Shown: one piece after another, positions 1-61,062 of the stretch | Numbering within the stretch: the stretch's first letter is position 1 | How the letters are laid out: each line of letters begins with the position of its first letter | Assembly (NCBI RefSeq): GCF_002976435.1 | Contig: NZ_PUGF01000029.1 | Coordinates: forward strand, 1 to 61,062 | Direction: 5' to 3' | DNA: 61,062 nt | Source of the DNA: Solimicrobium silvestre | GTDB lineage: Bacteria > Pseudomonadota > Gammaproteobacteria > Burkholderiales > Burkholderiaceae_D | Notes under the pieces: generated by a model | What the model was told of the DNA's origin: nothing | The model's input: only the letters and a program-made list of their open reading frames with translations | Database searches by the model: none | Translations under genes and position numbers: made by a program

Positions 1-653
1 TACTTTGTATCTAAATCTTACTTCTCAGACACAAACTAAAAATAGTTTTACCAATTTGTACACGACCGTATTTTTTTAATGCGACGCAACATGTTTTCAT
101 TAGTTTTCAAGGGGAATGGAGAGAAAAAAGATAATTATTTTTTTTGAAGAAATTTCAAAAATTTTTTCCCGATTGCAAAAAATTTTGAATTATTTAAAAA
201 AAGAAAACTACATTAATTTACAAATTTATTTGATCTTCTTTTGAAAACATCGAAATTTCCCACCAACCAATGCCCACTTGCGTTAAACACGGTATAAGGT
301 GCTTCTTCATTGCACTTAACCAATAAACAAATACGATTAAAACGTCAACATTTAATGCATGAATAGACAAGTACTAAAACTGCATCAGCATCAATGATTT
401 TATGCGGCAATATTTACGCCAAGAATGACTTATTCAACATGTTTAATTGCAATTACACGAAAGTAAAATATTAACAAGCCATCTTCAATCAGAATTCTCT
501 ATGTTACATTTGAACTTTTCGCATTTAATTGCTGAAAAATAAATACAATAAAACGACGCGAAAATAAGTAATTAACAATAAAAAAATCCAGTTTTTCCGC
601 CCGAATGGATGTATATCTGCACCAATAAAACGCCAAATAATCATTAAAAATCC
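1..653. other. AT-rich intergenic region, no gene seen
   Basis: No open reading frame of useful length is present on either strand. The stretch is very rich in A and T, with several homopolymer runs at 120-210. A weak -10-like TACAAT at 544-549 lies about 105 bases before the permease start, without a convincing -35 box. The substrate-binding protein gene that often heads such transporter operons is absent here. If the operon promoter lies in this stretch I cannot place it with confidence. Confidence 0.5.
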
Positions 654-1592
654 ATGTCAGCTTATATATTACGTCGCCTCTGGCAAATGCTGCCCACCTT
701 GCTTGGGGTGATTTTATTGGTATTCTTTCTATTTAACTGGGTCGGTGGCGACCCGGCGTATCTGCTGGCCGGCAAAATGTCGAACCCGGTACAAATCGCC
801 GAAATACGCGCGCAACTCGGCATAGATAAGCCGTATTACGTACAACTCGGAATCTTCATTCAACAAATCGCCACCTTCAATTTTGGCGTAAGTTGGAGCA
901 CCGGCGAAACGGTTTCTTCCATCATCAGCACCCGCATGGGCCCTTCCCTGACAGTGCTAATTCCGCTCACCATTTTGGAAACCGCGATTGCTATTGCATT
1001 AGCCTTGTCGATTGCTTTTATACGTGGCTCACTCACTGACCGCATGGTGATGATTGCCTGCACGGTCGGCATGTCGGTCAGCATTTTGGTGTACATCATT
1101 GTTGGCCAATATGTGTTTGCCTACCAACTTGGTTTATTCCCGGTGCAAGGCTGGGGTAATAATTTTTTCGAAAATTTATTCCGCTATTCTGCGTTGCCGA
1201 TCTTAATTGCGCTAGCTGTCTCGGTTGCACCAGATTTACGATTATTCCGCAGCTTCGTATTGGATGAAGTTAATCAGGATTATGTACGCACCGCACGCGC
1301 CAAGGGTTTATCTGAGCGACGGATAGTCTGGGTGCATGTGTTACGCAATGCGTCGATACCCATCATTACCCACGTTATGGCCAACTTGCCGGCTCTGTTG
1401 ATTGGTGCGTTTTTGATTGAACGTTTCTTTGGTATTCCAGGAATTGGGCGTGAAATTATTTTAGCTGTAGAGCGCAGCGATTTTCCGGTGATTAAAGCAA
1501 TTACTATCTATGTCGCGATTGTCACCATGATTTTTAATTTGCTAACTGACCTGCTGTATCAAGCGGTTGATCCACGCATTAAATTGAAATAG
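654..1592 (+). CDS. Peptide-type ABC transporter permease, DppB/OppB family
   Basis: Inner-membrane permease of a dipeptide/oligopeptide/nickel-type ABC importer. The 312-residue length fits the family. The N terminus (ILRRLWQMLPTLLGVILLVFF) is the typical first membrane segment, and further hydrophobic segments lie near residues 100-125, 135-155, 175-195 and 240-290. The EAA-type loop that contacts the ATPase is visible as YVRTARAKGLSERRI near residue 215, and the chain ends in the family-typical VDPRIKLK. It is the first gene of a three-gene operon with the DppC-like permease (23 bases downstream) and the double ATPase. The substrate cannot be read from sequence. YejB of the microcin C/peptide importer is an alternative name, but YejB is usually longer. 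Confidence 0.88.
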   Translation: MSAYILRRLWQMLPTLLGVILLVFFLFNWVGGDPAYLLAGKMSNPVQIAEIRAQLGIDKPYYVQLGIFIQQIATFNFGVSWSTGETVSSIISTRMGPSLTVLIPLTILETAIAIALALSIAFIRGSLTDRMVMIACTVGMSVSILVYIIVGQYVFAYQLGLFPVQGWGNNFFENLFRYSALPILIALAVSVAPDLRLFRSFVLDEVNQDYVRTARAKGLSERRIVWVHVLRNASIPIITHVMANLPALLIGAFLIERFFGIPGIGREIILAVERSDFPVIKAITIYVAIVTMIFNLLTDLLYQAVDPRIKLK

Positions 1593-1615
1593 TTCTGAAA
1601 TAGAAAAAACCTCAA

Positions 1616-2623
1616 ATGCCATCAACCACACAAACATCTCCCGGTCTCTGGCTACTCGCCTGGCGTCGCTTACAAGCTGATCGCGTTGCTATGTTGGCGC
1701 TGACTATAGTCGTCGCTTATTTACTGTTATTGCTTGCGTCTGCAACCGACATAGTCGCATCCGACTGGAATAAAGAAATTGCCGTTAATTATGCTCCACC
1801 GACATTTATTGGCACGCAAAAAACGATGACAGGTATTGAAAAAACTGAAGAGGCATTAGCAGAGAATCCACTCGATCCATTAAAAGAGTTTATTAAAGAA
1901 CTCAAGGTTAAATCTGCCGCAAAAACAACGGAAGTAGCCAAGCGTACCTCCTTACCATTTGGTGCAGATAAGTGGGGCCATGACATCATTAAAAAAACAA
2001 TTAAAGGCGCAGAAACGTCAATTATTGTTGGCTTGGTCGCCGCACTTTTAGCGACCTTTCTGGGCACATTACTTGGTGCATTTTCTGGTTATTTTGGCGG
2101 CTGGATCGACGACATCTTTAGCTGGTTTTACAGTATTTTCACCTCGATACCTTACTTGCTGCTGATCTTGTCAGTCGCAGCGGTACTACAACAAAAAGGT
2201 ATCGGCACCATCGTATTGATTTTGGCACTCACTGGTTGGACCGGCACTTATCGCTTGATACGCGCTGAATACATGAAACACAAAGAACGTGAATACGTCT
2301 TAGCCGCCGATGCAATTGGTGCTTCCCACTGGCGAAAAATGTTTGCGCATATTTTCCCTAATGTTTCACATGTGGCCTTGGTACAGGTTTCCATTTTGGT
2401 GGTGAGCTTTATTAAATCGGAAGTAATTTTGAGCTTCCTGGGTTTTGGTGTTCCGGTTGGCATGGTGTCGTGGGGTAGCATGCTCAACGAAGCGCAGAAC
2501 GAACTCATTTTAGGTAAGTGGTGGCAATTGGTCGCAGCTAGCGTGGCGATGGCGGTGTTGGTGACGGCGTTTTCACTGTTTACGGATGCGCTGCGTGATG
2601 CCCTCGATCCTAAACTGAAATGA
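1616..2623 (+). CDS. Peptide-type ABC transporter permease, DppC/OppC family, with enlarged periplasmic loop
   Basis: Second inner-membrane permease (335 residues) of the same importer, pairing with the DppB-like subunit. Membrane segment 1 is near residues 23-45. The PFGADKWGHDI motif near residue 117, the EAA loop (YVLAADAIGASHWRKM) near residue 225 and the terminal RDALDPKLK are family hallmarks. Between segment 1 and the PFG motif lie about 70 residues rich in K and E, longer than the usual loop of about 35-40. YejE-type permeases also carry a long loop here, so this may be YejE-like. It is followed 10 bases later by the ATPase gene, whose GAGGAA ribosome site lies in the gap. Confidence 0.88.
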   Translation: MPSTTQTSPGLWLLAWRRLQADRVAMLALTIVVAYLLLLLASATDIVASDWNKEIAVNYAPPTFIGTQKTMTGIEKTEEALAENPLDPLKEFIKELKVKSAAKTTEVAKRTSLPFGADKWGHDIIKKTIKGAETSIIVGLVAALLATFLGTLLGAFSGYFGGWIDDIFSWFYSIFTSIPYLLLILSVAAVLQQKGIGTIVLILALTGWTGTYRLIRAEYMKHKEREYVLAADAIGASHWRKMFAHIFPNVSHVALVQVSILVVSFIKSEVILSFLGFGVPVGMVSWGSMLNEAQNELILGKWWQLVAASVAMAVLVTAFSLFTDALRDALDPKLK

Positions 2624-2633
2624 GGAACGCCAC

Positions 2634-4343
2634 ATGAATAATAAAACAGTAGCTAATGCTGACGATATGTTGTTAAACGTTGAAAATTTACGGATCAGTT
2701 TCAAAGTTAATAAACACGAAAGCGTAGCCGCCATTAAAGGTATTTCGTTTACGGTTCCTCAAAATTGCACAGTAGCTTTGGTCGGCGAATCCGGCAGCGG
2801 TAAATCAGTCAGTTCTTTGGCGATAATGGGTTTATTGCCATCCGATAGCGCTCAAATAGATCCTAATAGTCGAATTACCTTTGAAGGTAAAAATTTGCTG
2901 GATTTATCACTGGCTGAACGGCGCAAGTTATGCGGCAAAGAGTTTGCCATGATTTTCCAAGAACCGATGACGTCGTTAAATCCGGTCTTTACGGTGGGAT
3001 TTCAAATTGCCGAAGTACTGCGTTTGCATTTGAACATGAATGCCAAGCAAGCACATGCGCGCACCTTGGCCTTGCTCGATGAAGTCGGCATTCCTGATCC
3101 GAAAACTAAGATAGATGCATATCCCAACCAACTTTCGGGCGGCCAACAACAACGCGTCATGATTGCGATGGCGATTGCCTGCGAGCCAAAATTATTAATC
3201 GCCGATGAACCGACCACAGCGCTCGATGTCACTATCCAAAAACAGATTATTGAATTGATCGAGTCATTGCGCACTAAACATAAAATGTCAGTGCTGTTTA
3301 TTACCCATGATCTGGCCTTGGTCGGTGAAATTGCTGATTATGTGGTTGTGATGCGGCACGGTGAGGTGCGTGAAATGGGCGCAGTGCAGCAGATTTTTGA
3401 AGCGCCAAAAGATGCTTACACCAAAGCGTTATTACATTGCCGTCCGTCGCTAACAACCCGGCCTTGGCGCTTGCCGGTCATCGACGATTATATGCAAACA
3501 GCGCCAAGCGATAAAATTCACACAGAACGCCCGCGCGGCTTAAATGGCAGCGAAGAGATTGTGCTTGAAGTGACTAACTTAGCGAAAAGTTTTTTCTTCC
3601 GTGAAGGTTTTTTCGGCCGCAAAGAATTTAAAGCTGTGGAGGATGTGTCATTCAAGTTAGCGCGCGGAAAAACTTTGGGGGTAGTCGGTGAATCCGGCTC
3701 AGGAAAAACGACGCTGGGCTTAACATTACTGCGCTTGCATCAAGCTAGCGGCGGGCAAGCGATTTTTGACGGCAAAGATATTCTCGCCATGTCGAATAAC
3801 GAATTTATGCATTACAAACGCAGGATTCAAATTATTTTCCAGAATCCTTATGCGTCGTTAAATCCAAGGTTTACTGTCGGTCAAATTTTGATGGAGCCGA
3901 TGCACATCCATCGTATTGGTTCCAATGATGCTGAGCGCGCAACAATGGCGTATCAATTACTGGATAAAGTGAGTTTGCCGGCCGCGGCTTTTCATCGTTA
4001 TCCGCATGAATTCTCTGGCGGCCAACGGCAGCGGATTGCAATTGCGCGCTGCCTGACTATGCGCCCGGAAGTATTGGTATGCGATGAATCTGTCTCTGCG
4101 CTCGATGTGTCAGTGCAAGCGCAAGTGCTCAACTTGCTGCAAGATTTGCAGGAAGAATTTGGCATGAGCTATATCTTTATTTCACATGATTTAGCAGTGG
4201 TGAAATACATTGCCGATCAGGTGATGGTTATGCATCAAGGGCGCGTGGTGGAATTGGCGAATTCAGACGAGTTATATTTGAATCCAAAACAGGAATACAC
4301 GCGCAGCTTGTTAAGCGCAATACCGCGTGGTTTACAGAATTAG
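2634..4343 (+). CDS. ABC transporter fused double ATP-binding protein, DppD-DppF/YejF type
   Basis: Cytoplasmic ATPase that drives the two permeases upstream, with both nucleotide-binding domains in one 569-residue chain. Domain 1 (about residues 10-265) has Walker A GESGSGKS, signature LSGGQQQRV and Walker B LLIADEP. Domain 2 (about 310-560) has [17 protein letters not shown] and [12 protein letters not shown]. Both keep the H-loop histidine (ITHDLA and ISHDLA). The second Walker B reads DES rather than DEP, a common variant. The gene follows the DppC-like permease by 10 bases with a GAGGAA ribosome site. With both permeases and both ATPase domains present, only a substrate-binding protein is missing from the locus. 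Confidence 0.92.
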
Positions 4344-4693
4344 GCCAGATTGAAATTCGGCAATGCTAACTATTTACATGGAACTTATTACACGCTGTCT
4401 AAAAATTAGATTTCACCGACAGGAAACCCGTTGGGTACGTTAAAAATTTAAAAAAATCAGGAAAATATATGAAGTTCCTGATTTATGCGACCAAACTCAC
4501 CGAATTTCAGCATTATTCGTACACAATTCAAACCCAAGCCAGTACAGAGAATGGTTGCCGAAGCCAAAACAAAGCCCTACAATCTGCGCGGTAATCATAA
4601 CAATAACCACTCAACAACCACTTTTAACACCGCTGCAAGCGTAAGCGCTCAAGCATTATCAGCGCGGAGCATGGCGGGCAATTGGAGTCACTC
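4344..4693. other. Intergenic region between transporter operon and fabI
   Basis: No supported gene. A 9-bp perfect inverted repeat (AATCAGGAA at 4456-4464 and TTCCTGATT at 4476-4484, 11-base loop) is preceded by an A-run and could act as a weak terminator of the transporter operon, although it lacks a clean T-tract. The ribosome site for fabI (GGAG at 4684-4687) lies at the end. A reading frame starting at 4485 continues into fabI in another frame and looks like chance. Confidence 0.4.
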
Positions 4694-5473
4694 ATGGCAT
4701 TTCTGCAAGGTAAAAAAATTCTCATCACCGGTTTATTATCAAACCGCTCTATTGCTTACGGCATTGCACAAGCCTGCAAACGCGAAGGCGCCGAACTGGC
4801 CTTCACCTATGTTGGTGAGCGCTTTAAAGACCGTATCACCGATTTTGCCGCTGAATTTGACAGTAAATTGATCTTTGATTGCGATGTCGGTAGCGACGAA
4901 CAGATCGACGCGGTTTTTGCCGATTTGAGCAAATCATGGGATAAATTAGACGGTCTGGTACATGCTATCGGATTCGCACCACGTGAAGCGATTGCCGGTG
5001 ATTTTTTAGAAGGCCTATCACGCGAATCCTTCAAAATCGCCCACGACATTTCTGCTTACAGCTTCCCGGCATTAGCCAAAGCCGCACAGTCAATGTTAAG
5101 TGACGAAGCGGCATTAATTACCCTGACCTATCTTGGCGCCGAGCGCGCTATTCCCAACTACAACACGATGGGGCTAGCCAAAGCATCACTGGAAGCCAGC
5201 GTGCGTTATTTGGCCGAAACAATGGGCAAAGACGGCGTTCGCGTGAACGGTATTTCAGCTGGCCCGATCAAAACCCTGGCCGCCGCGGGAATTAAAGATT
5301 TCAGCAAATTATTAGGACTGGCAGCGCAAATGGCTCCGTTACGTCGTAACGTTACTATTCACGATGTCGGTAATACTGCCGCGTTCTTGCTGTCATCATT
5401 GTCAAGTGGCATTACCGGTGAAATTATCTATGTAGATGGTGGCTTTTCACACGTTGCAGTCAACGTGGAATAA
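4694..5473 (+). CDS. fabI: Enoyl-[acyl-carrier-protein] reductase (NADH)
   Basis: Catalyses the last reduction of each fatty-acid elongation cycle, turning trans-2-enoyl-ACP into acyl-ACP in the cytoplasm. The 259-residue SDR fold starts with the divergent nucleotide-binding segment [15 protein letters not shown] typical of FabI. It keeps the active-site Tyr and Lys in the Y-x6-K spacing ([13 protein letters not shown]) and the [11 protein letters not shown] segment. I place the start at the ATG at 4694 because GGAG sits at 4684-4687, six bases upstream, and the protein then begins at the homologous [13 protein letters not shown]. An in-frame TTG twelve bases earlier is less likely. It appears to be monocistronic, between the transporter operon and the helicase leader. 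Confidence 0.95.
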
Positions 5474-6005
5474 GTTTCCACTGTAAATAGCAGTCGGATT
5501 TGCATATCAAATTAATACTGAGTGCCATTAATTTAAGCACTCGTTATGTACCTACCGACTGCGCACCAATCATTTCTCAAAAGCAATAAATCAATGAATT
5601 CAATGATCTATGCGTGAATTGTGAAATTATTGATGCAATTCAACTCGAAATACTGTATAGTTCTTTGTGCGCTGCAATATATTAGCAGCGGCAACATTGA
5701 AGTAGCATCGTGAACCCTTGCGCGCCAGCAACTTAGTTGGATTGCGCGATGAAAAGCCCCCCGCCTTGTATGTCGTTATTCTAGACATCGTCCCGGCGCA
5801 AAGCTTTTTGTGCCGAAATTTCTTTGTTAAAGATACTTCTGAATTTCTTCACGCCATCAATTGGTGTGTAAGGTATTTTGCGCAATTTATGCGTTTATTT
5901 GTCGTCTTTAACTATTTCGTTTGGTTTGCGCTGCTGCGCATCACACCTTTTGTGTGCTGCACTAAGTGCTTATTTAAATAAGTACGAAAACTACGAAAGA
6001 AAAGC
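5474..6005. other. fabI trailer and long leader of the DEAD-box helicase
   Basis: 532 bases without a convincing gene. Just after fabI is a nested inverted repeat: outer arms GCAGTCGG (5490-5497) and CCGACTGC (5555-5562), inner arms GAGTGC (5520-5525) and GCACTC (5537-5542). The rest is probably the helicase promoter and a leader of roughly 340 bases, with a hairpin GGCGCAAA/TTTGTGCC around 5794-5813. Long leaders are common on cold-inducible RhlE-type genes, but cold regulation here is inference. An 87-codon TTG-started frame at 5718-5981 has Cys/Phe-rich content and no ribosome site, and I do not support it as a gene. Confidence 0.45.
5630..5659 (+). promoter_or_regulatory. Possible sigma-70 promoter of the DEAD-box helicase
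   Basis: A -35-like TTGATG (5630-5635) and a -10-like TGTATA (5654-5659) are separated by 18 bases. This is the best pair I see in the gap upstream of the helicase and would give a leader of about 340 bases. It is pattern evidence only. Confidence 0.35.
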
Positions 6006-7481
6006 ATGACATTTGAACAAATTGGCTTACACGCATCCCTATTAAAAGCATTGACTGAAGCTGGCTACACCAAGCCTACACCAGTGCAACAACAAGCTGT
6101 GCCTGCCGCTATCGCTGGTCGCGACTTATTAGTATCATCCCAGACCGGTTCTGGTAAAACCGCTGCATTTATGCTCCCTGCGTTGCATAAATTTGCAAGC
6201 AACGAACAAATCAACGACACTGCTGCCGGTGAAAAAACACCTAATCAAGAACGTCAATCAGCTCGCTCACGCGGCGATCGTCCACGTTTTCAAGCAGCAA
6301 AACCAAAAATGTTGGTGCTTACACCAACTCGCGAATTAGCTCTGCAAGTAACTACAGCAACCGATAAATACGGTTCATTCTTACGCAAGATTCGTGCGGT
6401 ATCTATTTTGGGCGGTATGCCTTACCCAAAACAAATGCAACTTTTGGCTAAAAACCCAGAAATCTTGGTTGCTACTCCAGGTCGTTTGATAGACCACATG
6501 GAATCCGGCAAAATTGATTTTTCTGAATTAGAAATTTTAGTGTTGGATGAAGCCGATCGTATGTTGGATATGGGCTTTATTGACGACATCGAAAAAATCG
6601 TTGATGCAACTCCTGCAACTCGTCAAACCATGTTGTTTTCAGCAACATTGGATGGCGTAGTCGGTAACATGGCACGTCGCATCACGAATAATCCAATGAT
6701 TATTCAAATCGCTGGCTCAACAGCCAAGCATGAAAACATCTCCCAACGCGTTCACTTTGTCGACGACATGTCACATAAAAACCGTTTGTTAGATCATTTA
6801 TTGCGCGATGAAACATTGGATCAAGCAGTTATCTTTACCGCTACTAAACGTGATGCAGACACTATTGCTGACCGTTTAAATATCGCTGGTTTTGCAGCTG
6901 CCGCTTTGCATGGCGACATGCATCAAGGCGCTCGTAACCGTACATTAGATGGTTTGCGTCGCGGTCAAGTACGCGTTTTAGTAGCAACTGACGTTGCAGC
7001 GCGCGGTATTGACGTTCCTGCGATTACCCACGTTTTCAACTACGACTTACCTAAGTTCCCAGAAGATTACGTACATCGTATCGGCCGTACTGGCCGTGCT
7101 GGTCGTAATGGTGTTGCGATTTCTTTGGTGAATCATGCTGAAAGCATGAACGTTAAACGCATCGAGCGCTTCACAAAACAATTGATCCCAGTTGAAGTTG
7201 TAGAAGGCTTTGAAGCCAAACGCAGCGCATCACCACGTTCATCCGCTAAACCAGGCGGCTGGAAACCAGGTGACGGCCGCAGCAATAGCAACAGCCGTAA
7301 CGGCAATGGCGGCGGCAATACTGGTAGTGGTTATGCAGGCAACAAGCCAGCACAGCGTACTTTCAGTAAGCCGGCAGCGCCATCCAGAGATGGTGGCGGT
7401 GGTTTCAATAAAGAAGCTGGCGGCTACAAAGGTGGCAATCGCTCTTCAGACACTACACGTCGCTCATTCGGCGATCGGTAA
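6006..7481 (+). CDS. rhlE: DEAD-box ATP-dependent RNA helicase, RhlE type
   Basis: ATP-dependent RNA helicase of the RhlE group, involved in RNA remodelling, ribosome assembly or decay. All core motifs are present in the 491 residues: Q motif (PTPVQQQAVP, about 24-33), Walker A SSQTGSGKT (about 44-52), PTRELALQ, TPGR, DEAD (about 180), SAT, ARGIDVPAITHVFNYDLP and HRIGRTGRAGR. An extra basic stretch follows motif I (about 63-100). The C-terminal 90 residues are low-complexity, rich in Gly, Asn, Ser, Arg and Lys, and probably form an RNA-binding tail. The gene stands alone, with a long leader upstream and two hairpins downstream. Codon use looks richer in A/T than in the genes that follow, as in many highly expressed genes, although I did not compute this. 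Confidence 0.93.
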   Translation: MTFEQIGLHASLLKALTEAGYTKPTPVQQQAVPAAIAGRDLLVSSQTGSGKTAAFMLPALHKFASNEQINDTAAGEKTPNQERQSARSRGDRPRFQAAKPKMLVLTPTRELALQVTTATDKYGSFLRKIRAVSILGGMPYPKQMQLLAKNPEILVATPGRLIDHMESGKIDFSELEILVLDEADRMLDMGFIDDIEKIVDATPATRQTMLFSATLDGVVGNMARRITNNPMIIQIAGSTAKHENISQRVHFVDDMSHKNRLLDHLLRDETLDQAVIFTATKRDADTIADRLNIAGFAAAALHGDMHQGARNRTLDGLRRGQVRVLVATDVAARGIDVPAITHVFNYDLPKFPEDYVHRIGRTGRAGRNGVAISLVNHAESMNVKRIERFTKQLIPVEVVEGFEAKRSASPRSSAKPGGWKPGDGRSNSNSRNGNGGGNTGSGYAGNKPAQRTFSKPAAPSRDGGGGFNKEAGGYKGGNRSSDTTRRSFGDR

Positions 7482-7502
7482 TCTGGCGAAGTGACTGGAA
7501 TA

Positions 7503-7560
7503 ATGGCGTAGTCTAACTACGCCATGTAATAAAAAAACGACTGTTCGCAGTCGTTTTTTG
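7503..7560 (+). terminator. Double hairpin terminator of the helicase gene
   Basis: The first hairpin, ATGGCGTAG/CTACGCCAT (7503-7525), has a 5-base loop. The second, CGACTG-TTCG-CAGTCG (7538-7553), has a UUCG tetraloop and is flanked by A6 and T6 runs, the classic intrinsic terminator layout. It lies directly after the helicase stop codon and could work in both directions. Confidence 0.9.
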
Positions 7561-7681
7561 TTTTTCAGAGACATAAACAATTAGTTCCATTTCTAGATCA
7601 ATTGTGAAACCGACAAAGTGCACGGTTGATATAGGAATGGAATAAAATGGTGCTTCATTAAATTAATACTTGCTAGCCACC

Positions 7682-8743
7682 ATGACCACAACTCCCATCA
7701 AACTAACTTCTTTCTCTCACGGCGGTGGCTGTGGCTGCAAAATCGCGCCGGGCGTATTGGCTGAAATATTAAAAAACTCTAACGGCTTCCCTATTCCACC
7801 GCAATTGATGGTCGGCATAGAAAACTCCGACGATGCTGCCGTTTATAAACTCAACGAAGAACAAGCACTCATCGCCACCACAGATTTTTTTATGCCGATT
7901 GTAGATGACCCGTTTGATTTCGGACGAATCGCCGCCACCAACGCCATTTCCGATGTATACGCCATGGGTGGAACTCCAATTATGGCCCTGGCTTTGGTAG
8001 GAATGCCTATCAACAAATTACCTCTTGATGTCATTACCAACATAATTAAAGGTGGCGAAACAATTTGTGCCGAAGCAGGAATTCCGATTGCTGGCGGCCA
8101 TACGATAGACTCAGTCGAACCAATCTATGGTCTGGTGGTTTTAGGCTTGGTGCATCCATCAAAAGTAAAACGCAATGGCGACGCAAAAGCTGGCGACCAA
8201 CTTATTTTAGGTAAAGGATTGGGCGTAGGAATACTCTCAGCCGCACTTAAAAAAGGCCTGTTAGACGAAGCCGGCTATACCTGCATGATCAATACCACCA
8301 CCCAACTCAACAAACCCGGTGCGGCCTTGTCAAACATGGATGGAGTTGGTGCAGTCACCGATGTGACTGGTTTTGGATTGCTGGGGCACTTGCTCGAAGT
8401 CGCTCGTGCTGCAAAATTAACGGCGAATTTATCTATGCAATCCATTCCATTATTGGATAACGTCATGACGCTGGCCGAACAAGGCTGTATTACTGGCGCA
8501 TCAGGCCGCAATTGGGCCGCTTACGGGCATGAGGTTAGTTTGCTGGATGGCGTTAGCCAAATCCATCAGCATTTATTAAGTGACCCACAAACTTCCGGCG
8601 GATTATTAGTCTCGGTACGCCCTGAAGCGGTTGCCAGTGTATTGGCGCTGTTTCATGCGCAGGGCTTTCCGCATGCCTGCGTTATTGGTGAGTTAGTTGA
8701 GAAACCTGTCACTAGCGCAGCAAACATTATCGTGGCACCATAA
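7682..8743 (+). CDS. selD: Selenide, water dikinase (selenophosphate synthase)
   Basis: Makes selenophosphate from selenide and ATP, the selenium donor for selenocysteine and for 2-selenouridine in tRNA. With the ATG at 7682 the protein has 353 residues and begins in register with E. coli SelD. The glycine-rich loop [11 protein letters not shown] carries the catalytic Cys17 and Lys20. The ATP-binding AIR-synthase-like segments ([40 protein letters not shown]) and [13 protein letters not shown]-type loops are present. An in-frame TTG at 7670 is a weaker start. No selA, selB or selU lies in this window, so the selenium product cannot be told. Transaldolase follows after 37 bases. Confidence 0.95.
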
Positions 8744-8780
8744 AAGCATTCTTATTAATCAAAATTACGCGGAGCAGCTC

Positions 8781-9716
8781 ATGAACCAACTTGAACAACT
8801 CAAACAAGTCACAACAGTAGTGGCTGATACAGGTGATTTTCAATCCATGAAAATCTTCGCGCCGCAAGATGCCACGACCAACCCATCATTGATCTTGAAA
8901 GCCGTTCAAAAACCTGACTATTTGCCTTTGCTAAGTCAAGCAATTAGCGCACATCCACAGGCTACGAACAGCGAAATTATTGATCATTTATTGATCGCTT
9001 TCGGTCTACAAATCCTAGCCTTGATACCCGGCCGTGTCTCCACCGAAACCGATGCGCACTTATCGTTTGATACTGCCGCCACCGTTGCCAAAGGACGCCA
9101 TTTAATTGCACTGTATGAGGCTGCCGGCGTTACCCGTGAACGGGTTTTAATTAAAATCGCCTCAACCTGGGAAGGTATACAAGCCGCGGCTATTCTTGAA
9201 AAAGAAGGCATACATTGCAATATGACGCTGTTGTTTTCCTTAGAGCAGGCCGTGACTTGCGCGCAGGCTGGGGCGCAGTTAATTTCGCCATTTGTTGGTC
9301 GCATTTATGATTGGTACAAAAAAAATACCGGCCAAGAATACAGTGCTGAAAATGACCCGGGTGTTCAGTCGGTAAAGCAGATTTATAACTACTACCGCAA
9401 ATTTGGCTTTAAGACTGAAATCATGGGCGCGAGTTTTAGAAACACCGGACAAATTACTGAATTAGCTGGTTGCGACTTGCTTACCATCAGCCCTGAATTA
9501 CTGCAAAAACTCAGCGAATCCAGCGATCCGGTTCCAAGCAAACTCAACCAGGCAGCAGCAAAGGCTTGCGACTTATCAGCAATCACAATGACCGAAGCCA
9601 GCTTCCGTTTAGCGGTGAATAATAATGCGATGGCAGCAGAAAAACTGGCTGAAGGAATTCGTTTATTTTGCGCCGATACCGTCAAGCTGGAACAACTGAT
9701 CGCATCCATGCGCTAA
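8781..9716 (+). CDS. tal: Transaldolase
   Basis: Pentose-phosphate-pathway enzyme that transfers a dihydroxyacetone unit from sedoheptulose 7-phosphate to glyceraldehyde 3-phosphate. The start at ATG 8781 is set by GGAG at 8771-8774 with a six-base gap and gives a 311-residue protein beginning [20 protein letters not shown], as in TalB. The Schiff-base lysine lies in [12 protein letters not shown] near residue 130. The signatures [10 protein letters not shown] and [19 protein letters not shown] are intact. The C-terminal [15 protein letters not shown] is also typical. It probably shares a transcript with selD and ends tail to tail with rnhA, 13 bases apart. Confidence 0.96.
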
Positions 9717-9729
9717 AGCATTATTGCTG

Positions 9730-10164
9730 CTACAGCACCGCTTCCACGCCGCGATTAGCCAACTGATCAGCACGTTCATTACCCGCATGACCTGAATGGC
9801 CCTTAACCCAGCGCCATTCAATTTGATGTTGTGTCGTTGCAGCATCAAGTGTCTGCCACAAATCGACGTTTTTTACCGGCGCTTTGGAAGCCGTTTTCCA
9901 ACCTTTGGCTTTCCAGCCTTCGATCCATTCAGTAATGCCCTTTAATACATACTGGCTATCGGTATGTATCGTGACGTGACAAGGGCGTTTCAAAGCGGAT
10001 AATGCCTGAATTACCGCCATTAATTCCATCCGGTTGTTAGTGGTATTTGCTTCACCGCCGAACAATTCTTTTTCATTTGCGCCGACCACCAATAACGCGC
10101 CCCAACCGCCCGGGCCAGGATTACCTTTGCAAGCGCCGTCGGTGTAGATATTAATTTGATCCAT
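9730..10164 (-). CDS. rnhA: Ribonuclease HI
   Basis: Degrades the RNA strand of RNA-DNA hybrids during replication and R-loop removal. The 144 residues carry the catalytic acids in [17 protein letters not shown] (Asp near 8), NRMELMAVI (Glu near 46) and HTDSQYV (Asp near 68). The late Asp lies in [18 protein letters not shown]. Length and motif spacing match the family. It lies 9 bases downstream of the methyltransferase gene on the same strand, so the two are probably cotranscribed, an arrangement common in betaproteobacteria. Confidence 0.96.
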
Positions 10165-10173
10165 GTTGTTTCT

Positions 10174-10965
10174 TTATTTTATAAGTTTGCTTGGAATATC
10201 TAATTGATCGCTGTGATGCCGATTCGTGACCGGAACCGCATTCGGTACCAACAACCGTTTATTTTTCCATGCGGGTCCAATTAAATGCATGCCCTTAACC
10301 CGTTTGATAGCTTGAACAATGTAAGCAGCGCCAAGATAAGGCCACCAGCGTTCACCCGCGGGCTCCATAAAGTGAAACCGCTGCAACCACTTCTGATTAT
10401 CTAATGGCGGCGCATAACAACCAAAATGGCCGCGATCAACTTCCATATTGAGTAATTTTAACCAATCTTTCAACCGCAACAGGCTGATAAATTCGGCTGA
10501 TTTCGGTAGGAAATAGCGTCCGGAAAATCGCCCCACAGTTTGACGGGCACCCCATAAACTAGCGCCATTAAAACCGCAAATAATCAACCGGCCTTCCGGT
10601 ATCAATACGCGTTCTACTTCGCGTAGAATTTGATGCGGCTCTGCCGCAAACTCCAGCACATGCGGAAGCACGATTAAATCCAGACTTTGGGTATCAAAAG
10701 GCAGATCCTCAAAATCATGTAACAGCGCTATTTTATTCGGTGAATTAGGGAGTAAAGTATCGTTAGCCAGCCACTTATTCGGCATGCGGGAAGCGGCTAA
10801 ACAATCAATTTGCGGCAAACCAATTTGCACGGCATTAAAGCCAAAAATATCGGCCGTTAATTTATCTAACACCGTCTGTTCCCAAGCGCGCACATAGATG
10901 CCCGAAGGTTGTTTCAACCATGCGTCCAAGTCTATGTTACAGTTTTGATTATTCTTTTCTTCCAT
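10174..10965 (-). CDS. Class I SAM-dependent methyltransferase (Methyltransf_11-like)
   Basis: Predicted S-adenosylmethionine-dependent methyltransferase of unknown substrate, 263 residues. The central region shows the class I post-motif pattern: LLHDFEDLPFDTQSLDLIVLPHVLEFAAEPHQILREVERVL (about residues 85-125), then PEGRLIICGFN. The usual E/DxGxGxG motif I is not obvious, because the protein reads GLPQIDCLAASRMPN where it would be expected, so cofactor binding may be atypical. It sits upstream of rnhA and diverges from gloB, with only 12 bases between the two start codons. Many betaproteobacteria have this trio. The name is from fold pattern only. Confidence 0.8.
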   Translation of the reverse strand: MEEKNNQNCNIDLDAWLKQPSGIYVRAWEQTVLDKLTADIFGFNAVQIGLPQIDCLAASRMPNKWLANDTLLPNSPNKIALLHDFEDLPFDTQSLDLIVLPHVLEFAAEPHQILREVERVLIPEGRLIICGFNGASLWGARQTVGRFSGRYFLPKSAEFISLLRLKDWLKLLNMEVDRGHFGCYAPPLDNQKWLQRFHFMEPAGERWWPYLGAAYIVQAIKRVKGMHLIGPAWKNKRLLVPNAVPVTNRHHSDQLDIPSKLIK

Positions 10966-10977
10966 ACCCGCTCAGCT

Positions 10978-11769
10978 ATGACAAACATTCACATTCAGCA
11001 AATTCCCGCTTTTGACGACAATTATTTTTGGTTGATACATAACGATCAAAACGCCATTATCGTTGATCCTGGTGATGCTGCGCCAGTGCTAGCCTATTTA
11101 AATCAGCACCAGCTTACTCTAAGCGCCATTTTAATCACTCACCATCATGCTGACCATATTGGCGGAGTTGATGAGCTACTTAGCCACGCTGCGGTTCCTG
11201 TTTATGGCCCCTTGGCAGATCAACAAAGCGGCCGAATTTCCACCATAACACAGGGATGCCAGCAAGGCGAAACGCTTTTTTTGAAAGAATTAAACCTTCA
11301 TTTTGACGTATTGGAAGTACCGGGCCATACCAGCACACACATCGCTTATTATTGCGCCGCATTAAGCAGTCTGTTTTGCGGCGACACCCTGTTTGCAGGC
11401 GGTTGCGGACGCTTATTTGAAGGTACGCCAGCGCAGATGGTCGCTTCATTACGAAAAATAAGTGCACTGCCAGCTAATACCAATGTCTATTGCGCACACG
11501 AATATACCCTATCCAATTTACGCTTTGCCTTGGCAGTTGAACCGAATAATGCGGCATTGCAAAATAGATTTAAACTTGCCAACGTAGCGCGTGAAAACGG
11601 TTTATCTACGGTACCCAGCCAGCTGAATCTGGAATTGCAAACTAACCCGTTTTTACGTTCAAGCTCGCCTGAAATTATTCATACGTTGCAAAACAAGCAA
11701 AAATTATCCGATGTAACTGATGAGGTGACGGTATTTGCTGCCGTTCGTGAATGGAAAAATACGTTTTGA
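10978..11769 (+). CDS. gloB: Hydroxyacylglutathione hydrolase (glyoxalase II)
   Basis: Hydrolyses S-D-lactoylglutathione to D-lactate and glutathione, the second step of methylglyoxal detoxification. This metallo-beta-lactamase-fold protein of 263 residues has the metal motif THHHADHIGG near residue 52, VPGHTSTHIAYY, FCGDTLFAGGCGRLFEGT and YCAHEYT, all in order. The C-terminal glutathione-binding helices are present. I use ATG 10978, which begins at the homologous MTNIHIQQIPAFDDNY. The upstream in-frame start at 10909 would run into the divergent methyltransferase. The promoter must lie inside the first part of that neighbouring gene. Confidence 0.95.
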   Translation: MTNIHIQQIPAFDDNYFWLIHNDQNAIIVDPGDAAPVLAYLNQHQLTLSAILITHHHADHIGGVDELLSHAAVPVYGPLADQQSGRISTITQGCQQGETLFLKELNLHFDVLEVPGHTSTHIAYYCAALSSLFCGDTLFAGGCGRLFEGTPAQMVASLRKISALPANTNVYCAHEYTLSNLRFALAVEPNNAALQNRFKLANVARENGLSTVPSQLNLELQTNPFLRSSSPEIIHTLQNKQKLSDVTDEVTVFAAVREWKNTF

Positions 11770-12122
11770 TTGGTTGAAGAAAGGCTACTGCAGATTCTCC
11801 GAATAATGCCTATTGGTACGCGAAATTAATCCTGTTACTGTACGCTGTGAATACGAATTTTTAAAATGACAAGCCACGCGGGAAAGTCCGCTCGTAACGT
11901 CTTAAGTTCTGAAATAGTGTTACCCCATCGGCCAACAGTATCAGGACATATTAATTTTAAATTATTTGGTTAAAAAAATTTACTATTTATATTAATAGAT
12001 ATTGCAAATTCGACCATAGCATTCGTAATAAGATAGCGATGCCTTTGCGCTTTAAGTACAATCATCTTTGCCGATTTCAACGTTAACGGGTAGATAACAT
12101 CACCCCCAATTACCCTAGTTCA
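11770..12122. other. AT-rich gap upstream of the Wadjet operon
   Basis: 353 bases between gloB and jetA. A 35-codon frame (11866-11973, starting MTSHAGKSARNVLSSEIV) has no ribosome site and I do not recognise it. A possible promoter for the defence operon is TTGGTT at 11966-11971 with TATATT at 11988-11993 (16-base spacer), inside a conspicuously AT-rich segment. No gloB terminator is evident. Confidence 0.35.
11966..11993 (+). promoter_or_regulatory. Possible promoter of jetABCD
   Basis: TTGGTT (11966-11971) and TATATT (11988-11993, five of six consensus bases) are spaced by 16 bases in an AT-rich run, about 130 bases before the jetA start. Pattern evidence only. Confidence 0.35.
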
Positions 12123-13592
12123 TTGACTACTCTCGACTACACCACCCTCACCCTGTTACGCCAGAATCATCCTGCGTGGAAACTGTTGCGTTCCGATCAT
12201 GTACCGCTGGTAGCCAGTTTTTTTCAACGTGTATTTATCACGCCCAATGTGCGGATCATGACACAAGCTGATTTGGTGGAAACACTGGAAGATGAATTGT
12301 TTTCTTTGCGTGAGCAACTCGGTGCAGATGCTTTTCCTAAAGCGGCTCTGGATTATTTAAATGATTGGGCCAGTAACGCCTGGTTGCGTAAGTTTTATGT
12401 GCAGGATTCCGACGAACCGCATTTTGATCTGACGCCCGCCACCGAGAAATCCATTGCCTGGCTCGGTGCACTAGCCGAACGTAGCTTTGTTGGCACTGAA
12501 TCACGCTTGCTGACCCTGTTTGATTTACTCAAGCAGATGAATACCGGTAGCGAAACCGACCCACAAACCCGCATTGCCGAGTTACACAAACAACGCGATC
12601 AGATTGATGCTGAAATTATTCGAGTATCAGCGGGCGATTTTACGTTGTTGGATGACACCGCTCTAAAAGACCGCTTCCAGCAATTTACCAGCATAGCCCG
12701 TGAATTATTAGCTGATTTCCGCGAAGTTGAACACAATTTTCGCGGACTGGATCGCCGGGTACGAGAACGTGTCGCCCTATGGAATGGATCTAAAGGTGCA
12801 TTACTGGAAGAAATCATGGGGGAGCGTGATGCAATTTCCGATACGGATCAGGGTAAGAGTTTTCGAGCTTTTTGGGATTTTTTAATGTCCAGTCGCAGGC
12901 AAGAAGAATTGTCGAACCTGTTGGAGCGAGTACTTAACCTGACTCCCATCGCCGAACTCAAACCCGATGCTCGTATCCGCCGAATCCATTACGACTGGTT
13001 GGAAGCGGGTGAACATACTCAACGCACGGTGGCGCAATTATCGCAACAGTTACGTCGTTTTTTGGATGATCAGGCTTGGCTGGAAAACCGCCGTATCATG
13101 GATATTTTGCACGGCATCGAAGTAAAAGCACTAGCGTTGCGCCACGCTCTGCCGCCAGGTGAAGTCATGAGCATTGCCGACACCGCGGCCAGTATTGAAC
13201 TGCCGATGGAGCGGCCATTATTTAGCCCAGCCACTAAAACCGCTATAGCAAATCTCAAACTGGAATCGGGTGAAGATGAACTTAATCTCGATTCTGATTC
13301 GGCCATGCAAGCGCTATATTCGCAGATTGTGATCGACAAACACCAGCTCGCCAAACATATCCGCCAAACCTTACAGGATCGCTCACAAGTCACCTTGCGC
13401 GAACTTTGCGAACTACAACCGCTACAACATGGCTTGGCCGAACTAGTAGCCTACCTGCAACTGGCCTGCGACAGCTTCAACGCCACCGTAGATGAAGATA
13501 TTATTGAAACCGTTTTCTGGTCACGCGACACCGTCGATGGACAACACATCGAAAAACAAGCACGTTTGCCGCGCGTGATTTTTGTAAGGTAA
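12123..13592 (+). CDS. jetA: Wadjet defence protein JetA (DUF3375, kleisin-like subunit)
   Basis: First subunit of the Wadjet type I anti-plasmid complex, and the MukF/kleisin-like partner that bridges the SMC heads. The 489 residues begin with the family-typical LLRQNHPAWKLLRSDHVPLVASFFQRVFITPNVRIMTQADLVETLEDELF (quoted in part; residues 11-60). A helical middle and a C-terminal winged-helix-like part follow (QVTLRELCELQPLQHGLAELVAYL). It starts at a TTG at 12123. An in-frame stop at 12084-12086 and the lack of any upstream ATG or GTG leave no alternative, and the next Met is at residue 46, inside the conserved region. No clear ribosome site is seen. jetB follows after 7 bases. Confidence 0.93.
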   Translation: MTTLDYTTLTLLRQNHPAWKLLRSDHVPLVASFFQRVFITPNVRIMTQADLVETLEDELFSLREQLGADAFPKAALDYLNDWASNAWLRKFYVQDSDEPHFDLTPATEKSIAWLGALAERSFVGTESRLLTLFDLLKQMNTGSETDPQTRIAELHKQRDQIDAEIIRVSAGDFTLLDDTALKDRFQQFTSIARELLADFREVEHNFRGLDRRVRERVALWNGSKGALLEEIMGERDAISDTDQGKSFRAFWDFLMSSRRQEELSNLLERVLNLTPIAELKPDARIRRIHYDWLEAGEHTQRTVAQLSQQLRRFLDDQAWLENRRIMDILHGIEVKALALRHALPPGEVMSIADTAASIELPMERPLFSPATKTAIANLKLESGEDELNLDSDSAMQALYSQIVIDKHQLAKHIRQTLQDRSQVTLRELCELQPLQHGLAELVAYLQLACDSFNATVDEDIIETVFWSRDTVDGQHIEKQARLPRVIFVR

Positions 13593-13599
13593 TCCAACT

Positions 13600-14244
13600 A
13601 TGTCAGAACCAATGCTTGAACAGACACCAGCCTGCAGTAATTTATCATCACTCATCATCGTCTTGCTTAAAGGCGTGCTATATCAGGAAAATGACGTCAA
13701 TCTATGGGCGGACTTACTCAACCTGCAAGCGCAAGTGCGTGACTATATTGCCGTCATCGGCCTGGAATTGGCACTGGACGAAGCTGAAGGTTATGCTTTT
13801 TTACGCGCCCATTCCGAGTTAAAGGATGATCCCGCATCCAAGCTGCCACGTTTAGTGGTACGTCGCCAACTTTCATTTTCGGTCAGTTTATTACTGGCCT
13901 TACTACGAAAAAAACTGGCCGAATTTGATGCCAGCGGCGGGCAAGATGGTAACGGTATGCGGCTGGTATTAAATCGAAACGACATCATCGAACTGATTCG
14001 GGTTTTTTTACCCAGCGCCAGTAATGATGCCAAACTCACCGATCAGATTGAAACCCATATCAACAAAATTGTGGAATTAGGTTTCTTGCGCAAACTCAAG
14101 GCCAGCAACCCAAGCATGCCAGCGGCTTTCGAAGTCAGGCGCATTATCAAGGCCTTTGTGGATGCGCAATGGCTGGCGGAATTTGATGCGCAATTAGACG
14201 CTTATCAAATCCACTTAACTGCTACACAGGAAGAAGATGAATAG
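13600..14244 (+). CDS. jetB: Wadjet defence protein JetB (DUF4194, MukE-like subunit)
   Basis: Second Wadjet subunit, a 214-residue MukE-like winged-helix protein that binds the kleisin JetA. Family features visible are the LIVLLKGVLYQENDVNLWADLL opening, the LELALDEAEGYAFLR segment near residue 55, and the PRLVVRRQLSFSVSLLLALLRKKLAEFD helix region. The DIIELIRVFLP...HINKIVELGFLRKL segment near residues 128-165 is also present. Its stop codon overlaps the start of jetC by 8 bases, which suggests translational coupling. On its own the protein would be hard to name, but its place between JetA and JetC and its length settle the call. Confidence 0.92.
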   Translation: MSEPMLEQTPACSNLSSLIIVLLKGVLYQENDVNLWADLLNLQAQVRDYIAVIGLELALDEAEGYAFLRAHSELKDDPASKLPRLVVRRQLSFSVSLLLALLRKKLAEFDASGGQDGNGMRLVLNRNDIIELIRVFLPSASNDAKLTDQIETHINKIVELGFLRKLKASNPSMPAAFEVRRIIKAFVDAQWLAEFDAQLDAYQIHLTATQEEDE

Positions 14245-17200
14245 CCCAACCGAAGCAAGCTTGCCACTGGACTTTAGCAACGAGCCTGCTCTATCTGGCT
14301 TTCGCTTACAACGGCTGGAAGTATTCAACTGGGGCACGTTTGACGAACGCGTCTGGACACTCAACCTGAATGGCAAGAATGCTTTGCTTACCGGTGATAT
14401 TGGATCGGGCAAATCCACTCTGGTCGATGCAGTAACCACGCTACTGGTTCCGGCGCACCGCATCGCCTATAACAAAGCTGCCGGCGCCGACCATAAAGAA
14501 CGCTCGTTACGCTCCTACGTGCTGGGCCATTACAAATCCGAACGTAATGACATCAGCGGCACAGCCAAGCCGGTCGCACTACGTGACCAGCATAATTATT
14601 CAGTGATTTTGGGCGTATTTCATAACATTGACTACAACCAGACCATCACCCTGGCGCAGGTTTTCTGGATGAAAGAAGCGCAAGGTCAACCAGCGCGTTT
14701 TTTTGTCGGCGCTGAACGTGACTTGTCCATTGCCAAAGATTTCGCCGAATTTGGAACCGAGATTACCGCTCTACGCAAAAAATTACGCGGGCCCGGCATC
14801 AACCTGTTTGATAGCTTCCCACCCTACGGTGCCTGGTTCCGGCGACGTTTTGGGATTGAAAATGAACAAGCGTTGGAATTATTCCATCAAACCGTATCAA
14901 TGAAATCGGTCGGCAATCTGACCGATTTTGTACGCAACCACATGCTGGAAGCGTTCGATGTAGCACCGCGCATTGATGCCTTGATCGGCCATTTTGATGA
15001 TTTGAATCGCGCTCATGCAGCGGTGCTTAAAGCTAAACGCCAAGTGGAATTACTCACGCCATTGATGAGCGATGGCACGCGCTATACCGAACAACAAACA
15101 CAAGTAGCCCAATTACGCAGTTGCCGGGTCGCTCTTGAACCGTATTTTGCGGGTTTAAAACTAGACTTACTAGATAAGCGCATCGCCGCTCTTAGGCAGG
15201 AATTTGAACAACAAACACACCAGATCGCGCGTAGTGAAGAGGTGCGCGATCGCCTCAAGGTGGAAGAAAATGAACTCGAACGAGATATTCACCAAAATGG
15301 CGGTGACCGCATTCAAAAACTGACACTAGAGATAGAAGCTAAACAACAGGAGCGCAACACCCGTCAAATAAAGGCCAGTCGGTATACCAAACTGCTTAGT
15401 GACATCAGCGAAAAGCCCTGTCTTAATGAAGCTGATTTTTTGGTTCGGCGTAACAACCTTCCAATCGATGCGCAAACCACTTCCGCACAAATCGAAAAAC
15501 TGCAAAACACCATCGCCGGACATAGCCTTAACCTACTTCAGCTCGAGCAGGAACACGCTCTACTAACAACCGAGATCACCAGTCTTAAAGCGCGCCGCAA
15601 CAACCTCCCTGCAGAACAAATTACCATGCGCAGCGCCTTATGCCAGGCACTCAATCTTCCAGAAGAAGATATGCCTTTTTCCGGTGAACTCCTGCAAATA
15701 CATGACAACGAGCGCGACTGGGAAGGCGCTGCGGAACGCATCTTGCGTCCCTTTGGTCTATCGCTGCTGGTGCCGGATATGCATTACCAATTGGTGGCCG
15801 ATTGGGTGGATAAAATCCATCTCAAAGGACGTCTGGTGTATTTTAGAATCCGCCAAAACTCAAGCGTATCAACTGCCTTACCGAGTTTGCATAGAGATTC
15901 TCTGGCACGCAAAATAGCGATAAAGCCCGATTCAGAATTCTTTGACTGGTTAGAGCGTGAACTGGTACGCCGTTTTGACGTGGCCTGCTGTGCTACGCAA
16001 GACCAGTTCCGGCGTGAGGTACGAGCCGTCACGCCGAATGGGCAAATCAAAATGCCGGGTGAACGTCATGAAAAAGATGACCGTCACCGCATTAATGATC
16101 GCAGCCGTTACGTGCTGGGCTGGAGCAATTTAGACAAAATCGCCACCTTGGAAGCCAGTGCCGCAAAACTAGATGTTGAAAAAAATAAATTACGTGATGT
16201 GATTAATAAGACTCAGGCGGTACTTGACACACTCAACATCAAGCTCGCCACACTATCCAGACTGGACGAATACCGCGATTTTAATGAGATCAATTGGCAA
16301 GCCGTTGCCGTTTTAATTGCCCAATTACAGGATGAAAAAAAGCTACTCGAATCGGCATCCGACATCTTGCTGCAATTAACGCAACGGCTCACTAAAGTGC
16401 GTAGTGAACTGCTTGACGTCAAAATAAAAATTGATCTTCAAATTGAAAAGCGCGGAGGAACCGGGGTCAAACGTAATGTCGCCGAAGAATTACACCGGCA
16501 TACCACCTTAATCCTGAATCAACAGGAATTAGCAGTCCACACCGCCTATTTTGACGCTCTGAACAGTATCCGCAATGAAGCCTTGGGTGAGCACAACTTA
16601 AGCGTAGAATCATGCGATGCACGCGAGCGTGACCTACGCGGCTGGCTACAAACTAAGATCGAATCGGAAGACGGCAAATTGAATCGACTAAGGGACAAAA
16701 TAGTCAAGGCAATGACATCCTACAACAACGAATTTAGGCTCGAAACGGAAGAAGTGGATGCCAGTATCGACGCGGTGTTCGAATACGACACCATGCTCGC
16801 CAAACTGGCCGCCGATGATCTGCCGCGCTTTGAAGCGCGTTTTAAAGAACTGCTCAACGAAGATACCATCCGCGAAGTCGCTAATTTTCAATCGCAACTG
16901 GGACGAGAACAAATAAATATTAAAGATCGCATTACACGCATCAACGCTTCGCTCACTGGCATAGATTACAACCCCGGTCGCTTCATCGAACTGGAAGCCA
17001 AACCCAGTATGGATACCGACATCCGCGATTTTCAAGCTGAATTACGCGCCTGTACCGAAGGCACGTTAACCGGTTCGGAGGACGATCATTATTCCGAAGC
17101 CAAATTTTTACAAGTCAAATACATCATCGAACGCCTGCGCGGTCGGGAAAGCTTGTCGGAACTGGATCGACGCTGGAGCAATAAAGTCACCGATGTACGC

Positions 17201-17623
17201 AACTGGTATAGCTTTGCCGCCAGCGAACGGTGGCGCGACGATGGCCGGGAACACGAACATTATTCAGATTCAGGCGGCAAATCCGGCGGCCAAAAGGAAA
17301 AGCTGGCCTATACTGTTTTAGCCGCCAGTCTGGCTTACCAATTCGGCCTGGAATGGCAAGCGACCCGCTCACGCTCCTTCCACTTTGTAGTAATTGACGA
17401 AGCCTTCGGGCGCGGCTCAGACGAATCAGCGCAATACGGCTTACGTCTGTTTGCCCAGCTCAATTTGCAATTACTGATCATCACTCCACTGCAAAAAATT
17501 CATATTATTGAACCGTTTGTGTCAAATGTCGGCTTCGTTCATAACGAACAGGGCCGCACGTCCAAATTGCGCAATCTGTCGATTGACGAGTATCGCACTG
17601 AAAAAACCAAGGTACTTTCATGA
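14237..17623 (+). CDS. jetC: Wadjet defence protein JetC (SMC/MukB-like ATPase)
   Basis: SMC-like motor of Wadjet, which extrudes DNA loops and lets the complex recognise small circular DNA. The 1128 residues show an N-terminal ATPase half with Walker A TGDIGSGKSTL near residue 52. Two long coiled-coil arms (about 290-470 and 620-900) flank a compact central hinge-like region (about 480-600). The C-terminal half has signature SGGQKEKLAYTVLAASLAYQF and Walker B FVVIDEAFGRGSDESAQ near 1050. The start is supported by AGGAAG just upstream of the ATG, inside jetB. Its stop overlaps jetD by 4 bases (ATGA). No frameshift or truncation is visible, and the motor motifs are intact. Confidence 0.95.
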   Translation: MNSPTEASLPLDFSNEPALSGFRLQRLEVFNWGTFDERVWTLNLNGKNALLTGDIGSGKSTLVDAVTTLLVPAHRIAYNKAAGADHKERSLRSYVLGHYKSERNDISGTAKPVALRDQHNYSVILGVFHNIDYNQTITLAQVFWMKEAQGQPARFFVGAERDLSIAKDFAEFGTEITALRKKLRGPGINLFDSFPPYGAWFRRRFGIENEQALELFHQTVSMKSVGNLTDFVRNHMLEAFDVAPRIDALIGHFDDLNRAHAAVLKAKRQVELLTPLMSDGTRYTEQQTQVAQLRSCRVALEPYFAGLKLDLLDKRIAALRQEFEQQTHQIARSEEVRDRLKVEENELERDIHQNGGDRIQKLTLEIEAKQQERNTRQIKASRYTKLLSDISEKPCLNEADFLVRRNNLPIDAQTTSAQIEKLQNTIAGHSLNLLQLEQEHALLTTEITSLKARRNNLPAEQITMRSALCQALNLPEEDMPFSGELLQIHDNERDWEGAAERILRPFGLSLLVPDMHYQLVADWVDKIHLKGRLVYFRIRQNSSVSTALPSLHRDSLARKIAIKPDSEFFDWLERELVRRFDVACCATQDQFRREVRAVTPNGQIKMPGERHEKDDRHRINDRSRYVLGWSNLDKIATLEASAAKLDVEKNKLRDVINKTQAVLDTLNIKLATLSRLDEYRDFNEINWQAVAVLIAQLQDEKKLLESASDILLQLTQRLTKVRSELLDVKIKIDLQIEKRGGTGVKRNVAEELHRHTTLILNQQELAVHTAYFDALNSIRNEALGEHNLSVESCDARERDLRGWLQTKIESEDGKLNRLRDKIVKAMTSYNNEFRLETEEVDASIDAVFEYDTMLAKLAADDLPRFEARFKELLNEDTIREVANFQSQLGREQINIKDRITRINASLTGIDYNPGRFIELEAKPSMDTDIRDFQAELRACTEGTLTGSEDDHYSEAKFLQVKYIIERLRGRESLSELDRRWSNKVTDVRNWYSFAASERWRDDGREHEHYSDSGGKSGGQKEKLAYTVLAASLAYQFGLEWQATRSRSFHFVVIDEAFGRGSDESAQYGLRLFAQLNLQLLIITPLQKIHIIEPFVSNVGFVHNEQGRTSKLRNLSIDEYRTEKTKVLS

Positions 17624-18804
17624 AATGGAGCACACCGGATGAATTGCGTGCTCAACTGCAAAAACGATGGGAACGCGGTGAGCTATTAGCTAGCCTGCTA
17701 GGTAGCGAATCGCCCTTTCCCATTCGCTTAACGCTAAAAACACCGACCTCGCCAGACATGGCAGAGCACTTTGATCAGGTGCGAACATGGATCGCTGCAC
17801 TACGAGCCATGCCACATTGCCGTATCGAGATGCGCGAGTTCAATCATCGTCTTTTGGGTGCCAACGCCATTCCTCATCAAATATGGGTAGATACGCTGGC
17901 TGCGGCTCTGGTCTGGTTAGGAAAAAAACGCGATGCTGAACGCTTTAACACGATCATCGCCATAACGCGGGCACAACAACCGCAATTACTTCCTTGGCTG
18001 GCAAAACGCCCGTTACGTGCATTAGAGTTGGCCGAATCGTGGTCGCTACTACTTACCATTGTGGGTTGGTTAAAAGCGCATCCGCGTCCCGGAATTTATT
18101 TAAGGCAGGTAGATATTCCGCTTGTGCACAGTAAATTAATCGAAGCTCACCGCGCCTTATTAAGCGAATTATTCGATCTAAGCTTAGCGCCCGAAACCAT
18201 CGACTTCAACGCCACCGGCGTGAACCAATTCGCTCAGCGCTACGGTTTTTTAGATAAACCGCACCGCATCCGTTTCCGCCTGCTTGATCTAATTTCAACC
18301 AGGCTACCCGGTGCGCAGTTGGCTGACATCACCTTGGATGCAGACAGTTTTGCCCGCTTAAACCCCGCCATTTCACGTGTTTTCATCACTGAAAATGAAA
18401 TCAATTTTTTGGCCTTCCCACTTTTGCCCGACAGCATGGTCATTTTTGGAGCGGGATATGGGTTTGAGATGTTGAGTAAAGCGGAGTGGCTGTCATGCTG
18501 CCAGATGATCTACTGGGGCGACATCGACACACACGGTTACGCAATTCTTGATCAGTTGCGCAACCATTTCCCACATGCGCAATCCTTCTTAATGGATCGC
18601 ACCACCTTGATGGCGTTTGAAACGCAATGGGGACAAGAAGATAAACCCATGTTGCGCGACTTACCTAGATTAACGCCAGACGAAGCAGCGCTTTTTGACG
18701 ATTTGCGCGACAACCGGATAAAAAAACATCTGCGCCTGGAACAGGAACGCATCGGCTTTACTTGGGTAGAAGCGGCATTGACAATACTAACCTCGCCCAT
18801 TTAA
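17620..18804 (+). CDS. jetD: Wadjet defence protein JetD (DUF3322/DUF2220, Toprim nuclease)
   Basis: Nuclease subunit of Wadjet that cuts the DNA once a circle has been recognised. The 394 residues combine an N-terminal DUF3322 part (about 1-190) with a C-terminal topoisomerase VI-like Toprim domain. The Toprim signature appears as VFITENEINFLAFPLLPDSMVIFGAGYGFEML (Glu near residue 250) and the acidic pair as IYWGDIDTHGYAILDQL near residue 305. A basic tail near KKHLRLEQERIGF follows. All metal-binding acids expected for activity appear present. The gene overlaps jetC by 4 bases and converges with the HAD gene, overlapping its 3' end by 18 bases. Confidence 0.94.
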   Translation: MKWSTPDELRAQLQKRWERGELLASLLGSESPFPIRLTLKTPTSPDMAEHFDQVRTWIAALRAMPHCRIEMREFNHRLLGANAIPHQIWVDTLAAALVWLGKKRDAERFNTIIAITRAQQPQLLPWLAKRPLRALELAESWSLLLTIVGWLKAHPRPGIYLRQVDIPLVHSKLIEAHRALLSELFDLSLAPETIDFNATGVNQFAQRYGFLDKPHRIRFRLLDLISTRLPGAQLADITLDADSFARLNPAISRVFITENEINFLAFPLLPDSMVIFGAGYGFEMLSKAEWLSCCQMIYWGDIDTHGYAILDQLRNHFPHAQSFLMDRTTLMAFETQWGQEDKPMLRDLPRLTPDEAALFDDLRDNRIKKHLRLEQERIGFTWVEAALTILTSPI

Positions 18805-19539
18805 CAACCAAGCCAATAGCTCAGTCAAATCCCTACATTCATAATCTGCCCGAACTTCTGACCATCCAGGACGCTTAGTACGATTGATCCAAACACTAGC
18901 CAATCCGGCGTCTTGCGCGCCCCGCACGTCTAGCAGCACGTCATCGCCAACATACACGGCATGCTGCGGCTCTACATTTAATGCGGCGCACGCAGCCTTA
19001 AAAATGCTTGGGTCCGGTTTGGCGCAACCGAATTGGTGTGCCGCGATGGAGACTTTAAAATGCTCTGCCAAGCCTATTTGTTCTAAATCTGCAAAGCCAT
19101 TAGAAATACTGCCTAATTGAAAATGCCGGCCTAATTCCGTTAAAGTCGGTATGACATCGTCGTATAAACTGACTTGATTACGCGCCGCGGCAAAAACCTG
19201 CATCGCCGTATCGGCCTTATTGTTAACCGTATTTGCGTCTTCACCGGTACTTAAAAATAGCTGCGTTAGCATGGCATGCCGTAAGGCCCATAAGTCAAAC
19301 TGATAACGCGGGTTAGTTGGTATCAACGCGGCCCGAAAGTTGCGCATACTTTGTATGCTGTGCTGCTCGGTAACCTTGGGCGCATTTGCTTGCAGCCAAT
19401 CAAATAAAGTTTGCTCTGCATGATTAATGAGCGGAATAATTGGCCATAAAGTGTCGTCCAGATCAAAAATGACGGCTTTTATGGACAGATTTTGAGGTTT
19501 CCTGCTATTTTTATGACGCATTTCCACTGGATACTCCAC
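18787..19539 (-). CDS. HAD-superfamily hydrolase (putative phosphatase)
   Basis: Predicted cytoplasmic phosphatase of the haloacid dehalogenase superfamily, 250 residues, substrate unknown. Motif I is FDLDDTLWP (nucleophile Asp near residue 26), motif II is the Ser of GSISNGF, motif III is the Lys of CAKPDPSIF, and motif IV is YVGDDVLLDVRGAQDAG. An alpha-helical C1-type cap lies between motifs I and II. A later in-frame Met (MRHKNSRK, residue 7) is an alternative start. It faces jetD tail to tail with an 18-base overlap and runs divergently from nadK. Confidence 0.88.
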   Translation of the reverse strand: MEYPVEMRHKNSRKPQNLSIKAVIFDLDDTLWPIIPLINHAEQTLFDWLQANAPKVTEQHSIQSMRNFRAALIPTNPRYQFDLWALRHAMLTQLFLSTGEDANTVNNKADTAMQVFAAARNQVSLYDDVIPTLTELGRHFQLGSISNGFADLEQIGLAEHFKVSIAAHQFGCAKPDPSIFKAACAALNVEPQHAVYVGDDVLLDVRGAQDAGLASVWINRTKRPGWSEVRADYECRDLTELLAWLLNGRG

Positions 19540-19629
19540 ACTTTACTATTCAATACTACGCTGAACTATGATCTAATTTAGCCCAGATTATTTTAATCAC
19601 CCAAACACTACAGAGGCAACTGCTAACTT

Positions 19630-20532
19630 ATGACAACTTCGCCCGCCGTTGCCAAAACCATTGCATTAGTCGGTAAATATTCAGCCGCAGGTATTGCCAA
19701 AGACTTACTCAGCCTGGCGCATTTTCTGGTTGAAGCCGGTCATACCGTCGTGCTGGAACAAGAAACCGCGACTAACTTAAGTCTTACCGAATTTACCATT
19801 ATGCCGCCGGCGCAGATCGGGCAGCATGCCGACGTTGCTATTGTACTTGGCGGTGATGGAACTATGCTGGGTATTGCGCGTCAATTAGCGCCCTATCAAA
19901 TACCATTGATTGGAATTAATCAGGGCCGTTTGGGCTTTATGACCGATATTCCCATTGAGCAAATGTATACCGCATTAAGTGAAATTTTGGCTGGTAATCA
20001 TCAATTAGAACAACGTTCTTTATTGGAAGGCGTCGTCATCCGCGATGGCCAGGAAATTACCAGTGGCTTAGCCTTTAACGATATTGTCGTCGCACGTGGT
20101 GCAGGTTCCGGCATGGTGGAATTGAAGGTGACGGTAGACAACCATTTTATGTACAACCAACGTTCCGATGGCTTAATTATTTCTACCCCAACCGGTTCTA
20201 CCGCTTATGCTTTGTCCGCCGGTGGCCCGTTAATGCATCCCAATTTAGCCGGAATTGTATTTGTGCCAATTGCACCGCATGCGCTTTCTAACCGGCCGAT
20301 TGTGGTGTCCGATAGTAGTAAAATCATTATCGAAATTTCCGCCGTACGCGAAGCCAGTGTTAATTTTGACATGCAATCATTTGCGCATTTGATGGTGGGT
20401 GACCAAATTCATATTCAACGTTCAAAACATGTGATTTGTTTCCTACATCCCAAAGAATGGAATTACTATCATACCCTGCGCGACAAAATGCACTGGAATG
20501 AGTACCCAACGGTGAATGGGAATCTCAACTAA
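19630..20532 (+). CDS. nadK: NAD kinase
   Basis: Phosphorylates NAD to NADP and so sets the NADPH supply. The 300 residues contain the GGDGT motif (VLGGDGTMLGIAR, near residue 75), GINQGRLGFMTD and NDIVVARGAGSGMVELKV. The NAD-binding segment YNQRSDGLIISTPTGSTAYALSAGGPL is intact. GAGG lies about 12 bases ahead of the ATG. As in many betaproteobacteria it is followed by recN. The heat-shock repressor gene hrcA, often found near this pair, is not present here. Confidence 0.96.
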   Translation: MTTSPAVAKTIALVGKYSAAGIAKDLLSLAHFLVEAGHTVVLEQETATNLSLTEFTIMPPAQIGQHADVAIVLGGDGTMLGIARQLAPYQIPLIGINQGRLGFMTDIPIEQMYTALSEILAGNHQLEQRSLLEGVVIRDGQEITSGLAFNDIVVARGAGSGMVELKVTVDNHFMYNQRSDGLIISTPTGSTAYALSAGGPLMHPNLAGIVFVPIAPHALSNRPIVVSDSSKIIIEISAVREASVNFDMQSFAHLMVGDQIHIQRSKHVICFLHPKEWNYYHTLRDKMHWNEYPTVNGNLN

Positions 20533-20548
20533 GGCACGCATGACACTT

Positions 20549-20578
20549 TTGACTTATTTTTAACACTTTTCAGATAAA
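20549..20578 (+). promoter_or_regulatory. Possible recN promoter
   Basis: TTGACT (20549-20554) and GATAAA (20573-20578) are separated by 18 bases in the 102-base gap between nadK and recN. I see no clear LexA-type CTG-N10-CAG box over it, so SOS control is not supported by the sequence. Confidence 0.45.
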
Positions 20579-20634
20579 ATAAGTCTTCCCCGATTTTTCA
20601 CCTTACTTCATCTAACTACACCTCAACAACCACC

Positions 20635-22281
20635 ATGCTACGCACCCTAACGATTCGTGATTTTGTCATTGTTGAACACATTGAACTGGAATTTTCTGCT
20701 GGATTTTCGGTATTAACCGGAGAAACCGGCGCTGGTAAATCCATCTTGATTGACGCCTTAAGCCTTACTTTAGGTGGCCGGGGCGATGCCAGCATGGTGC
20801 GTGAAGGCGCGAATAAAGCCGACATCTGCGCCGAATTTTCTTCCAATAAAGTTTGTGACGCCTGGCTCTCCGAACAAGAGTTAGCAATGGATGAAGGCAT
20901 GATTTTGCTACGCCGGGTGATTGATAATGCAGGACGTTCCAAAGCCTTTATTAATGGCGTTTCCGCCACCGCCGCACAACTGCGTGAATTGGGTGCGTTA
21001 TTAGTGGATATTCATGGTCAGCATGCGCATCAGTCCTTATTGCAAAACGACACGCAGCGACAGTTACTGGATAATCACGCTCAGCTAACAACACAAGTAC
21101 ACGAAGTCGGTGGCCTGTATAAAAATTGGAACGCGTTACGCCAGCAACGTACGCAATTTGAAGCGAATGCCAAACAGGTTTTATTAGAACGCGAACGCTT
21201 GGAGTGGCAAGTCAGTGAACTCGACAAACTACGCACACAAGCCGATGAATGGCAAGAAATCACCAATGAACACAGCCGTTTAGCGCATGCTGCCAGCTTA
21301 ATTGAAGGCGCTCAATATGCGCTCAATGCAATCTCGGAATCCGAAGATCCTATCCTGTCTCAAATCGCCGCGATCAATCAAAAACTCGCAAAACTGACTG
21401 AATATGACGAAGACCTGCAAGCCATTCTCGACACATTAGAACCGGCCCGCATCCACCTGCAAGAAGCCACTTCGTCATTAAATGATTATTTAAGCCGGGT
21501 TGAACTCGACCCTGAACGTTTACGGATAGTGGAAGACCGGGTTGAAGCACTACACTCTTGCGCACGTAAATACCATGTAACGCCAGAAGAACTGCCCACC
21601 CTTTTCAAAACGCTATCCACTGAATTAGCGGCATTAGGTGAAGCGACTGACTTGGAATCATTGCTGGCAATGGAACAAGCCGCATTGAAAAAATATAAAA
21701 CCAGTGCGACGCAACTGGGCAAAGCACGCGCGGCTGCCGCCGACAAACTCGGCAGAGCTGTCACCGACGCGATGCAAGAACTTAGCATGGTAGGCGGCTG
21801 TTTTGAAGTCGCTCTGACGCCGATAGAACCAAGTTTATACGGAACCGAACACATTGAATATATGGTGGCAGGACACGCCGGCGTTGCTGCCAGACCGCTT
21901 GCCAAAGTCGCGTCTGGCGGTGAGTTAGCACGAATTTCCTTGGCGATTTCAGTTATCACATCCTCTTCCACTGCCACACCAACGTTAATTTTTGATGAGG
22001 TTGATAGCGGCATTGGCGGCGGTGTCGCTGAAGTAGTCGGACGTTTATTAAAACGACTTGGGCAAGATTACCAAGTGCTGTGCGTCACCCATTTAGCGCA
22101 AGTGGCCAGCCAGGCCGATCAGCATTTCCAGGTCAGTAAAACGAGTCAGGCCGAAGGAACGGTTTCCCATATTGAAATGCTCGACCATAAGTCACGCGTG
22201 GAAGAAATCGCCCGCATGATAGGCGGCTTGGAAATCACTGCCACCACCCGCAAGCACGCCAGAGAATTACTTACTACCTAA
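20635..22281 (+). CDS. recN: DNA repair protein RecN
   Basis: SMC-like ATPase that aids repair of double-strand breaks by holding DNA together. The 548-residue length fits the family. The start MLRTLTIRDFVIVEHIELEF leads into Walker A LTGETGAGKSILIDAL (near residue 30). The middle is a shorter coiled coil (about 150-390), and the C-terminal half has signature VASGGELARISLAI and Walker B LIFDEVDSGIGGGVAE near 460. The ATG at 20635 begins exactly at the family start. hemH follows after 5 bases, suggesting readthrough. Confidence 0.96.
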   Translation: MLRTLTIRDFVIVEHIELEFSAGFSVLTGETGAGKSILIDALSLTLGGRGDASMVREGANKADICAEFSSNKVCDAWLSEQELAMDEGMILLRRVIDNAGRSKAFINGVSATAAQLRELGALLVDIHGQHAHQSLLQNDTQRQLLDNHAQLTTQVHEVGGLYKNWNALRQQRTQFEANAKQVLLERERLEWQVSELDKLRTQADEWQEITNEHSRLAHAASLIEGAQYALNAISESEDPILSQIAAINQKLAKLTEYDEDLQAILDTLEPARIHLQEATSSLNDYLSRVELDPERLRIVEDRVEALHSCARKYHVTPEELPTLFKTLSTELAALGEATDLESLLAMEQAALKKYKTSATQLGKARAAAADKLGRAVTDAMQELSMVGGCFEVALTPIEPSLYGTEHIEYMVAGHAGVAARPLAKVASGGELARISLAISVITSSSTATPTLIFDEVDSGIGGGVAEVVGRLLKRLGQDYQVLCVTHLAQVASQADQHFQVSKTSQAEGTVSHIEMLDHKSRVEEIARMIGGLEITATTRKHARELLTT

Positions 22282-22286
22282 GTCCA

Positions 22287-23384
22287 ATGTCTAAAAATTC
22301 TTCCTCATTCCAGCACGGCAAAGCCAGTAAAACCGCCGTAGTGCTGGTTAACCTAGGTACGCCAGAAGCGCCTACTGCCAAGGCGTTACGACCCTATTTA
22401 AAAGAATTTTTATCCGATACGCGTGTGGTCGAAATTCCCAGATTAATCTGGTGGTTTATCCTGAATTGCATCATCCTGCCATTCCGCTCCAAACAATCTG
22501 CCGCCAAATACGCGGCGATCTGGACTGCCGAAGGTTCACCATTAAAAGTTCACACACTTAAACAGGCGACATTATTACGTGGTTACTTAGGTGAACGCGG
22601 GCATCAGGTTGATGTGGTTGCAGCCATGCGTTACGGCCAGCCTGCTGTATCAGATGTGTTGAACCAGCTGCAGAAAAATGGCTGTGAACGGGTGTTAATT
22701 CTGCCGGCTTATCCGCAATACTCCGGCACGACTACCGCATCTATTTTTGATGCGGTCTCCACACATTATAAAAAAATCAGGAACATTCCTGAACTACGTT
22801 TTATTAAGCATTATCACGATCATGACGGCTATATTCTTGCCTTAAAAAATTCCATATTCAAACACTGGGAACAAAATAAGCGTGCTGGGCACTTAGTAAT
22901 GAGTTTTCATGGCGTGCCAAAACGCACCTTATTATTAGGCGATCCTTATCACTGTGAATGCCACAAAACAGCGCGTTTGTTAGCGCAAAGTTTGGGGTTA
23001 AAAGAAGACGAATACAGCGTTACGTTTCAATCCCGCTTTGGTAAAGCTGAATGGTTGCAACCATACACCTTACCGAGCATTGAAGCATTGGCAAAAAGCG
23101 GCACGCGCCGCGTTGATGTAATTTGCCCGGGCTTTACCAGCGACTGTTTAGAAACGCTGGAAGAAATTAATATTGAAGTGCGAGCCGCTTTTATGCTGGC
23201 GGGCGGTAAAGAGTTTCATTACATACCGTGCCTGAATGAAGATGCGCTTTGGTTACGCGCTTTAGCTGAAATCACCGAACCGCATTTACACGCCTGGCCG
23301 ACCAGTTTTGAGGCGCTACGCGATGTCCAGCAACAAGCTGCCGCTAGTGTGGTTTGGGCTAAAAAAATCGGTGCTACTCAATGA
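22287..23384 (+). CDS. hemH: Ferrochelatase
   Basis: Inserts ferrous iron into protoporphyrin IX, the last step of haem synthesis. The 365 residues are typical for betaproteobacteria. Visible signatures are VLVNLGTPEAPTAKALRPYLKEFL (in part), the YPQYSGTTTAS segment, the active-site histidine in SFHGVPKRT, and the late motif CPGFTSDCLETLEEI with its conserved Glu. It lies 5 bases after recN and overlaps apaH by 4 bases, so recN-hemH-apaH are probably cotranscribed. Confidence 0.96.
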   Translation: MSKNSSSFQHGKASKTAVVLVNLGTPEAPTAKALRPYLKEFLSDTRVVEIPRLIWWFILNCIILPFRSKQSAAKYAAIWTAEGSPLKVHTLKQATLLRGYLGERGHQVDVVAAMRYGQPAVSDVLNQLQKNGCERVLILPAYPQYSGTTTASIFDAVSTHYKKIRNIPELRFIKHYHDHDGYILALKNSIFKHWEQNKRAGHLVMSFHGVPKRTLLLGDPYHCECHKTARLLAQSLGLKEDEYSVTFQSRFGKAEWLQPYTLPSIEALAKSGTRRVDVICPGFTSDCLETLEEINIEVRAAFMLAGGKEFHYIPCLNEDALWLRALAEITEPHLHAWPTSFEALRDVQQQAAASVVWAKKIGATQ

Positions 23385-24232
23385 ACAGCATCGCAAACAA
23401 CACCATGACCAACACCGAGCATATTTATGTAGTTGGCGACCTTCAAGGCTGCTGCGACCAGTTCAATGAATTGCATGCGCAGATCTTGCTGCAAGATCCC
23501 GACGCGACATTATTTATTGCTGGCGACCTGGTTAATCGTGGACCGCAATCCCTCCCTACTTTACGCAAATTAGTCGCATTAGGTGATCGTGCGAATAGCG
23601 TATTAGGTAATCACGATTTAAATTTACTGGGGATCGCGTACGGCGCGCATCGCCCGCATCACGACGCCTATTTACGCCCCATTCTCGATGCGCCAGATCG
23701 TGAACAATTGCTCGATTGGCTGCGTCATCGTCCGTTAGCATTTCAAATTGAACAGCATTTAATCATTCATGCAGGTGTATTGCCAAGCTGGACTGTAGAA
23801 CAAACGCTGGACTATGCGCGAGAAGTTGAGCAGATGTTACAAGGTCCAAACTACGTGGACTTTTTGCGCGTTATGTATAGCAACCAACCCAGCGTTTGGA
23901 GCACAACGTTAACCGGTATGGACAGGCTGCGCTGCATCGTCAACGTGTTAACGCGCTTACGGTTTTGCACCATCAGCGATGAAATGGAATTCGACAGCAA
24001 AGAAGGCCTCAACAAAACCCCACCCGGCTTTGCTCCGTGGTTTAGTCATCCGAGATTATCGGCATCCAGCACGCTTATTTATGGTCATTGGTCCGCAATT
24101 GGTTTGCAACTACAACCCAACTTAATTGGCTTGGATACCGGCTGCGTGTGGGGCGGCAAACTCACGGCAATGCGATTATCTGATCATCAATTATTCCAAG
24201 TGGACTGCCCTCCGCATCAGGAAATAAATTAG
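23381..24232 (+). CDS. apaH: Symmetrical bis(5'-nucleosyl)-tetraphosphatase
   Basis: Hydrolyses diadenosine tetraphosphate to two ADP and can remove Np4 caps from RNA. Calcineurin-like metallophosphatase of 283 residues with GDLQGC (near residue 20), AGDLVNRGP, LGNHDLNLL, a late IYGHWSA and GLDTGCVWGGKLTAM. The first motif has Gln where E. coli has His, a normal variant in beta- and gammaproteobacterial ApaH. The start overlaps hemH by 4 bases. A second Met eight codons later (MTNTEHIYVVGD) is nearer the family start and is a real alternative. Confidence 0.95.
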   Translation: MNSIANNTMTNTEHIYVVGDLQGCCDQFNELHAQILLQDPDATLFIAGDLVNRGPQSLPTLRKLVALGDRANSVLGNHDLNLLGIAYGAHRPHHDAYLRPILDAPDREQLLDWLRHRPLAFQIEQHLIIHAGVLPSWTVEQTLDYAREVEQMLQGPNYVDFLRVMYSNQPSVWSTTLTGMDRLRCIVNVLTRLRFCTISDEMEFDSKEGLNKTPPGFAPWFSHPRLSASSTLIYGHWSAIGLQLQPNLIGLDTGCVWGGKLTAMRLSDHQLFQVDCPPHQEIN

Positions 24233-24303
24233 ATTTTATGCATCAACATACTCGAACATACAATTACAAATTTCACCACATTAGAATTCAGCACCTAGCC
24301 TAA

Positions 24304-26436
<2,133 letters not shown>

Positions 26437-26495
26437 AACTCTACATGACTGGCATCAAACTGCCAGACTAAATCGAGACTCAAAATGTCTTAATG

Positions 26496-26526
26496 AAAAT
26501 GGCCAGGATAACCTGGCCATTTTTTA
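26496..26526. terminator. Bidirectional terminator between fadH and the TonB receptor
   Basis: AAAATGGCCAGG (26496-26507), a 4-base loop, then CCTGGCCATTTTTT form a 10-12 bp stem with T-runs on both strands. It sits between two converging genes and can serve both. Confidence 0.9.
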
Positions 26527-26557
26527 CAACGTTTATTTAAATCAGCTTACAACACGC

Positions 26558-29476
26558 TTATTTAAATTTGTAGTTCACACTTAAATTCAACATCCGGCCT
26601 TCTGCATCTTGCATGTTGGTACCAAAAGTCGCACCGACACCAAATGCCTTTACGTCTACCGGCGCTTTTTGCTGGAACAGGTTAATTATATTCAGTCCTA
26701 ATGTCAGGTTTTGAATCCCGGTATAAGAAATCGCATAATCGGTTGTCCGGTTAGAAGCAACGCGACACTGGGCTGCCGTCAGATTATTCCCAGCACAACC
26801 TGCCAGATTCCAAGCGGTATCAGGTAGGCCCGCTTGCTCGTTATATCCACCAGTGTAGTTAAAACGTAAAGAATTGGAGAATTTCTTAAAGTCCCACACC
26901 AACGTCAAGCTGCCTGCAAAGTGAGGTATTAAATAGCTACCGACCAAATTATCACTCAAGGTACTGACTGAGGTGTCGTAAAACTTTAATGTATACGTAC
27001 TATCCAAAATTTCACGGAAATTACCGTATTCACCCAAACTTTGTTTTCCCTGGAATGCTATGTCAAGACCACTGGTTTTTTGTTCGGAGATATTTTGCAT
27101 CGCGCGAACAATCTGCTGAAGCGATCCCGAGTTGACTCCATACACGGTAAAATCGTTCTGGCCTCCGAGAGCTGGATCATTACTTGAGAACGATTGATCA
27201 GCAGCGGTATTTAACGGCCGACGAATAACTGTGGAACCAGCCGGTGTATTCCCGGTTGCCGCATCATTCACTAATTGCTGCGCACCTTGCAGTCCGATAA
27301 CGTTTGAACGATCAATACTGAAGAAATCGACGGAAGTTGCATAGCCTTTCACCGGCTCAAAAACCAACCCAAGGGAGTAGCTCTTCGCCGTTTCTGGTTT
27401 TAATTCAGGATTGTTACTCACTTGGTCAGGTACCGAAACTGAACATTCATTACCTTGAACAGCCAGAGCTCTGGCAGCAATTAGTGATGCTTGTGTCGGC
27501 GTTAGGGCCGGGTTATTTGCCGCAGTGTACAAATCATTCGATAACTGAGTCGCTTGTGCACAGCGCAGCGGATCTTGCACTCCCGAATCAAACGCAAACT
27601 TCTTCGAGTTAGCACTTTCAATCAGATTCGGTGCCCTGAAGCCATGTTCTAGTGAAGCACGGATTTTCAACGAATCGGTAGGGGAATAAAGCGCTGCCAG
27701 TTTAGGTGAAAAATGCGAAGACAGATTAGGATATTTATCCAGACGCAGAGCAGGAATTACTTCAAAGTTTTTCAGCACGGGAATATTGAATTCGGAATAC
27801 AGGGATTCAATATTACGCGACGAGTTCGCTTCGCTGATACCATAACCGACGATATCACCAGTTTGCAAATTATTACTGTCACCTAAAATCATACTTTCAT
27901 GGCGCAGCTCACCACCTATGGCGACATTGATTTGACCCGCAGGCAAACTATAAATCGGTCCGGTGATTTTTGCATCAACGAATTCTGCCTGTGTTTGTCC
28001 AGTGCTAACAAACTTAGGGAACAACGTGTTCAATACCGTAGCACTATTTTGTCCCCCAGCACGATACCCCCCTGGTTGGTTAAAGAAATTCGGATCGGTG
28101 GCATTATAGGACAAACCAACATTAGGGTTGGAATTTGGATAAAAGTTATTGTAGTTACCAATTTCTTGAATAAAACCAGAACTACTAAACGCACCTTGCG
28201 TAGTAGAGGTCACTTTGGACCCCATAATCCCGGCTGCAGTTTCCCAATCAAATGCATTGACAGTGCCGCGCAAGCCGCCCAGAACTCGATATTGAGTCCC
28301 GACAACATCATTGTAGGAAGGCGCATCCAAAAAGCGGAAACGAAGCTCGGAACCGTCATCACCAGTGGTATTAATCGGATCATTCAGCGAAAGTCCGAGA
28401 TAATTAAAGGTTAAAGGCTGACCGGTGGACGGATTGCCCCAAGTAACTGGTGCCTGAGCACCATATAACGGTACGGGGGCAATATAGTCCGTTTTTCCTC
28501 TTGATAAACTGACTTCTGTAAATGCCTGAGTTCCACCGCCTAAATTGAAGGTACCAGTGCTATAAAAATTGATGCGGTTCGCGTCTGGGACCGCCTGAGA
28601 TTGCTGCGAACGGTTATATTTACACAAACCACCTTGAATCAGGCTAGGATCACAACCAGGCAATGGCGCAGAATTTGCTCCATCAATCAAATTACCGTGT
28701 GAGTAGGTAGATAACGCCCCATATGCTGACGACGTAGAGATCAAGGAAGGATTGGTATATTGCTGTACATCGCTCCACATGACACTTTGACGCTTAAACA
28801 CGTCGGCATTAACTAAGATATTAAAGCCATCATTCGCGTAATCACCAAAACCGGCAGTAATGGAGGCCTTGTTGGTACCAAAGGTATGGCTTTGCAAGGA
28901 TTTTTGGCCGTCGGCGTTAACCTCGACACCCTGAAAATTTTGTCTCGTGATGATATTGATAACACCTGCTACCGCATCCGAACCATAAATTGCCGATGCG
29001 CCGCTCTTTAATATTTCTACGCGCTCGACCGCATCAATGGGAATTGAATCCACATTGCTAAATACCTCGGTAAAATTAGCAAATCCAAAGCTGGCAATAC
29101 GGCGTCCGTTCACCAGCACCAACGTAGACTGTGCCCCCAAATTACGTAACGACACTTCCGAACCGCCTGGGGCAAATGAACCATTACCACTAATATCGGT
29201 TAAATTTCCCTGGGACGACGAAGCCGCAGTGTTGGCAATCAAATCAGAAATATTAGTTACACCTTGGCGAGCAATATCTTCCCGCTTGATAATCTGAACC
29301 GGCGACGCTGTTTCAGCATCGATAGTCTTAATATTAGATCCGGTGACATACACCTTTTCAACATGTACATCCGCATCCTGAGCCTGTTGTGCATGAGCAC
29401 TAATCATGGCGCTGCTGGCTAAAAGTGCAAGCGCCAGTTGAACAGCAGTTACTCCTACCTTTTGTTCATATTTCAT
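26558..29476 (-). CDS. TonB-dependent outer-membrane receptor
   Basis: Outer-membrane beta-barrel receptor that imports a ligand using TonB energy, 972 residues. A signal peptide (about 1-29, ending AHAQQ) is followed by a TonB-box-like VEKVYVTGSNIK. The plug domain is near residues 55-185 (SPVQIIKREDIARQGVTNISDLI, SEVSLRNLGAQSTLVLVNGRRIA, DAVERVEILKSGASAIYGSDAVAGVINIITR, each in part). The remainder is the barrel, ending NLSVNYKFK. GGGAG lies about 10 bases ahead of the ATG. The plug style resembles receptors for sugars, peptides or aromatic compounds rather than classic siderophore receptors, but this is a weak inference. It is convergent with fadH and divergent from the signalling operon, with a decayed gene fragment in between. 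Confidence 0.93.
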   Translation of the reverse strand: MKYEQKVGVTAVQLALALLASSAMISAHAQQAQDADVHVEKVYVTGSNIKTIDAETASPVQIIKREDIARQGVTNISDLIANTAASSSQGNLTDISGNGSFAPGGSEVSLRNLGAQSTLVLVNGRRIASFGFANFTEVFSNVDSIPIDAVERVEILKSGASAIYGSDAVAGVINIITRQNFQGVEVNADGQKSLQSHTFGTNKASITAGFGDYANDGFNILVNADVFKRQSVMWSDVQQYTNPSLISTSSAYGALSTYSHGNLIDGANSAPLPGCDPSLIQGGLCKYNRSQQSQAVPDANRINFYSTGTFNLGGGTQAFTEVSLSRGKTDYIAPVPLYGAQAPVTWGNPSTGQPLTFNYLGLSLNDPINTTGDDGSELRFRFLDAPSYNDVVGTQYRVLGGLRGTVNAFDWETAAGIMGSKVTSTTQGAFSSSGFIQEIGNYNNFYPNSNPNVGLSYNATDPNFFNQPGGYRAGGQNSATVLNTLFPKFVSTGQTQAEFVDAKITGPIYSLPAGQINVAIGGELRHESMILGDSNNLQTGDIVGYGISEANSSRNIESLYSEFNIPVLKNFEVIPALRLDKYPNLSSHFSPKLAALYSPTDSLKIRASLEHGFRAPNLIESANSKKFAFDSGVQDPLRCAQATQLSNDLYTAANNPALTPTQASLIAARALAVQGNECSVSVPDQVSNNPELKPETAKSYSLGLVFEPVKGYATSVDFFSIDRSNVIGLQGAQQLVNDAATGNTPAGSTVIRRPLNTAADQSFSSNDPALGGQNDFTVYGVNSGSLQQIVRAMQNISEQKTSGLDIAFQGKQSLGEYGNFREILDSTYTLKFYDTSVSTLSDNLVGSYLIPHFAGSLTLVWDFKKFSNSLRFNYTGGYNEQAGLPDTAWNLAGCAGNNLTAAQCRVASNRTTDYAISYTGIQNLTLGLNIINLFQQKAPVDVKAFGVGATFGTNMQDAEGRMLNLSVNYKFK

Positions 29477-29818
29477 CTTGTGTGACTCCCTTAATCTTTA
29501 TTTTACAAACTCTGATTTTTTATAAAAACAACTCAAAATAATTTGATACTTTGAAGCCACATTATGTAACGTATTGATACATAGTCCAGATTTTAAGTTG
29601 CAATAAGCCAACAGATGTCTGATTAATCCAACAAAAGGATTTAATGTGGTCTGAAAGTGGGAATTTGCGAAATTTAATTTGGGAAATTAAAATTAAATCG
29701 TTTATTTATTTTTAATTAAATAACATTTAAATTCGACCAAGGCCGGAATAATTGAAGATATCTAGCTCAATTTACCGAAGATTATTCTAAACTTTCCGAT
29801 TCTTAGTGTATTTACAGC
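29477..29818. other. AT-rich upstream region of the TonB receptor gene
   Basis: About 340 bases without a gene. It should hold the receptor's minus-strand promoter. A symmetric element TAATTT-GGG-AAATTA lies around 29678-29692 within an AT-rich tract. I see no Fur-box-like sequence that I would defend. Confidence 0.35.
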
Positions 29819-29990
29819 TCATTTATTCGAAGAGTATGTTGGAACATCGAAAAAAGATACTGCAAATAAACGCTCACCAATTCAATACTTTTTTACCATT
29901 AATTTAATCACTCAACCAAATCCGCTCATCGCTAAACAAAGCCACTTATCACAGCGCGGCGACATTTATTGAAGCGTAGTTTTTAATCAC
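29819..29990 (-). pseudogene. Decayed C-terminal fragment of a paralogue of the 845-residue exported protein
   Basis: Read on the minus strand, 29956 down to 29837 aligns without gaps to codons of the intact gene at 37169-37050. By my hand count 23 of 40 residues are identical, including RCDK, LCLA, KL, ERLF and a terminal PT. Two in-frame stop codons interrupt the fragment, so it is not translated as such. Weak similarity extends a few codons further up to about 29990 (KTTLQ against KTVQ) and then stops. The intact relative is on the same strand on the far side of the signalling operon. The fragment is an old, decayed duplicate or the remnant left by a rearrangement. Confidence 0.8.
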
Positions 29991-30332
29991 GACTATCAAA
30001 AATTATTAGAGCATGAAGATGTTATTAAATGCATACAAAAAGGCAGATCCATTTGCAGCGCAGCTCAACGCCATGGAACAGCAGGGAATTATCGACCCAC
30101 TGATAAATATCAAAAGTAGGAAAATCAAATCGCTAATACCCAGCTAATCAGCGTCTGAATAGTTATGTAATTACAAATTAATAAATCTAAAAAAACCTAA
30201 CAAGTTTCAGTTTATTAACTAATATTAATTATTCTTTGTCGTCAGTGACGATGACTAAGCTACGCTATATCACCCCCCCTAGTAAGCGAATGATCACTTT
30301 TGTATGCAGTCAATTCAACCAACCGCCATTAA
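29991..30332. other. Gap upstream of the signalling operon
   Basis: 342 bases. A 44-codon frame at 30013-30147 (starting MKMLLNAYKKADPFAAQLN) has plausible amino-acid content, but only weak purine-rich sequence precedes it and I do not recognise it. An odd palindrome TCGTCA-G-TGACGA at 30239-30251 lies about 85 bases before the kinase start and could be an operator. Confidence 0.35.
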
Positions 30333-33300
30333 ATGGCCATAGGCATGAAATTAACTATTTTAAAAAGATTGGTTCCCGTTGTTGCAGTAGCGCTGATGGG
30401 AGTCACATTAATCGCTAGCATTAGCCAATACATGAACAATAAGGTGTACGACAGCACCAATTACGCCAACGTCAATGTCGTTCCCAGTCTGCTGCTACTC
30501 GGTGAAATGCGGAAGAATTATTTCCTGGCCTGGATATCAGCTCAACAATTGTTTTTTTCAATAAATGGGACAGAGAAGGAAACGCTAATCAGCCAAATCA
30601 GTGTTTACCGGCGCAACGTCGAAGATACGTTTAATAAATACGAATTTAATGGCTGTTTTGGAACACCCTGCTTTACGGATGAAGAAGATAAAAGTTTATA
30701 TTTTCAAGAAAAAGCATTGTGGGCAAAATTTAGTGACTCACTCACACAAGCATTAGCAGAGATTAGCAAAAATCAGCAAGGCCAGGTCAAAGCCCAAAAC
30801 ATCATCCTGGAAACAATGGCTTTAAATGGAAAGCTGTTGGATGTCTTGGATCAGCATCTTCAATACAACGCGGTCATCAGTAAAAGAAGTGCCGACAAGG
30901 CGGCAATTGAAAAAGAGCGGGCCTTTTACTTCCTGCAATTTATCGGCTTTGTTACGTTCATCAGCATCGGCGCAATCGGCTTTTTCAGCATCAGGTCAAT
31001 TTTACGACAGTTGGGTGGCGAACCTGCGGATGCCGCGGACATTGCCGCCAAACTAGCGCTCGGCGACCTTTCTCCTCAAATTCAGTTAAAGCCCGGCGAT
31101 ACCACGAGCTTAATGGCTAAAATCAAGCAGCTCATCAATGCTATGGAAAAAGTAGCCAACCGCGCCGATGCGGTAGGTAGAGGCAACCTGGCTGATGCCG
31201 TGGAAGTGCTTTCAGAGCGAGACCGGCTTGGTCAGGCGATCAATCATATGGTGGTGTCGCTGCGCACTGCCAGAATTATTGATGATAGAAATAATTGGCT
31301 AAATACTGGCAATAACCAGCTTGCCCAAGCACTGACCGGAGACTTTACGCCACAACAAATCGCCAATACGGCGCTAAGTACCATCGGGCATTACTTAGGT
31401 GCCGGGCGCGGCGTGCTTTACAGAATGCGTACCGATGTGGGGATGCTCGATGTACTTGGAAGTTATATGTATTCCGAGGGAGAGAATCAACAAAAAACGG
31501 TTAAATTTGGCGAAGGTGCGATCGGTCAGGTTGCCGTTGAAAAAAACCCCATCGTCTTAACCAACATAAGCCGCGCTGCCGGCGACGGCACAGCCCCCAT
31601 CCTCACCGGCACGACCAACTCACCACCGCACGCTACCTACACTTATCCGATACTTAAAGAAAACATTTTGTTGGGAGTTGTTGAATTTAGCTTTTTGGAG
31701 CAGTTAAGTGAAATTAAGCTCGATTACCTCAATTCAGCACTAAAAATTATCGCTTCCTATTTGTATGTAGCAGAGCAACGCGGCCAGATACACACACTAT
31801 TAACGTTGTCTGAACAGGCTGGGCGGGATGTCAGGAAACAAAATGACTATTTGCAAGAAGTAAATATCCGCATGGAAGAGCAGCAGCAGCAATTGCAGCA
31901 ACAGGCTGAGGAATTACTGCAATCTAATGCGCAAATGGAGCAGCAGCAACAGAATTTGCAGCAGCAATCGGAAGAACTACAACAATCCAATGCGCAGATG
32001 GAAGAACAGCACCAACTACTGGAACACAGCAACGAAGTATTGCGCCAATCGCAAACCGAGATTGATGAAAAAGCCAAGCAACTTGAGCTATCCAATCATT
32101 ACAAATCCGAATTTCTTGCCAACATGTCGCATGAACTCCGGACGCCGCTTAACGCCATCATCCTGCTTTCTAAAATGATGATGGATAATCCAGATGGCCA
32201 TCTCCGTGACAGTGAAATTAAAAGATCTGAAGTCATTCATCGCTCCGGTCAGGATTTATTGACTCTAATCAACGACGTGCTGGATTTATCCAAAGTCGAT
32301 GCGGGTCGCATCGAGCTGAATTTTGTTGAGATTTCAAGTAACGCAATCATCACCGAATTGCGGGATTTATTCGATTCAGTCGCACAAAATAATGGTGTCG
32401 AATTTATCATTCAGGATCAGCTGAACACTAAATTGAACAGCGACCCAGGCAAAATCAGCCAGATCGTACGCAATCTCTTGTCGAATGCCTTCAAGTTTAC
32501 CAAGCAAGGTAGCGTGACCTTACGCATTCAAAAAATACCCAACGATCAACTGCCTATCAGGATCTCGGTCATTGACACCGGCATCGGCATTCCACAGAAC
32601 AAACACATCAGCATCTTTGACGCATTTCGCCAAGTGGATGGCTCCACTTCGCGCGAATACGGTGGCACCGGGCTAGGACTAACCATTAGCCTGCGTTTCG
32701 CAGAATTATTAGGCGGCACCATTAGCTTGAATAGCATTGAAGGCAAAGGAAGTGAATTTACTTTATGCCTTCCAATTACCCCTCCCCTATCACCGCTATC
32801 GGCCGCTTTACCCGTGCTGACAACGAACATCAGCGCAACACCAAAAACTAACGTCAACACGCCACAAGGAAAAGTCAACGATGACCGGCATAATTTAAAA
32901 CAAAATGACAAGGTCATTTTATTGATTGATGACGATCTTGATTTTGGCACGGCAGTGATAGAAATTAACCACCGCCTCGGCTACAAAACACTTGTCGCCA
33001 ACACGGGTGCTGAAGGTCTTGCATTAACTAAGCAACATCACCCGGCCGGAATTTTGCTGGACTTAGGTTTGCCAGACAAAGACGGAACCGACATTTTGCA
33101 TGAAATTAAAACCACGCACGAACTAGCATCAATTCCTGTTTACATCATCTCAGCCAGGGATCATGACAGCACGCTTAACCAACAGGACATTGTTGGATAC
33201 CTGCAAAAACCAGTTGTTAGCAGCCAGATTGTTGAAGCAGAAGCGGCGTTAATTGATGCCATTAAACTAGCGCCTGCCGGCGGTATTTTATTGGTCACTA

Positions 33301-34100
33301 CGATGCAAAACGAGACTAACGAAACAAATGAGATATTACGCATCCTTGAATCTCGACTGGTTTCAGAGCACTATGCCGTACACATAACAACCCCGGGAGA
33401 AGAATTACAAGATGCATTGAACAATCATGAATGGGGTGTCGTAATGATTGATCTGGCTAACTTAACGATGGAGAAAGCCTTGGCAGTTGCCCAGACTATT
33501 CGCAGCGATAGCCATAATACGGCCATGCTATTTTTTGGGATCGATCAGTTAAGTGACGACGAAGAAGCTCTCCTGCGCAGCTACTCAGACAGCATTATCG
33601 TCAACGCGCCACAAGCTGGCCAACGCCTGCAAGAAAATATTGCACGATTTTTACGTACTGTGCCATCCGTTGAACAAACTCAGTTAACTTCGGTTGCGGC
33701 TCGTAGCAATGAGAAAAAACTGGCGCATAAAAAAATCCTCGTAATTGACGATGACCCACGCAATTTATTTGTGCTGACTTCCGCATTAGAGCAACAGGGC
33801 GCCAAAGTATTCAATGCGTTAAATGGCCGCCGCGCTATGGAGATGCTTGAAAACATACAGGTAAATTTAATCATTACCGACATCATGATGCCGGTAATGG
33901 ATGGGTATCAAACTATTACCGCGCTTCGTGCAAACCCTAAATTCGCTGCCATTCCGATTGTTGCGCTAACGGCCAAGGCGATGCAGCACGACAGAGAAAA
34001 TATCTTGGAAATTGGTGCCGATGATTACCTTTCCAAACCGGTAGATTACGATGTGCTGTGCAATATGGCGGCACTATGGTGTACAAAAAGCGTTGAATGA
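30333..34100 (+). CDS. Hybrid sensor histidine kinase with HAMP, GAF, coiled coil and receiver domains
   Basis: Large membrane-bound sensor kinase (1255 residues). The order is TM1 (about 12-32), a periplasmic helical sensor (about 33-195), TM2 (about 198-222), HAMP repeats (about 222-320) and GAF (about 335-475). A Gln-rich coiled coil with 21-residue repeats around EELLQSNAQMEQQ follows (about 500-590), then HisKA with His600 (NMSHELRTPLN) and HATPase (DTGIGIP, GGTGLGLTIS). Receiver 1 has Asp910 (LLDLGLPDKDG). A receiver-like module at about 985-1110 lacks the usual acidic pair. Receiver 2 has Asp1183 (ITDIMMPVMDG). The CheB-CheR fusion gene follows after 3 bases, implying an operon and probably adaptation by methylation. 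The signal is unknown. ATG 30345 is an alternative start. Confidence 0.9.
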   Translation: MAIGMKLTILKRLVPVVAVALMGVTLIASISQYMNNKVYDSTNYANVNVVPSLLLLGEMRKNYFLAWISAQQLFFSINGTEKETLISQISVYRRNVEDTFNKYEFNGCFGTPCFTDEEDKSLYFQEKALWAKFSDSLTQALAEISKNQQGQVKAQNIILETMALNGKLLDVLDQHLQYNAVISKRSADKAAIEKERAFYFLQFIGFVTFISIGAIGFFSIRSILRQLGGEPADAADIAAKLALGDLSPQIQLKPGDTTSLMAKIKQLINAMEKVANRADAVGRGNLADAVEVLSERDRLGQAINHMVVSLRTARIIDDRNNWLNTGNNQLAQALTGDFTPQQIANTALSTIGHYLGAGRGVLYRMRTDVGMLDVLGSYMYSEGENQQKTVKFGEGAIGQVAVEKNPIVLTNISRAAGDGTAPILTGTTNSPPHATYTYPILKENILLGVVEFSFLEQLSEIKLDYLNSALKIIASYLYVAEQRGQIHTLLTLSEQAGRDVRKQNDYLQEVNIRMEEQQQQLQQQAEELLQSNAQMEQQQQNLQQQSEELQQSNAQMEEQHQLLEHSNEVLRQSQTEIDEKAKQLELSNHYKSEFLANMSHELRTPLNAIILLSKMMMDNPDGHLRDSEIKRSEVIHRSGQDLLTLINDVLDLSKVDAGRIELNFVEISSNAIITELRDLFDSVAQNNGVEFIIQDQLNTKLNSDPGKISQIVRNLLSNAFKFTKQGSVTLRIQKIPNDQLPIRISVIDTGIGIPQNKHISIFDAFRQVDGSTSREYGGTGLGLTISLRFAELLGGTISLNSIEGKGSEFTLCLPITPPLSPLSAALPVLTTNISATPKTNVNTPQGKVNDDRHNLKQNDKVILLIDDDLDFGTAVIEINHRLGYKTLVANTGAEGLALTKQHHPAGILLDLGLPDKDGTDILHEIKTTHELASIPVYIISARDHDSTLNQQDIVGYLQKPVVSSQIVEAEAALIDAIKLAPAGGILLVTTMQNETNETNEILRILESRLVSEHYAVHITTPGEELQDALNNHEWGVVMIDLANLTMEKALAVAQTIRSDSHNTAMLFFGIDQLSDDEEALLRSYSDSIIVNAPQAGQRLQENIARFLRTVPSVEQTQLTSVAARSNEKKLAHKKILVIDDDPRNLFVLTSALEQQGAKVFNALNGRRAMEMLENIQVNLIITDIMMPVMDGYQTITALRANPKFAAIPIVALTAKAMQHDRENILEIGADDYLSKPVDYDVLCNMAALWCTKSVE

Positions 34101-34103
34101 ATC

Positions 34104-35816
34104 ATGGAAATCACACTTCAATCCTCTGAAAATTTGTGCCGTATTGGCGTGCTCGGCCACTTGGAAAGTGCCGCAGAGCGCGACCAGCTTCAACATATAC
34201 TCGATTCAGCCGACCAAACGGTACAGCATCAAATTGATTTTTATGATGCCGATACACTCCCGCCAGAAATCATTGCTGCAATTGCCAGATGCCTGACTAG
34301 ATTAGTCCAGATTAAAATAATTACTTACCATTATCTGCTCACGCATAGCCTGATGCGCCTGGACTTACCGGTGCACCCGATTGCGGTGAGAATCAATAAA
34401 GCGCAGGCTCAAACTAAGCTCCAAATTCAAGCATTAGCCTTAGCGGGTTCCGCCAACAGCTTGGATAAAATTCTACCGATTATTGAACAGCTTCCATTAG
34501 GCAAAATGGCCGTGTTTGTAGTGCAGCATGTATTGGAAAATCAAATTAATCTGTTGGATACCTTACTGCGGACTCGTACCGAATATAAGGTTGTCATGCC
34601 GCAGAATTTAATGCCGATAGAACCTGGAACAATTTATGTAGCGCCACCAGGGCATCACATGAAGGTAGCTCATGGTCTGGTTTACCTGACTCGCGACAAG
34701 GCAGTTCAGTACGCAAGGCCGTCGATTGATGTGTTATTTGAGTCGCTGGCAAGCGAGTATGGCAGCCAACTAATGGCGATTCTGTTATGCGGATTTGGCC
34801 GGGACGGCGTGGATGGCTGCGCCAAGTTAACCAACGCAGGTGCTTGCGTCATCATTGAAAACGGTGCGGAATGTGAGAACGCGCGGGCACTTCCCGATGC
34901 AGCAATTGAAGCTGGTAAATTCAACCATGTTTTAAAATTACCCGTCATTTGCAGCCTGGTTGCGGCAACCGTTTACACCAATGACACCGCTATAACGGAG
35001 CATCAGCTAGAGCTATTTATAGATGCGCTATTGAGTCATTATGGTTATGACTTCAGAGGCTATCAACAAGCCAGCTTTAAGCGCCGGATCATGCACATCA
35101 TGATGAAATTTGAACTGCCCAATTTGCTTGATTTTGAGCGTGCAATTTTCTCCGACAGCACCCTATTCAATCGCATGATGGCGGAAATTTCCGTTGGAGT
35201 AAGTACCTTCTTCAGACACCCAGAACAGTTTCTACTGTTGCGCGAAAAAATCTTCCCTTACCTGGAAAGTTTTCCGGTCATTAAATTATGGTCGGCAGGT
35301 TGTGCCACCGGCGAAGAGCCTTATTCTTTAGCTATTTTGCTAGAAGAATTAGGCTTGCTTAAACGCAGCCGCTTATTTGCCACGGATTTTAATGCTTACT
35401 TAATTGACATAGCCAAGGCGGGTTTATTCCCGCAGAAATCATTAGAAACCAGCCAGCAAAATTATGAAAAAAGTGGCGGAAAAAATAATTTCTTCTCCTT
35501 CATTGAACAAGGTAGTCACTACCTAACAGTCAAAGATTCCATACGCAGCACGACTTTGTTTCATCGACACTCGTTGGTTGACGAGGGTATTTTTAACGAG
35601 TTTCAATTCATCATCTGTCGCAATGTCATGATTTATTTCAAACCTGAATTACAAAGCAAGATACTTGAACGGTTTGCACGCTCCTTGCACCGTGATGGCT
35701 TTCTGGTTCTTGGCCCACAAGATGGCATGCATCATCTGGCTCGTTCAGCGGGCTTCGTGCCTTACATCACCGGCAGTCACGTGTATCGCTTGGGCAATGG
35801 AGGCTTACATGGGTGA
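34104..35816 (+). CDS. CheB-CheR fusion: protein-glutamate methylesterase plus methyltransferase
   Basis: Single 570-residue chain joining both enzymes of receptor adaptation. Residues 1-105 form a small STAS-like domain (inference from the alternating strand-helix pattern). The CheB domain (about 110-290) keeps the catalytic triad Ser116 (LAGSANS), His142 (VVQHVLE) and Asp234 (GFGRDGVDG), with spacings close to E. coli CheB. The usual CheB receiver domain is absent. The CheR domain (about 295-560) has SVGVSTFFRHPEQF, the SAM loop WSAGCATGEEPYS (about 396-408), ATDFNAYLIDIAKAG and ICRNVMIYF. No chemoreceptor lies nearby, so the likely target is the neighbouring kinase. The 3' end overlaps the next gene by 8 bases. 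Confidence 0.9.
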   Translation: MEITLQSSENLCRIGVLGHLESAAERDQLQHILDSADQTVQHQIDFYDADTLPPEIIAAIARCLTRLVQIKIITYHYLLTHSLMRLDLPVHPIAVRINKAQAQTKLQIQALALAGSANSLDKILPIIEQLPLGKMAVFVVQHVLENQINLLDTLLRTRTEYKVVMPQNLMPIEPGTIYVAPPGHHMKVAHGLVYLTRDKAVQYARPSIDVLFESLASEYGSQLMAILLCGFGRDGVDGCAKLTNAGACVIIENGAECENARALPDAAIEAGKFNHVLKLPVICSLVAATVYTNDTAITEHQLELFIDALLSHYGYDFRGYQQASFKRRIMHIMMKFELPNLLDFERAIFSDSTLFNRMMAEISVGVSTFFRHPEQFLLLREKIFPYLESFPVIKLWSAGCATGEEPYSLAILLEELGLLKRSRLFATDFNAYLIDIAKAGLFPQKSLETSQQNYEKSGGKNNFFSFIEQGSHYLTVKDSIRSTTLFHRHSLVDEGIFNEFQFIICRNVMIYFKPELQSKILERFARSLHRDGFLVLGPQDGMHHLARSAGFVPYITGSHVYRLGNGGLHG

Positions 35817-37017
35817 ACTATTTAAGATTCTCGCCGTTGATGACAATCAGGGTAATCGATTTTTACTCAACGAATTACTCGCGCGTTTGCCTGATGTTGA
35901 AGTCATTGAAGCCTCCAGCGGCGCAGAAGCGTTATTGCGTACCGTTGAACATGATTTTCAATTAATTTTGCTGGATGTCCATATGCCGATCATGGATGGT
36001 TATGAAACTGCCCGGCTGCTACAAATGACTTCGCGCACCCGAAATATTCCGATTGTATTTCTTACTGCCGTATTTAAGTCGGAAGAATTTATCAAGCGCG
36101 GCTACGCGTTGGGTGCGGTCGATTATTTAACCAAACCGTTAGACGATAATATTTTCCTAAATCGGGTCAGGCATTACCAGCACCTGCAAGACAGGGAAAA
36201 CCGTTTAATCACCGCACTTTCTGAAATGCGTTCGATGCAGGATAACTTGCTGCAATCAGAAAAACTTTCTGCGCTCGGTGCGATGGTGGCAGGCGTTTCA
36301 CACGAGCTCAATACACCGTTAGGTAATTCAAAACTCGCCATTTCAACCATGCACGACCGGCTCAACGAACTCAATCGTCACTACCTTGCAGGCACGATCA
36401 AACGCAGCAATATTGAAGAATTTATCAAGGAAAGTTTAGATATTGTGGTGCTCGCCAATCGCTCAATTGAGCGCGCGTTAAACTTGGTGGTCACGTTTAA
36501 ACAGGTCGCGGTTGATCAAACTTCAGAACAACGCCGTCTATTTGATTTAGCCACTGTGATTAATGAAACCATCACGAGTTTGCGGCCGAGTTTTAAGCAT
36601 GACCCGTGGCAATTTGATATAGAGATACCGGCAGGAATTCAAATGGATAGTTACCCCGGTCCTCTGGAGCAGATCATCATCAATTTAGTTCACAACAGCA
36701 TACGTCACGGTTTTGATGGGCGCGGTCATGGGTGTATCACCATCCGTGCCAGCACGGAGGAAAACGACCTATCCCAGAAGCTGGTGACGATCGTCTTTAA
36801 AGACGATGGCAACGGCATTGCACCCAATAATATTGGCAGGGTATTTGATCCATTTTTTACTACCCGGCTAGGACGCGGCGGCTCAGGCATCGGCTTAAAC
36901 ATCACCCACCGGATCGCCACATCGCTACTGGCCGGCAGCATTCACGTTGAATCTGAATTCGGTTTCGGAGCGACATTTACCTTAACCGTTCCATGCAAGG
37001 TGCATTCTGCGATTTAA
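35809..37017 (+). CDS. Response regulator fused to histidine kinase (REC-HisKA-HATPase)
   Basis: Soluble 402-residue kinase with an N-terminal receiver: ILAVDDNQGNRFLL, phospho-acceptor Asp56 in LLDVHMPIMDG, and the late Lys in DYLTKPLD. A coiled linker leads to a HisKA helix with His165 (GVSHELNTPLG) and a C-terminal ATPase (NLVHNSIRHGF, DDGNGIAPNNIGRVFDPFFTTR, GGSGIGLNITHRI). I place the start at ATG 35809 because GGAGG lies at 35799-35803, five bases upstream. A longer frame from 35665 adds Cys/Trp-rich shadow sequence. It is coupled to the CheB-CheR gene by an 8-base overlap. It probably takes phosphate from, or passes it to, the large hybrid kinase. No dedicated DNA-binding output is encoded in the operon. 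Confidence 0.9.
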   Translation: MGELFKILAVDDNQGNRFLLNELLARLPDVEVIEASSGAEALLRTVEHDFQLILLDVHMPIMDGYETARLLQMTSRTRNIPIVFLTAVFKSEEFIKRGYALGAVDYLTKPLDDNIFLNRVRHYQHLQDRENRLITALSEMRSMQDNLLQSEKLSALGAMVAGVSHELNTPLGNSKLAISTMHDRLNELNRHYLAGTIKRSNIEEFIKESLDIVVLANRSIERALNLVVTFKQVAVDQTSEQRRLFDLATVINETITSLRPSFKHDPWQFDIEIPAGIQMDSYPGPLEQIIINLVHNSIRHGFDGRGHGCITIRASTEENDLSQKLVTIVFKDDGNGIAPNNIGRVFDPFFTTRLGRGGSGIGLNITHRIATSLLAGSIHVESEFGFGATFTLTVPCKVHSAI

Positions 37018-37025
37018 AGCCGAAT

Positions 37026-39563
37026 TTAAGGCTGAACTTGCGGCGCACAAGTTGGTGCAGCAGGAAAAGTTACCTCAAATAAGCGCTCATCAATCCAATG
37101 TACTTTTACTTTTAATTTATTCGCGGCGCCCAGCCCATTAATTGCTAAACAAAGATCTTTGTCGCAACGTGCCTGTACCGTTTTAGTATCAGCCGCTGGT
37201 TGCACATTACCTGAACTAATTAAGTCATTACTCATCCAGTCGATTAATTCCAGCTGAGGCCCATGAATTAATAAACCGCGTCCATCCGTGTCACACGTTA
37301 AGGCATCAATCTGCGGAAAAAAAACAATGGAGCGATTCAATGCCTGCCAATCACCGGCCAAACCGGACGGTTGATGCTTAATGCGATACCAAATCGGATT
37401 CACAATACTAGGTAACTGAATTTTTGCGAAGGAAATGGGACTTCTGGTCCGCAATTCGTTATGCGCTAAATCAGACATCATCGGCACTGAAATGACGGCA
37501 TTATCGGCTTGCGGGTTATTAGCAACTTCATTTTCGGCACCGTCTCCAAACTTCAGTTGTAAAACATAAGAACCATGACTTAATTTGTAGCCGCCAAAAG
37601 CATGCATCAATATGCTAATACCTGAATCTTCCGTAATAAACTGATCATCGGCACTTAAATTCCACTGCAGCGCTTTTGACGACAAGGTTGCCACCGTTGC
37701 ATTAAGCGGAGCAACGGTCATGTGCGGACGTGCTTCAATTTTCGTCACCGCAACATCAAAAGAAGCGGGTTCTTTTTCCAAATGTCTAATAGTGACTTTG
37801 GCAGGAAATTTTGCATTCGCCGCCACGTCAGCGGGACAAGAAAATATCCGGCTTGTGCTGCTAACCGGGCTCGCATTTAACGTTAAATTAGGCACATCGC
37901 TGGCACGACAAAGCAGATTGTTCCCTAATTGGATGACCTCAATCCGATCAAGATTATCACCATAAACACTCAGCTCCGTTTCAAGATCGTAATGCACCAG
38001 CCGCTGTATATGCGCTCGACGCTGTTGAATAGTCACGACTAATTCTTGTTTGGCCGCGCCATATTGTTGCACTTCCAATGTCGCCGGGCCCGGTTCGGCT
38101 TTACTCAGGTCAACACTGAGTTCGTTGGGCAGCTCCGCCGTGCTACTTGCCAGAGTTTTTCCATTCACCAGCAAATTCACCTGCTCAATACACGCATTGC
38201 CATTGACACCGGTAAACCCAAGCTTGGTTTGCTCACCTGAAATTAAGCTATCCAACCCCACTATTTGCGCCAGCAATGGTGCATTGGTCGGCACCACAAA
38301 ATTAAACGGGCTAAGACTTACTTCGGCAAAACCAAATTTCGCCGTCAGGGTTGCGTCTAATAGTTGCCCATGCAGAGTCAGTGCAGAATCCGTATTTTTG
38401 TAATCAAACAAAAAATGCCCGGTGTCTGGCTTGAAGTCAATGACGTTAAATTGCGCCAACATCGCACTAGAGCCGTGCTCTTTAATGACTAAATTCCAGT
38501 CATGCCAATAATTGAGTAAAGGGAGCCGGCCTTTAACGCTGCTCACTATGTCACCTTTAGCCAGACAGAACGGGGTTTTACTTTCCAACACCAGTTCCGG
38601 TGCTTTACCGGGAAACCAACTTGGTACATACACATAGGCAGTTTTTATATCGCCGCTTTTAAAGCGCGCGTTGGTAAATAATTGGATCGTAGTCGTAGCG
38701 GCTTTTCTTTGCCCTAATGAAGGCGCAAAATCATAATTGTCGCCATATTTATTCACTAAATAAGTGCTCGTCTCGGTCACTAATTTTAAACCGGCAAAAA
38801 TATCCGTTGGGAGCTTAACTGAGGCCGCATCAGGGCCGGCGGCTAGCCAGATATCATTTGAAGGAACCAACAAATCTTCGCTAGCTACGATATAGGCGGC
38901 AACACATTTTGAATTTACCGTTCCGTCCTTAAAACAATCCGGGTCGACATATTTAACGCCAAATTTAGCGGCTAAGGACTTCGCCGCATCGACCGCCTGA
39001 TCTGATTTTTTAGTTTGAATAACCGCATCCAGCGCACGCGATATAAATGCAATCGCATGATTAATCTGGTCTATTTTTTGCAGATCGACAAAGCGCTGTG
39101 GATCGGTTTTGATGGCGTCGCTAATTAATGCAGCCGATTCGGAAAAGCTCGTGTGCAATCCAAACATGGTGCGCACTTGAGGCGCTAACACAATAATGGG
39201 AATTTGATCGTCTGCAGCAATCTCAATCGCGACCTCACCGGCATGATCGGACAGATCAAATTGTCGCGTTACGACATTATTGCTGATCGGCGTTACTGTC
39301 GCCAAAACGGCTAACCATTTCACGTCGGTTTTTTCAGCCTGGTCAGTCGTAACAACCAGTTTGTCGCCTTTGCGTAAATGATTGACTAAAAATATCGGGA
39401 GACTTTCCTTGCCACGCACCACATTAGCGGTAATGGTTGGGCCGAGATGACTGATGTTTTCTGGTGGCGGACTAGCTGGCGCAGCACTGGCGAATTGCTC
39501 GAAAAACAACGTGCTAAGCAGTAAAAAAATTGGAAGTAATTTATTCAATGTTATTTTCATCAT
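37026..39563 (-). CDS. Exported protein of unknown function, 845 residues
   Basis: I do not recognise a family. A clear signal peptide (about 1-28, ending ASAAP) indicates export. The rest has few hydrophobic stretches, alternates short strand-like segments (LTLHGQLLDATL, ATLEVQQYG, AKVTIRHLEK) and looks like several beta-sandwich modules, so it is probably periplasmic or surface-bound. Cysteines appear in spaced pairs (for example DCFKDGTVNSKC near 220, RCDKDLC near 805) that could form disulfides. It converges with the signalling operon (8 bases between stops) and may sense or act with it, but this is inference. The C-terminal 40 residues recur in the decayed fragment at 29819-29990. The ATG at 39560 is an alternative start. 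Confidence 0.75.
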   Translation of the reverse strand: MMKITLNKLLPIFLLLSTLFFEQFASAAPASPPPENISHLGPTITANVVRGKESLPIFLVNHLRKGDKLVVTTDQAEKTDVKWLAVLATVTPISNNVVTRQFDLSDHAGEVAIEIAADDQIPIIVLAPQVRTMFGLHTSFSESAALISDAIKTDPQRFVDLQKIDQINHAIAFISRALDAVIQTKKSDQAVDAAKSLAAKFGVKYVDPDCFKDGTVNSKCVAAYIVASEDLLVPSNDIWLAAGPDAASVKLPTDIFAGLKLVTETSTYLVNKYGDNYDFAPSLGQRKAATTTIQLFTNARFKSGDIKTAYVYVPSWFPGKAPELVLESKTPFCLAKGDIVSSVKGRLPLLNYWHDWNLVIKEHGSSAMLAQFNVIDFKPDTGHFLFDYKNTDSALTLHGQLLDATLTAKFGFAEVSLSPFNFVVPTNAPLLAQIVGLDSLISGEQTKLGFTGVNGNACIEQVNLLVNGKTLASSTAELPNELSVDLSKAEPGPATLEVQQYGAAKQELVVTIQQRRAHIQRLVHYDLETELSVYGDNLDRIEVIQLGNNLLCRASDVPNLTLNASPVSSTSRIFSCPADVAANAKFPAKVTIRHLEKEPASFDVAVTKIEARPHMTVAPLNATVATLSSKALQWNLSADDQFITEDSGISILMHAFGGYKLSHGSYVLQLKFGDGAENEVANNPQADNAVISVPMMSDLAHNELRTRSPISFAKIQLPSIVNPIWYRIKHQPSGLAGDWQALNRSIVFFPQIDALTCDTDGRGLLIHGPQLELIDWMSNDLISSGNVQPAADTKTVQARCDKDLCLAINGLGAANKLKVKVHWIDERLFEVTFPAAPTCAPQVQP

Positions 39564-39630
39564 GTATTAGCGTGCCTTGAAGAACCTCATTTTAATTCAT
39601 GCGCGAGGTATTTGAATTAACTGGCACGCA

Positions 39631-39662
39631 CAAACGCATGAAGAAAAATCTTCATGCGTTTG
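39631..39662. terminator. Hairpin between the lipoprotein and exported-protein genes
   Basis: A 14-bp perfect inverted repeat (CAAACGCATGAAGA at 39631-39644, loop AAAA, TCTTCATGCGTTTG at 39649-39662) begins 8 bases after the lipoprotein stop codon. It lacks a strong T-tract, so it may be a terminator or an mRNA-stabilising stem. Confidence 0.65.
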
Positions 39663-39670
39663 TTTACAGA

Positions 39671-40198
39671 TTATTTACCAGCATAAACCAAGTCGGCGCG
39701 ACGGTTTTCAGCCCACGCAGCAGCGTCGTTACCACTGGCTTTTGGTTTTTCTTTACCAAATGAAACCGCTTCCATACGTGAACTTGGCACACCCGAAGCA
39801 GCTAATGCTTTCAGTTCTGCTTCTGCACGCTTTTCGCCCAAAGCGAGGTTATATTCGGCACCGCCACGGCTATCGGTATTACCTTGAATAACGATGCTAC
39901 GCGCAGTATGTGACACCAGATAATTAGCGTGCGCCGTGTTTAACGCTGCAAACTCTGGCTTGATACTGTATTGATCAAAGTCAAAATAAATACTACGTTT
40001 AGCCAACATGCCATGTGCGTCATTTAACGGATCAAGCACCGGCGCGACTACCGCAGCAACTGTACGTACCTGTGCCGGCGCTGGTGCTGCTGCAACGGGT
40101 GTTGGTACTGACGTTGCTACTTTTGGCGTAGTTCCGCAAGCAGTAACTAATAGAGCAGCTGTAGTAGCAAGAGCGATGGTTGTTAACGTTTGTTTCAT
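39671..40198 (-). CDS. OmpA-family (Pal-like) outer-membrane lipoprotein
   Basis: Peptidoglycan-associated lipoprotein-like protein of 175 residues. The signal peptide ends in a lipobox LLVTACG, with the lipidated Cys near residue 21. An Ala/Pro/Val-rich linker (about 25-60) leads to an OmpA C-terminal domain: SIYFDFDQYSIKPEF, IVIQGNTDSRGGAEYNLALGEKRAEA and ENRRADLVYAGK, with the peptidoglycan-contacting Asp and Arg in place. True pal normally lies next to tolB. Here it stands alone between clcA and the exported-protein gene, so it is a Pal-like paralogue or a displaced gene. A hairpin follows the stop. Confidence 0.9.
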   Translation of the reverse strand: MKQTLTTIALATTAALLVTACGTTPKVATSVPTPVAAAPAPAQVRTVAAVVAPVLDPLNDAHGMLAKRSIYFDFDQYSIKPEFAALNTAHANYLVSHTARSIVIQGNTDSRGGAEYNLALGEKRAEAELKALAASGVPSSRMEAVSFGKEKPKASGNDAAAWAENRRADLVYAGK

Positions 40199-40257
40199 GT
40201 GATCCTCGATGGAATAGATTAAATTTACTACTAAGTGTTTGTGTTACTGGTTGCTGC

Positions 40258-41691
40258 TTATTGAAATTTACTTCTACCTACTTCAATGTCTGGTTGCTTT
40301 TTAATTGTTGATGAAAATTTTTCGTCCGCTCTGCTCGCTCTATCAGCAAATTGAGTTTGGGCGTTTGCCCTCGTTTTTTGCTGCTTCGCTGCTTGAACAG
40401 GCACTTCGGTAAAATTTTCTGCCAGCTTGTGATACAACGGCGTCGGGCTGATGAATTTTGAGATCCGGCTTGCCACCACCGACGCCGCCATTAACGGCAG
40501 CAGCATTTGATGACTGTTGGTCATTTCCATGCAGATAACGAATGAGGTTACCGGAGCGCGGGTAACGCCCGACAGATATGCAGCCATCACCAACAACACA
40601 ATCGCGCTGTGATCTGCCATTAAAGGAAATAATGCAGCAACGTTGTCGCCGATTCCAGCCCCGACCGAAAGCGATGGCGCAAACACACCACCGGCAATCC
40701 CGCTAATAGATGAAAGTAACGTTGCCAGCAACTTGGCCATGCCGAAATACCACGGCAAGCTTGCCGTATCTTCCAACGACAAGCGCGTTGGCTGGTAGCC
40801 AGTGCCAAATATCAAACCGTTGCAGCTAACACCGATGATGGCAACAATTAAGCCGCAAACAGCCGCAAAGAGTATCGGCCGTTGCTTCACAAAAGCCGCA
40901 AAGCGACTCGGCATGTGAAACGTAGACAAAATAAATAACCGGCTAAACAAGCCGCCGGCGGCACCGCCGACTATTCCGCACAATAAAATGGCGCCCAGGC
41001 TTCCATTCCAATCGAGAAAAGATTCGGTGGTACCAAAATACGTATAGCTGCCCAGTATCGATAAGGAAATTAAACCCGAGCCGATGATCGTCACTAAGGT
41101 TGAGCTATTCGCGTTAAAAACATGTTTTTTACTTAATTCTTCGATAGCAAACATAATTCCCGCTAAAGGAGTGTTGAATGCTGCGGCAATCCCTGCTGCA
41201 CCGCCCGCCAGAATTAAAATGCGACGTGATTCGACGCTTTGAAATGGCCCCCTACCATGAAAGGAGTTCATGACAGCAGCGCCGATTTGAATGGTTGGCC
41301 CTTCTCGACCAATCGAAGCACCAAGCCCGATACCTCCAAGGGTAAGTAACGCTTTGCCTATGGCGATACGCCAGGACAGCAAATAACCAATATTGACATT
41401 TTCCTCAGCATCGGTCGCCGCAATGGTTTGCGGTATACCACTACCCTGCGACCCAGGCACAAAGCGCTTGCCAAGATAGGCTAACAAAGCAAACCCCAGC
41501 GGCATAAACAACAATGGCGCGTAAGGATGCAATTTATTCAAGTGCATGTTAAATGTGCTCATTTGATCACTACCCAACGCCAAGCCTACTGCCATAAGAC
41601 CGACCAAAACCGGCCCGACTATCCAAGCTGATCCACGGTGCCAAATTTCAAGTAGCCGCGCACTAAGTCGCTCAGAATGTTCAGGTATCAT
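40258..41691 (-). CDS. clcA: ClC-type chloride channel / H+-Cl- antiporter
   Basis: Inner-membrane anion transport protein with about ten hydrophobic helices in 477 residues. The three selectivity motifs are readable: GSGIPQ (near residue 83), GREGPTIQIGAA (near 128, containing the gating Glu) and GGVFAPSLSVGAGIG (near 330). The gating glutamate suggests an exchanger rather than a simple channel. The C-terminal tail of about 50 residues is hydrophilic and holds no CBS domain. It diverges from the marR gene over a 129-base gap and is followed on the same strand by the lipoprotein, 59 bases away. Confidence 0.92.
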   Translation of the reverse strand: MIPEHSERLSARLLEIWHRGSAWIVGPVLVGLMAVGLALGSDQMSTFNMHLNKLHPYAPLLFMPLGFALLAYLGKRFVPGSQGSGIPQTIAATDAEENVNIGYLLSWRIAIGKALLTLGGIGLGASIGREGPTIQIGAAVMNSFHGRGPFQSVESRRILILAGGAAGIAAAFNTPLAGIMFAIEELSKKHVFNANSSTLVTIIGSGLISLSILGSYTYFGTTESFLDWNGSLGAILLCGIVGGAAGGLFSRLFILSTFHMPSRFAAFVKQRPILFAAVCGLIVAIIGVSCNGLIFGTGYQPTRLSLEDTASLPWYFGMAKLLATLLSSISGIAGGVFAPSLSVGAGIGDNVAALFPLMADHSAIVLLVMAAYLSGVTRAPVTSFVICMEMTNSHQMLLPLMAASVVASRISKFISPTPLYHKLAENFTEVPVQAAKQQKTRANAQTQFADRASRADEKFSSTIKKQPDIEVGRSKFQ

Positions 41692-41775
41692 TACCGGGTT
41701 GCAATTACATTAAAATTGTTAAAAAAGGGAATTATTTCTTTACGGCATATTATATTGCTATAAATTATATTTGCG

Positions 41776-41789
41776 TAAATTTAAATTTA
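41776..41789. promoter_or_regulatory. Perfect 14-bp palindrome, possible MarR operator
   Basis: TAAATTTAAATTTA at 41776-41789 is a perfect palindrome 31 bases before the marR start, in the clcA-marR divergent region. MarR regulators bind such symmetric sites, commonly in their own promoters. AT-richness makes chance occurrence possible. Confidence 0.35.
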
Positions 41790-41820
41790 GTGCACTTCGC
41801 ACTTGAAATCGAGTCAATAA

Positions 41821-42357
41821 ATGAATAAAAAGAACAGCAATATTCAAGAGCCTTCATCTATATCGGCGACTAACGCGCCGGAGATTAGCGATTCGGCGGC
41901 CCGTCTTGAAATTTTAAGAAAACTACGCATCATCATTCGTGCCGCAGCAAAGCATTCTTCCTGGATAGATAAGCAATGCGGAGTGAATGGCGCGCAACTC
42001 TGGATAATGCAGGAATTACACGAGGCGGGAGCATTACGGATTGGAGAGTTGACGTTAAAACTTGCCGTGCACCAAACCACGACCAGCAATTTGGTCGACG
42101 GTTTAGAAAAACGCGGTTATGTGCAAAAAATGCGCGACCCGAATGATCAGCGCGCCGTCACCGTTACGCTAACTGCACAGGGCTCGCAAATGTTATTGGC
42201 GGCACCCAAACCGGCGCGTGGACTATTACCCGAAGCGCTGATGCAACTTGATCGCAGCAGCTTGAACGTATTAGATCAAGGCTTGCTCGGTCTATTGGAA
42301 AGCATCGACATATTGGATGAAGAACTGGGCATGTTACCGCTCCCTTTTACAATGTAA
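41821..42357 (+). CDS. MarR-family transcriptional regulator
   Basis: Winged-helix regulator of 178 residues. After a polar N-terminal tail of about 27 residues come the dimerisation helix (LEILRKLRIIIRAAAKHSSWID) and the wHTH (LWIMQELHEAGALRIGELTLKLAVHQTTTSNLVDGLEKRGYVQKMRDPNDQRAVTVTLT, quoted in part; about residues 60-120). The DxRA-type wing is intact. The gene diverges from clcA and is followed 35 bases later by glycerate kinase, so either neighbour may be its target. The ligand is unknown. Confidence 0.9.
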   Translation: MNKKNSNIQEPSSISATNAPEISDSAARLEILRKLRIIIRAAAKHSSWIDKQCGVNGAQLWIMQELHEAGALRIGELTLKLAVHQTTTSNLVDGLEKRGYVQKMRDPNDQRAVTVTLTAQGSQMLLAAPKPARGLLPEALMQLDRSSLNVLDQGLLGLLESIDILDEELGMLPLPFTM

Positions 42358-42392
42358 TCATGAGCTAATCATGAAACTATGCAGAGACAATA

Positions 42393-43673
42393 ATGAACTC
42401 ATTCGTCCCTAAAACGTTTTTACTCGAACTGTTCAATTGCGCAGTCAACGCCGTCAGCGCTGAAAAATGCCTGCCGTCCTATTTACCGACGCCACCTGTA
42501 CATGGCAAAACCATTGTCATCGGTGCCGGCAAAGGTGCGGCAGCCATGGCTAGAGTTATCGAACAACACTGGCCGGGTGAAATTTCTGGCCTAGTCGTCA
42601 CTCGCTACGGGCACGGCGCAGATTGTCAAAAAATAGAAGTCGTTGAAGCTGCGCATCCGGTACCTGATGAAGCAGGTCGCCAGGCAGCTGCGCGCATGCT
42701 GAACATGGTGCACGGCTTAACGGAACATGATTTGGTACTGTGTTTGATTTCTGGCGGCGGATCGGCCTTATTATCCTTACCTGCCGAAGGCATTACGCTG
42801 GAACAAAAACAGGCCATCAATAAAGCCTTACTCAAGAGCGGCGCGACCATTGCAGAAATAAATTGCGTGCGCAAACACTTGTCGGCTATCAAAGGCGGCC
42901 GTTTAGCATTAGCCTGCGCACCGGCACGAGTAGTGACGTTGCTGATTTCCGATATACCGGGCGATGACGCTACGATTATCGCCAGCGGCCCAACTTTGCC
43001 GGACGCGACGACTTGTGCAGAAGCACTGGCAATTTTGCGTCACTATGGGATTACTATTCCCGCCAATATTGAACAACATTTAGCATCAAGCGCTGGAGAA
43101 ACACCCAAGCCCGGCGATACGCGCTTTGCCAACAACAGCCACCAAATTATCGCCAGTGCGCAAACCGCATTAACCGCAGCCGCTGACCTTGCCCGCGCTG
43201 CCGGCATTACACCCTATATTTTGTCGGACAAGATGGAAGGCGAAGCACGCGAAGTCGGTAACATGCATGCTGTTCTGGCTAAACAAATTGCCCGGCAAGT
43301 GAATCTACAAGGGCAACCATTTAAAAAACCATGTGTCCTGATTTCTGGTGGAGAAACTACCGTCACTGTGCGTGGCTCTGGCCGCGGCGGGCGCAACGCT
43401 GAATTTTTACTTAGCCTGGCAATTGGGTTAGACGGGCAGCCGGATATCTATGCGATTGCCTGCGACACGGATGGTATTGATGGCTCGGAAGATAACGCCG
43501 GAGCCGTGCTCAGCCCAGACTCCATTGCACGCGCTACTAGCTTGGCAATAGAAGCCCAAGCGCTACTGGACAACAATGATGGTTACGGTTTTTTTAGTGC
43601 GTTAGGGGATTTGGTGATCAGCGGCCCAACCAGAACCAATGTGAATGATTTCCGCGCAGTATTGATTTTGTGA
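42393..43673 (+). CDS. Glycerate 2-kinase (MOFRL family, TtuD/GckA)
   Basis: Phosphorylates D-glycerate to 2-phosphoglycerate, feeding glyoxylate, tartrate or serine-cycle products into glycolysis. The 426 residues carry IVIGAGKGAAAMARV (near residue 35), EAAHPVPDEAG, CLISGGGSALLSLPAEGI, NCVRKHLSAIKGGRLA and LLISDIPGDD. The C-terminal MOFRL part (ISGGETTVTVRGSGRGGRNAEF, DTDGIDGSEDNAGA, ISGPTRTNVNDFRAVLI) is complete. Older annotation calls this family hydroxypyruvate reductase. No glyoxylate carboligase or tartronate semialdehyde reductase gene is in the window. Confidence 0.92.
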   Translation: MNSFVPKTFLLELFNCAVNAVSAEKCLPSYLPTPPVHGKTIVIGAGKGAAAMARVIEQHWPGEISGLVVTRYGHGADCQKIEVVEAAHPVPDEAGRQAAARMLNMVHGLTEHDLVLCLISGGGSALLSLPAEGITLEQKQAINKALLKSGATIAEINCVRKHLSAIKGGRLALACAPARVVTLLISDIPGDDATIIASGPTLPDATTCAEALAILRHYGITIPANIEQHLASSAGETPKPGDTRFANNSHQIIASAQTALTAAADLARAAGITPYILSDKMEGEAREVGNMHAVLAKQIARQVNLQGQPFKKPCVLISGGETTVTVRGSGRGGRNAEFLLSLAIGLDGQPDIYAIACDTDGIDGSEDNAGAVLSPDSIARATSLAIEAQALLDNNDGYGFFSALGDLVISGPTRTNVNDFRAVLIL

Positions 43674-43725
43674 GTGATTCTGTGGGTGAGTTTAGATTAA
43701 TATCGCGTCAAGAATCAGAACTCAC
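43670..43725. terminator. Possible bidirectional hairpin between glycerate kinase and guaD
   Basis: GTGAGTGATTCT (43670-43681) pairs with AGAATCA-GA-ACTCAC (43711-43725), leaving a 2-base bulge. The right arm lies inside the end of guaD. There is no T-tract, so function is uncertain. Confidence 0.35.
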
Positions 43726-45051
43726 ACGCGTATGTACTAAACACCCCGCAGCATAAGTCGCCCAAATAGCCCGATCATCGCCTAGCATAGCCAACACAAA
43801 AAGTAGTTCTTCCAAACTAGTCGTGCATGCCGTGCGCCGCGCTAATAAAGGCGTTGCTTGCAAATCCAGCACAATAAAATCCGCTTCCGCACCAATCTCA
43901 AAACTTCCTATCACACCTTCCAGTTGCATACAGCGTGCAGCGCCTAGCGTCGCTAAATAAAACATGCGCAACGCAGATAAATGCGTACCGCCCAAGCGTG
44001 CCACTTTGTACGCTTCGTTCATGGTTTTAAGCATGCAAAAAGAAGTTCCAGCGCCAACATCGGAAGCTAATGACATCAGCACTTGCTGCGCATCCGCATA
44101 ATCGAAATTAAACAGGCCACTACCGAGAAATAAGTTAGAGGTTGGACAAATGGCGATAGCGGATTGAGTCTGCGCCATACGTGAACGATCAAATTCATCC
44201 AGCCAAATGCAGTGCCCATACATAGATCTGGGACGCAGCATACCGTAATAATCGTAGACATCCAGATAGCTGCGCGCCTTAGGGAATAAAGATTTTATCC
44301 ACGCGACTTCATCCACATTTTCAGCGACATGCGTTTGTAAATACGTATCAGGGTAAGTGCGCGCCAACTCGCCCGCCAACTTTAATTGTGCGTCCGTTGA
44401 GGTCGCTGCAAAACGTGGTGTGATGGCATATAGTTGACGGCCATTTTTATGCCATTTATTGATAAGCGCTTCGCTGTCGCGGGCACTTTGTTCAGCACTG
44501 TCTTGCAGGAATTCCGGGCAATTCCTATCCATCATTACCTTACCCGCCACCATGCGTAAATTGCGTGCTGCGCTCTCGGTAAAAAATGCATCGACCGATT
44601 CGGGATGAACGCTGCAATACACCATGGCGCTAGTGGTACCGCATCGCAGTAATTCATCAAGGAAAAACCGCGCTACCTCCTGTGCATGCTGCGCATCTGA
44701 AAACTGCCGTTCGGTCGGAAAAGTATATTTATCCAGCCACGGCAAAAGACCATCCGCGGGAGAGGCAATCATGTCAGTTTGCGGGTAATGCAGATGGGTG
44801 TCGATAAAGCCGGGCATGAGCAGCTTGCCGCGGTAATCCTGGATAACAACATCTTCTGCAAGCGTATTCTTAAGCTGCGCATAAGCACCGACGGCTTGAA
44901 CTTTACCGTCACAAGCAATCAGTACGCCATCTTCATGCCAAACTGTCGCTTGCGAATCAAATGCCGGGTCATTCGTGAAATATAAAATACTGGCCCGATA
45001 AGCCTGAGTCACATTTTTACCGGCATTCGTGTTTCCAACGGCGCTGTGCAT
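43708..45051 (-). CDS. guaD: Guanine deaminase
   Basis: Amidohydrolase converting guanine to xanthine in purine salvage and breakdown. The 447 residues hold the zinc ligands and active-site motifs FIDTHLHYPQTDMIAS (about 78), KVMMDRNCPEFLQDS, THVAENVDEVAWI, YGHCIWLDEFD, CPTSNLFLGSGLF and ASDVGAGTSF. I choose the ATG at 45051 because AGGA lies about seven bases upstream. A longer frame begins at a TTG at 45081 that touches the plsC stop codon. It follows plsC directly on the minus strand, so the two may share a transcript. Confidence 0.94.
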   Translation of the reverse strand: MHSAVGNTNAGKNVTQAYRASILYFTNDPAFDSQATVWHEDGVLIACDGKVQAVGAYAQLKNTLAEDVVIQDYRGKLLMPGFIDTHLHYPQTDMIASPADGLLPWLDKYTFPTERQFSDAQHAQEVARFFLDELLRCGTTSAMVYCSVHPESVDAFFTESAARNLRMVAGKVMMDRNCPEFLQDSAEQSARDSEALINKWHKNGRQLYAITPRFAATSTDAQLKLAGELARTYPDTYLQTHVAENVDEVAWIKSLFPKARSYLDVYDYYGMLRPRSMYGHCIWLDEFDRSRMAQTQSAIAICPTSNLFLGSGLFNFDYADAQQVLMSLASDVGAGTSFCMLKTMNEAYKVARLGGTHLSALRMFYLATLGAARCMQLEGVIGSFEIGAEADFIVLDLQATPLLARRTACTTSLEELLFVLAMLGDDRAIWATYAAGCLVHTRVSSDS

Positions 45052-45077
45052 ACATATTCCTGACGCTTGTTGATCGA

Positions 45078-45815
45078 TCAAATATCTACCTGCAACGCTT
45101 CCGCCACAGCCAGTCGCGCTGCAGAAGCCAGTTCACGCCGATGCGCGCCTATTGATGAAATTGGTTCCAGACTCTGCAACTCAACGACCACTTCACCGCC
45201 ATTCAGGATGTTATCCATGCTCGCGGCAAAGGTCATGTCGCCGGTGAAATCAACCGCGTGATGCAGCTCACCTGCCGCATTTAAATAGCGCAGTGTGAAT
45301 GGTTGAATCGGTACTTTTGCATGAATCGCTGCTTCAAATAAATTGGCATGAAAAGGTAATACTACGCCTTGCGCTGCAGTGGTTCCTTCAGGGAAAAATG
45401 CCACTCGCTCACCGGCTTCAATCTGATCGATCAGATATTGATAAATGCGTTTTACGTCAGATTTACTGCCGCGTGAAATATAAATAGTGCCAGCCTGCTC
45501 CGCCAACCAACCCAACATAGGCCAGGAGCGGATATCTGATTTAGCGACGAATCGGCATGGCGCCAAACTATTGATGACAAAAATATCCAACCAGGAGATA
45601 TGGTTAGAAATAATTACAGAACCAGTCGGCATGCTGGCTAAATTCATTTTGACACGCACGTTAAAAACAGCCAGCAATTGCTGCGACCAAATTTGAATAC
45701 GGCTTTGCTTGGCTTCTTTACTTAACCACGGAAAAAGTAAAAAACAAATTAACAGGCCACGCACTAAATGCACTGCTACGCGACAAATTTGGAGGTAATA
45801 ACGAAGCTTATTCAC
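45078..45815 (-). CDS. plsC: 1-acyl-sn-glycerol-3-phosphate acyltransferase
   Basis: Membrane acyltransferase that adds the second acyl chain to lysophosphatidic acid in phospholipid synthesis. The 245 residues start with an N-terminal membrane helix (LVRGLLICFLLFPWL). The catalytic HX4D box is NHISWLDIFVI near residue 73, followed by SRGSKSDVKRIYQYL and the FPEGTTAAQG motif near 143, then IQPFTLRYLN. It lies just past the terminator of the pyrimidine operon, the neighbour it often has in Burkholderiales, and may have its own promoter in the 92-base gap. Confidence 0.92.
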   Translation of the reverse strand: MNKLRYYLQICRVAVHLVRGLLICFLLFPWLSKEAKQSRIQIWSQQLLAVFNVRVKMNLASMPTGSVIISNHISWLDIFVINSLAPCRFVAKSDIRSWPMLGWLAEQAGTIYISRGSKSDVKRIYQYLIDQIEAGERVAFFPEGTTAAQGVVLPFHANLFEAAIHAKVPIQPFTLRYLNAAGELHHAVDFTGDMTFAASMDNILNGGEVVVELQSLEPISSIGAHRRELASAARLAVAEALQVDI

Positions 45816-45847
45816 AATAATTCCACAATGATATTTAACCGTATAAA

Positions 45848-45874
45848 AAATCGGGCAGCGTAGCTACCCGATTT
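45848..45874 (-). terminator. Terminator of the yqgE-ruvX-pyrRBX operon
   Basis: A 12-bp stem (AAATCGGGCAGC at 45848-45859 with GCTACCCGATTT at 45863-45874, one mismatch, 3-base loop) is followed on the minus strand by a T-run. It lies 34 bases after the pyrX stop. Confidence 0.88.
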
Positions 45875-45907
45875 GAAGTGTTCATTACAATAGGATTTAT
45901 TGAAGTC

Positions 45908-47185
45908 TTATTGAAGTCGATAAACCACATGCCCCATCACAATTGTGTGATGAACGACAGCAGGTAATGTATAGCTTAAAAATGGCGTATGTTTGCCTTG
46001 ACTGGCTAAGGCTTTTTCTTCCACCAGCCATTCGCCTGCGGGGTTAAAAATGCAAATGTCCGCATTACTTCCCAGGCTAAGTTTGCCAGCATTGAGTCCA
46101 GCTACCCGCGCTGGCTCACTGGTTATTTTTGCGATCGCGACAGATAAATTCACATGACTTTCATTCGCCCATTTCATGGCCAATGACAATAATAATTCCA
46201 ACCCTGTGGCACCTGGTGATGCTTCCGCAAATGGCATCAGTTTTTCATCATCGTCAACTGGCGTATGGTCGGAGCAAATTGCATCTACCGTGCCGTCAAA
46301 CACGGCCATGCGTAACGCATCGCGGTCGCGCGTTGAACGTAGCGGCGGACTTAATCTGGCGTTGGCGTCAAAAAAGCCAATGTCCGCATCGGACAAATGC
46401 AAATGATGCGCGCCCACATCGCAGCTCACATCCAGACCTTCACGCTTGGCTTGACGAACTAATTCAACGCCAGCAGCGGAAGATAAGCGACACAAATGGA
46501 CGCGTGCACCAGTTGCGCGCTGTAATTCAAAAATCGTATGCAAGGCGATGGTTTCGGCCATTACCGGTACGCCAGATAAACCCATGCGCGAAGCAAATGC
46601 GCCGCTATGCGCTACGCCGCCGACACCGATGTGCGCATCTTGCGGACGCAACCAAACGGTGTAGCCAAAAGTTTTTGCATATTGCATGGCGCGCAATAGC
46701 ACGTTGGTATCCAGGATAATTTGTTCAGCCTGAGAAAAACCCACACAACCGGCTTCGGTCAACGCGGCCATTTCAGTCAGCTCCTTACCCTGCAAGCCGA
46801 GCGTTAATGCGCCCAATGGATACACATGCGCTAAACGCTGTGCTCTGGCGCGCTGTTTCAGCATGCCGACCAAACCGGATTCATCCAACACCGGATCAGT
46901 GTCAGGCGGGCACACTAAACTGGTGACACCGCCATGTACTGCGGCGCGTAATTCGGATTCCAATGTAGCTTTATATTCATAACCGGGTTCGCGCAACCGT
47001 GCGCACAAATCAACCAAACCAGGTGCCACGATTAATCCGGTAGCGTCGATGACTTCATCTGCGACAAAATTATCTGGTGCGGTGCCGATTCCTGCAATTT
47101 TTCCAAACACGATGAACAGATCAAGCTGCGCATCAATATCATTCATCGGATCAATTAAATGGCCATTTTTTATATGTAGTTTCAT
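45908..47185 (-). CDS. pyrX: Dihydroorotase-like protein PyrX (probably inactive), partner of aspartate carbamoyltransferase
   Basis: Dihydroorotase homologue of 425 residues that probably supports assembly of the PyrB enzyme rather than catalysing ring closure. The amidohydrolase fold is clear (ATGLIVAPGLVDL, REPG, ICSDHTPV, NAGKLSLGSNADI). However, the metal motif that should read D-x-H-x-H-x-R is DLCARLREPG here, so both histidines are lost, and a later motif reads LCRLSS where a His is usual. Loss of these ligands is the known signature of PyrC-prime/PyrX proteins in Pseudomonas and relatives. An active pyrC must lie elsewhere. It follows pyrB by 5 bases and ends at a strong terminator. 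Confidence 0.9.
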   Translation of the reverse strand: MKLHIKNGHLIDPMNDIDAQLDLFIVFGKIAGIGTAPDNFVADEVIDATGLIVAPGLVDLCARLREPGYEYKATLESELRAAVHGGVTSLVCPPDTDPVLDESGLVGMLKQRARAQRLAHVYPLGALTLGLQGKELTEMAALTEAGCVGFSQAEQIILDTNVLLRAMQYAKTFGYTVWLRPQDAHIGVGGVAHSGAFASRMGLSGVPVMAETIALHTIFELQRATGARVHLCRLSSAAGVELVRQAKREGLDVSCDVGAHHLHLSDADIGFFDANARLSPPLRSTRDRDALRMAVFDGTVDAICSDHTPVDDDEKLMPFAEASPGATGLELLLSLAMKWANESHVNLSVAIAKITSEPARVAGLNAGKLSLGSNADICIFNPAGEWLVEEKALASQGKHTPFLSYTLPAVVHHTIVMGHVVYRLQ

Positions 47186-47190
47186 TTCGC

Positions 47191-48150
47191 CTAGTTCCCC
47201 GCCAAAATACTCATGACCGCCATGCGGACTGCAATCCCAAACGTGACCTGTGGAAGGATCACAGCTTGCGGGCCATCGGCCACCGCTGAATCAATTTCCA
47301 CACCACGGTTCATTGGCCCCGGATGCATGACGATTGCATCTGGTTTTGCCAGCGCCAAACGTTCTGGCGTCAAGCCGTAACTTTTAAAAAATTCTTGCGC
47401 CGAAGGCAGTAACGCGCCGCTCATCCGTTCGTTTTGCAAACGTAGCGTGATGATGACATCCACATCTTTCAAGCCTTCGTTCATGTCGGTAAACACCCGC
47501 ACGCCCATTTGCTCCAAACCGCCGGGCAGCAAGGTGCGTGGTCCGATGGCCCGCACTTCGGGCACGCCTAACGTAGTTAGCGCATGAATGTCAGAGCGGG
47601 CAACGCGACTATGCAAAATATCCCCAACAATCGCCACGCGCAGTTGGGTAAAGTCTTTTTTATAGTGACGTATCGTGTACATATCCAACAAACCCTGAGT
47701 TGGGTGAGCATGGCGACCATCGCCTGCATTCACCACATGCACATGGTTTTGATTGGTGTCGCGCAGATGTTTGGCGATTAAATACGGCGCGCCGGATTGC
47801 GCATGGCGCACCACAAACATGTCGGCATGCATGGCGGCCAAGTTATCAATGGTGTCGAGTAACGATTCACCTTTGCTGGTGCTGGAAGCCGCAATATTTA
47901 AGTTAATGACGTCGGCAGATAAACGTTTTGAAGCAATTTCAAACGTCGTTCTGGTGCGTGTGGAGTTTTCAAAAAATAAATTGAAGACACTTTTTCCGCG
48001 CATCAACGGGACTTTTTTGACTTCCCGATTGCCGATGGAAACAAACGATTCGGCAGTATCTAAAATATGATGAATGACCGACTTGGGCAGGCCTTCGGTG
48101 GTGAGTAAATGCTGCAATTCACCGTGTTGATTTAATTGTGGATTATGCAT
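47191..48150 (-). CDS. pyrB: Aspartate carbamoyltransferase catalytic chain
   Basis: Condenses carbamoyl phosphate and aspartate, the committed step of pyrimidine synthesis. With the ATG at 48150 the protein has 319 residues. The carbamoyl-phosphate site [13 protein letters not shown] is near residue 55. Other signatures are [47 protein letters not shown] and [10 protein letters not shown]. No regulatory chain (pyrI) follows. Instead pyrX does, as expected for the pyrB-pyrX class of enzyme. A TTG at 48177 could extend the frame into pyrR, but no ribosome site favours it. Confidence 0.95.
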
Positions 48151-48151
48151 A

Positions 48152-48730
48152 TTATTTTTTAGTGGGCGTAGGTTCAATATCGTCGTTTTTATGGTCGCTG
48201 ATCTCTACCAAACTCAATATCAGTTTTGATGCTTGCTCTGCTGTTTGATCTGCCACTAACTCACGCTGTAGTTGCAATGATAAATTCAGCGGTAACGTTA
48301 ATTGTTGCGCGACAAAATCAGCGGCATACGGCAATTGACGACCGCCTCGATCAACCAAACACGCTAGCAATATTTGATTTGGTCGACCATAGTCAAATAA
48401 CTCATTAATCGCAGCGCGCGTGGTGCGCCCGGTGAACAGCACATCATCAACCAAAATGATGTTAGCGCCATCCACTTCAAACGGAATCTGGGTAGTTTTA
48501 ACTTCAGCATGCAAACCTTTTTGCGCGTAATCATCGCGGTAAAAGGAAACGTCGATATAGCCGACCGGATTTTTAATCTGGCAATCATGCGCCAAGCGTT
48601 CAGCCAGCCATGCACCACCCGAATAGATTCCCACAATCGCCACATTATTCAAATTGGCGACGGCGGCTTTAATTTGTCTGGCTAACTCCAGATATAAAGC
48701 CTCTGCATCAAATTGCTGAATCGGTTTCAT
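48152..48730 (-). CDS. pyrR: PyrR: uracil phosphoribosyltransferase / pyrimidine regulator
   Basis: Type I phosphoribosyltransferase-fold protein of 192 residues. The PRPP loop [21 protein letters not shown] is near residue 93, with [11 protein letters not shown] and [16 protein letters not shown] also present. In Gram-positive bacteria PyrR binds pyr mRNA. In proteobacteria its regulatory role is less clear, and I see no obvious anti-terminator upstream of this operon. The last 20 residues are a charged, Pro/Thr-rich tail. The start overlaps ruvX by 4 bases, and pyrB begins right after its stop. Confidence 0.93.
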
Positions 48731-49125
48731 GGGTTCTCGTCAAAGTATTGTTGCAAAATTAGTGCGGCGGCTTGGGCATCAATCACCTCACCGCGCTTGG
48801 CAGAAATAACAGCCGAAGTATAACGCTCATCGACCAAGGTTGTCGTTACCCCAAACCGTCCTTCCAACTGATTTGAAAAGCGTCGGCAACGCACCGTCAT
48901 TTCATGCTCAGCTCCGTCCGGATGGCTAGGCAAACCGACCACGCAATGCGTTACTTGCCATTCTTTTAAAAGAAGTGCAATTGCGTCAAATTTTGCTTGA
49001 TTGGATTCAGCAGAAATTACTGTTAAGGCTTGAGCTTGCTTTAAGAAGGTATTTCCAACGGCGACACCGATACGTTTTAGGCCAAAATCAAAGGCTAATA
49101 AGGTAGTTGCAGTCAATGCACACAT
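48727..49125 (-). CDS. ruvX: Putative pre-16S rRNA nuclease / Holliday junction resolvase RuvX (YqgF)
   Basis: RNase H-fold nuclease needed for maturation of the 16S rRNA 5' end. The 132 residues show the three acidic sites: LAFDFGLKRIGVAVGN (Asp near 13), VVGLPSHPDGAEHEMT and DERYTSA, ending DAQAAALILQQYFD. It lies between yqgE (42 bases upstream) and pyrR (4-base overlap), the standard order in betaproteobacteria. AAGG directly abuts the ATG, so a TTG three codons later (TLLAFDFG register) might be the true start. Confidence 0.92.
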   Translation of the reverse strand: MCALTATTLLAFDFGLKRIGVAVGNTFLKQAQALTVISAESNQAKFDAIALLLKEWQVTHCVVGLPSHPDGAEHEMTVRCRRFSNQLEGRFGVTTTLVDERYTSAVISAKRGEVIDAQAAALILQQYFDENP

Positions 49126-49167
49126 CCTTGCGCAAAAATACTTAGCTTACTTCGCTTACATAAGTTA

Positions 49168-49824
49168 CTAAGCATGACCAGCCTCGCCGGATAGCATAAT
49201 CGGGTCTATGCCGAGTAGTTTCAATGCAGCTGAAAAACGCAGTTCAATTGGCATGTCAAACAAAATGGCCGGATCGGCAGGTACCGTAAGCCAGCCATTT
49301 CTAATGATTTCATCCTCTAATTGCCCCGCACTCCAACCCGCATAGCCGACGCTGACTAGCAGGCGTTTCGGCCCACTGCCGTTGGCAACCGCTTCCAATA
49401 CATCACGTGAAGTGGTAAAGGCAATTTGATCGCTGATTTTGATGGTGGAAGTATAGTCATCCAGGGGTGCGTGCAATACAAAGCCACGATCGTCCTGAAC
49501 TGGGCCGCCAAACATCACCAGTTTTTTGGTTTCTTGACAAAGTTCTGGGGTAATGTCGAGTTTGATGCTGATCCGCTCTAGCAGTGTTTCAATATTCATG
49601 TCGGTGGGCTTGTTAATAACAACACCCAAAGCGCCGCGATCGTTATGCTCACACAAGTAAATCACCGTGCCGCCAAACATCGGATCTTGCATCGACGGCA
49701 TGGCGATCAAAAAGTGATTCGCTAAGTTTAAGTCGGATAACGGCATGAAATCAACATGGAATGATGAACCTGGCTTTGAACCAGATTCAGTGGAAATTTG
49801 ATAAGGTTTAATATGCTCCGTCAT
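49168..49824 (-). CDS. yqgE: YqgE/AlgH family protein (UPF0301)
   Basis: Conserved protein of unknown mechanism, 218 residues, usually next to ruvX as here. Family signatures are ANHFLIAMPSMQDPMFGGTVIYLCEH (about 34-60), GALGVVINKPTDMNI, VMFGGPVQDDRGFVLH, VSVGYAGWSAGQLEDEI and a hydrophobic C-terminal helix. The first 30 residues are poorly conserved, and Met27 (MPLSDLNL) is a possible start. It heads the ruvX-pyrR-pyrB-pyrX operon. The 245-base gap upstream holds several inverted repeats. Confidence 0.9.
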   Translation of the reverse strand: MTEHIKPYQISTESGSKPGSSFHVDFMPLSDLNLANHFLIAMPSMQDPMFGGTVIYLCEHNDRGALGVVINKPTDMNIETLLERISIKLDITPELCQETKKLVMFGGPVQDDRGFVLHAPLDDYTSTIKISDQIAFTTSRDVLEAVANGSGPKRLLVSVGYAGWSAGQLEDEIIRNGWLTVPADPAILFDMPIELRFSAALKLLGIDPIMLSGEAGHA

Positions 49825-49901
49825 AGCGCGATTTTAGCATTTTTACCTTCCGGTTTGCTCCAAACATTGCAAATTTTCAATAAATTATGTTTATATCCAG
49901 A

Positions 49902-50026
49902 GTTTCACGATCAAAATCCAATGCGTGAAACATAAAATTTGCACCTTCTTCTACCCATAATAGTATCTATACAGGAAAATACTTAATTTTTGCATGAAAT
50001 AATTAAGCGCTTTTTAAGGTGCAAAT
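49902..50026. repeat. Cluster of inverted repeats upstream of yqgE
   Basis: Three perfect inverted repeats occur within 125 bases: GTTTCACG (49902-49909) with CGTGAAAC (49924-49931), ATTTGCACCTT (49937-49947) with AAGGTGCAAAT (50016-50026), and, nested in the latter, CTTAATT (49982-49988) with AATTAAG (50001-50007). They lie between the rnk stop and the yqgE start. They may form the operon leader, a regulator site or a small RNA. Confidence 0.5.
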
Positions 50027-50069
50027 AAATTGAAATATACGGTCACTTTTAAATGATAAAAATGATCAA

Positions 50070-50480
50070 TTAAAGATGAAAATCACCCTGTGCTTCCGGC
50101 TGATAAATAATCGATAAAATCCGTAATTTCATCGTGCGTCCGCTTGGCACTTGCCAAGCTATCGTTTGCTTCACCGACATGCCCAGCAAGGCGCTACCCA
50201 CTGGCGCAAAAATAGAAACCGTATCGGGAAGATTTGCCTGATGCGGATAAACCAGCGTTAAATCGTATTCAATCGCGGTGGCATCATCAATAAAACGCGC
50301 CTTTGAATTCATGGTGATAACGTTGTCCGGAATTTCTTCTGGCGAAACAATATCAGCGCGATTCAATTCCACCAGAAGAGCATCTATGCCTGGCAAATTA
50401 CGATGCGTATTCGACTCTAATAATTGTTCGATGCGCTCCAAATCAAAACTCGAAACGACAATTGGCGGTTTTACTTCCAT
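50070..50480 (-). CDS. rnk: Nucleoside diphosphate kinase regulator Rnk (GreA/GreB C-terminal-like)
   Basis: RNA-polymerase-binding protein of the Gre-factor family, 136 residues, with a shortened N-terminal coiled coil (VVSSFDLERIEQLLE). A Gre C-terminal FKBP-like domain follows: NRADIVSPEEIPDNVITMNSKARF, YDLTLVYPHQAN and IFAPVGSALLGMSVKQTIAWQVPSG (about 55-120). Rnk proteins are linked to nucleotide-pool control and probably modulate transcription. The gene stands alone on the minus strand. Its 3' side is the inverted-repeat cluster. Confidence 0.9.
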   Translation of the reverse strand: MEVKPPIVVSSFDLERIEQLLESNTHRNLPGIDALLVELNRADIVSPEEIPDNVITMNSKARFIDDATAIEYDLTLVYPHQANLPDTVSIFAPVGSALLGMSVKQTIAWQVPSGRTMKLRILSIIYQPEAQGDFHL

Positions 50481-50790
50481 GATGATGCTTCCTCTAAAAA
50501 AGTGGACTTGTGCAAGAGCAGAATAGGAACAACGGGTGAGAATTGAGTTGCTGCAAAAATAATAACTTCTTGAATGAGCGCTTGCGGAACGAGGTTAGCT
50601 ACGAAAATCGCAAAGCATGGCTTTTTATGTGTTTTGCGTTCAGATTTAAAAAGAACGAATGGCTCAAATGTACCATATAAGTAGATAATTTATTACTCAA
50701 TTAGACAATAAAATATCTAAATAACCTTATCGCAATAGCTATCACAATGCATTAAGCCAACACAGTAATGTCTGAAAATGGCTAGACAAC
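50481..50790. other. Divergent promoter region rnk / ada-alkA
   Basis: 310 bases, AT-rich toward the right. No gene seen. It must hold the rnk promoter and that of the glycosylase gene. An Ada-type box is not evident by eye. A weak stem CGCAAA/TTTGCG spans about 50609-50640. Confidence 0.35.
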
Positions 50791-52359
50791 ATGAATTGCT
50801 GTGCGTTTAAATACGTTATGAAAAATTTATTTACGCCATCAACACCAATCACAGCAAGCAGCTTGGACCATGCCAACTGCTATCGTGCTTTATGCGCCAA
50901 AGACAGTCGTTTTGATGGCGAATTTTTTGTTGGCGTCTCCACCACCGGCATTTACTGCCGGCCAGTGTGCAGAGTAAAAACTCCGCGCCCGTCTTCCTGC
51001 ACTTTTTACCAAAATGCCAGCTCCGCCGAAGCCGCAGGGTTTAGACCATGCCTGCGCTGCCGACCTGAGTTAGCGCCATATGCATTACAACAAAATCTGG
51101 CTTATGCCATTTGGCAAAGGATTTCAGCGGGCGCATTAAACAACCGCGGCGACGGCGGAAATATGCAAGAGCTAGCGCAACAGGTAGGTTTATCAGCGCG
51201 CCAATTACAACGACTAATGCAAAACCACTTTGGCGTTTCACCGATAGAACTGGCGCAAACTGCACGTCTGTTGTTTGCCAAAAAACTACTACAAGAAACC
51301 AGCCTGGCAATGACAGAACTAGCTTACGCAGCGGGCTTTGGCAGCGTCCGACGCTTTAATGCGCTATTTTTAAATCGTTACGGAATGGCACCCAGCGCAA
51401 TCCGTCGCAGCGCCACAAGCAAAGCATCGACAGATCACATCACCTTACGTTTAGCCTACCGCGCCCCGTTTGCCTGGGACACAATGCTAGATTATTTAGC
51501 GGGCCGAATCATCTCTGGCGTTGAAGCGATAGAAGAAGACGTAGGAGTAAATAAGCAACAACGCTATTACGTACGCAGCGTCAATTTCTGGCATGGGAAA
51601 GAGCAACTACAGGGATGGCTTAAGGTCAGCAATTTAAGCAAAGAACAGCAACTCGAAGTGCAACTATCCAGCAATTTTTCACCTGTACTAATGCCGCTAT
51701 TAGCCAAAGTAAGGCAGCAATTTGATCTGGATGCCAACCCAACCATTGTTGAAGCACATCTATCCAGCGATCCGTTGTTAGCCGCGCAAATAAAACGAAC
51801 ACCAGGATTACGCGTACCAGGCGCATTCAACCGTTTTGAACTAGCAATACGCGCCGTATTAGGTCAACAAATAAGCGTGGCAGGCGCAACCACCTTAGCC
51901 GCCCGCCTGATACAGCAATTTGGCACACCAAGCACAACCCCGTTCAGCAGCATTACCCATCATTTTCCTGAACCAGCAGCATTAGCAGCGCTGAGCCAAG
52001 AGCAAATAGCACAATTAGGAATGCCAAAAAGTCGCGCCGCTACCATCTTAGCCGTAGCCCAATTTGCCGCCGATGGTGGATTAGAATTACCGTTAGGCAG
52101 CAGCTTAGACAAAGCGGTAGCACATCTAAAAACCGTACGTGGCATCGGTGAATGGACCGCCCAATACATAGCCCTGCGCGTCCTACGTTACCCCGATGCA
52201 TTCCCGGCGGGCGATTTAGGCTTACAAAAAGCCGCCGCCGTAGATACAGAAAATAGCGCAGGAAAAATAAGCGAAGCACAACTCCTGAACCGCGCACAAT
52301 CATGGACGCCATGGCGCGGCTATGCAGCGTTGTTGTTATGGCAGTCGTTGAGTAATTGA
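50791..52359 (+). CDS. alkA: Ada-like/AraC/AlkA fusion: methylation-sensing DNA-3-methyladenine glycosylase II
   Basis: A 522-residue multidomain alkylation-repair protein. Residues about 25-105 are the Ada zinc domain, with cysteines in GIYCRPVC and FRPCLRCRPEL that accept methyl groups from phosphotriesters. An AraC helix-turn-helix follows (about 125-210, MQELAQQVGLSARQLQRLM, FGSVRRFNALF). The AlkA N-terminal domain comes next, then the helix-hairpin-helix glycosylase (LGQQISVAGATTLAARLI, VRGIGEWTAQYIALR) with the catalytic Asp in FPAGDLGL. It can thus sense and repair damage and may regulate itself and ogt downstream. ATG 50818 is an alternative start. The 3' end abuts repeat copy A after 4 bases. 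Confidence 0.93.
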   Translation: MNCCAFKYVMKNLFTPSTPITASSLDHANCYRALCAKDSRFDGEFFVGVSTTGIYCRPVCRVKTPRPSSCTFYQNASSAEAAGFRPCLRCRPELAPYALQQNLAYAIWQRISAGALNNRGDGGNMQELAQQVGLSARQLQRLMQNHFGVSPIELAQTARLLFAKKLLQETSLAMTELAYAAGFGSVRRFNALFLNRYGMAPSAIRRSATSKASTDHITLRLAYRAPFAWDTMLDYLAGRIISGVEAIEEDVGVNKQQRYYVRSVNFWHGKEQLQGWLKVSNLSKEQQLEVQLSSNFSPVLMPLLAKVRQQFDLDANPTIVEAHLSSDPLLAAQIKRTPGLRVPGAFNRFELAIRAVLGQQISVAGATTLAARLIQQFGTPSTTPFSSITHHFPEPAALAALSQEQIAQLGMPKSRAATILAVAQFAADGGLELPLGSSLDKAVAHLKTVRGIGEWTAQYIALRVLRYPDAFPAGDLGLQKAAAVDTENSAGKISEAQLLNRAQSWTPWRGYAALLLWQSLSN

Positions 52360-52363
52360 TGGA

Positions 52364-52417
52364 TTGAAGTTGGTGTTGAAGTTGGTGTTGAAGTTGGTGT
52401 TGCTGTTGATTTTGACC
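52364..52417 (+). repeat. TTGNNN hexamer array, copy A (9 units)
   Basis: Nine consecutive 6-base units all begin TTG, with TTGAAG and TTGGTG alternating three times and then TTGCTG, TTGATT, TTGACC. The array starts 4 bases after the alkA stop codon and runs straight into the conserved repeat core. Confidence 0.9.
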
Positions 52418-52640
52418 TACCTCCACTTCTAGTTCGGCCGGTTTTTCAACGAGAAAAAGGATCAGAAAGGTTCGCTGTTTGAGCCGCAGGCGAGTTTCGA
52501 ACTTTTCCCTTTTTCTCGTTGAAAAATCGGGGTTTCCGAAATAGCGTGGTCGCTTTTTTTGCTTACTCTTTTTTGGCGAGACAAAAAAAGTGAGTAGCCG
52601 CCGGTCTACCACCGGCCAGCAATTCAAAATAAATTAAGCG
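52418..52640 (+). repeat. Structured dispersed repeat, copy A
   Basis: The core contains hairpin 1 (arms 52442-52460 and 52508-52526, 19 perfect base pairs) with a 47-base loop (52461-52507) that itself holds a GAAAGGTTCG/CGAACTTTTC stem. A small TCGG/CCGA hairpin, a second A/T-run palindrome (about 52553-52598) and a terminal hairpin CCGGT/ACCGG (about 52600-52616) follow. It shares layout and most sequence with copy B at 60559-60812, with stems that covary. Frames read through it (a minus-strand one at 52040-52627) are artefacts. Confidence 0.88.
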
Positions 52641-52697
52641 ACAATTTTTATCCAACCAGAAAACCAGCTCAAAATAGTTGCATATTCACCGTAACGC

Positions 52698-52720
52698 GTG
52701 GGCACAAAAACCATGCCCAC
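52698..52720. repeat. Small palindromic repeat (GTGGGCA...TGCCCAC)
   Basis: A 7-bp inverted repeat with a 9-base loop. The context (ACGCGTGGGCAC, ATGCCCACCCTAC) resembles a small intergenic palindrome seen in many proteobacteria. That resemblance is from memory. It lies between copy A and ogt. Confidence 0.55.
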
Positions 52721-52785
52721 CCTACAAATAAGCTATCCGCCAGCAATCTAAAATATATCAAGCATAAATTTAAGCAGAGATAAAA

Positions 52786-53286
52786 ATGAACACAATCATC
52801 CACTACAAAGAACATCCCTCCCCTTTAGGCCAGCTAACCCTAGCAGCCACCCCCCAAGGAATCTGCGGAATTTACTTCGAAGACCAACGCAACTTCAACG
52901 ACATAAAAGACAAACAAAACTGGCAACACACGGAACATCACCAACACCTAGACAAAGCAACCCACCAACTAGACGAATACTTCGCCGGACAACGCCAACA
53001 CTTCGACGTGCAATTAGATTTACACCTCAGAGGCACAGAGTTTCAGCAAGCCGTGTGGCAAGCATTATTAAGCATTAAATTTGGAAAAACAAGCAGCTAC
53101 GGAGCACACGCCAAACTGATCAACAAACCACTTGCAGTACGCGCAGTAGGCGGCGCAATTGGACGCAATCCAATCTCCATCATCGTGCCATGTCATCGCG
53201 TATTAGGCGGCAACGGCACGCTGACTGGTTATGATGGCGGACTAGATAGGAAAAAATATTTGCTACAGCTTGAAGGCGTCATCTAA
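52786..53286 (+). CDS. ogt: Methylated-DNA--[protein]-cysteine S-methyltransferase
   Basis: Suicide repair enzyme that removes methyl groups from O6-methylguanine. The 166 residues contain an N-terminal domain (SPLGQLTLAATPQGICGIYF), the DNA-binding helix (FQQAVWQALLSIKFGKTSSYGAHA), the Asn-hinge region (AVRAVGGAIGRNP) and the active site IIVPCHRVLGGNGTLTGYDGG with its methyl-acceptor Cys. It is the second alkylation-repair gene after the Ada/AlkA fusion, separated from it by the repeat block. It is therefore probably transcribed on its own. GAGAT precedes the ATG. Confidence 0.95.
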   Translation: MNTIIHYKEHPSPLGQLTLAATPQGICGIYFEDQRNFNDIKDKQNWQHTEHHQHLDKATHQLDEYFAGQRQHFDVQLDLHLRGTEFQQAVWQALLSIKFGKTSSYGAHAKLINKPLAVRAVGGAIGRNPISIIVPCHRVLGGNGTLTGYDGGLDRKKYLLQLEGVI

Positions 53287-53301
53287 ATCAATGTGAACAA
53301 A

Positions 53302-54738
53302 TTAATGTGCAGCAACCATACCCTGCCACCCACCGCCCAATGCCTTCACCAAATACACTGCATTCAGCATTTGCTGTCCGTGAATTTGCACAGCCTGGCG
53401 CTGACTAGCCAACAAAGATTGCTGCGCTGAGATCACATTCAGGTAAATATCCAAACCTCCAGTGTAGCGATCATTGGCAAGTTCCAGCACCCGTGCCGAG
53501 CTGGCCTCCGCTGCTTCTGCCTGATGATTAGCGCCATTCAAAATCGCCATGCTATCAATCCCGGTTTGAACTTCCTGCATGGCGATCAACACACTTTGTC
53601 GATAGTTCGCCGTAGCAGCTACATAGGAAGATTCCGCGATTTTTACATTTGCGGTAGTTTTGCCGGCATCAAATAAATGCTGAGTTAGCCCCGCACCCAG
53701 TGACCAAAGAATGCTAGGCGCATTAAACAAATTTGCCATCTGATTGCTGTCCCAGCCACCATTCGCTTGCAACATAATGGTTGGGTAATAAGCCGCGCGT
53801 GCAACACCAATATTGGCATTCGCTACCGCCATGGCACGCTCTGCCGAAGCCACATCAGGGCGGCGTTGCAATACATCAGCTGGCAAGCCAACCGGTAAAG
53901 AAGGCGCGACTAATTTAACTACTTGCGGGGCCAACTTAAATTCAGGCGCCGGGGTGCCGGTGAGCGTAGAAAGCGCATTTTGAACCGAAGAGCGCTGATT
54001 TTGCAGCAGCACCAATTGCGTTTTATTAGTGTCTAACAAAGCCTGCTGTTCGGCCAAATCCAAACCGGAAGCCGCTTCCAGGTCATGCCGAATGCGAATA
54101 AAGTCTAATGCTTTGGCTTGCAATACCACGCCTTTTTCGACGATATCAATTTCCACATCCAATTCGCGCAAATTGAAATAATCTGCCGCCAGATCGGACA
54201 TCAACATCAATTTGGTATTTTCAAAATCCGCCGTTGCTTGACCTTCAGCCGCCTTGACACCTTCAACGACCCGTCGTACCCGACCAAACAAATCTGCTTC
54301 ATAACCCACAGCAAAACCCAGCTGCGGATTATTTTGCACTACAGAGGAATTCGGCATGCCGTAGACTGCCAACGGTCGATTGGCCGAAGTCTTAAAGCGT
54401 GCATCACTGGCTTGTAAATCAACTTGCGGCAATTGAATAGATGAACTAGCCGTCACTTGCAAACGTGCCTGATTAAGCCGCTCTGCTGCCACCACTAAAC
54501 TTTGGTTATGTTGTGCAGCTTGCTGCTCCAACTGATTGAGTTGCTCGTCACCAAACATCTCCCACCAATTTCCTTTTAACACGCCGTCGCTCGGTTCTGC
54601 TGGATGAAATGAGGTATTGGTTTGCCAGCCTTTGGGCATTGCAACATCAGGCTTTTGATAATCTGGCCCGACCGCACAAGCTGCTAAACAACTCAGCAGC
54701 AAAGCACTGACGGAATAATTGCTTAGTTGCTTATTCAT
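53302..54738 (-). CDS. RND efflux outer-membrane lipoprotein (OprM/NodT family)
   Basis: Outer-membrane channel of the tripartite efflux pump, 478 residues. The lipoprotein signal ends LAACAVGPDYQKP with the lipidated Cys near residue 21. The body has the two structural repeats of TolC-like proteins (ERLNQARLQVTASSSIQLPQVDL, in part, and AVANANIGVARAAYYPTIML). The conserved LQRRPDVASAERAMA and ANDRYTGGLDIYLNVI segments are visible. It is the last gene of the operon, its start overlapping the adaptor gene by 4 bases. Confidence 0.93.
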   Translation of the reverse strand: MNKQLSNYSVSALLLSCLAACAVGPDYQKPDVAMPKGWQTNTSFHPAEPSDGVLKGNWWEMFGDEQLNQLEQQAAQHNQSLVVAAERLNQARLQVTASSSIQLPQVDLQASDARFKTSANRPLAVYGMPNSSVVQNNPQLGFAVGYEADLFGRVRRVVEGVKAAEGQATADFENTKLMLMSDLAADYFNLRELDVEIDIVEKGVVLQAKALDFIRIRHDLEAASGLDLAEQQALLDTNKTQLVLLQNQRSSVQNALSTLTGTPAPEFKLAPQVVKLVAPSLPVGLPADVLQRRPDVASAERAMAVANANIGVARAAYYPTIMLQANGGWDSNQMANLFNAPSILWSLGAGLTQHLFDAGKTTANVKIAESSYVAATANYRQSVLIAMQEVQTGIDSMAILNGANHQAEAAEASSARVLELANDRYTGGLDIYLNVISAQQSLLASQRQAVQIHGQQMLNAVYLVKALGGGWQGMVAAH

Positions 54739-55985
54739 GAATGCGCTTTCCCTGCGGCTTCAGGCTTGTCCTTTTGCACAGTGACGATATCGTTATCAGC
54801 CAGCGAATCAGCGGGGTTGACGATTAAATTATCAGCAGCAGTAATGCCACTCAAAATTTCCAGCGAATTGCCCAGATCATGACCAACCGTCACCGTATGT
54901 AATTGCACATGCCCAGCATTATCAACTACCGCAATCCGCGTACCTTCAGGGCGGAACAACAGCACATTCGATGGTACGCGCAACACATTAGAAGTACCGT
55001 TAGCGGACAAAGCGACTTGCACGTAAGAACCAGCGAGTAATTTATTGTCATGGTTAGGAAGGTTAATTTCCATTTGCAAAGTACGGGTAGCGGCATCAAT
55101 AGCACCGGCAGCGCGAACTACTTTTCCTTGAAATACTTGGTCGCGCATTTCATTTTGAGTGACAGAAACGCTATCGCCAATATTAATACGCTGTGCAAAC
55201 GCCTGCGGCACATACACATACAAACGCAATGGATCAACTTGCGCCATCGTAAATAGCGCACGCCCTGCTCCGCCGTTACCGGCATCAATCAAGTCACCCA
55301 CTTCCACGTTACGACGGGTAATGACGCCAGAAAATGGTGCGAGTACTTTCTTAAAGCCTTCCAGTTTTTGCAAGCGCTGCACATTGGCGTCCGCTGCCTC
55401 CACGTTAGCGACAGCCTGGGTATAAGCACTGCGACGCTCATTGAGTTCTTGCTGGGTTACCGCGTCTTTTTTACGTAACTCTTCCCAGCGTTCTGCTGAA
55501 GTTTTAGCCAAATCTAAACTGGATGCCGATTGCGCTCTGGCTGCAATCGCCTGCGCTAATTGTGAATCGACTTCTGGCGTATCAATTTCCGCTAAAACTT
55601 CATCTTTAACTACGCTGCTGCCGATATCTTTTTTCCAGCGCAAAACATAGCCGCTGCTGCGCGCGTAGATAGGCGCTTCGATGATCCCCTGCAAAGTACT
55701 TGGCAAAGTAATGGTTTCCGTTTTTCCACCACCCTGAGCGTGAATAACGGAGACAAAAACCCGCGCATCCTGCTCGGTAGCACTTGCTAACGTTTGACTA
55801 TGAAGTACGCGCAACACCACGGTTACTCCTGCGCCGAGCAGCAATAGCAGCACAATCAAAATACTAATCATCTTGGCCCGTTTCAATATAGGGGCGTGTG
55901 CAACATGATGCGCATGTGTCGCTGAATGCGAGCCTGTCGCTGCATCAGTATGAATGCCAAGATTGGCGTGACGTTTTTCAGACAT
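54735..55985 (-). CDS. RND efflux periplasmic adaptor (membrane fusion protein, HlyD-like)
   Basis: Periplasmic adaptor linking the pump to the outer-membrane channel. With the ATG at 55985 the protein has 416 residues. I prefer this start because AAGGAA lies about ten bases upstream and it begins one base after the permease stop. Upstream Met codons at 56006 and 56015 overlap the permease gene. It has one N-terminal membrane anchor (MISILIVLLLLLGAGVTVVL), a lipoyl-type segment (APIYARSSGYVLRWKKDIG), a coiled hairpin (about 130-190) and beta-barrel parts (GVITRRNVEVGDLI, ITAADNLIVNP). The His-rich cytoplasmic N terminus (SHSATHAHHVAHA) is unusual and could bind metal, though this is speculative. 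Confidence 0.92.
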   Translation of the reverse strand: MSEKRHANLGIHTDAATGSHSATHAHHVAHAPILKRAKMISILIVLLLLLGAGVTVVLRVLHSQTLASATEQDARVFVSVIHAQGGGKTETITLPSTLQGIIEAPIYARSSGYVLRWKKDIGSSVVKDEVLAEIDTPEVDSQLAQAIAARAQSASSLDLAKTSAERWEELRKKDAVTQQELNERRSAYTQAVANVEAADANVQRLQKLEGFKKVLAPFSGVITRRNVEVGDLIDAGNGGAGRALFTMAQVDPLRLYVYVPQAFAQRINIGDSVSVTQNEMRDQVFQGKVVRAAGAIDAATRTLQMEINLPNHDNKLLAGSYVQVALSANGTSNVLRVPSNVLLFRPEGTRIAVVDNAGHVQLHTVTVGHDLGNSLEILSGITAADNLIVNPADSLADNDIVTVQKDKPEAAGKAHS

Positions 55986-55986
55986 G

Positions 55987-58900
55987 TTAAGTATTTCCTT
56001 CTTCATTACCTGCATTAGCTGCGGACAACGATGGTGATAGATTTAATGAATGGTTCCGTGCTTCTTTACGATGTTCTAAATAGCGATGTATGCCGGCAAA
56101 CACAACTGGTACAAAAAATAAGGTGGATACCGTGGCAAATAACAGCCCACCGATCACAGCACGACCTAACGGTGCATTTTGTTCAGCACCTTCACCGAAG
56201 CCAATCGCCATCGGAATCATACCGATAATCATTGCCAGTGCGGTCATTAATACCGGACGAATCCGGGTGGCCCCGGCTTCTAACGCGGCTGACAAAGGCG
56301 GCGCGCCATCTAGCATGCGCTGGCGTGCAAACGACACCATCAAAATACTATTTGCGGTAGCGACCCCCATGGTCATAATCGCTCCGGTCAGGGCTGGCAC
56401 ACTAAGCGTGGTGCCGGTTAAAAACAGCATCCAGACAATCCCTGCCAGTGCGGCCGGTAACGCGGTAATGATAATGAACGGATCCACCCATGATTGGAAG
56501 TTAACCACGATCAGCAAATAGACCAACACAATCGCCATCAGCAAGCCGATACCTAAACCGAAGAACGACGATTTCATCGTTTCTACCTGACCGCGTATCA
56601 CCATATGCGTACCGCGTGGTAAATCAGGGCGCATTTGTTCAACCAGTTTTTCTACCTGATCTGAAACTCCACCCAGATCACGGCCTTGCACACTCACGTA
56701 CAAATCAATCACCGGAGTGATGTTGTAATGAGAAACGTCCGCCATTTGCTCGGCTGGCGCAACTTGCACCAAGTTACTCAACAATTGTGGTGCGGTGTTA
56801 GGGTTGGTGTTGGTACCTGATTTAACTGGCGTGCGCAACAACGCATCCATATCACTAATCTGGTATTGCGGTGTTTGCACGGCGATGTTGTACACAACGC
56901 CATTGCCAGGATTTAACCAGAACGCCGGAGCCGTTTGCGAACTACCCGACAAGGACACCAACAAGTTTTGCGCCAGATCAACCGGATTTAATCCGAGTTG
57001 CTTAATCTGGTTACGGTCCATGGTCATTGCCAAGGTCGGCAGATTTAATTTTTGTTGAATATGTACATCCACCGCACCAGGAATTTGCTTAACCTGCTTC
57101 ATCAATTTACTGGCAAGCTGGTAATTATTCGCCAAATTACTTCCAGAAATCTGCACGTCCAACGCGGCCGGCAAACCGAAGTTAAGAATTTGGGTGACGA
57201 TATCGGCAGGCTGGAAGAAAAATTCAACGCTAGGAAAACGCTTCGGCAATTCACTGCGTAATTTATCAACATACGAGACGCTTGGTTGATGATGTTCATT
57301 GAGTGAAATTTGAATTTCGCCATCCATCGTGCCTATCGTTCCCGAATTGCTATAGGAGAGATTAATACCGCTATAAGGCAAGCCTAAATTATCTAAAACG
57401 GTTTCCAGCTCGGAAGCAGGAATAATTTCACGGATCACTTTTTCTACTTCATCCGCGATTCGTGCCGTTTCTTCAATCCGGGTACCGGTTGGCGCACGCA
57501 TGTGCAAGCGAATCTGGCCTGAATCAACGCTAGGGAAAAAGTCGCGCCCCAAGAAAAACACCAAGCCCAAAGACAGAACGCAGAACCCTAAAAAGAGGCT
57601 GCCAAACTCTTTACGATGCGTGAGTAATTTCGACAAAATAATCACGTAACCGCCGCGGAATTTTTCAAATCCGGCATCGAATTTGCGATATACCCGCTGT
57701 AATAAACTCGGCTTAGCCGATGCATCTACCTGATTGTGATTTTTCATCATCAGCATCACCATGGTCGGTACCAAAGTACGCGACAACACATACGACGCCA
57801 GCATCGCAAACACCACGGCTTCCGCTAACGGCACAAACAAATAACGCGCCACGCCAGTTAAGAAAAACATCGGTACAAAAACGATACAAATACACAGCGT
57901 AGATACCAATGCCGGAATCGCAATTTCACCTGCACCGTCCAGAATAGCGGTATGCAAATCGGAACCTAAATGCAAATGGCGTTCAATATTTTCTATCGTC
58001 ACTGTGGCATCATCGACCAAAATACCGACCGCCAAAGCCAAGCCGCCCAGCGTCATAATATTAATGGTTTCACCCATGGCAGATAAAGCCAGTAATGACG
58101 ACAAAATAGAAAGTGGAATAGAAACCGCAATAATGCAGGTGCTGCGCCAGTTACCCAAGAACAGCAAAATCATGGCCGCAGTTAAACAGGCCGCAATTAC
58201 CGCTTCATGGATCACACCGCTAATCGCCGCCCGAACAAATACCGACTGATCTAGCAACGTCTTGATCTTTAGCTCTTTAGGCAGACTTTGCATCGCCGTC
58301 GGCAACAGCGTGCGCAAGTTACTCACTACATCCAAGGTTGACGCATTACCGTTTTTTAATACCGACACCAACACGCCGCGCTCACCGTTTTGGCGCACGA
58401 TATTGGTTTGCGGCGAGAAACCGTCGCGCACTCGCGCCACTTCGGAAAGATTGGTCGACGTACCGTTTTTAGCAAGTACCGGCACATTATTTAAGCCCTC
58501 TATCGTATCCGGCGAACCGTTCATGGTGACGTTATATTCGCTGCTCCCCATTTTGACGGTACCAGAAGGTAAAGTCAGATTTTGTGCACTGATGGCATTC
58601 ACTACGTCAGTAGAAGTCAAGCCTTTGGAGAGCATCGCCTGCGTATCCAGATCCACCGACACCAGCCGCATTTTTCCGCCATACGGATAAGGAATTGCCG
58701 CGCCGGGGACCGTAATTAATTGCGGGCGTAAAAAGTTAAGCGCGGTATCGCTTAACGCCTGCTCGGTCATGGAGTTACTGGAAAGTCCAAGTTGAATAAC
58801 TGGAATACTAGATGCGGAGTATTTAATAATCAGCGGCGGGGTAATACCCGGTGGCAGGGAACGTAATTGCGCCTGCTCAATTGCCACCACTTGCGCTATC

Positions 58901-59214
58901 GCGGTTTGAATATTGGCATTGGGTTGGAAAAATATCTTAATCACTGAAATACCAGACAGTGATTGCGATTCAATATGCTCAATATCATTCACCGTAGTCG
59001 TCAGGCTGCGCTCACTGGTTGCGGTAATCCGCTGCCCCATCTCTTGCGCCGACAAACCGCCGTAATTCCAGATAATACTAATTACTGGAATATTAATGTC
59101 TGGGAAAATATCCGTCGCCATTTTGGTAAGGACCAACGGCGTTGACAATAAAATCAATAACGCCATCACGATAAACGTGTAAGGGCGTCGTAGGGCTATA
59201 TTAACTATCCACAT
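55987..59214 (-). CDS. RND efflux pump inner-membrane permease (HAE1/AcrB-like)
   Basis: Proton-driven inner-membrane transporter of the pump, 1075 residues from ATG 59214. It starts MWIVNIALRRPYTFIVMALL, and a longer frame to 59295 lacks homology-like sequence. It has twelve predicted membrane segments with two large periplasmic loops. The proton-relay aspartates are the DD in GGLALAVGILVDDATVTIENIERHL near residue 405. A second-half counterpart lies at GAIMTMGVATANSILMVSFAR near 955. The aspartate pair and lack of CzcA metal-site features suggest drug or organic efflux, but the substrate is unknown. It heads the operon with the adaptor and the channel and diverges from the EamA gene. Confidence 0.92.
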   Translation of the reverse strand: MWIVNIALRRPYTFIVMALLILLSTPLVLTKMATDIFPDINIPVISIIWNYGGLSAQEMGQRITATSERSLTTTVNDIEHIESQSLSGISVIKIFFQPNANIQTAIAQVVAIEQAQLRSLPPGITPPLIIKYSASSIPVIQLGLSSNSMTEQALSDTALNFLRPQLITVPGAAIPYPYGGKMRLVSVDLDTQAMLSKGLTSTDVVNAISAQNLTLPSGTVKMGSSEYNVTMNGSPDTIEGLNNVPVLAKNGTSTNLSEVARVRDGFSPQTNIVRQNGERGVLVSVLKNGNASTLDVVSNLRTLLPTAMQSLPKELKIKTLLDQSVFVRAAISGVIHEAVIAACLTAAMILLFLGNWRSTCIIAVSIPLSILSSLLALSAMGETINIMTLGGLALAVGILVDDATVTIENIERHLHLGSDLHTAILDGAGEIAIPALVSTLCICIVFVPMFFLTGVARYLFVPLAEAVVFAMLASYVLSRTLVPTMVMLMMKNHNQVDASAKPSLLQRVYRKFDAGFEKFRGGYVIILSKLLTHRKEFGSLFLGFCVLSLGLVFFLGRDFFPSVDSGQIRLHMRAPTGTRIEETARIADEVEKVIREIIPASELETVLDNLGLPYSGINLSYSNSGTIGTMDGEIQISLNEHHQPSVSYVDKLRSELPKRFPSVEFFFQPADIVTQILNFGLPAALDVQISGSNLANNYQLASKLMKQVKQIPGAVDVHIQQKLNLPTLAMTMDRNQIKQLGLNPVDLAQNLLVSLSGSSQTAPAFWLNPGNGVVYNIAVQTPQYQISDMDALLRTPVKSGTNTNPNTAPQLLSNLVQVAPAEQMADVSHYNITPVIDLYVSVQGRDLGGVSDQVEKLVEQMRPDLPRGTHMVIRGQVETMKSSFFGLGIGLLMAIVLVYLLIVVNFQSWVDPFIIITALPAALAGIVWMLFLTGTTLSVPALTGAIMTMGVATANSILMVSFARQRMLDGAPPLSAALEAGATRIRPVLMTALAMIIGMIPMAIGFGEGAEQNAPLGRAVIGGLLFATVSTLFFVPVVFAGIHRYLEHRKEARNHSLNLSPSLSAANAGNEEGNT

Positions 59215-59403
59215 CTTGAGTGCGTTCCGTTCTGAAAAGTCAGAATTTGACGGGCGCAAATTACAAAAGTTCCACATGGAAACTTTTAATTCCACAACAT
59301 AATGGAATCTACTAATTCAAGCTTCGTCAAAAAAGTAAAGTTTTATAAAATCAATTTAGTTTAAATCTGTTACTAGCGGCAGGTTTTCTCGTTAAGTGTC
59401 AAA

Positions 59404-60381
59404 ATGCCGGGCTCAAACTGTATTCAACTGCAACCTACAACCCCATTCGCACCAAAACAACCCGGAGAATTTTTGAAAACCACCGACTTTATCCGCCTCA
59501 TCTGCCTATCCGCTATTTGGGGTGCTAGCTTTCTTTTTATGCGCATCATCGTTCCTGTATTAGGGGTACTACCTAGTTCATTTATTCGGGTGTTTTTTGC
59601 TTCAATCGGCTTACTGATTATTATTGCCGCACTTCAATTTTCGATTCATTTTAAAGGAAAATTAAAATCCTTGTTGCTGCTCGGCATTTTCAGCTCAGGA
59701 ATTCCGGTATTGATGTACAGTATTGCCGCTCTAGTACTACCCGCCGGTTACTCTGCTATTTTCAACGCCACCACGCCGCTAATGGGTATATTGATAGGTG
59801 CGTTATTTTTCTCAGAAAAACTCACCATCGCCAAAGCCGCAGGTGTGTTATTTGGTCTAGCTGGTGTTGCTGTCTTAACGCGCACTGGCCCAGTTGCTCT
59901 CAACGGACAGGTTCTGCTTGGTGCTGCAGCTTGCCTGGTTGCTACCAGCTGTTATGGACTAGCCGGATTTTTAACCAAACGCTGGATTTCTGAGCGAGGC
60001 GGGCTAGACAGCAGATTAGTCGCCTTAGGCACTCAGCTAGGTGCAACAGCACTGCTGTTACCGCCATTTATTTTCAGCGTAAGCACCAATCCACCAGCCA
60101 CTTGGGGCGGCACAGGCGTTTGGTTAGCTATTGCCGGACTCGGATTCATATGCACCTCGCTTGCTTACATCATGTACTTCCGACTAATCGCTGATATCGG
60201 CCCGGTTAAATCACTTACCGTTACGTTTTTAATCCCTCCGTTCGGGGTATTTTGGGGTTGGATTTTTTTAGGTGAGCAAATTACCTGGGCGCATTTGGGC
60301 GGGGGGATGTTGATTGCGGTGGCGTTGTGGTTGGTGCTTATGCAGCACAAGCCCCGGTCAGTTAGTAATGTTAAGCACTGA
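59404..60381 (+). CDS. EamA/DMT-family transporter (RhaT-like)
   Basis: Inner-membrane drug/metabolite transporter with ten hydrophobic helices in two EamA halves (IWGASFLFMRIIVPVLGVLPSSFIR in part, near the start, and a second half from about residue 175). It ends LGGGMLIAVALWLVLMQH. The ATG is at 59404, but a TTG at 59473 has GGAG at 59464-59467 and would place the start directly before helix 1, as is usual. The first 23 residues may therefore be untranslated. The substrate is unknown. It diverges from the efflux operon, and its stop codon lies 21 bases before hexamer array B. Confidence 0.88.
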   Translation: MPGSNCIQLQPTTPFAPKQPGEFLKTTDFIRLICLSAIWGASFLFMRIIVPVLGVLPSSFIRVFFASIGLLIIIAALQFSIHFKGKLKSLLLLGIFSSGIPVLMYSIAALVLPAGYSAIFNATTPLMGILIGALFFSEKLTIAKAAGVLFGLAGVAVLTRTGPVALNGQVLLGAAACLVATSCYGLAGFLTKRWISERGGLDSRLVALGTQLGATALLLPPFIFSVSTNPPATWGGTGVWLAIAGLGFICTSLAYIMYFRLIADIGPVKSLTVTFLIPPFGVFWGWIFLGEQITWAHLGGGMLIAVALWLVLMQHKPRSVSNVKH

Positions 60382-60402
60382 GGTGGTTAAAATTTGCATG
60401 TG

Positions 60403-60558
60403 TTGACGTTTCTTTTGAAGTTGAAGTTGAAGTTGAAGTTGAAGTTGAAGTTGAAGTTGAAGTTGACGTTGCTGTTGCTGTTGAAGTTGACGTTGCTGTT
60501 GAAGTTGACGTTGCTGTTGCCCTTGAAGTTGTCTTTGAAGTTGTTGTTGATTTTGACC
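60403..60558 (+). repeat. TTGNNN hexamer array, copy B (26 units)
   Basis: Twenty-six in-phase 6-base units, almost all starting TTG, include seven uninterrupted TTGAAG (60421-60462) preceded by one more. Variants TTGACG and TTGCTG occur later. The last three units, TTGTTG, TTGATT and TTGACC, lead into the core as in copy A. On the minus strand it reads as Leu-Gln/Arg-Gln repeats, but that frame is not a gene. Confidence 0.92.
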
Positions 60559-60812
60559 TACCCCCACTTCTAGTTCGGCCGGTTTTTTTAAGGAAAAAAG
60601 GATCAGAAAGGTTCGCTGTTTGAGCCGCAGGCGAGTTTCGAACTTTTCCCTTTTTTTCTTAAAAAAATCGGGGTTTCCGAAATAGCGTGGTCGCCTTTTT
60701 TGGCCTACCTTTTTTGGCGACGCAAAAAAGGCAGGTAGCCGCCGGTCTACCACCGGCCTACAAGCATCGGATTAGCTCCGAAAGCAATTCAAAAATCATC
60801 AGTAAATTAACT
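60559..60812 (+). repeat. Structured dispersed repeat, copy B
   Basis: Same design as copy A. Hairpin 1 has arms 60583-60601 and 60649-60667 (18 Watson-Crick pairs plus one G-T). The 47-base loop (60602-60648) is identical to copy A. A second palindrome of CCTTTTTTGG and CAAAAAAGG runs and a terminal CCGGT/ACCGG hairpin follow. About 24 bases are inserted before the shared AGCAATTCAAAA tail. Confidence 0.88.
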
Positions 60813-60893
60813 GGTTTTAACGTATTTTCAAATCCAAAGCTGATATTGCGCAAACTCAAACTAATCAACTGAAATGACAAACTTAAGGCTTAG

Positions 60894-60932
60894 GGCCGGT
60901 GGTAGACCGGCGACTAGTCACCTTTTTTGCTT
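60894..60932 (-). repeat. Truncated inverted third copy of the structured repeat
   Basis: GGCCGGTGGTAGACCGGCG at 60895-60913 is the reverse complement of the terminal hairpin region of copies A and B. It is followed by a CACCTTTTTTGC run that matches their second palindrome. The rest of the core is missing. Confidence 0.75.
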
Positions 60933-60948
60933 CGCTGTTTAGACGTGG

Positions 60949-60983
60949 GACATAGGTAACGGGTGTATCCAGACATGGGTAAC
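60949..60983. mobile_element. Possible insertion-sequence end
   Basis: Two direct copies of GACATRGGTAAC (60949-60960 and 60972-60983) start 23 bases apart. From memory such sequences occur near the ends of IS481-type elements. No transposase is in view, and the element, if real, would extend beyond the right edge or be a remnant. Confidence 0.3.
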
Positions 60984-61062
60984 ACATTTAAGCCGAATTA
61001 GTTGCAGCGCGCAAGTCGATTTTAAGAATCTTCTGGCGACAGTAAAATACATTAAATACACC

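Follow-up and report, generated by a model that had tools for sequence, protein, structure and literature searches.

Two copies of a repeat lie in the window, i.e. the whole 61,062-nucleotide stretch of Solimicrobium silvestre DNA analysed here, and the letters of their stems differ while the pairing is kept. This raises the questions of what kind of element they represent, which nucleic acid strand folds and how the copies came to be dispersed. The two copies are members of a large family of dispersed DNA repeats present in many related bacteria, a family that has apparently not been described so far.

Organization of the two copies

Both copies (copy A, 52363-52617; copy B, 60402-60758) are on the plus strand and share the same build. 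A tract of (G/T)TTGNN hexamers comes first, followed by the long hairpin A, by hairpin B, whose apex is for example GGCGACGC, and by the small pseudoknot-like module C; the core of each unit is about 210 bp, to which the tract is added. In copy A, the letters give a tract of eight (N)TTGNN units followed by TTTGAC (52363..52416). Hairpin A (52423..52549; letters and own-genome alignment) includes an outer stem made of CCAC/GTGG and CTAGTTCGG/CCGAAATAG, with one G.A, and a covarying stem (52440-52460 / 52508-52528), one arm of which reads TTTTTCAACGAGAAAAAGG (52442-52460), closing a 47-nt loop that includes an inner stem and a GCC-GCA-GGC tip (52461-52507). Hairpin B (52550..52595; letters and alignment) consists of a T-run, then CTTACTCTTTTTTG / CAAAAAAAGTGAG around an GGCGAGAC-type apex. 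Module C (52594..52617; alignment and tag-loop test) carries a GTAG tag and a GCCGG/CCGGC hairpin whose loop, CTAC, is complementary to the tag.

Copy B has a longer tract, read as 25 units of which one is imperfect (60402..60551), followed by hairpin A (60564..60690; letters, alignment and folding) with its covarying stem (60581-60601 / 60649-60669; arm TTTTTTTAAGGAAAAAAGG, read at 60583-60601) and loop (60602-60648), hairpin B with its GGCGACGC apex (60691..60736; letters and alignment) and module C with the same GTAG / CTAC and GCCGG / CCGGC complementarities (60735..60758; alignment and tag-loop test). According to the letters, a spacer (60766..60893) then separates copy B from the remnant of a head-to-head partner on the minus strand, of which module C and a portion of hairpin B are left (60894..60935) and which is interrupted in the hairpin B apex by an insertion-sequence-like end. 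By eye, similar spacers adjoin other head-to-head pairs.

Direct reading of the letters bears out the covariation that the earlier note had described between the two stems: five positions differ; four have a compensating change in the other arm, and at the fifth A-T becomes G.T. A coordinated difference is likewise seen in the second palindrome, as claimed, although its pairing is imperfect in copy B, with one A.C in CCTACC / GGCAGG. The 47-base loop is identical in the two copies and nearly constant in the genome; its inner stem is nevertheless variable in other genera. The hexamer tract was found in all 41 own-genome copies examined and also in front of the element in several relatives; its TTG is nearly invariant, and one guess is that it forms a protein-binding array.

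Reading frames on the minus strand span both window copies. Of the 41 copies, 21 have a minus-strand open frame of 82-241 codons across the core and 20 have none; no plus-strand frame covers it in any copy, and loop variants differ in length by 2 nt, so that any frame would be shifted. A coding function is rejected on these data, despite the one-sidedness of the frames (21/41, all on the minus strand); on that strand the tract reads CAANNN, with few stops.

Extent of the family

The search for further copies that had been suggested for this genome and its relatives returned them in both, and they keep the pairing. The S. silvestre genome contains at least 48 full covariance-model matches (E up to 2e-22), including the two copies of the window, and blastn retrieves 46 matching pieces, far above chance. 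A model built from own-genome copies alone (R1) matches all 95 loci supplied from other bacteria, which had been pre-selected by loop and hairpin B letters; they come mostly from Burkholderiales, with Aggregatibacter and Cardiobacteriaceae in addition. One R1 matching run left out locus L052, and another run took as input 52 of the 95 loci, picked by hand, and excluded matches above E 1e-15. Single genomes can harbour many elements, as covariance-model matches number 75 in genome G019 and 19 in Glaciimonas G114.

Neither Rfam nor the open-access literature searched yielded a described family. In Rfam, neither the window element nor 18 related loci scored above a curated threshold, the listing being limited to chance-level eukaryotic families; the single Rfam match among related loci sits on an insert nested in L091 and not on the element. 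A description of the family is likewise absent from the open-access papers searched, most subscription papers lying outside that search. A strict pattern matched no viral contig, and a search of plasmid and phage records with the S. silvestre variant did not retrieve this variant.

Conservation of the fold

In an alignment of 37 of 41 own-genome copies, which omits four copies whose hairpin A carries an insert and predates those found later, 97.4% of pair cells are paired (90.1% when shuffled) and 23 of the 70 pairs have changed on both sides; the stem singled out in the two window copies covaries throughout this alignment as well. The covariation score reaches 0.181, versus 0.065 in shuffles and 0.008-0.037 in slid controls, and double-change cells over the whole structure number 159 against 50 in shuffles, none of 500 shuffles being as high. 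Among 67 matches from other bacteria, in an alignment that was fitted to the model, 94.4% of the cells pair (67.6% when shuffled) and 60 of 66 pairs include double changes. Across these genera, the loop is invariable solely in the two GC pairs of its tip; the proposal that the whole loop is an invariant recognition site is therefore not supported, constancy being confined to the tip. For the 93 elements with full flanks, those lacking them having been dropped, cognate arms score a median of 26 and foreign arms 13.

For module C, an anchored test, in which 40 of 152 loops were dropped as their anchor was not found and the 112 remaining modules were reduced to 51 distinct ones, gives 224 Watson-Crick cells out of 255 between tag and loop, against 138 in shuffles (maximum 162); it supersedes an earlier greedy hairpin search that mixed two stems (mean 2.59 versus 2.23 shuffled). 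Globally, the stems are free in sequence while their pairing is retained. The view that compensatory change reflects a folded RNA or DNA rather than a decaying repeat is thus strongly supported by the additional copies, by the other genera and by the asymmetry described below.

The folding strand

Among 47 representatives, mismatches comprise 62 G.T and 6 A.C, against 58 and 73 in control DNA. Such an excess of G.T indicates that one strand folds and is not what simple palindrome repair would leave. The strand that folds is the plus strand as written, with the tract at its 5' end. The two strands are not distinguished by their predicted folding energy: as DNA, copy B gives -50.9 (plus) and -48.0 (minus) kcal/mol, with z of -6.7 and -5.8, and folded as RNA a z of -5.7.

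Triloops of the GNA kind are very stable in DNA. They represent 24 of 100 distinct triloop hairpins in the element and 117 of 2083 in the background (26/89 versus 143/2648 in an earlier count); their excess over GNRA tetraloops, which number 6 in the element and 54 in the background, leans only mildly towards DNA. As proof of DNA, this argument became weaker once distinct hairpins were counted, and it is kept merely as a hint. The distinct hairpins also include 15 TNC loops, which we attribute to the central hairpin of a Variovorax composite having entered the count once in each sense.

Genomic context and turnover

The earlier note placed both copies on the plus strand, directly behind a stop codon. 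This is correct for the window but is no general rule, nor is a sense orientation fixed: with crude ORF calling, reading frames overlapping the element being dropped before neighbours were named, the upstream neighbour is co-oriented in only 26 of 41 copies. Divergent gaps account for 2 of the 30 copies with both neighbours called, and in unidirectional gaps the element lies with the sense of the genes in 9 cases and against it in 12. Copies are often in head-to-head pairs, and insertion-sequence-like ends truncate 6 of the 41 own copies examined at a contig end.

Copies are present or absent at matching loci between related species. One Glaciimonas locus is filled in one species and corresponds to short gaps in all four congeners, whereas one Variovorax locus compared in 13 genomes is filled in 4, empty in 4 and collapsed in 1. 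A Variovorax composite has inverted ends. At two Variovorax loci, deletions are seen between short direct repeats that lie where palindromes end; they are read as slippage products. None of the junctions seen is a clean insertion of the element itself with target duplication; the two clearest ones are losses, so that element-free sites may reflect loss. At Glaciimonas locus L163, a single flank is conserved, in one congener, and the locus is therefore uninformative on gain or loss.

Relationships with known repeats

REP/BIME/REPIN sequences with their RAYT transposases (PMC2817692, PMC3733652, PMC3116915) resemble the family by their high copy number, a GC-rich hairpin with a 4-nt tag (here often GTAG), inverted dimers and single-strand folding. 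However, REPs are given as 20-40 bp (Di Nocera 2013), whereas the family has three domains and a unit of about 210 bp plus tract. Nunvar 2010 describes a fixed GT(A/G)G head with a GC-rich imperfect palindrome and a cognate RAYT gene flanked by repeats, whereas here the tag covaries with the loop and no RAYT association was found at the loci examined. MITEs such as Correia (PMC10969869) are likewise short, non-coding, dispersed, apparently non-autonomous and able to form composites with inverted halves, and the family is indeed a dispersed non-coding multicopy unit (48 own copies, 75 matches in G019), but one whose fold is conserved and not its sequence. The BRE of Betaproteobacteria, including Polaromonas JS666 (PMC3110155), is usually intergenic and possibly mobile; it is described as measuring about 90 bp and as being sometimes in tandem. 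Hairpin B, in which a single strand carries a pair of pyrimidine runs and a purine run that matches, recalls the intrastrand triplex motifs TMECO (PMC4666352), which are G/C-rich, of purine type and 37 nt long, whereas module B is rich in T/A and belongs to a larger unit.

Among the loci analysed, none proved to be a transposase-bearing element whose ends match those of the family. In G019, seven head-to-head pairs about 1.7 kb apart seemed to be the ends of a transposon and thus an autonomous parent, the sole candidate; however, the body proved to be one IS66-family insertion (NF033517, 304.9 bits) sitting in the hairpin B apex and flanked by an 8-bp duplication of GGCGAAGC type at the four junctions read.

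Possible nature and mode of spread

The reading that we prefer, and to which we give roughly even chances, is that the family consists of non-autonomous dispersed (MITE/REP-like) elements acting via one folded single strand. Copies would spread when the element is exposed as a single strand, most likely DNA; the hairpins and the constant GC-GNA-GC tip would be recognised in trans by a putative host-encoded or element-specific enzyme, and this recognition step would select structure and not sequence. The family was tied to no transposase or reverse transcriptase among the candidates examined. The lack of strict-pattern matches in viral contigs and of the S. silvestre variant in plasmid and phage records is unusual for a mobile element and counts against mobility, and the pseudoknot and the wobble tolerance are equally compatible with RNA and DNA, which counts against the choice of DNA.

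Genes for a structured non-coding RNA, whose plus strand would be transcribed, fold and act in trans or be copied back into DNA (retro-mobility), are a rather unlikely alternative. This reading would account for the strong covariation of nearly every pair, the G.T tolerated on one strand and the multi-domain layout with a compact pseudoknot-like module whose two stems both covary, but it fits poorly with the lack of any Rfam match on the window element or the 18 related loci, with the slight orientation preference relative to the neighbours that would supply transcription and, as a mild lean only, with the excess of GNA triloops over GNRA tetraloops. A very improbable reading is that of a cis-acting mRNA 3' element or terminator of transcription: the position of the window copies after stop codons and the few copies in divergent gaps suit it, yet unidirectional gaps carry the element in both senses, C interrupts the T-runs in most related loci shown, and these runs are not placed immediately after hairpin A.

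Palindromes are prone to template switching during replication, so the family might have no function at all, one arm being copied onto the other and compensation being purely mutational. The Variovorax deletions at palindrome ends agree with such a process. Arm-copying is nevertheless blind to strand and should leave as many G.T as A.C intermediates, contrary to the observed counts, which rules out repair of double-stranded palindromes as the sole cause; furthermore, the fold is retained from Burkholderiales to Cardiobacteriaceae though most stem letters change. This explanation has little probability, and the same holds for classical REP/BIME/REPIN sequences mobilised by a RAYT tyrosine transposase. 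The latter would explain why module C is often a GTAG-tagged GC-rich hairpin in the S. silvestre genome, and head-to-head dimers and intergenic placement resemble the REPs described in PMC2817692 and PMC3733652. Against it, a GT(A/G)G tag is present in no more than 14 of the 51 distinct modules, and the tag changes together with the loop, other tags (TCGC, CTGG, CTAG, TCGG etc.) having matching loops. The two S. silvestre RAYT genes above the NCBIfam cut-off adjoin, by eye, other hairpins. Within about 1.5 kb (less at contig ends), the element motif is absent near the four own Y1 loci examined, of seven NF047646 matches, and near 12 Y1 genes in Variovorax; in Glaciimonas G114, 19 element matches stand against none for NF047646. 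RAYT as mobiliser is weakened by these observations.

Beyond the preferred reading of non-autonomous elements, a wider proposal is offered as tentative and doubtful: a broad class of selfish elements defined by shape, extending from Burkholderiales into Gammaproteobacteria, which would retain hardly anything except its fold (three hairpin domains, pseudoknot and GC-GNA-GC tip) and spread through a folded ssDNA or RNA intermediate with the help of a putative enzyme.

Implications

The repeat accounts for spurious reading frames, two of them in the window, and its copies cut by insertion-sequence-like ends account for some assembly breaks. More largely, the grouping of dispersed palindromic repeats generally relies on sequence, whereas the best means of tracing this family across many genera is its fold. 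Its very many compensated changes constitute a natural experiment on the features that a folded single strand needs to retain in order to persist, and the family predicts a factor that reads the fold.

Architecture and copy number of the element

The earlier note described two repeat copies with a covarying 19-bp stem and an identical loop; read directly from the window sequence, its quoted sequences have the positions and differences claimed, and both are portions of one larger unit (copy A, 52363-52617; copy B, 60402-60758; plus strand). From its 5' end, this unit comprises on the plus strand a hexamer tract, TTTTGACCTACCYCCACTTCTAGTTCGG, the long hairpin A, CCGAAATAGCGTGG, hairpin B, in which T, T and A runs flank GGCGAGAC or GGCGACGC, and a module C. 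BLAST against the host genome returned 46 pieces of the element, and 41 copies, including the two from the window, were retrieved. A covariance model trained on 37 of these gave at least 48 full matches in this genome; since 150 of 1690 candidates were scored, further copies may exist. A second subfamily displays another outer stem, with ATTCAGCGGCAGTGGG instead of TTTCCGAAATAGCGTGG on the right side (G000, the host genome: C1:504536-504744, C12:17941-18148 and C15:101973-102181).

Conservation of the fold within and beyond the genome

Scored against a hand-written structure, the 37-copy alignment keeps pairing in 97.4% of 2405 cells (90.1% when shuffled) and shows changes on both sides at 23 of 70 pairs (12.6 in shuffles). 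Its covariation score is 0.181 versus 0.065 for shuffles, a control that is optimistic because the copies are related; none of 500 shuffles scored as high, and sliding the partners lowers the score to 0.008-0.037. The loop's 10-pair inner stem and the two tip pairs are invariant in this genome and hence uninformative on covariation there.

The loop and hairpin B pattern was found in at least 111 stretches of named genomes, 80 loci being listed, from Variovorax, Polaromonas, Undibacterium, Collimonas, Glaciimonas, Duganella, Curvibacter, Silvimonas and others, and beyond these genera in Aggregatibacter and two Cardiobacteriaceae bins. A similar pattern occurs in 16 of 97 genomes (host included) and 10 of 44 genera of the host family, and its reversed control matched none of the 97. 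The covariance model from the host genome matches all 95 loci supplied from other bacteria, which had been pre-selected by the letters of the loop and hairpin B. Among 67 model matches, aligned by fitting to the model and thus biased toward it, pairing is kept across genera in 94.4% of cells versus 67.6% when shuffled, both sides change at 60 of 66 pairs, and the only invariant pairs are two at the tip and one in hairpin B. When, free of this bias, each left arm of 93 elements was scored against all right arms, cognate arms scored 26 and foreign ones 13; in 59 of the 93 the top score went to the cognate arm, alone or tied. The element is thus a large dispersed repeat family of conserved structure.

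Strand that folds

Folding energy alone separates neither the strands nor DNA from RNA. Single mismatches inside stems, tallied with G.U forbidden during folding, number 103 G.T versus 3 A.C in the 41 host copies; the 91 copies taken from other genera give 88 versus 21. Clustering at 80% identity leaves 47 representatives, with 62 G.T versus 6 A.C (28 leaning to G.T, one to A.C and 18 tied; p ~1e-7), whereas control DNA gives 58 versus 73 (224 stretches). Copying of one arm from the other in duplex DNA should not yield this excess. A mutation bias confined to one strand could do so if the plus strand were exposed, and would itself imply single-strand exposure. The excess shows that one strand folds.

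No plus-strand open frame crosses the core in any of the 41 host copies; a minus-strand frame does so in 21, usually stopping shortly past the element. Crude ORF calling, with element-overlapping frames excluded, gave both neighbours for 30 host copies: nine ++, 12 --, seven convergent and two divergent. This placement resembles that of REPs and speaks against a role in mRNA that works one way only. Rfam gave no family match in the window, only chance matches at a lax threshold, and, in 18 related loci, nothing on the element itself except AaHKsRNA22 on an insert that extends hairpin B in Aggregatibacter (L091:4107-4190); RNase P and His leader were found elsewhere in these loci.

Hexamer tract and module C

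All 41 host copies carry the tract; counts over 160 nt range from 3 to 26 units. In 413 units, the T, T and G of its TTG are present in 406, 411 and 410, the final two bases vary freely and adjacent units are often duplicates, a combination that points to selection on TTG beyond slippage alone. Scored as at least five in-phase TTG upstream of the element, the tract accompanies 29/29 host elements, 4/4 in Collimonas, 17/29 in Glaciimonas, 9/20 in Undibacterium, 1/1 in Silvimonas and 2/16 others, and none in Variovorax (0/24), Polaromonas (0/12), Curvibacter (0/6) or Duganella (0/1).

Module C has its arms in H-type pseudoknot order, the loops being 1, 0 and 1-4 nt long. Of the 255 cells that the five tag-loop pairs form in 51 distinct modules, 224 are Watson-Crick, versus 138 when shuffled (maximum 162); the second stem has standard pairs in 254 of 255, its second pair alternating between C-G and T-A. 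The tag reads GT(A/G)G in 14 modules. Two clear genes for RAYTs, the Y1 transposases of REPs, exist in the host genome (NF047646, 202 and 204 bits), both adjoining other hairpins that are, by eye, GTAG-type repeats unlike module C (L048:1250-1360 and 1917-1980; L049:810-865). As 94 of 97 host-family genomes have some NF047646 match, RAYT presence says little; Glaciimonas genome G114 has none, yet has 19 element matches. The element motif was absent near the 12 single Variovorax Y1 genes examined.

Nested insertions

Seven of the 41 host copies are broken in the hairpin B apex, within GGCGAAG after GGCGA or after GGCGACG, by insertion-sequence-like ends of two related types, TGTWTAGACGTGRGACAT... 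(loci L005, L018, L024, L025, L026, L028 and L030; window 60936-61062); six of them sit at contig ends. In genome G019, an IS66-family insertion occupies this apex (L253-L259), its body being present in all seven pairs fetched, with an 8-bp duplication of GGCGAAGC type at the four junctions read. The hairpin B tip is a common target of different insertion sequences. With a pair of equal pyrimidine runs and a single purine run on one strand, hairpin B could form an intrastrand triplex, by analogy with the motifs of PMC4666352. A ~95-bp hairpin-rich mini-element (GTGTAGCAAGGGTTTCGTG...) lies within the hairpin A loop of four of the 41 copies (L004:1346-1651, L029, L031 and L033), and a similar one within the module C loop of three (L007:1463-1659, L012 and L015:1481-1682), giving hairpins inside hairpin loops.

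Composite forms, gain and loss

Five host loci carry head-to-head pairs with C ends facing (L004, L005, L006, L007 and L015), and copy B was once so paired, its partner remnant lying at 60894-60935. Many pairs, ~170 bp apart, occur in G019. The Variovorax composite is reversed, with C ends outward, in a 578-bp inverted repeat (L061:6188-6765) whose ends recur in many of the genomic matches listed.

At a Glaciimonas locus with conserved neighbours, the element lies within a 760-bp gap in G095, the corresponding gaps in congeners being ~268 (G073), 218 (G115), 296 (G114) and 44 bp (G018). No element appears at these four among the matches listed, those of the covariance model covering G073 and G114; the element-free gap was read directly in G073 alone. 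Among 13 Variovorax genomes, a first locus carries the 578-bp unit in four, a 46-56 bp gap in four, only fused tips in one and wider-spaced flanks in three (the element motif was not found in one of these, G124), and one lacks a flank match. At a second locus, six of seven genomes carry the unit and one has fused tips joined at CTCG. Both collapses resemble palindrome deletions by slippage.

The element has thus been gained or lost between species, and we infer that it is mobile non-autonomously, by way of a folded single strand.
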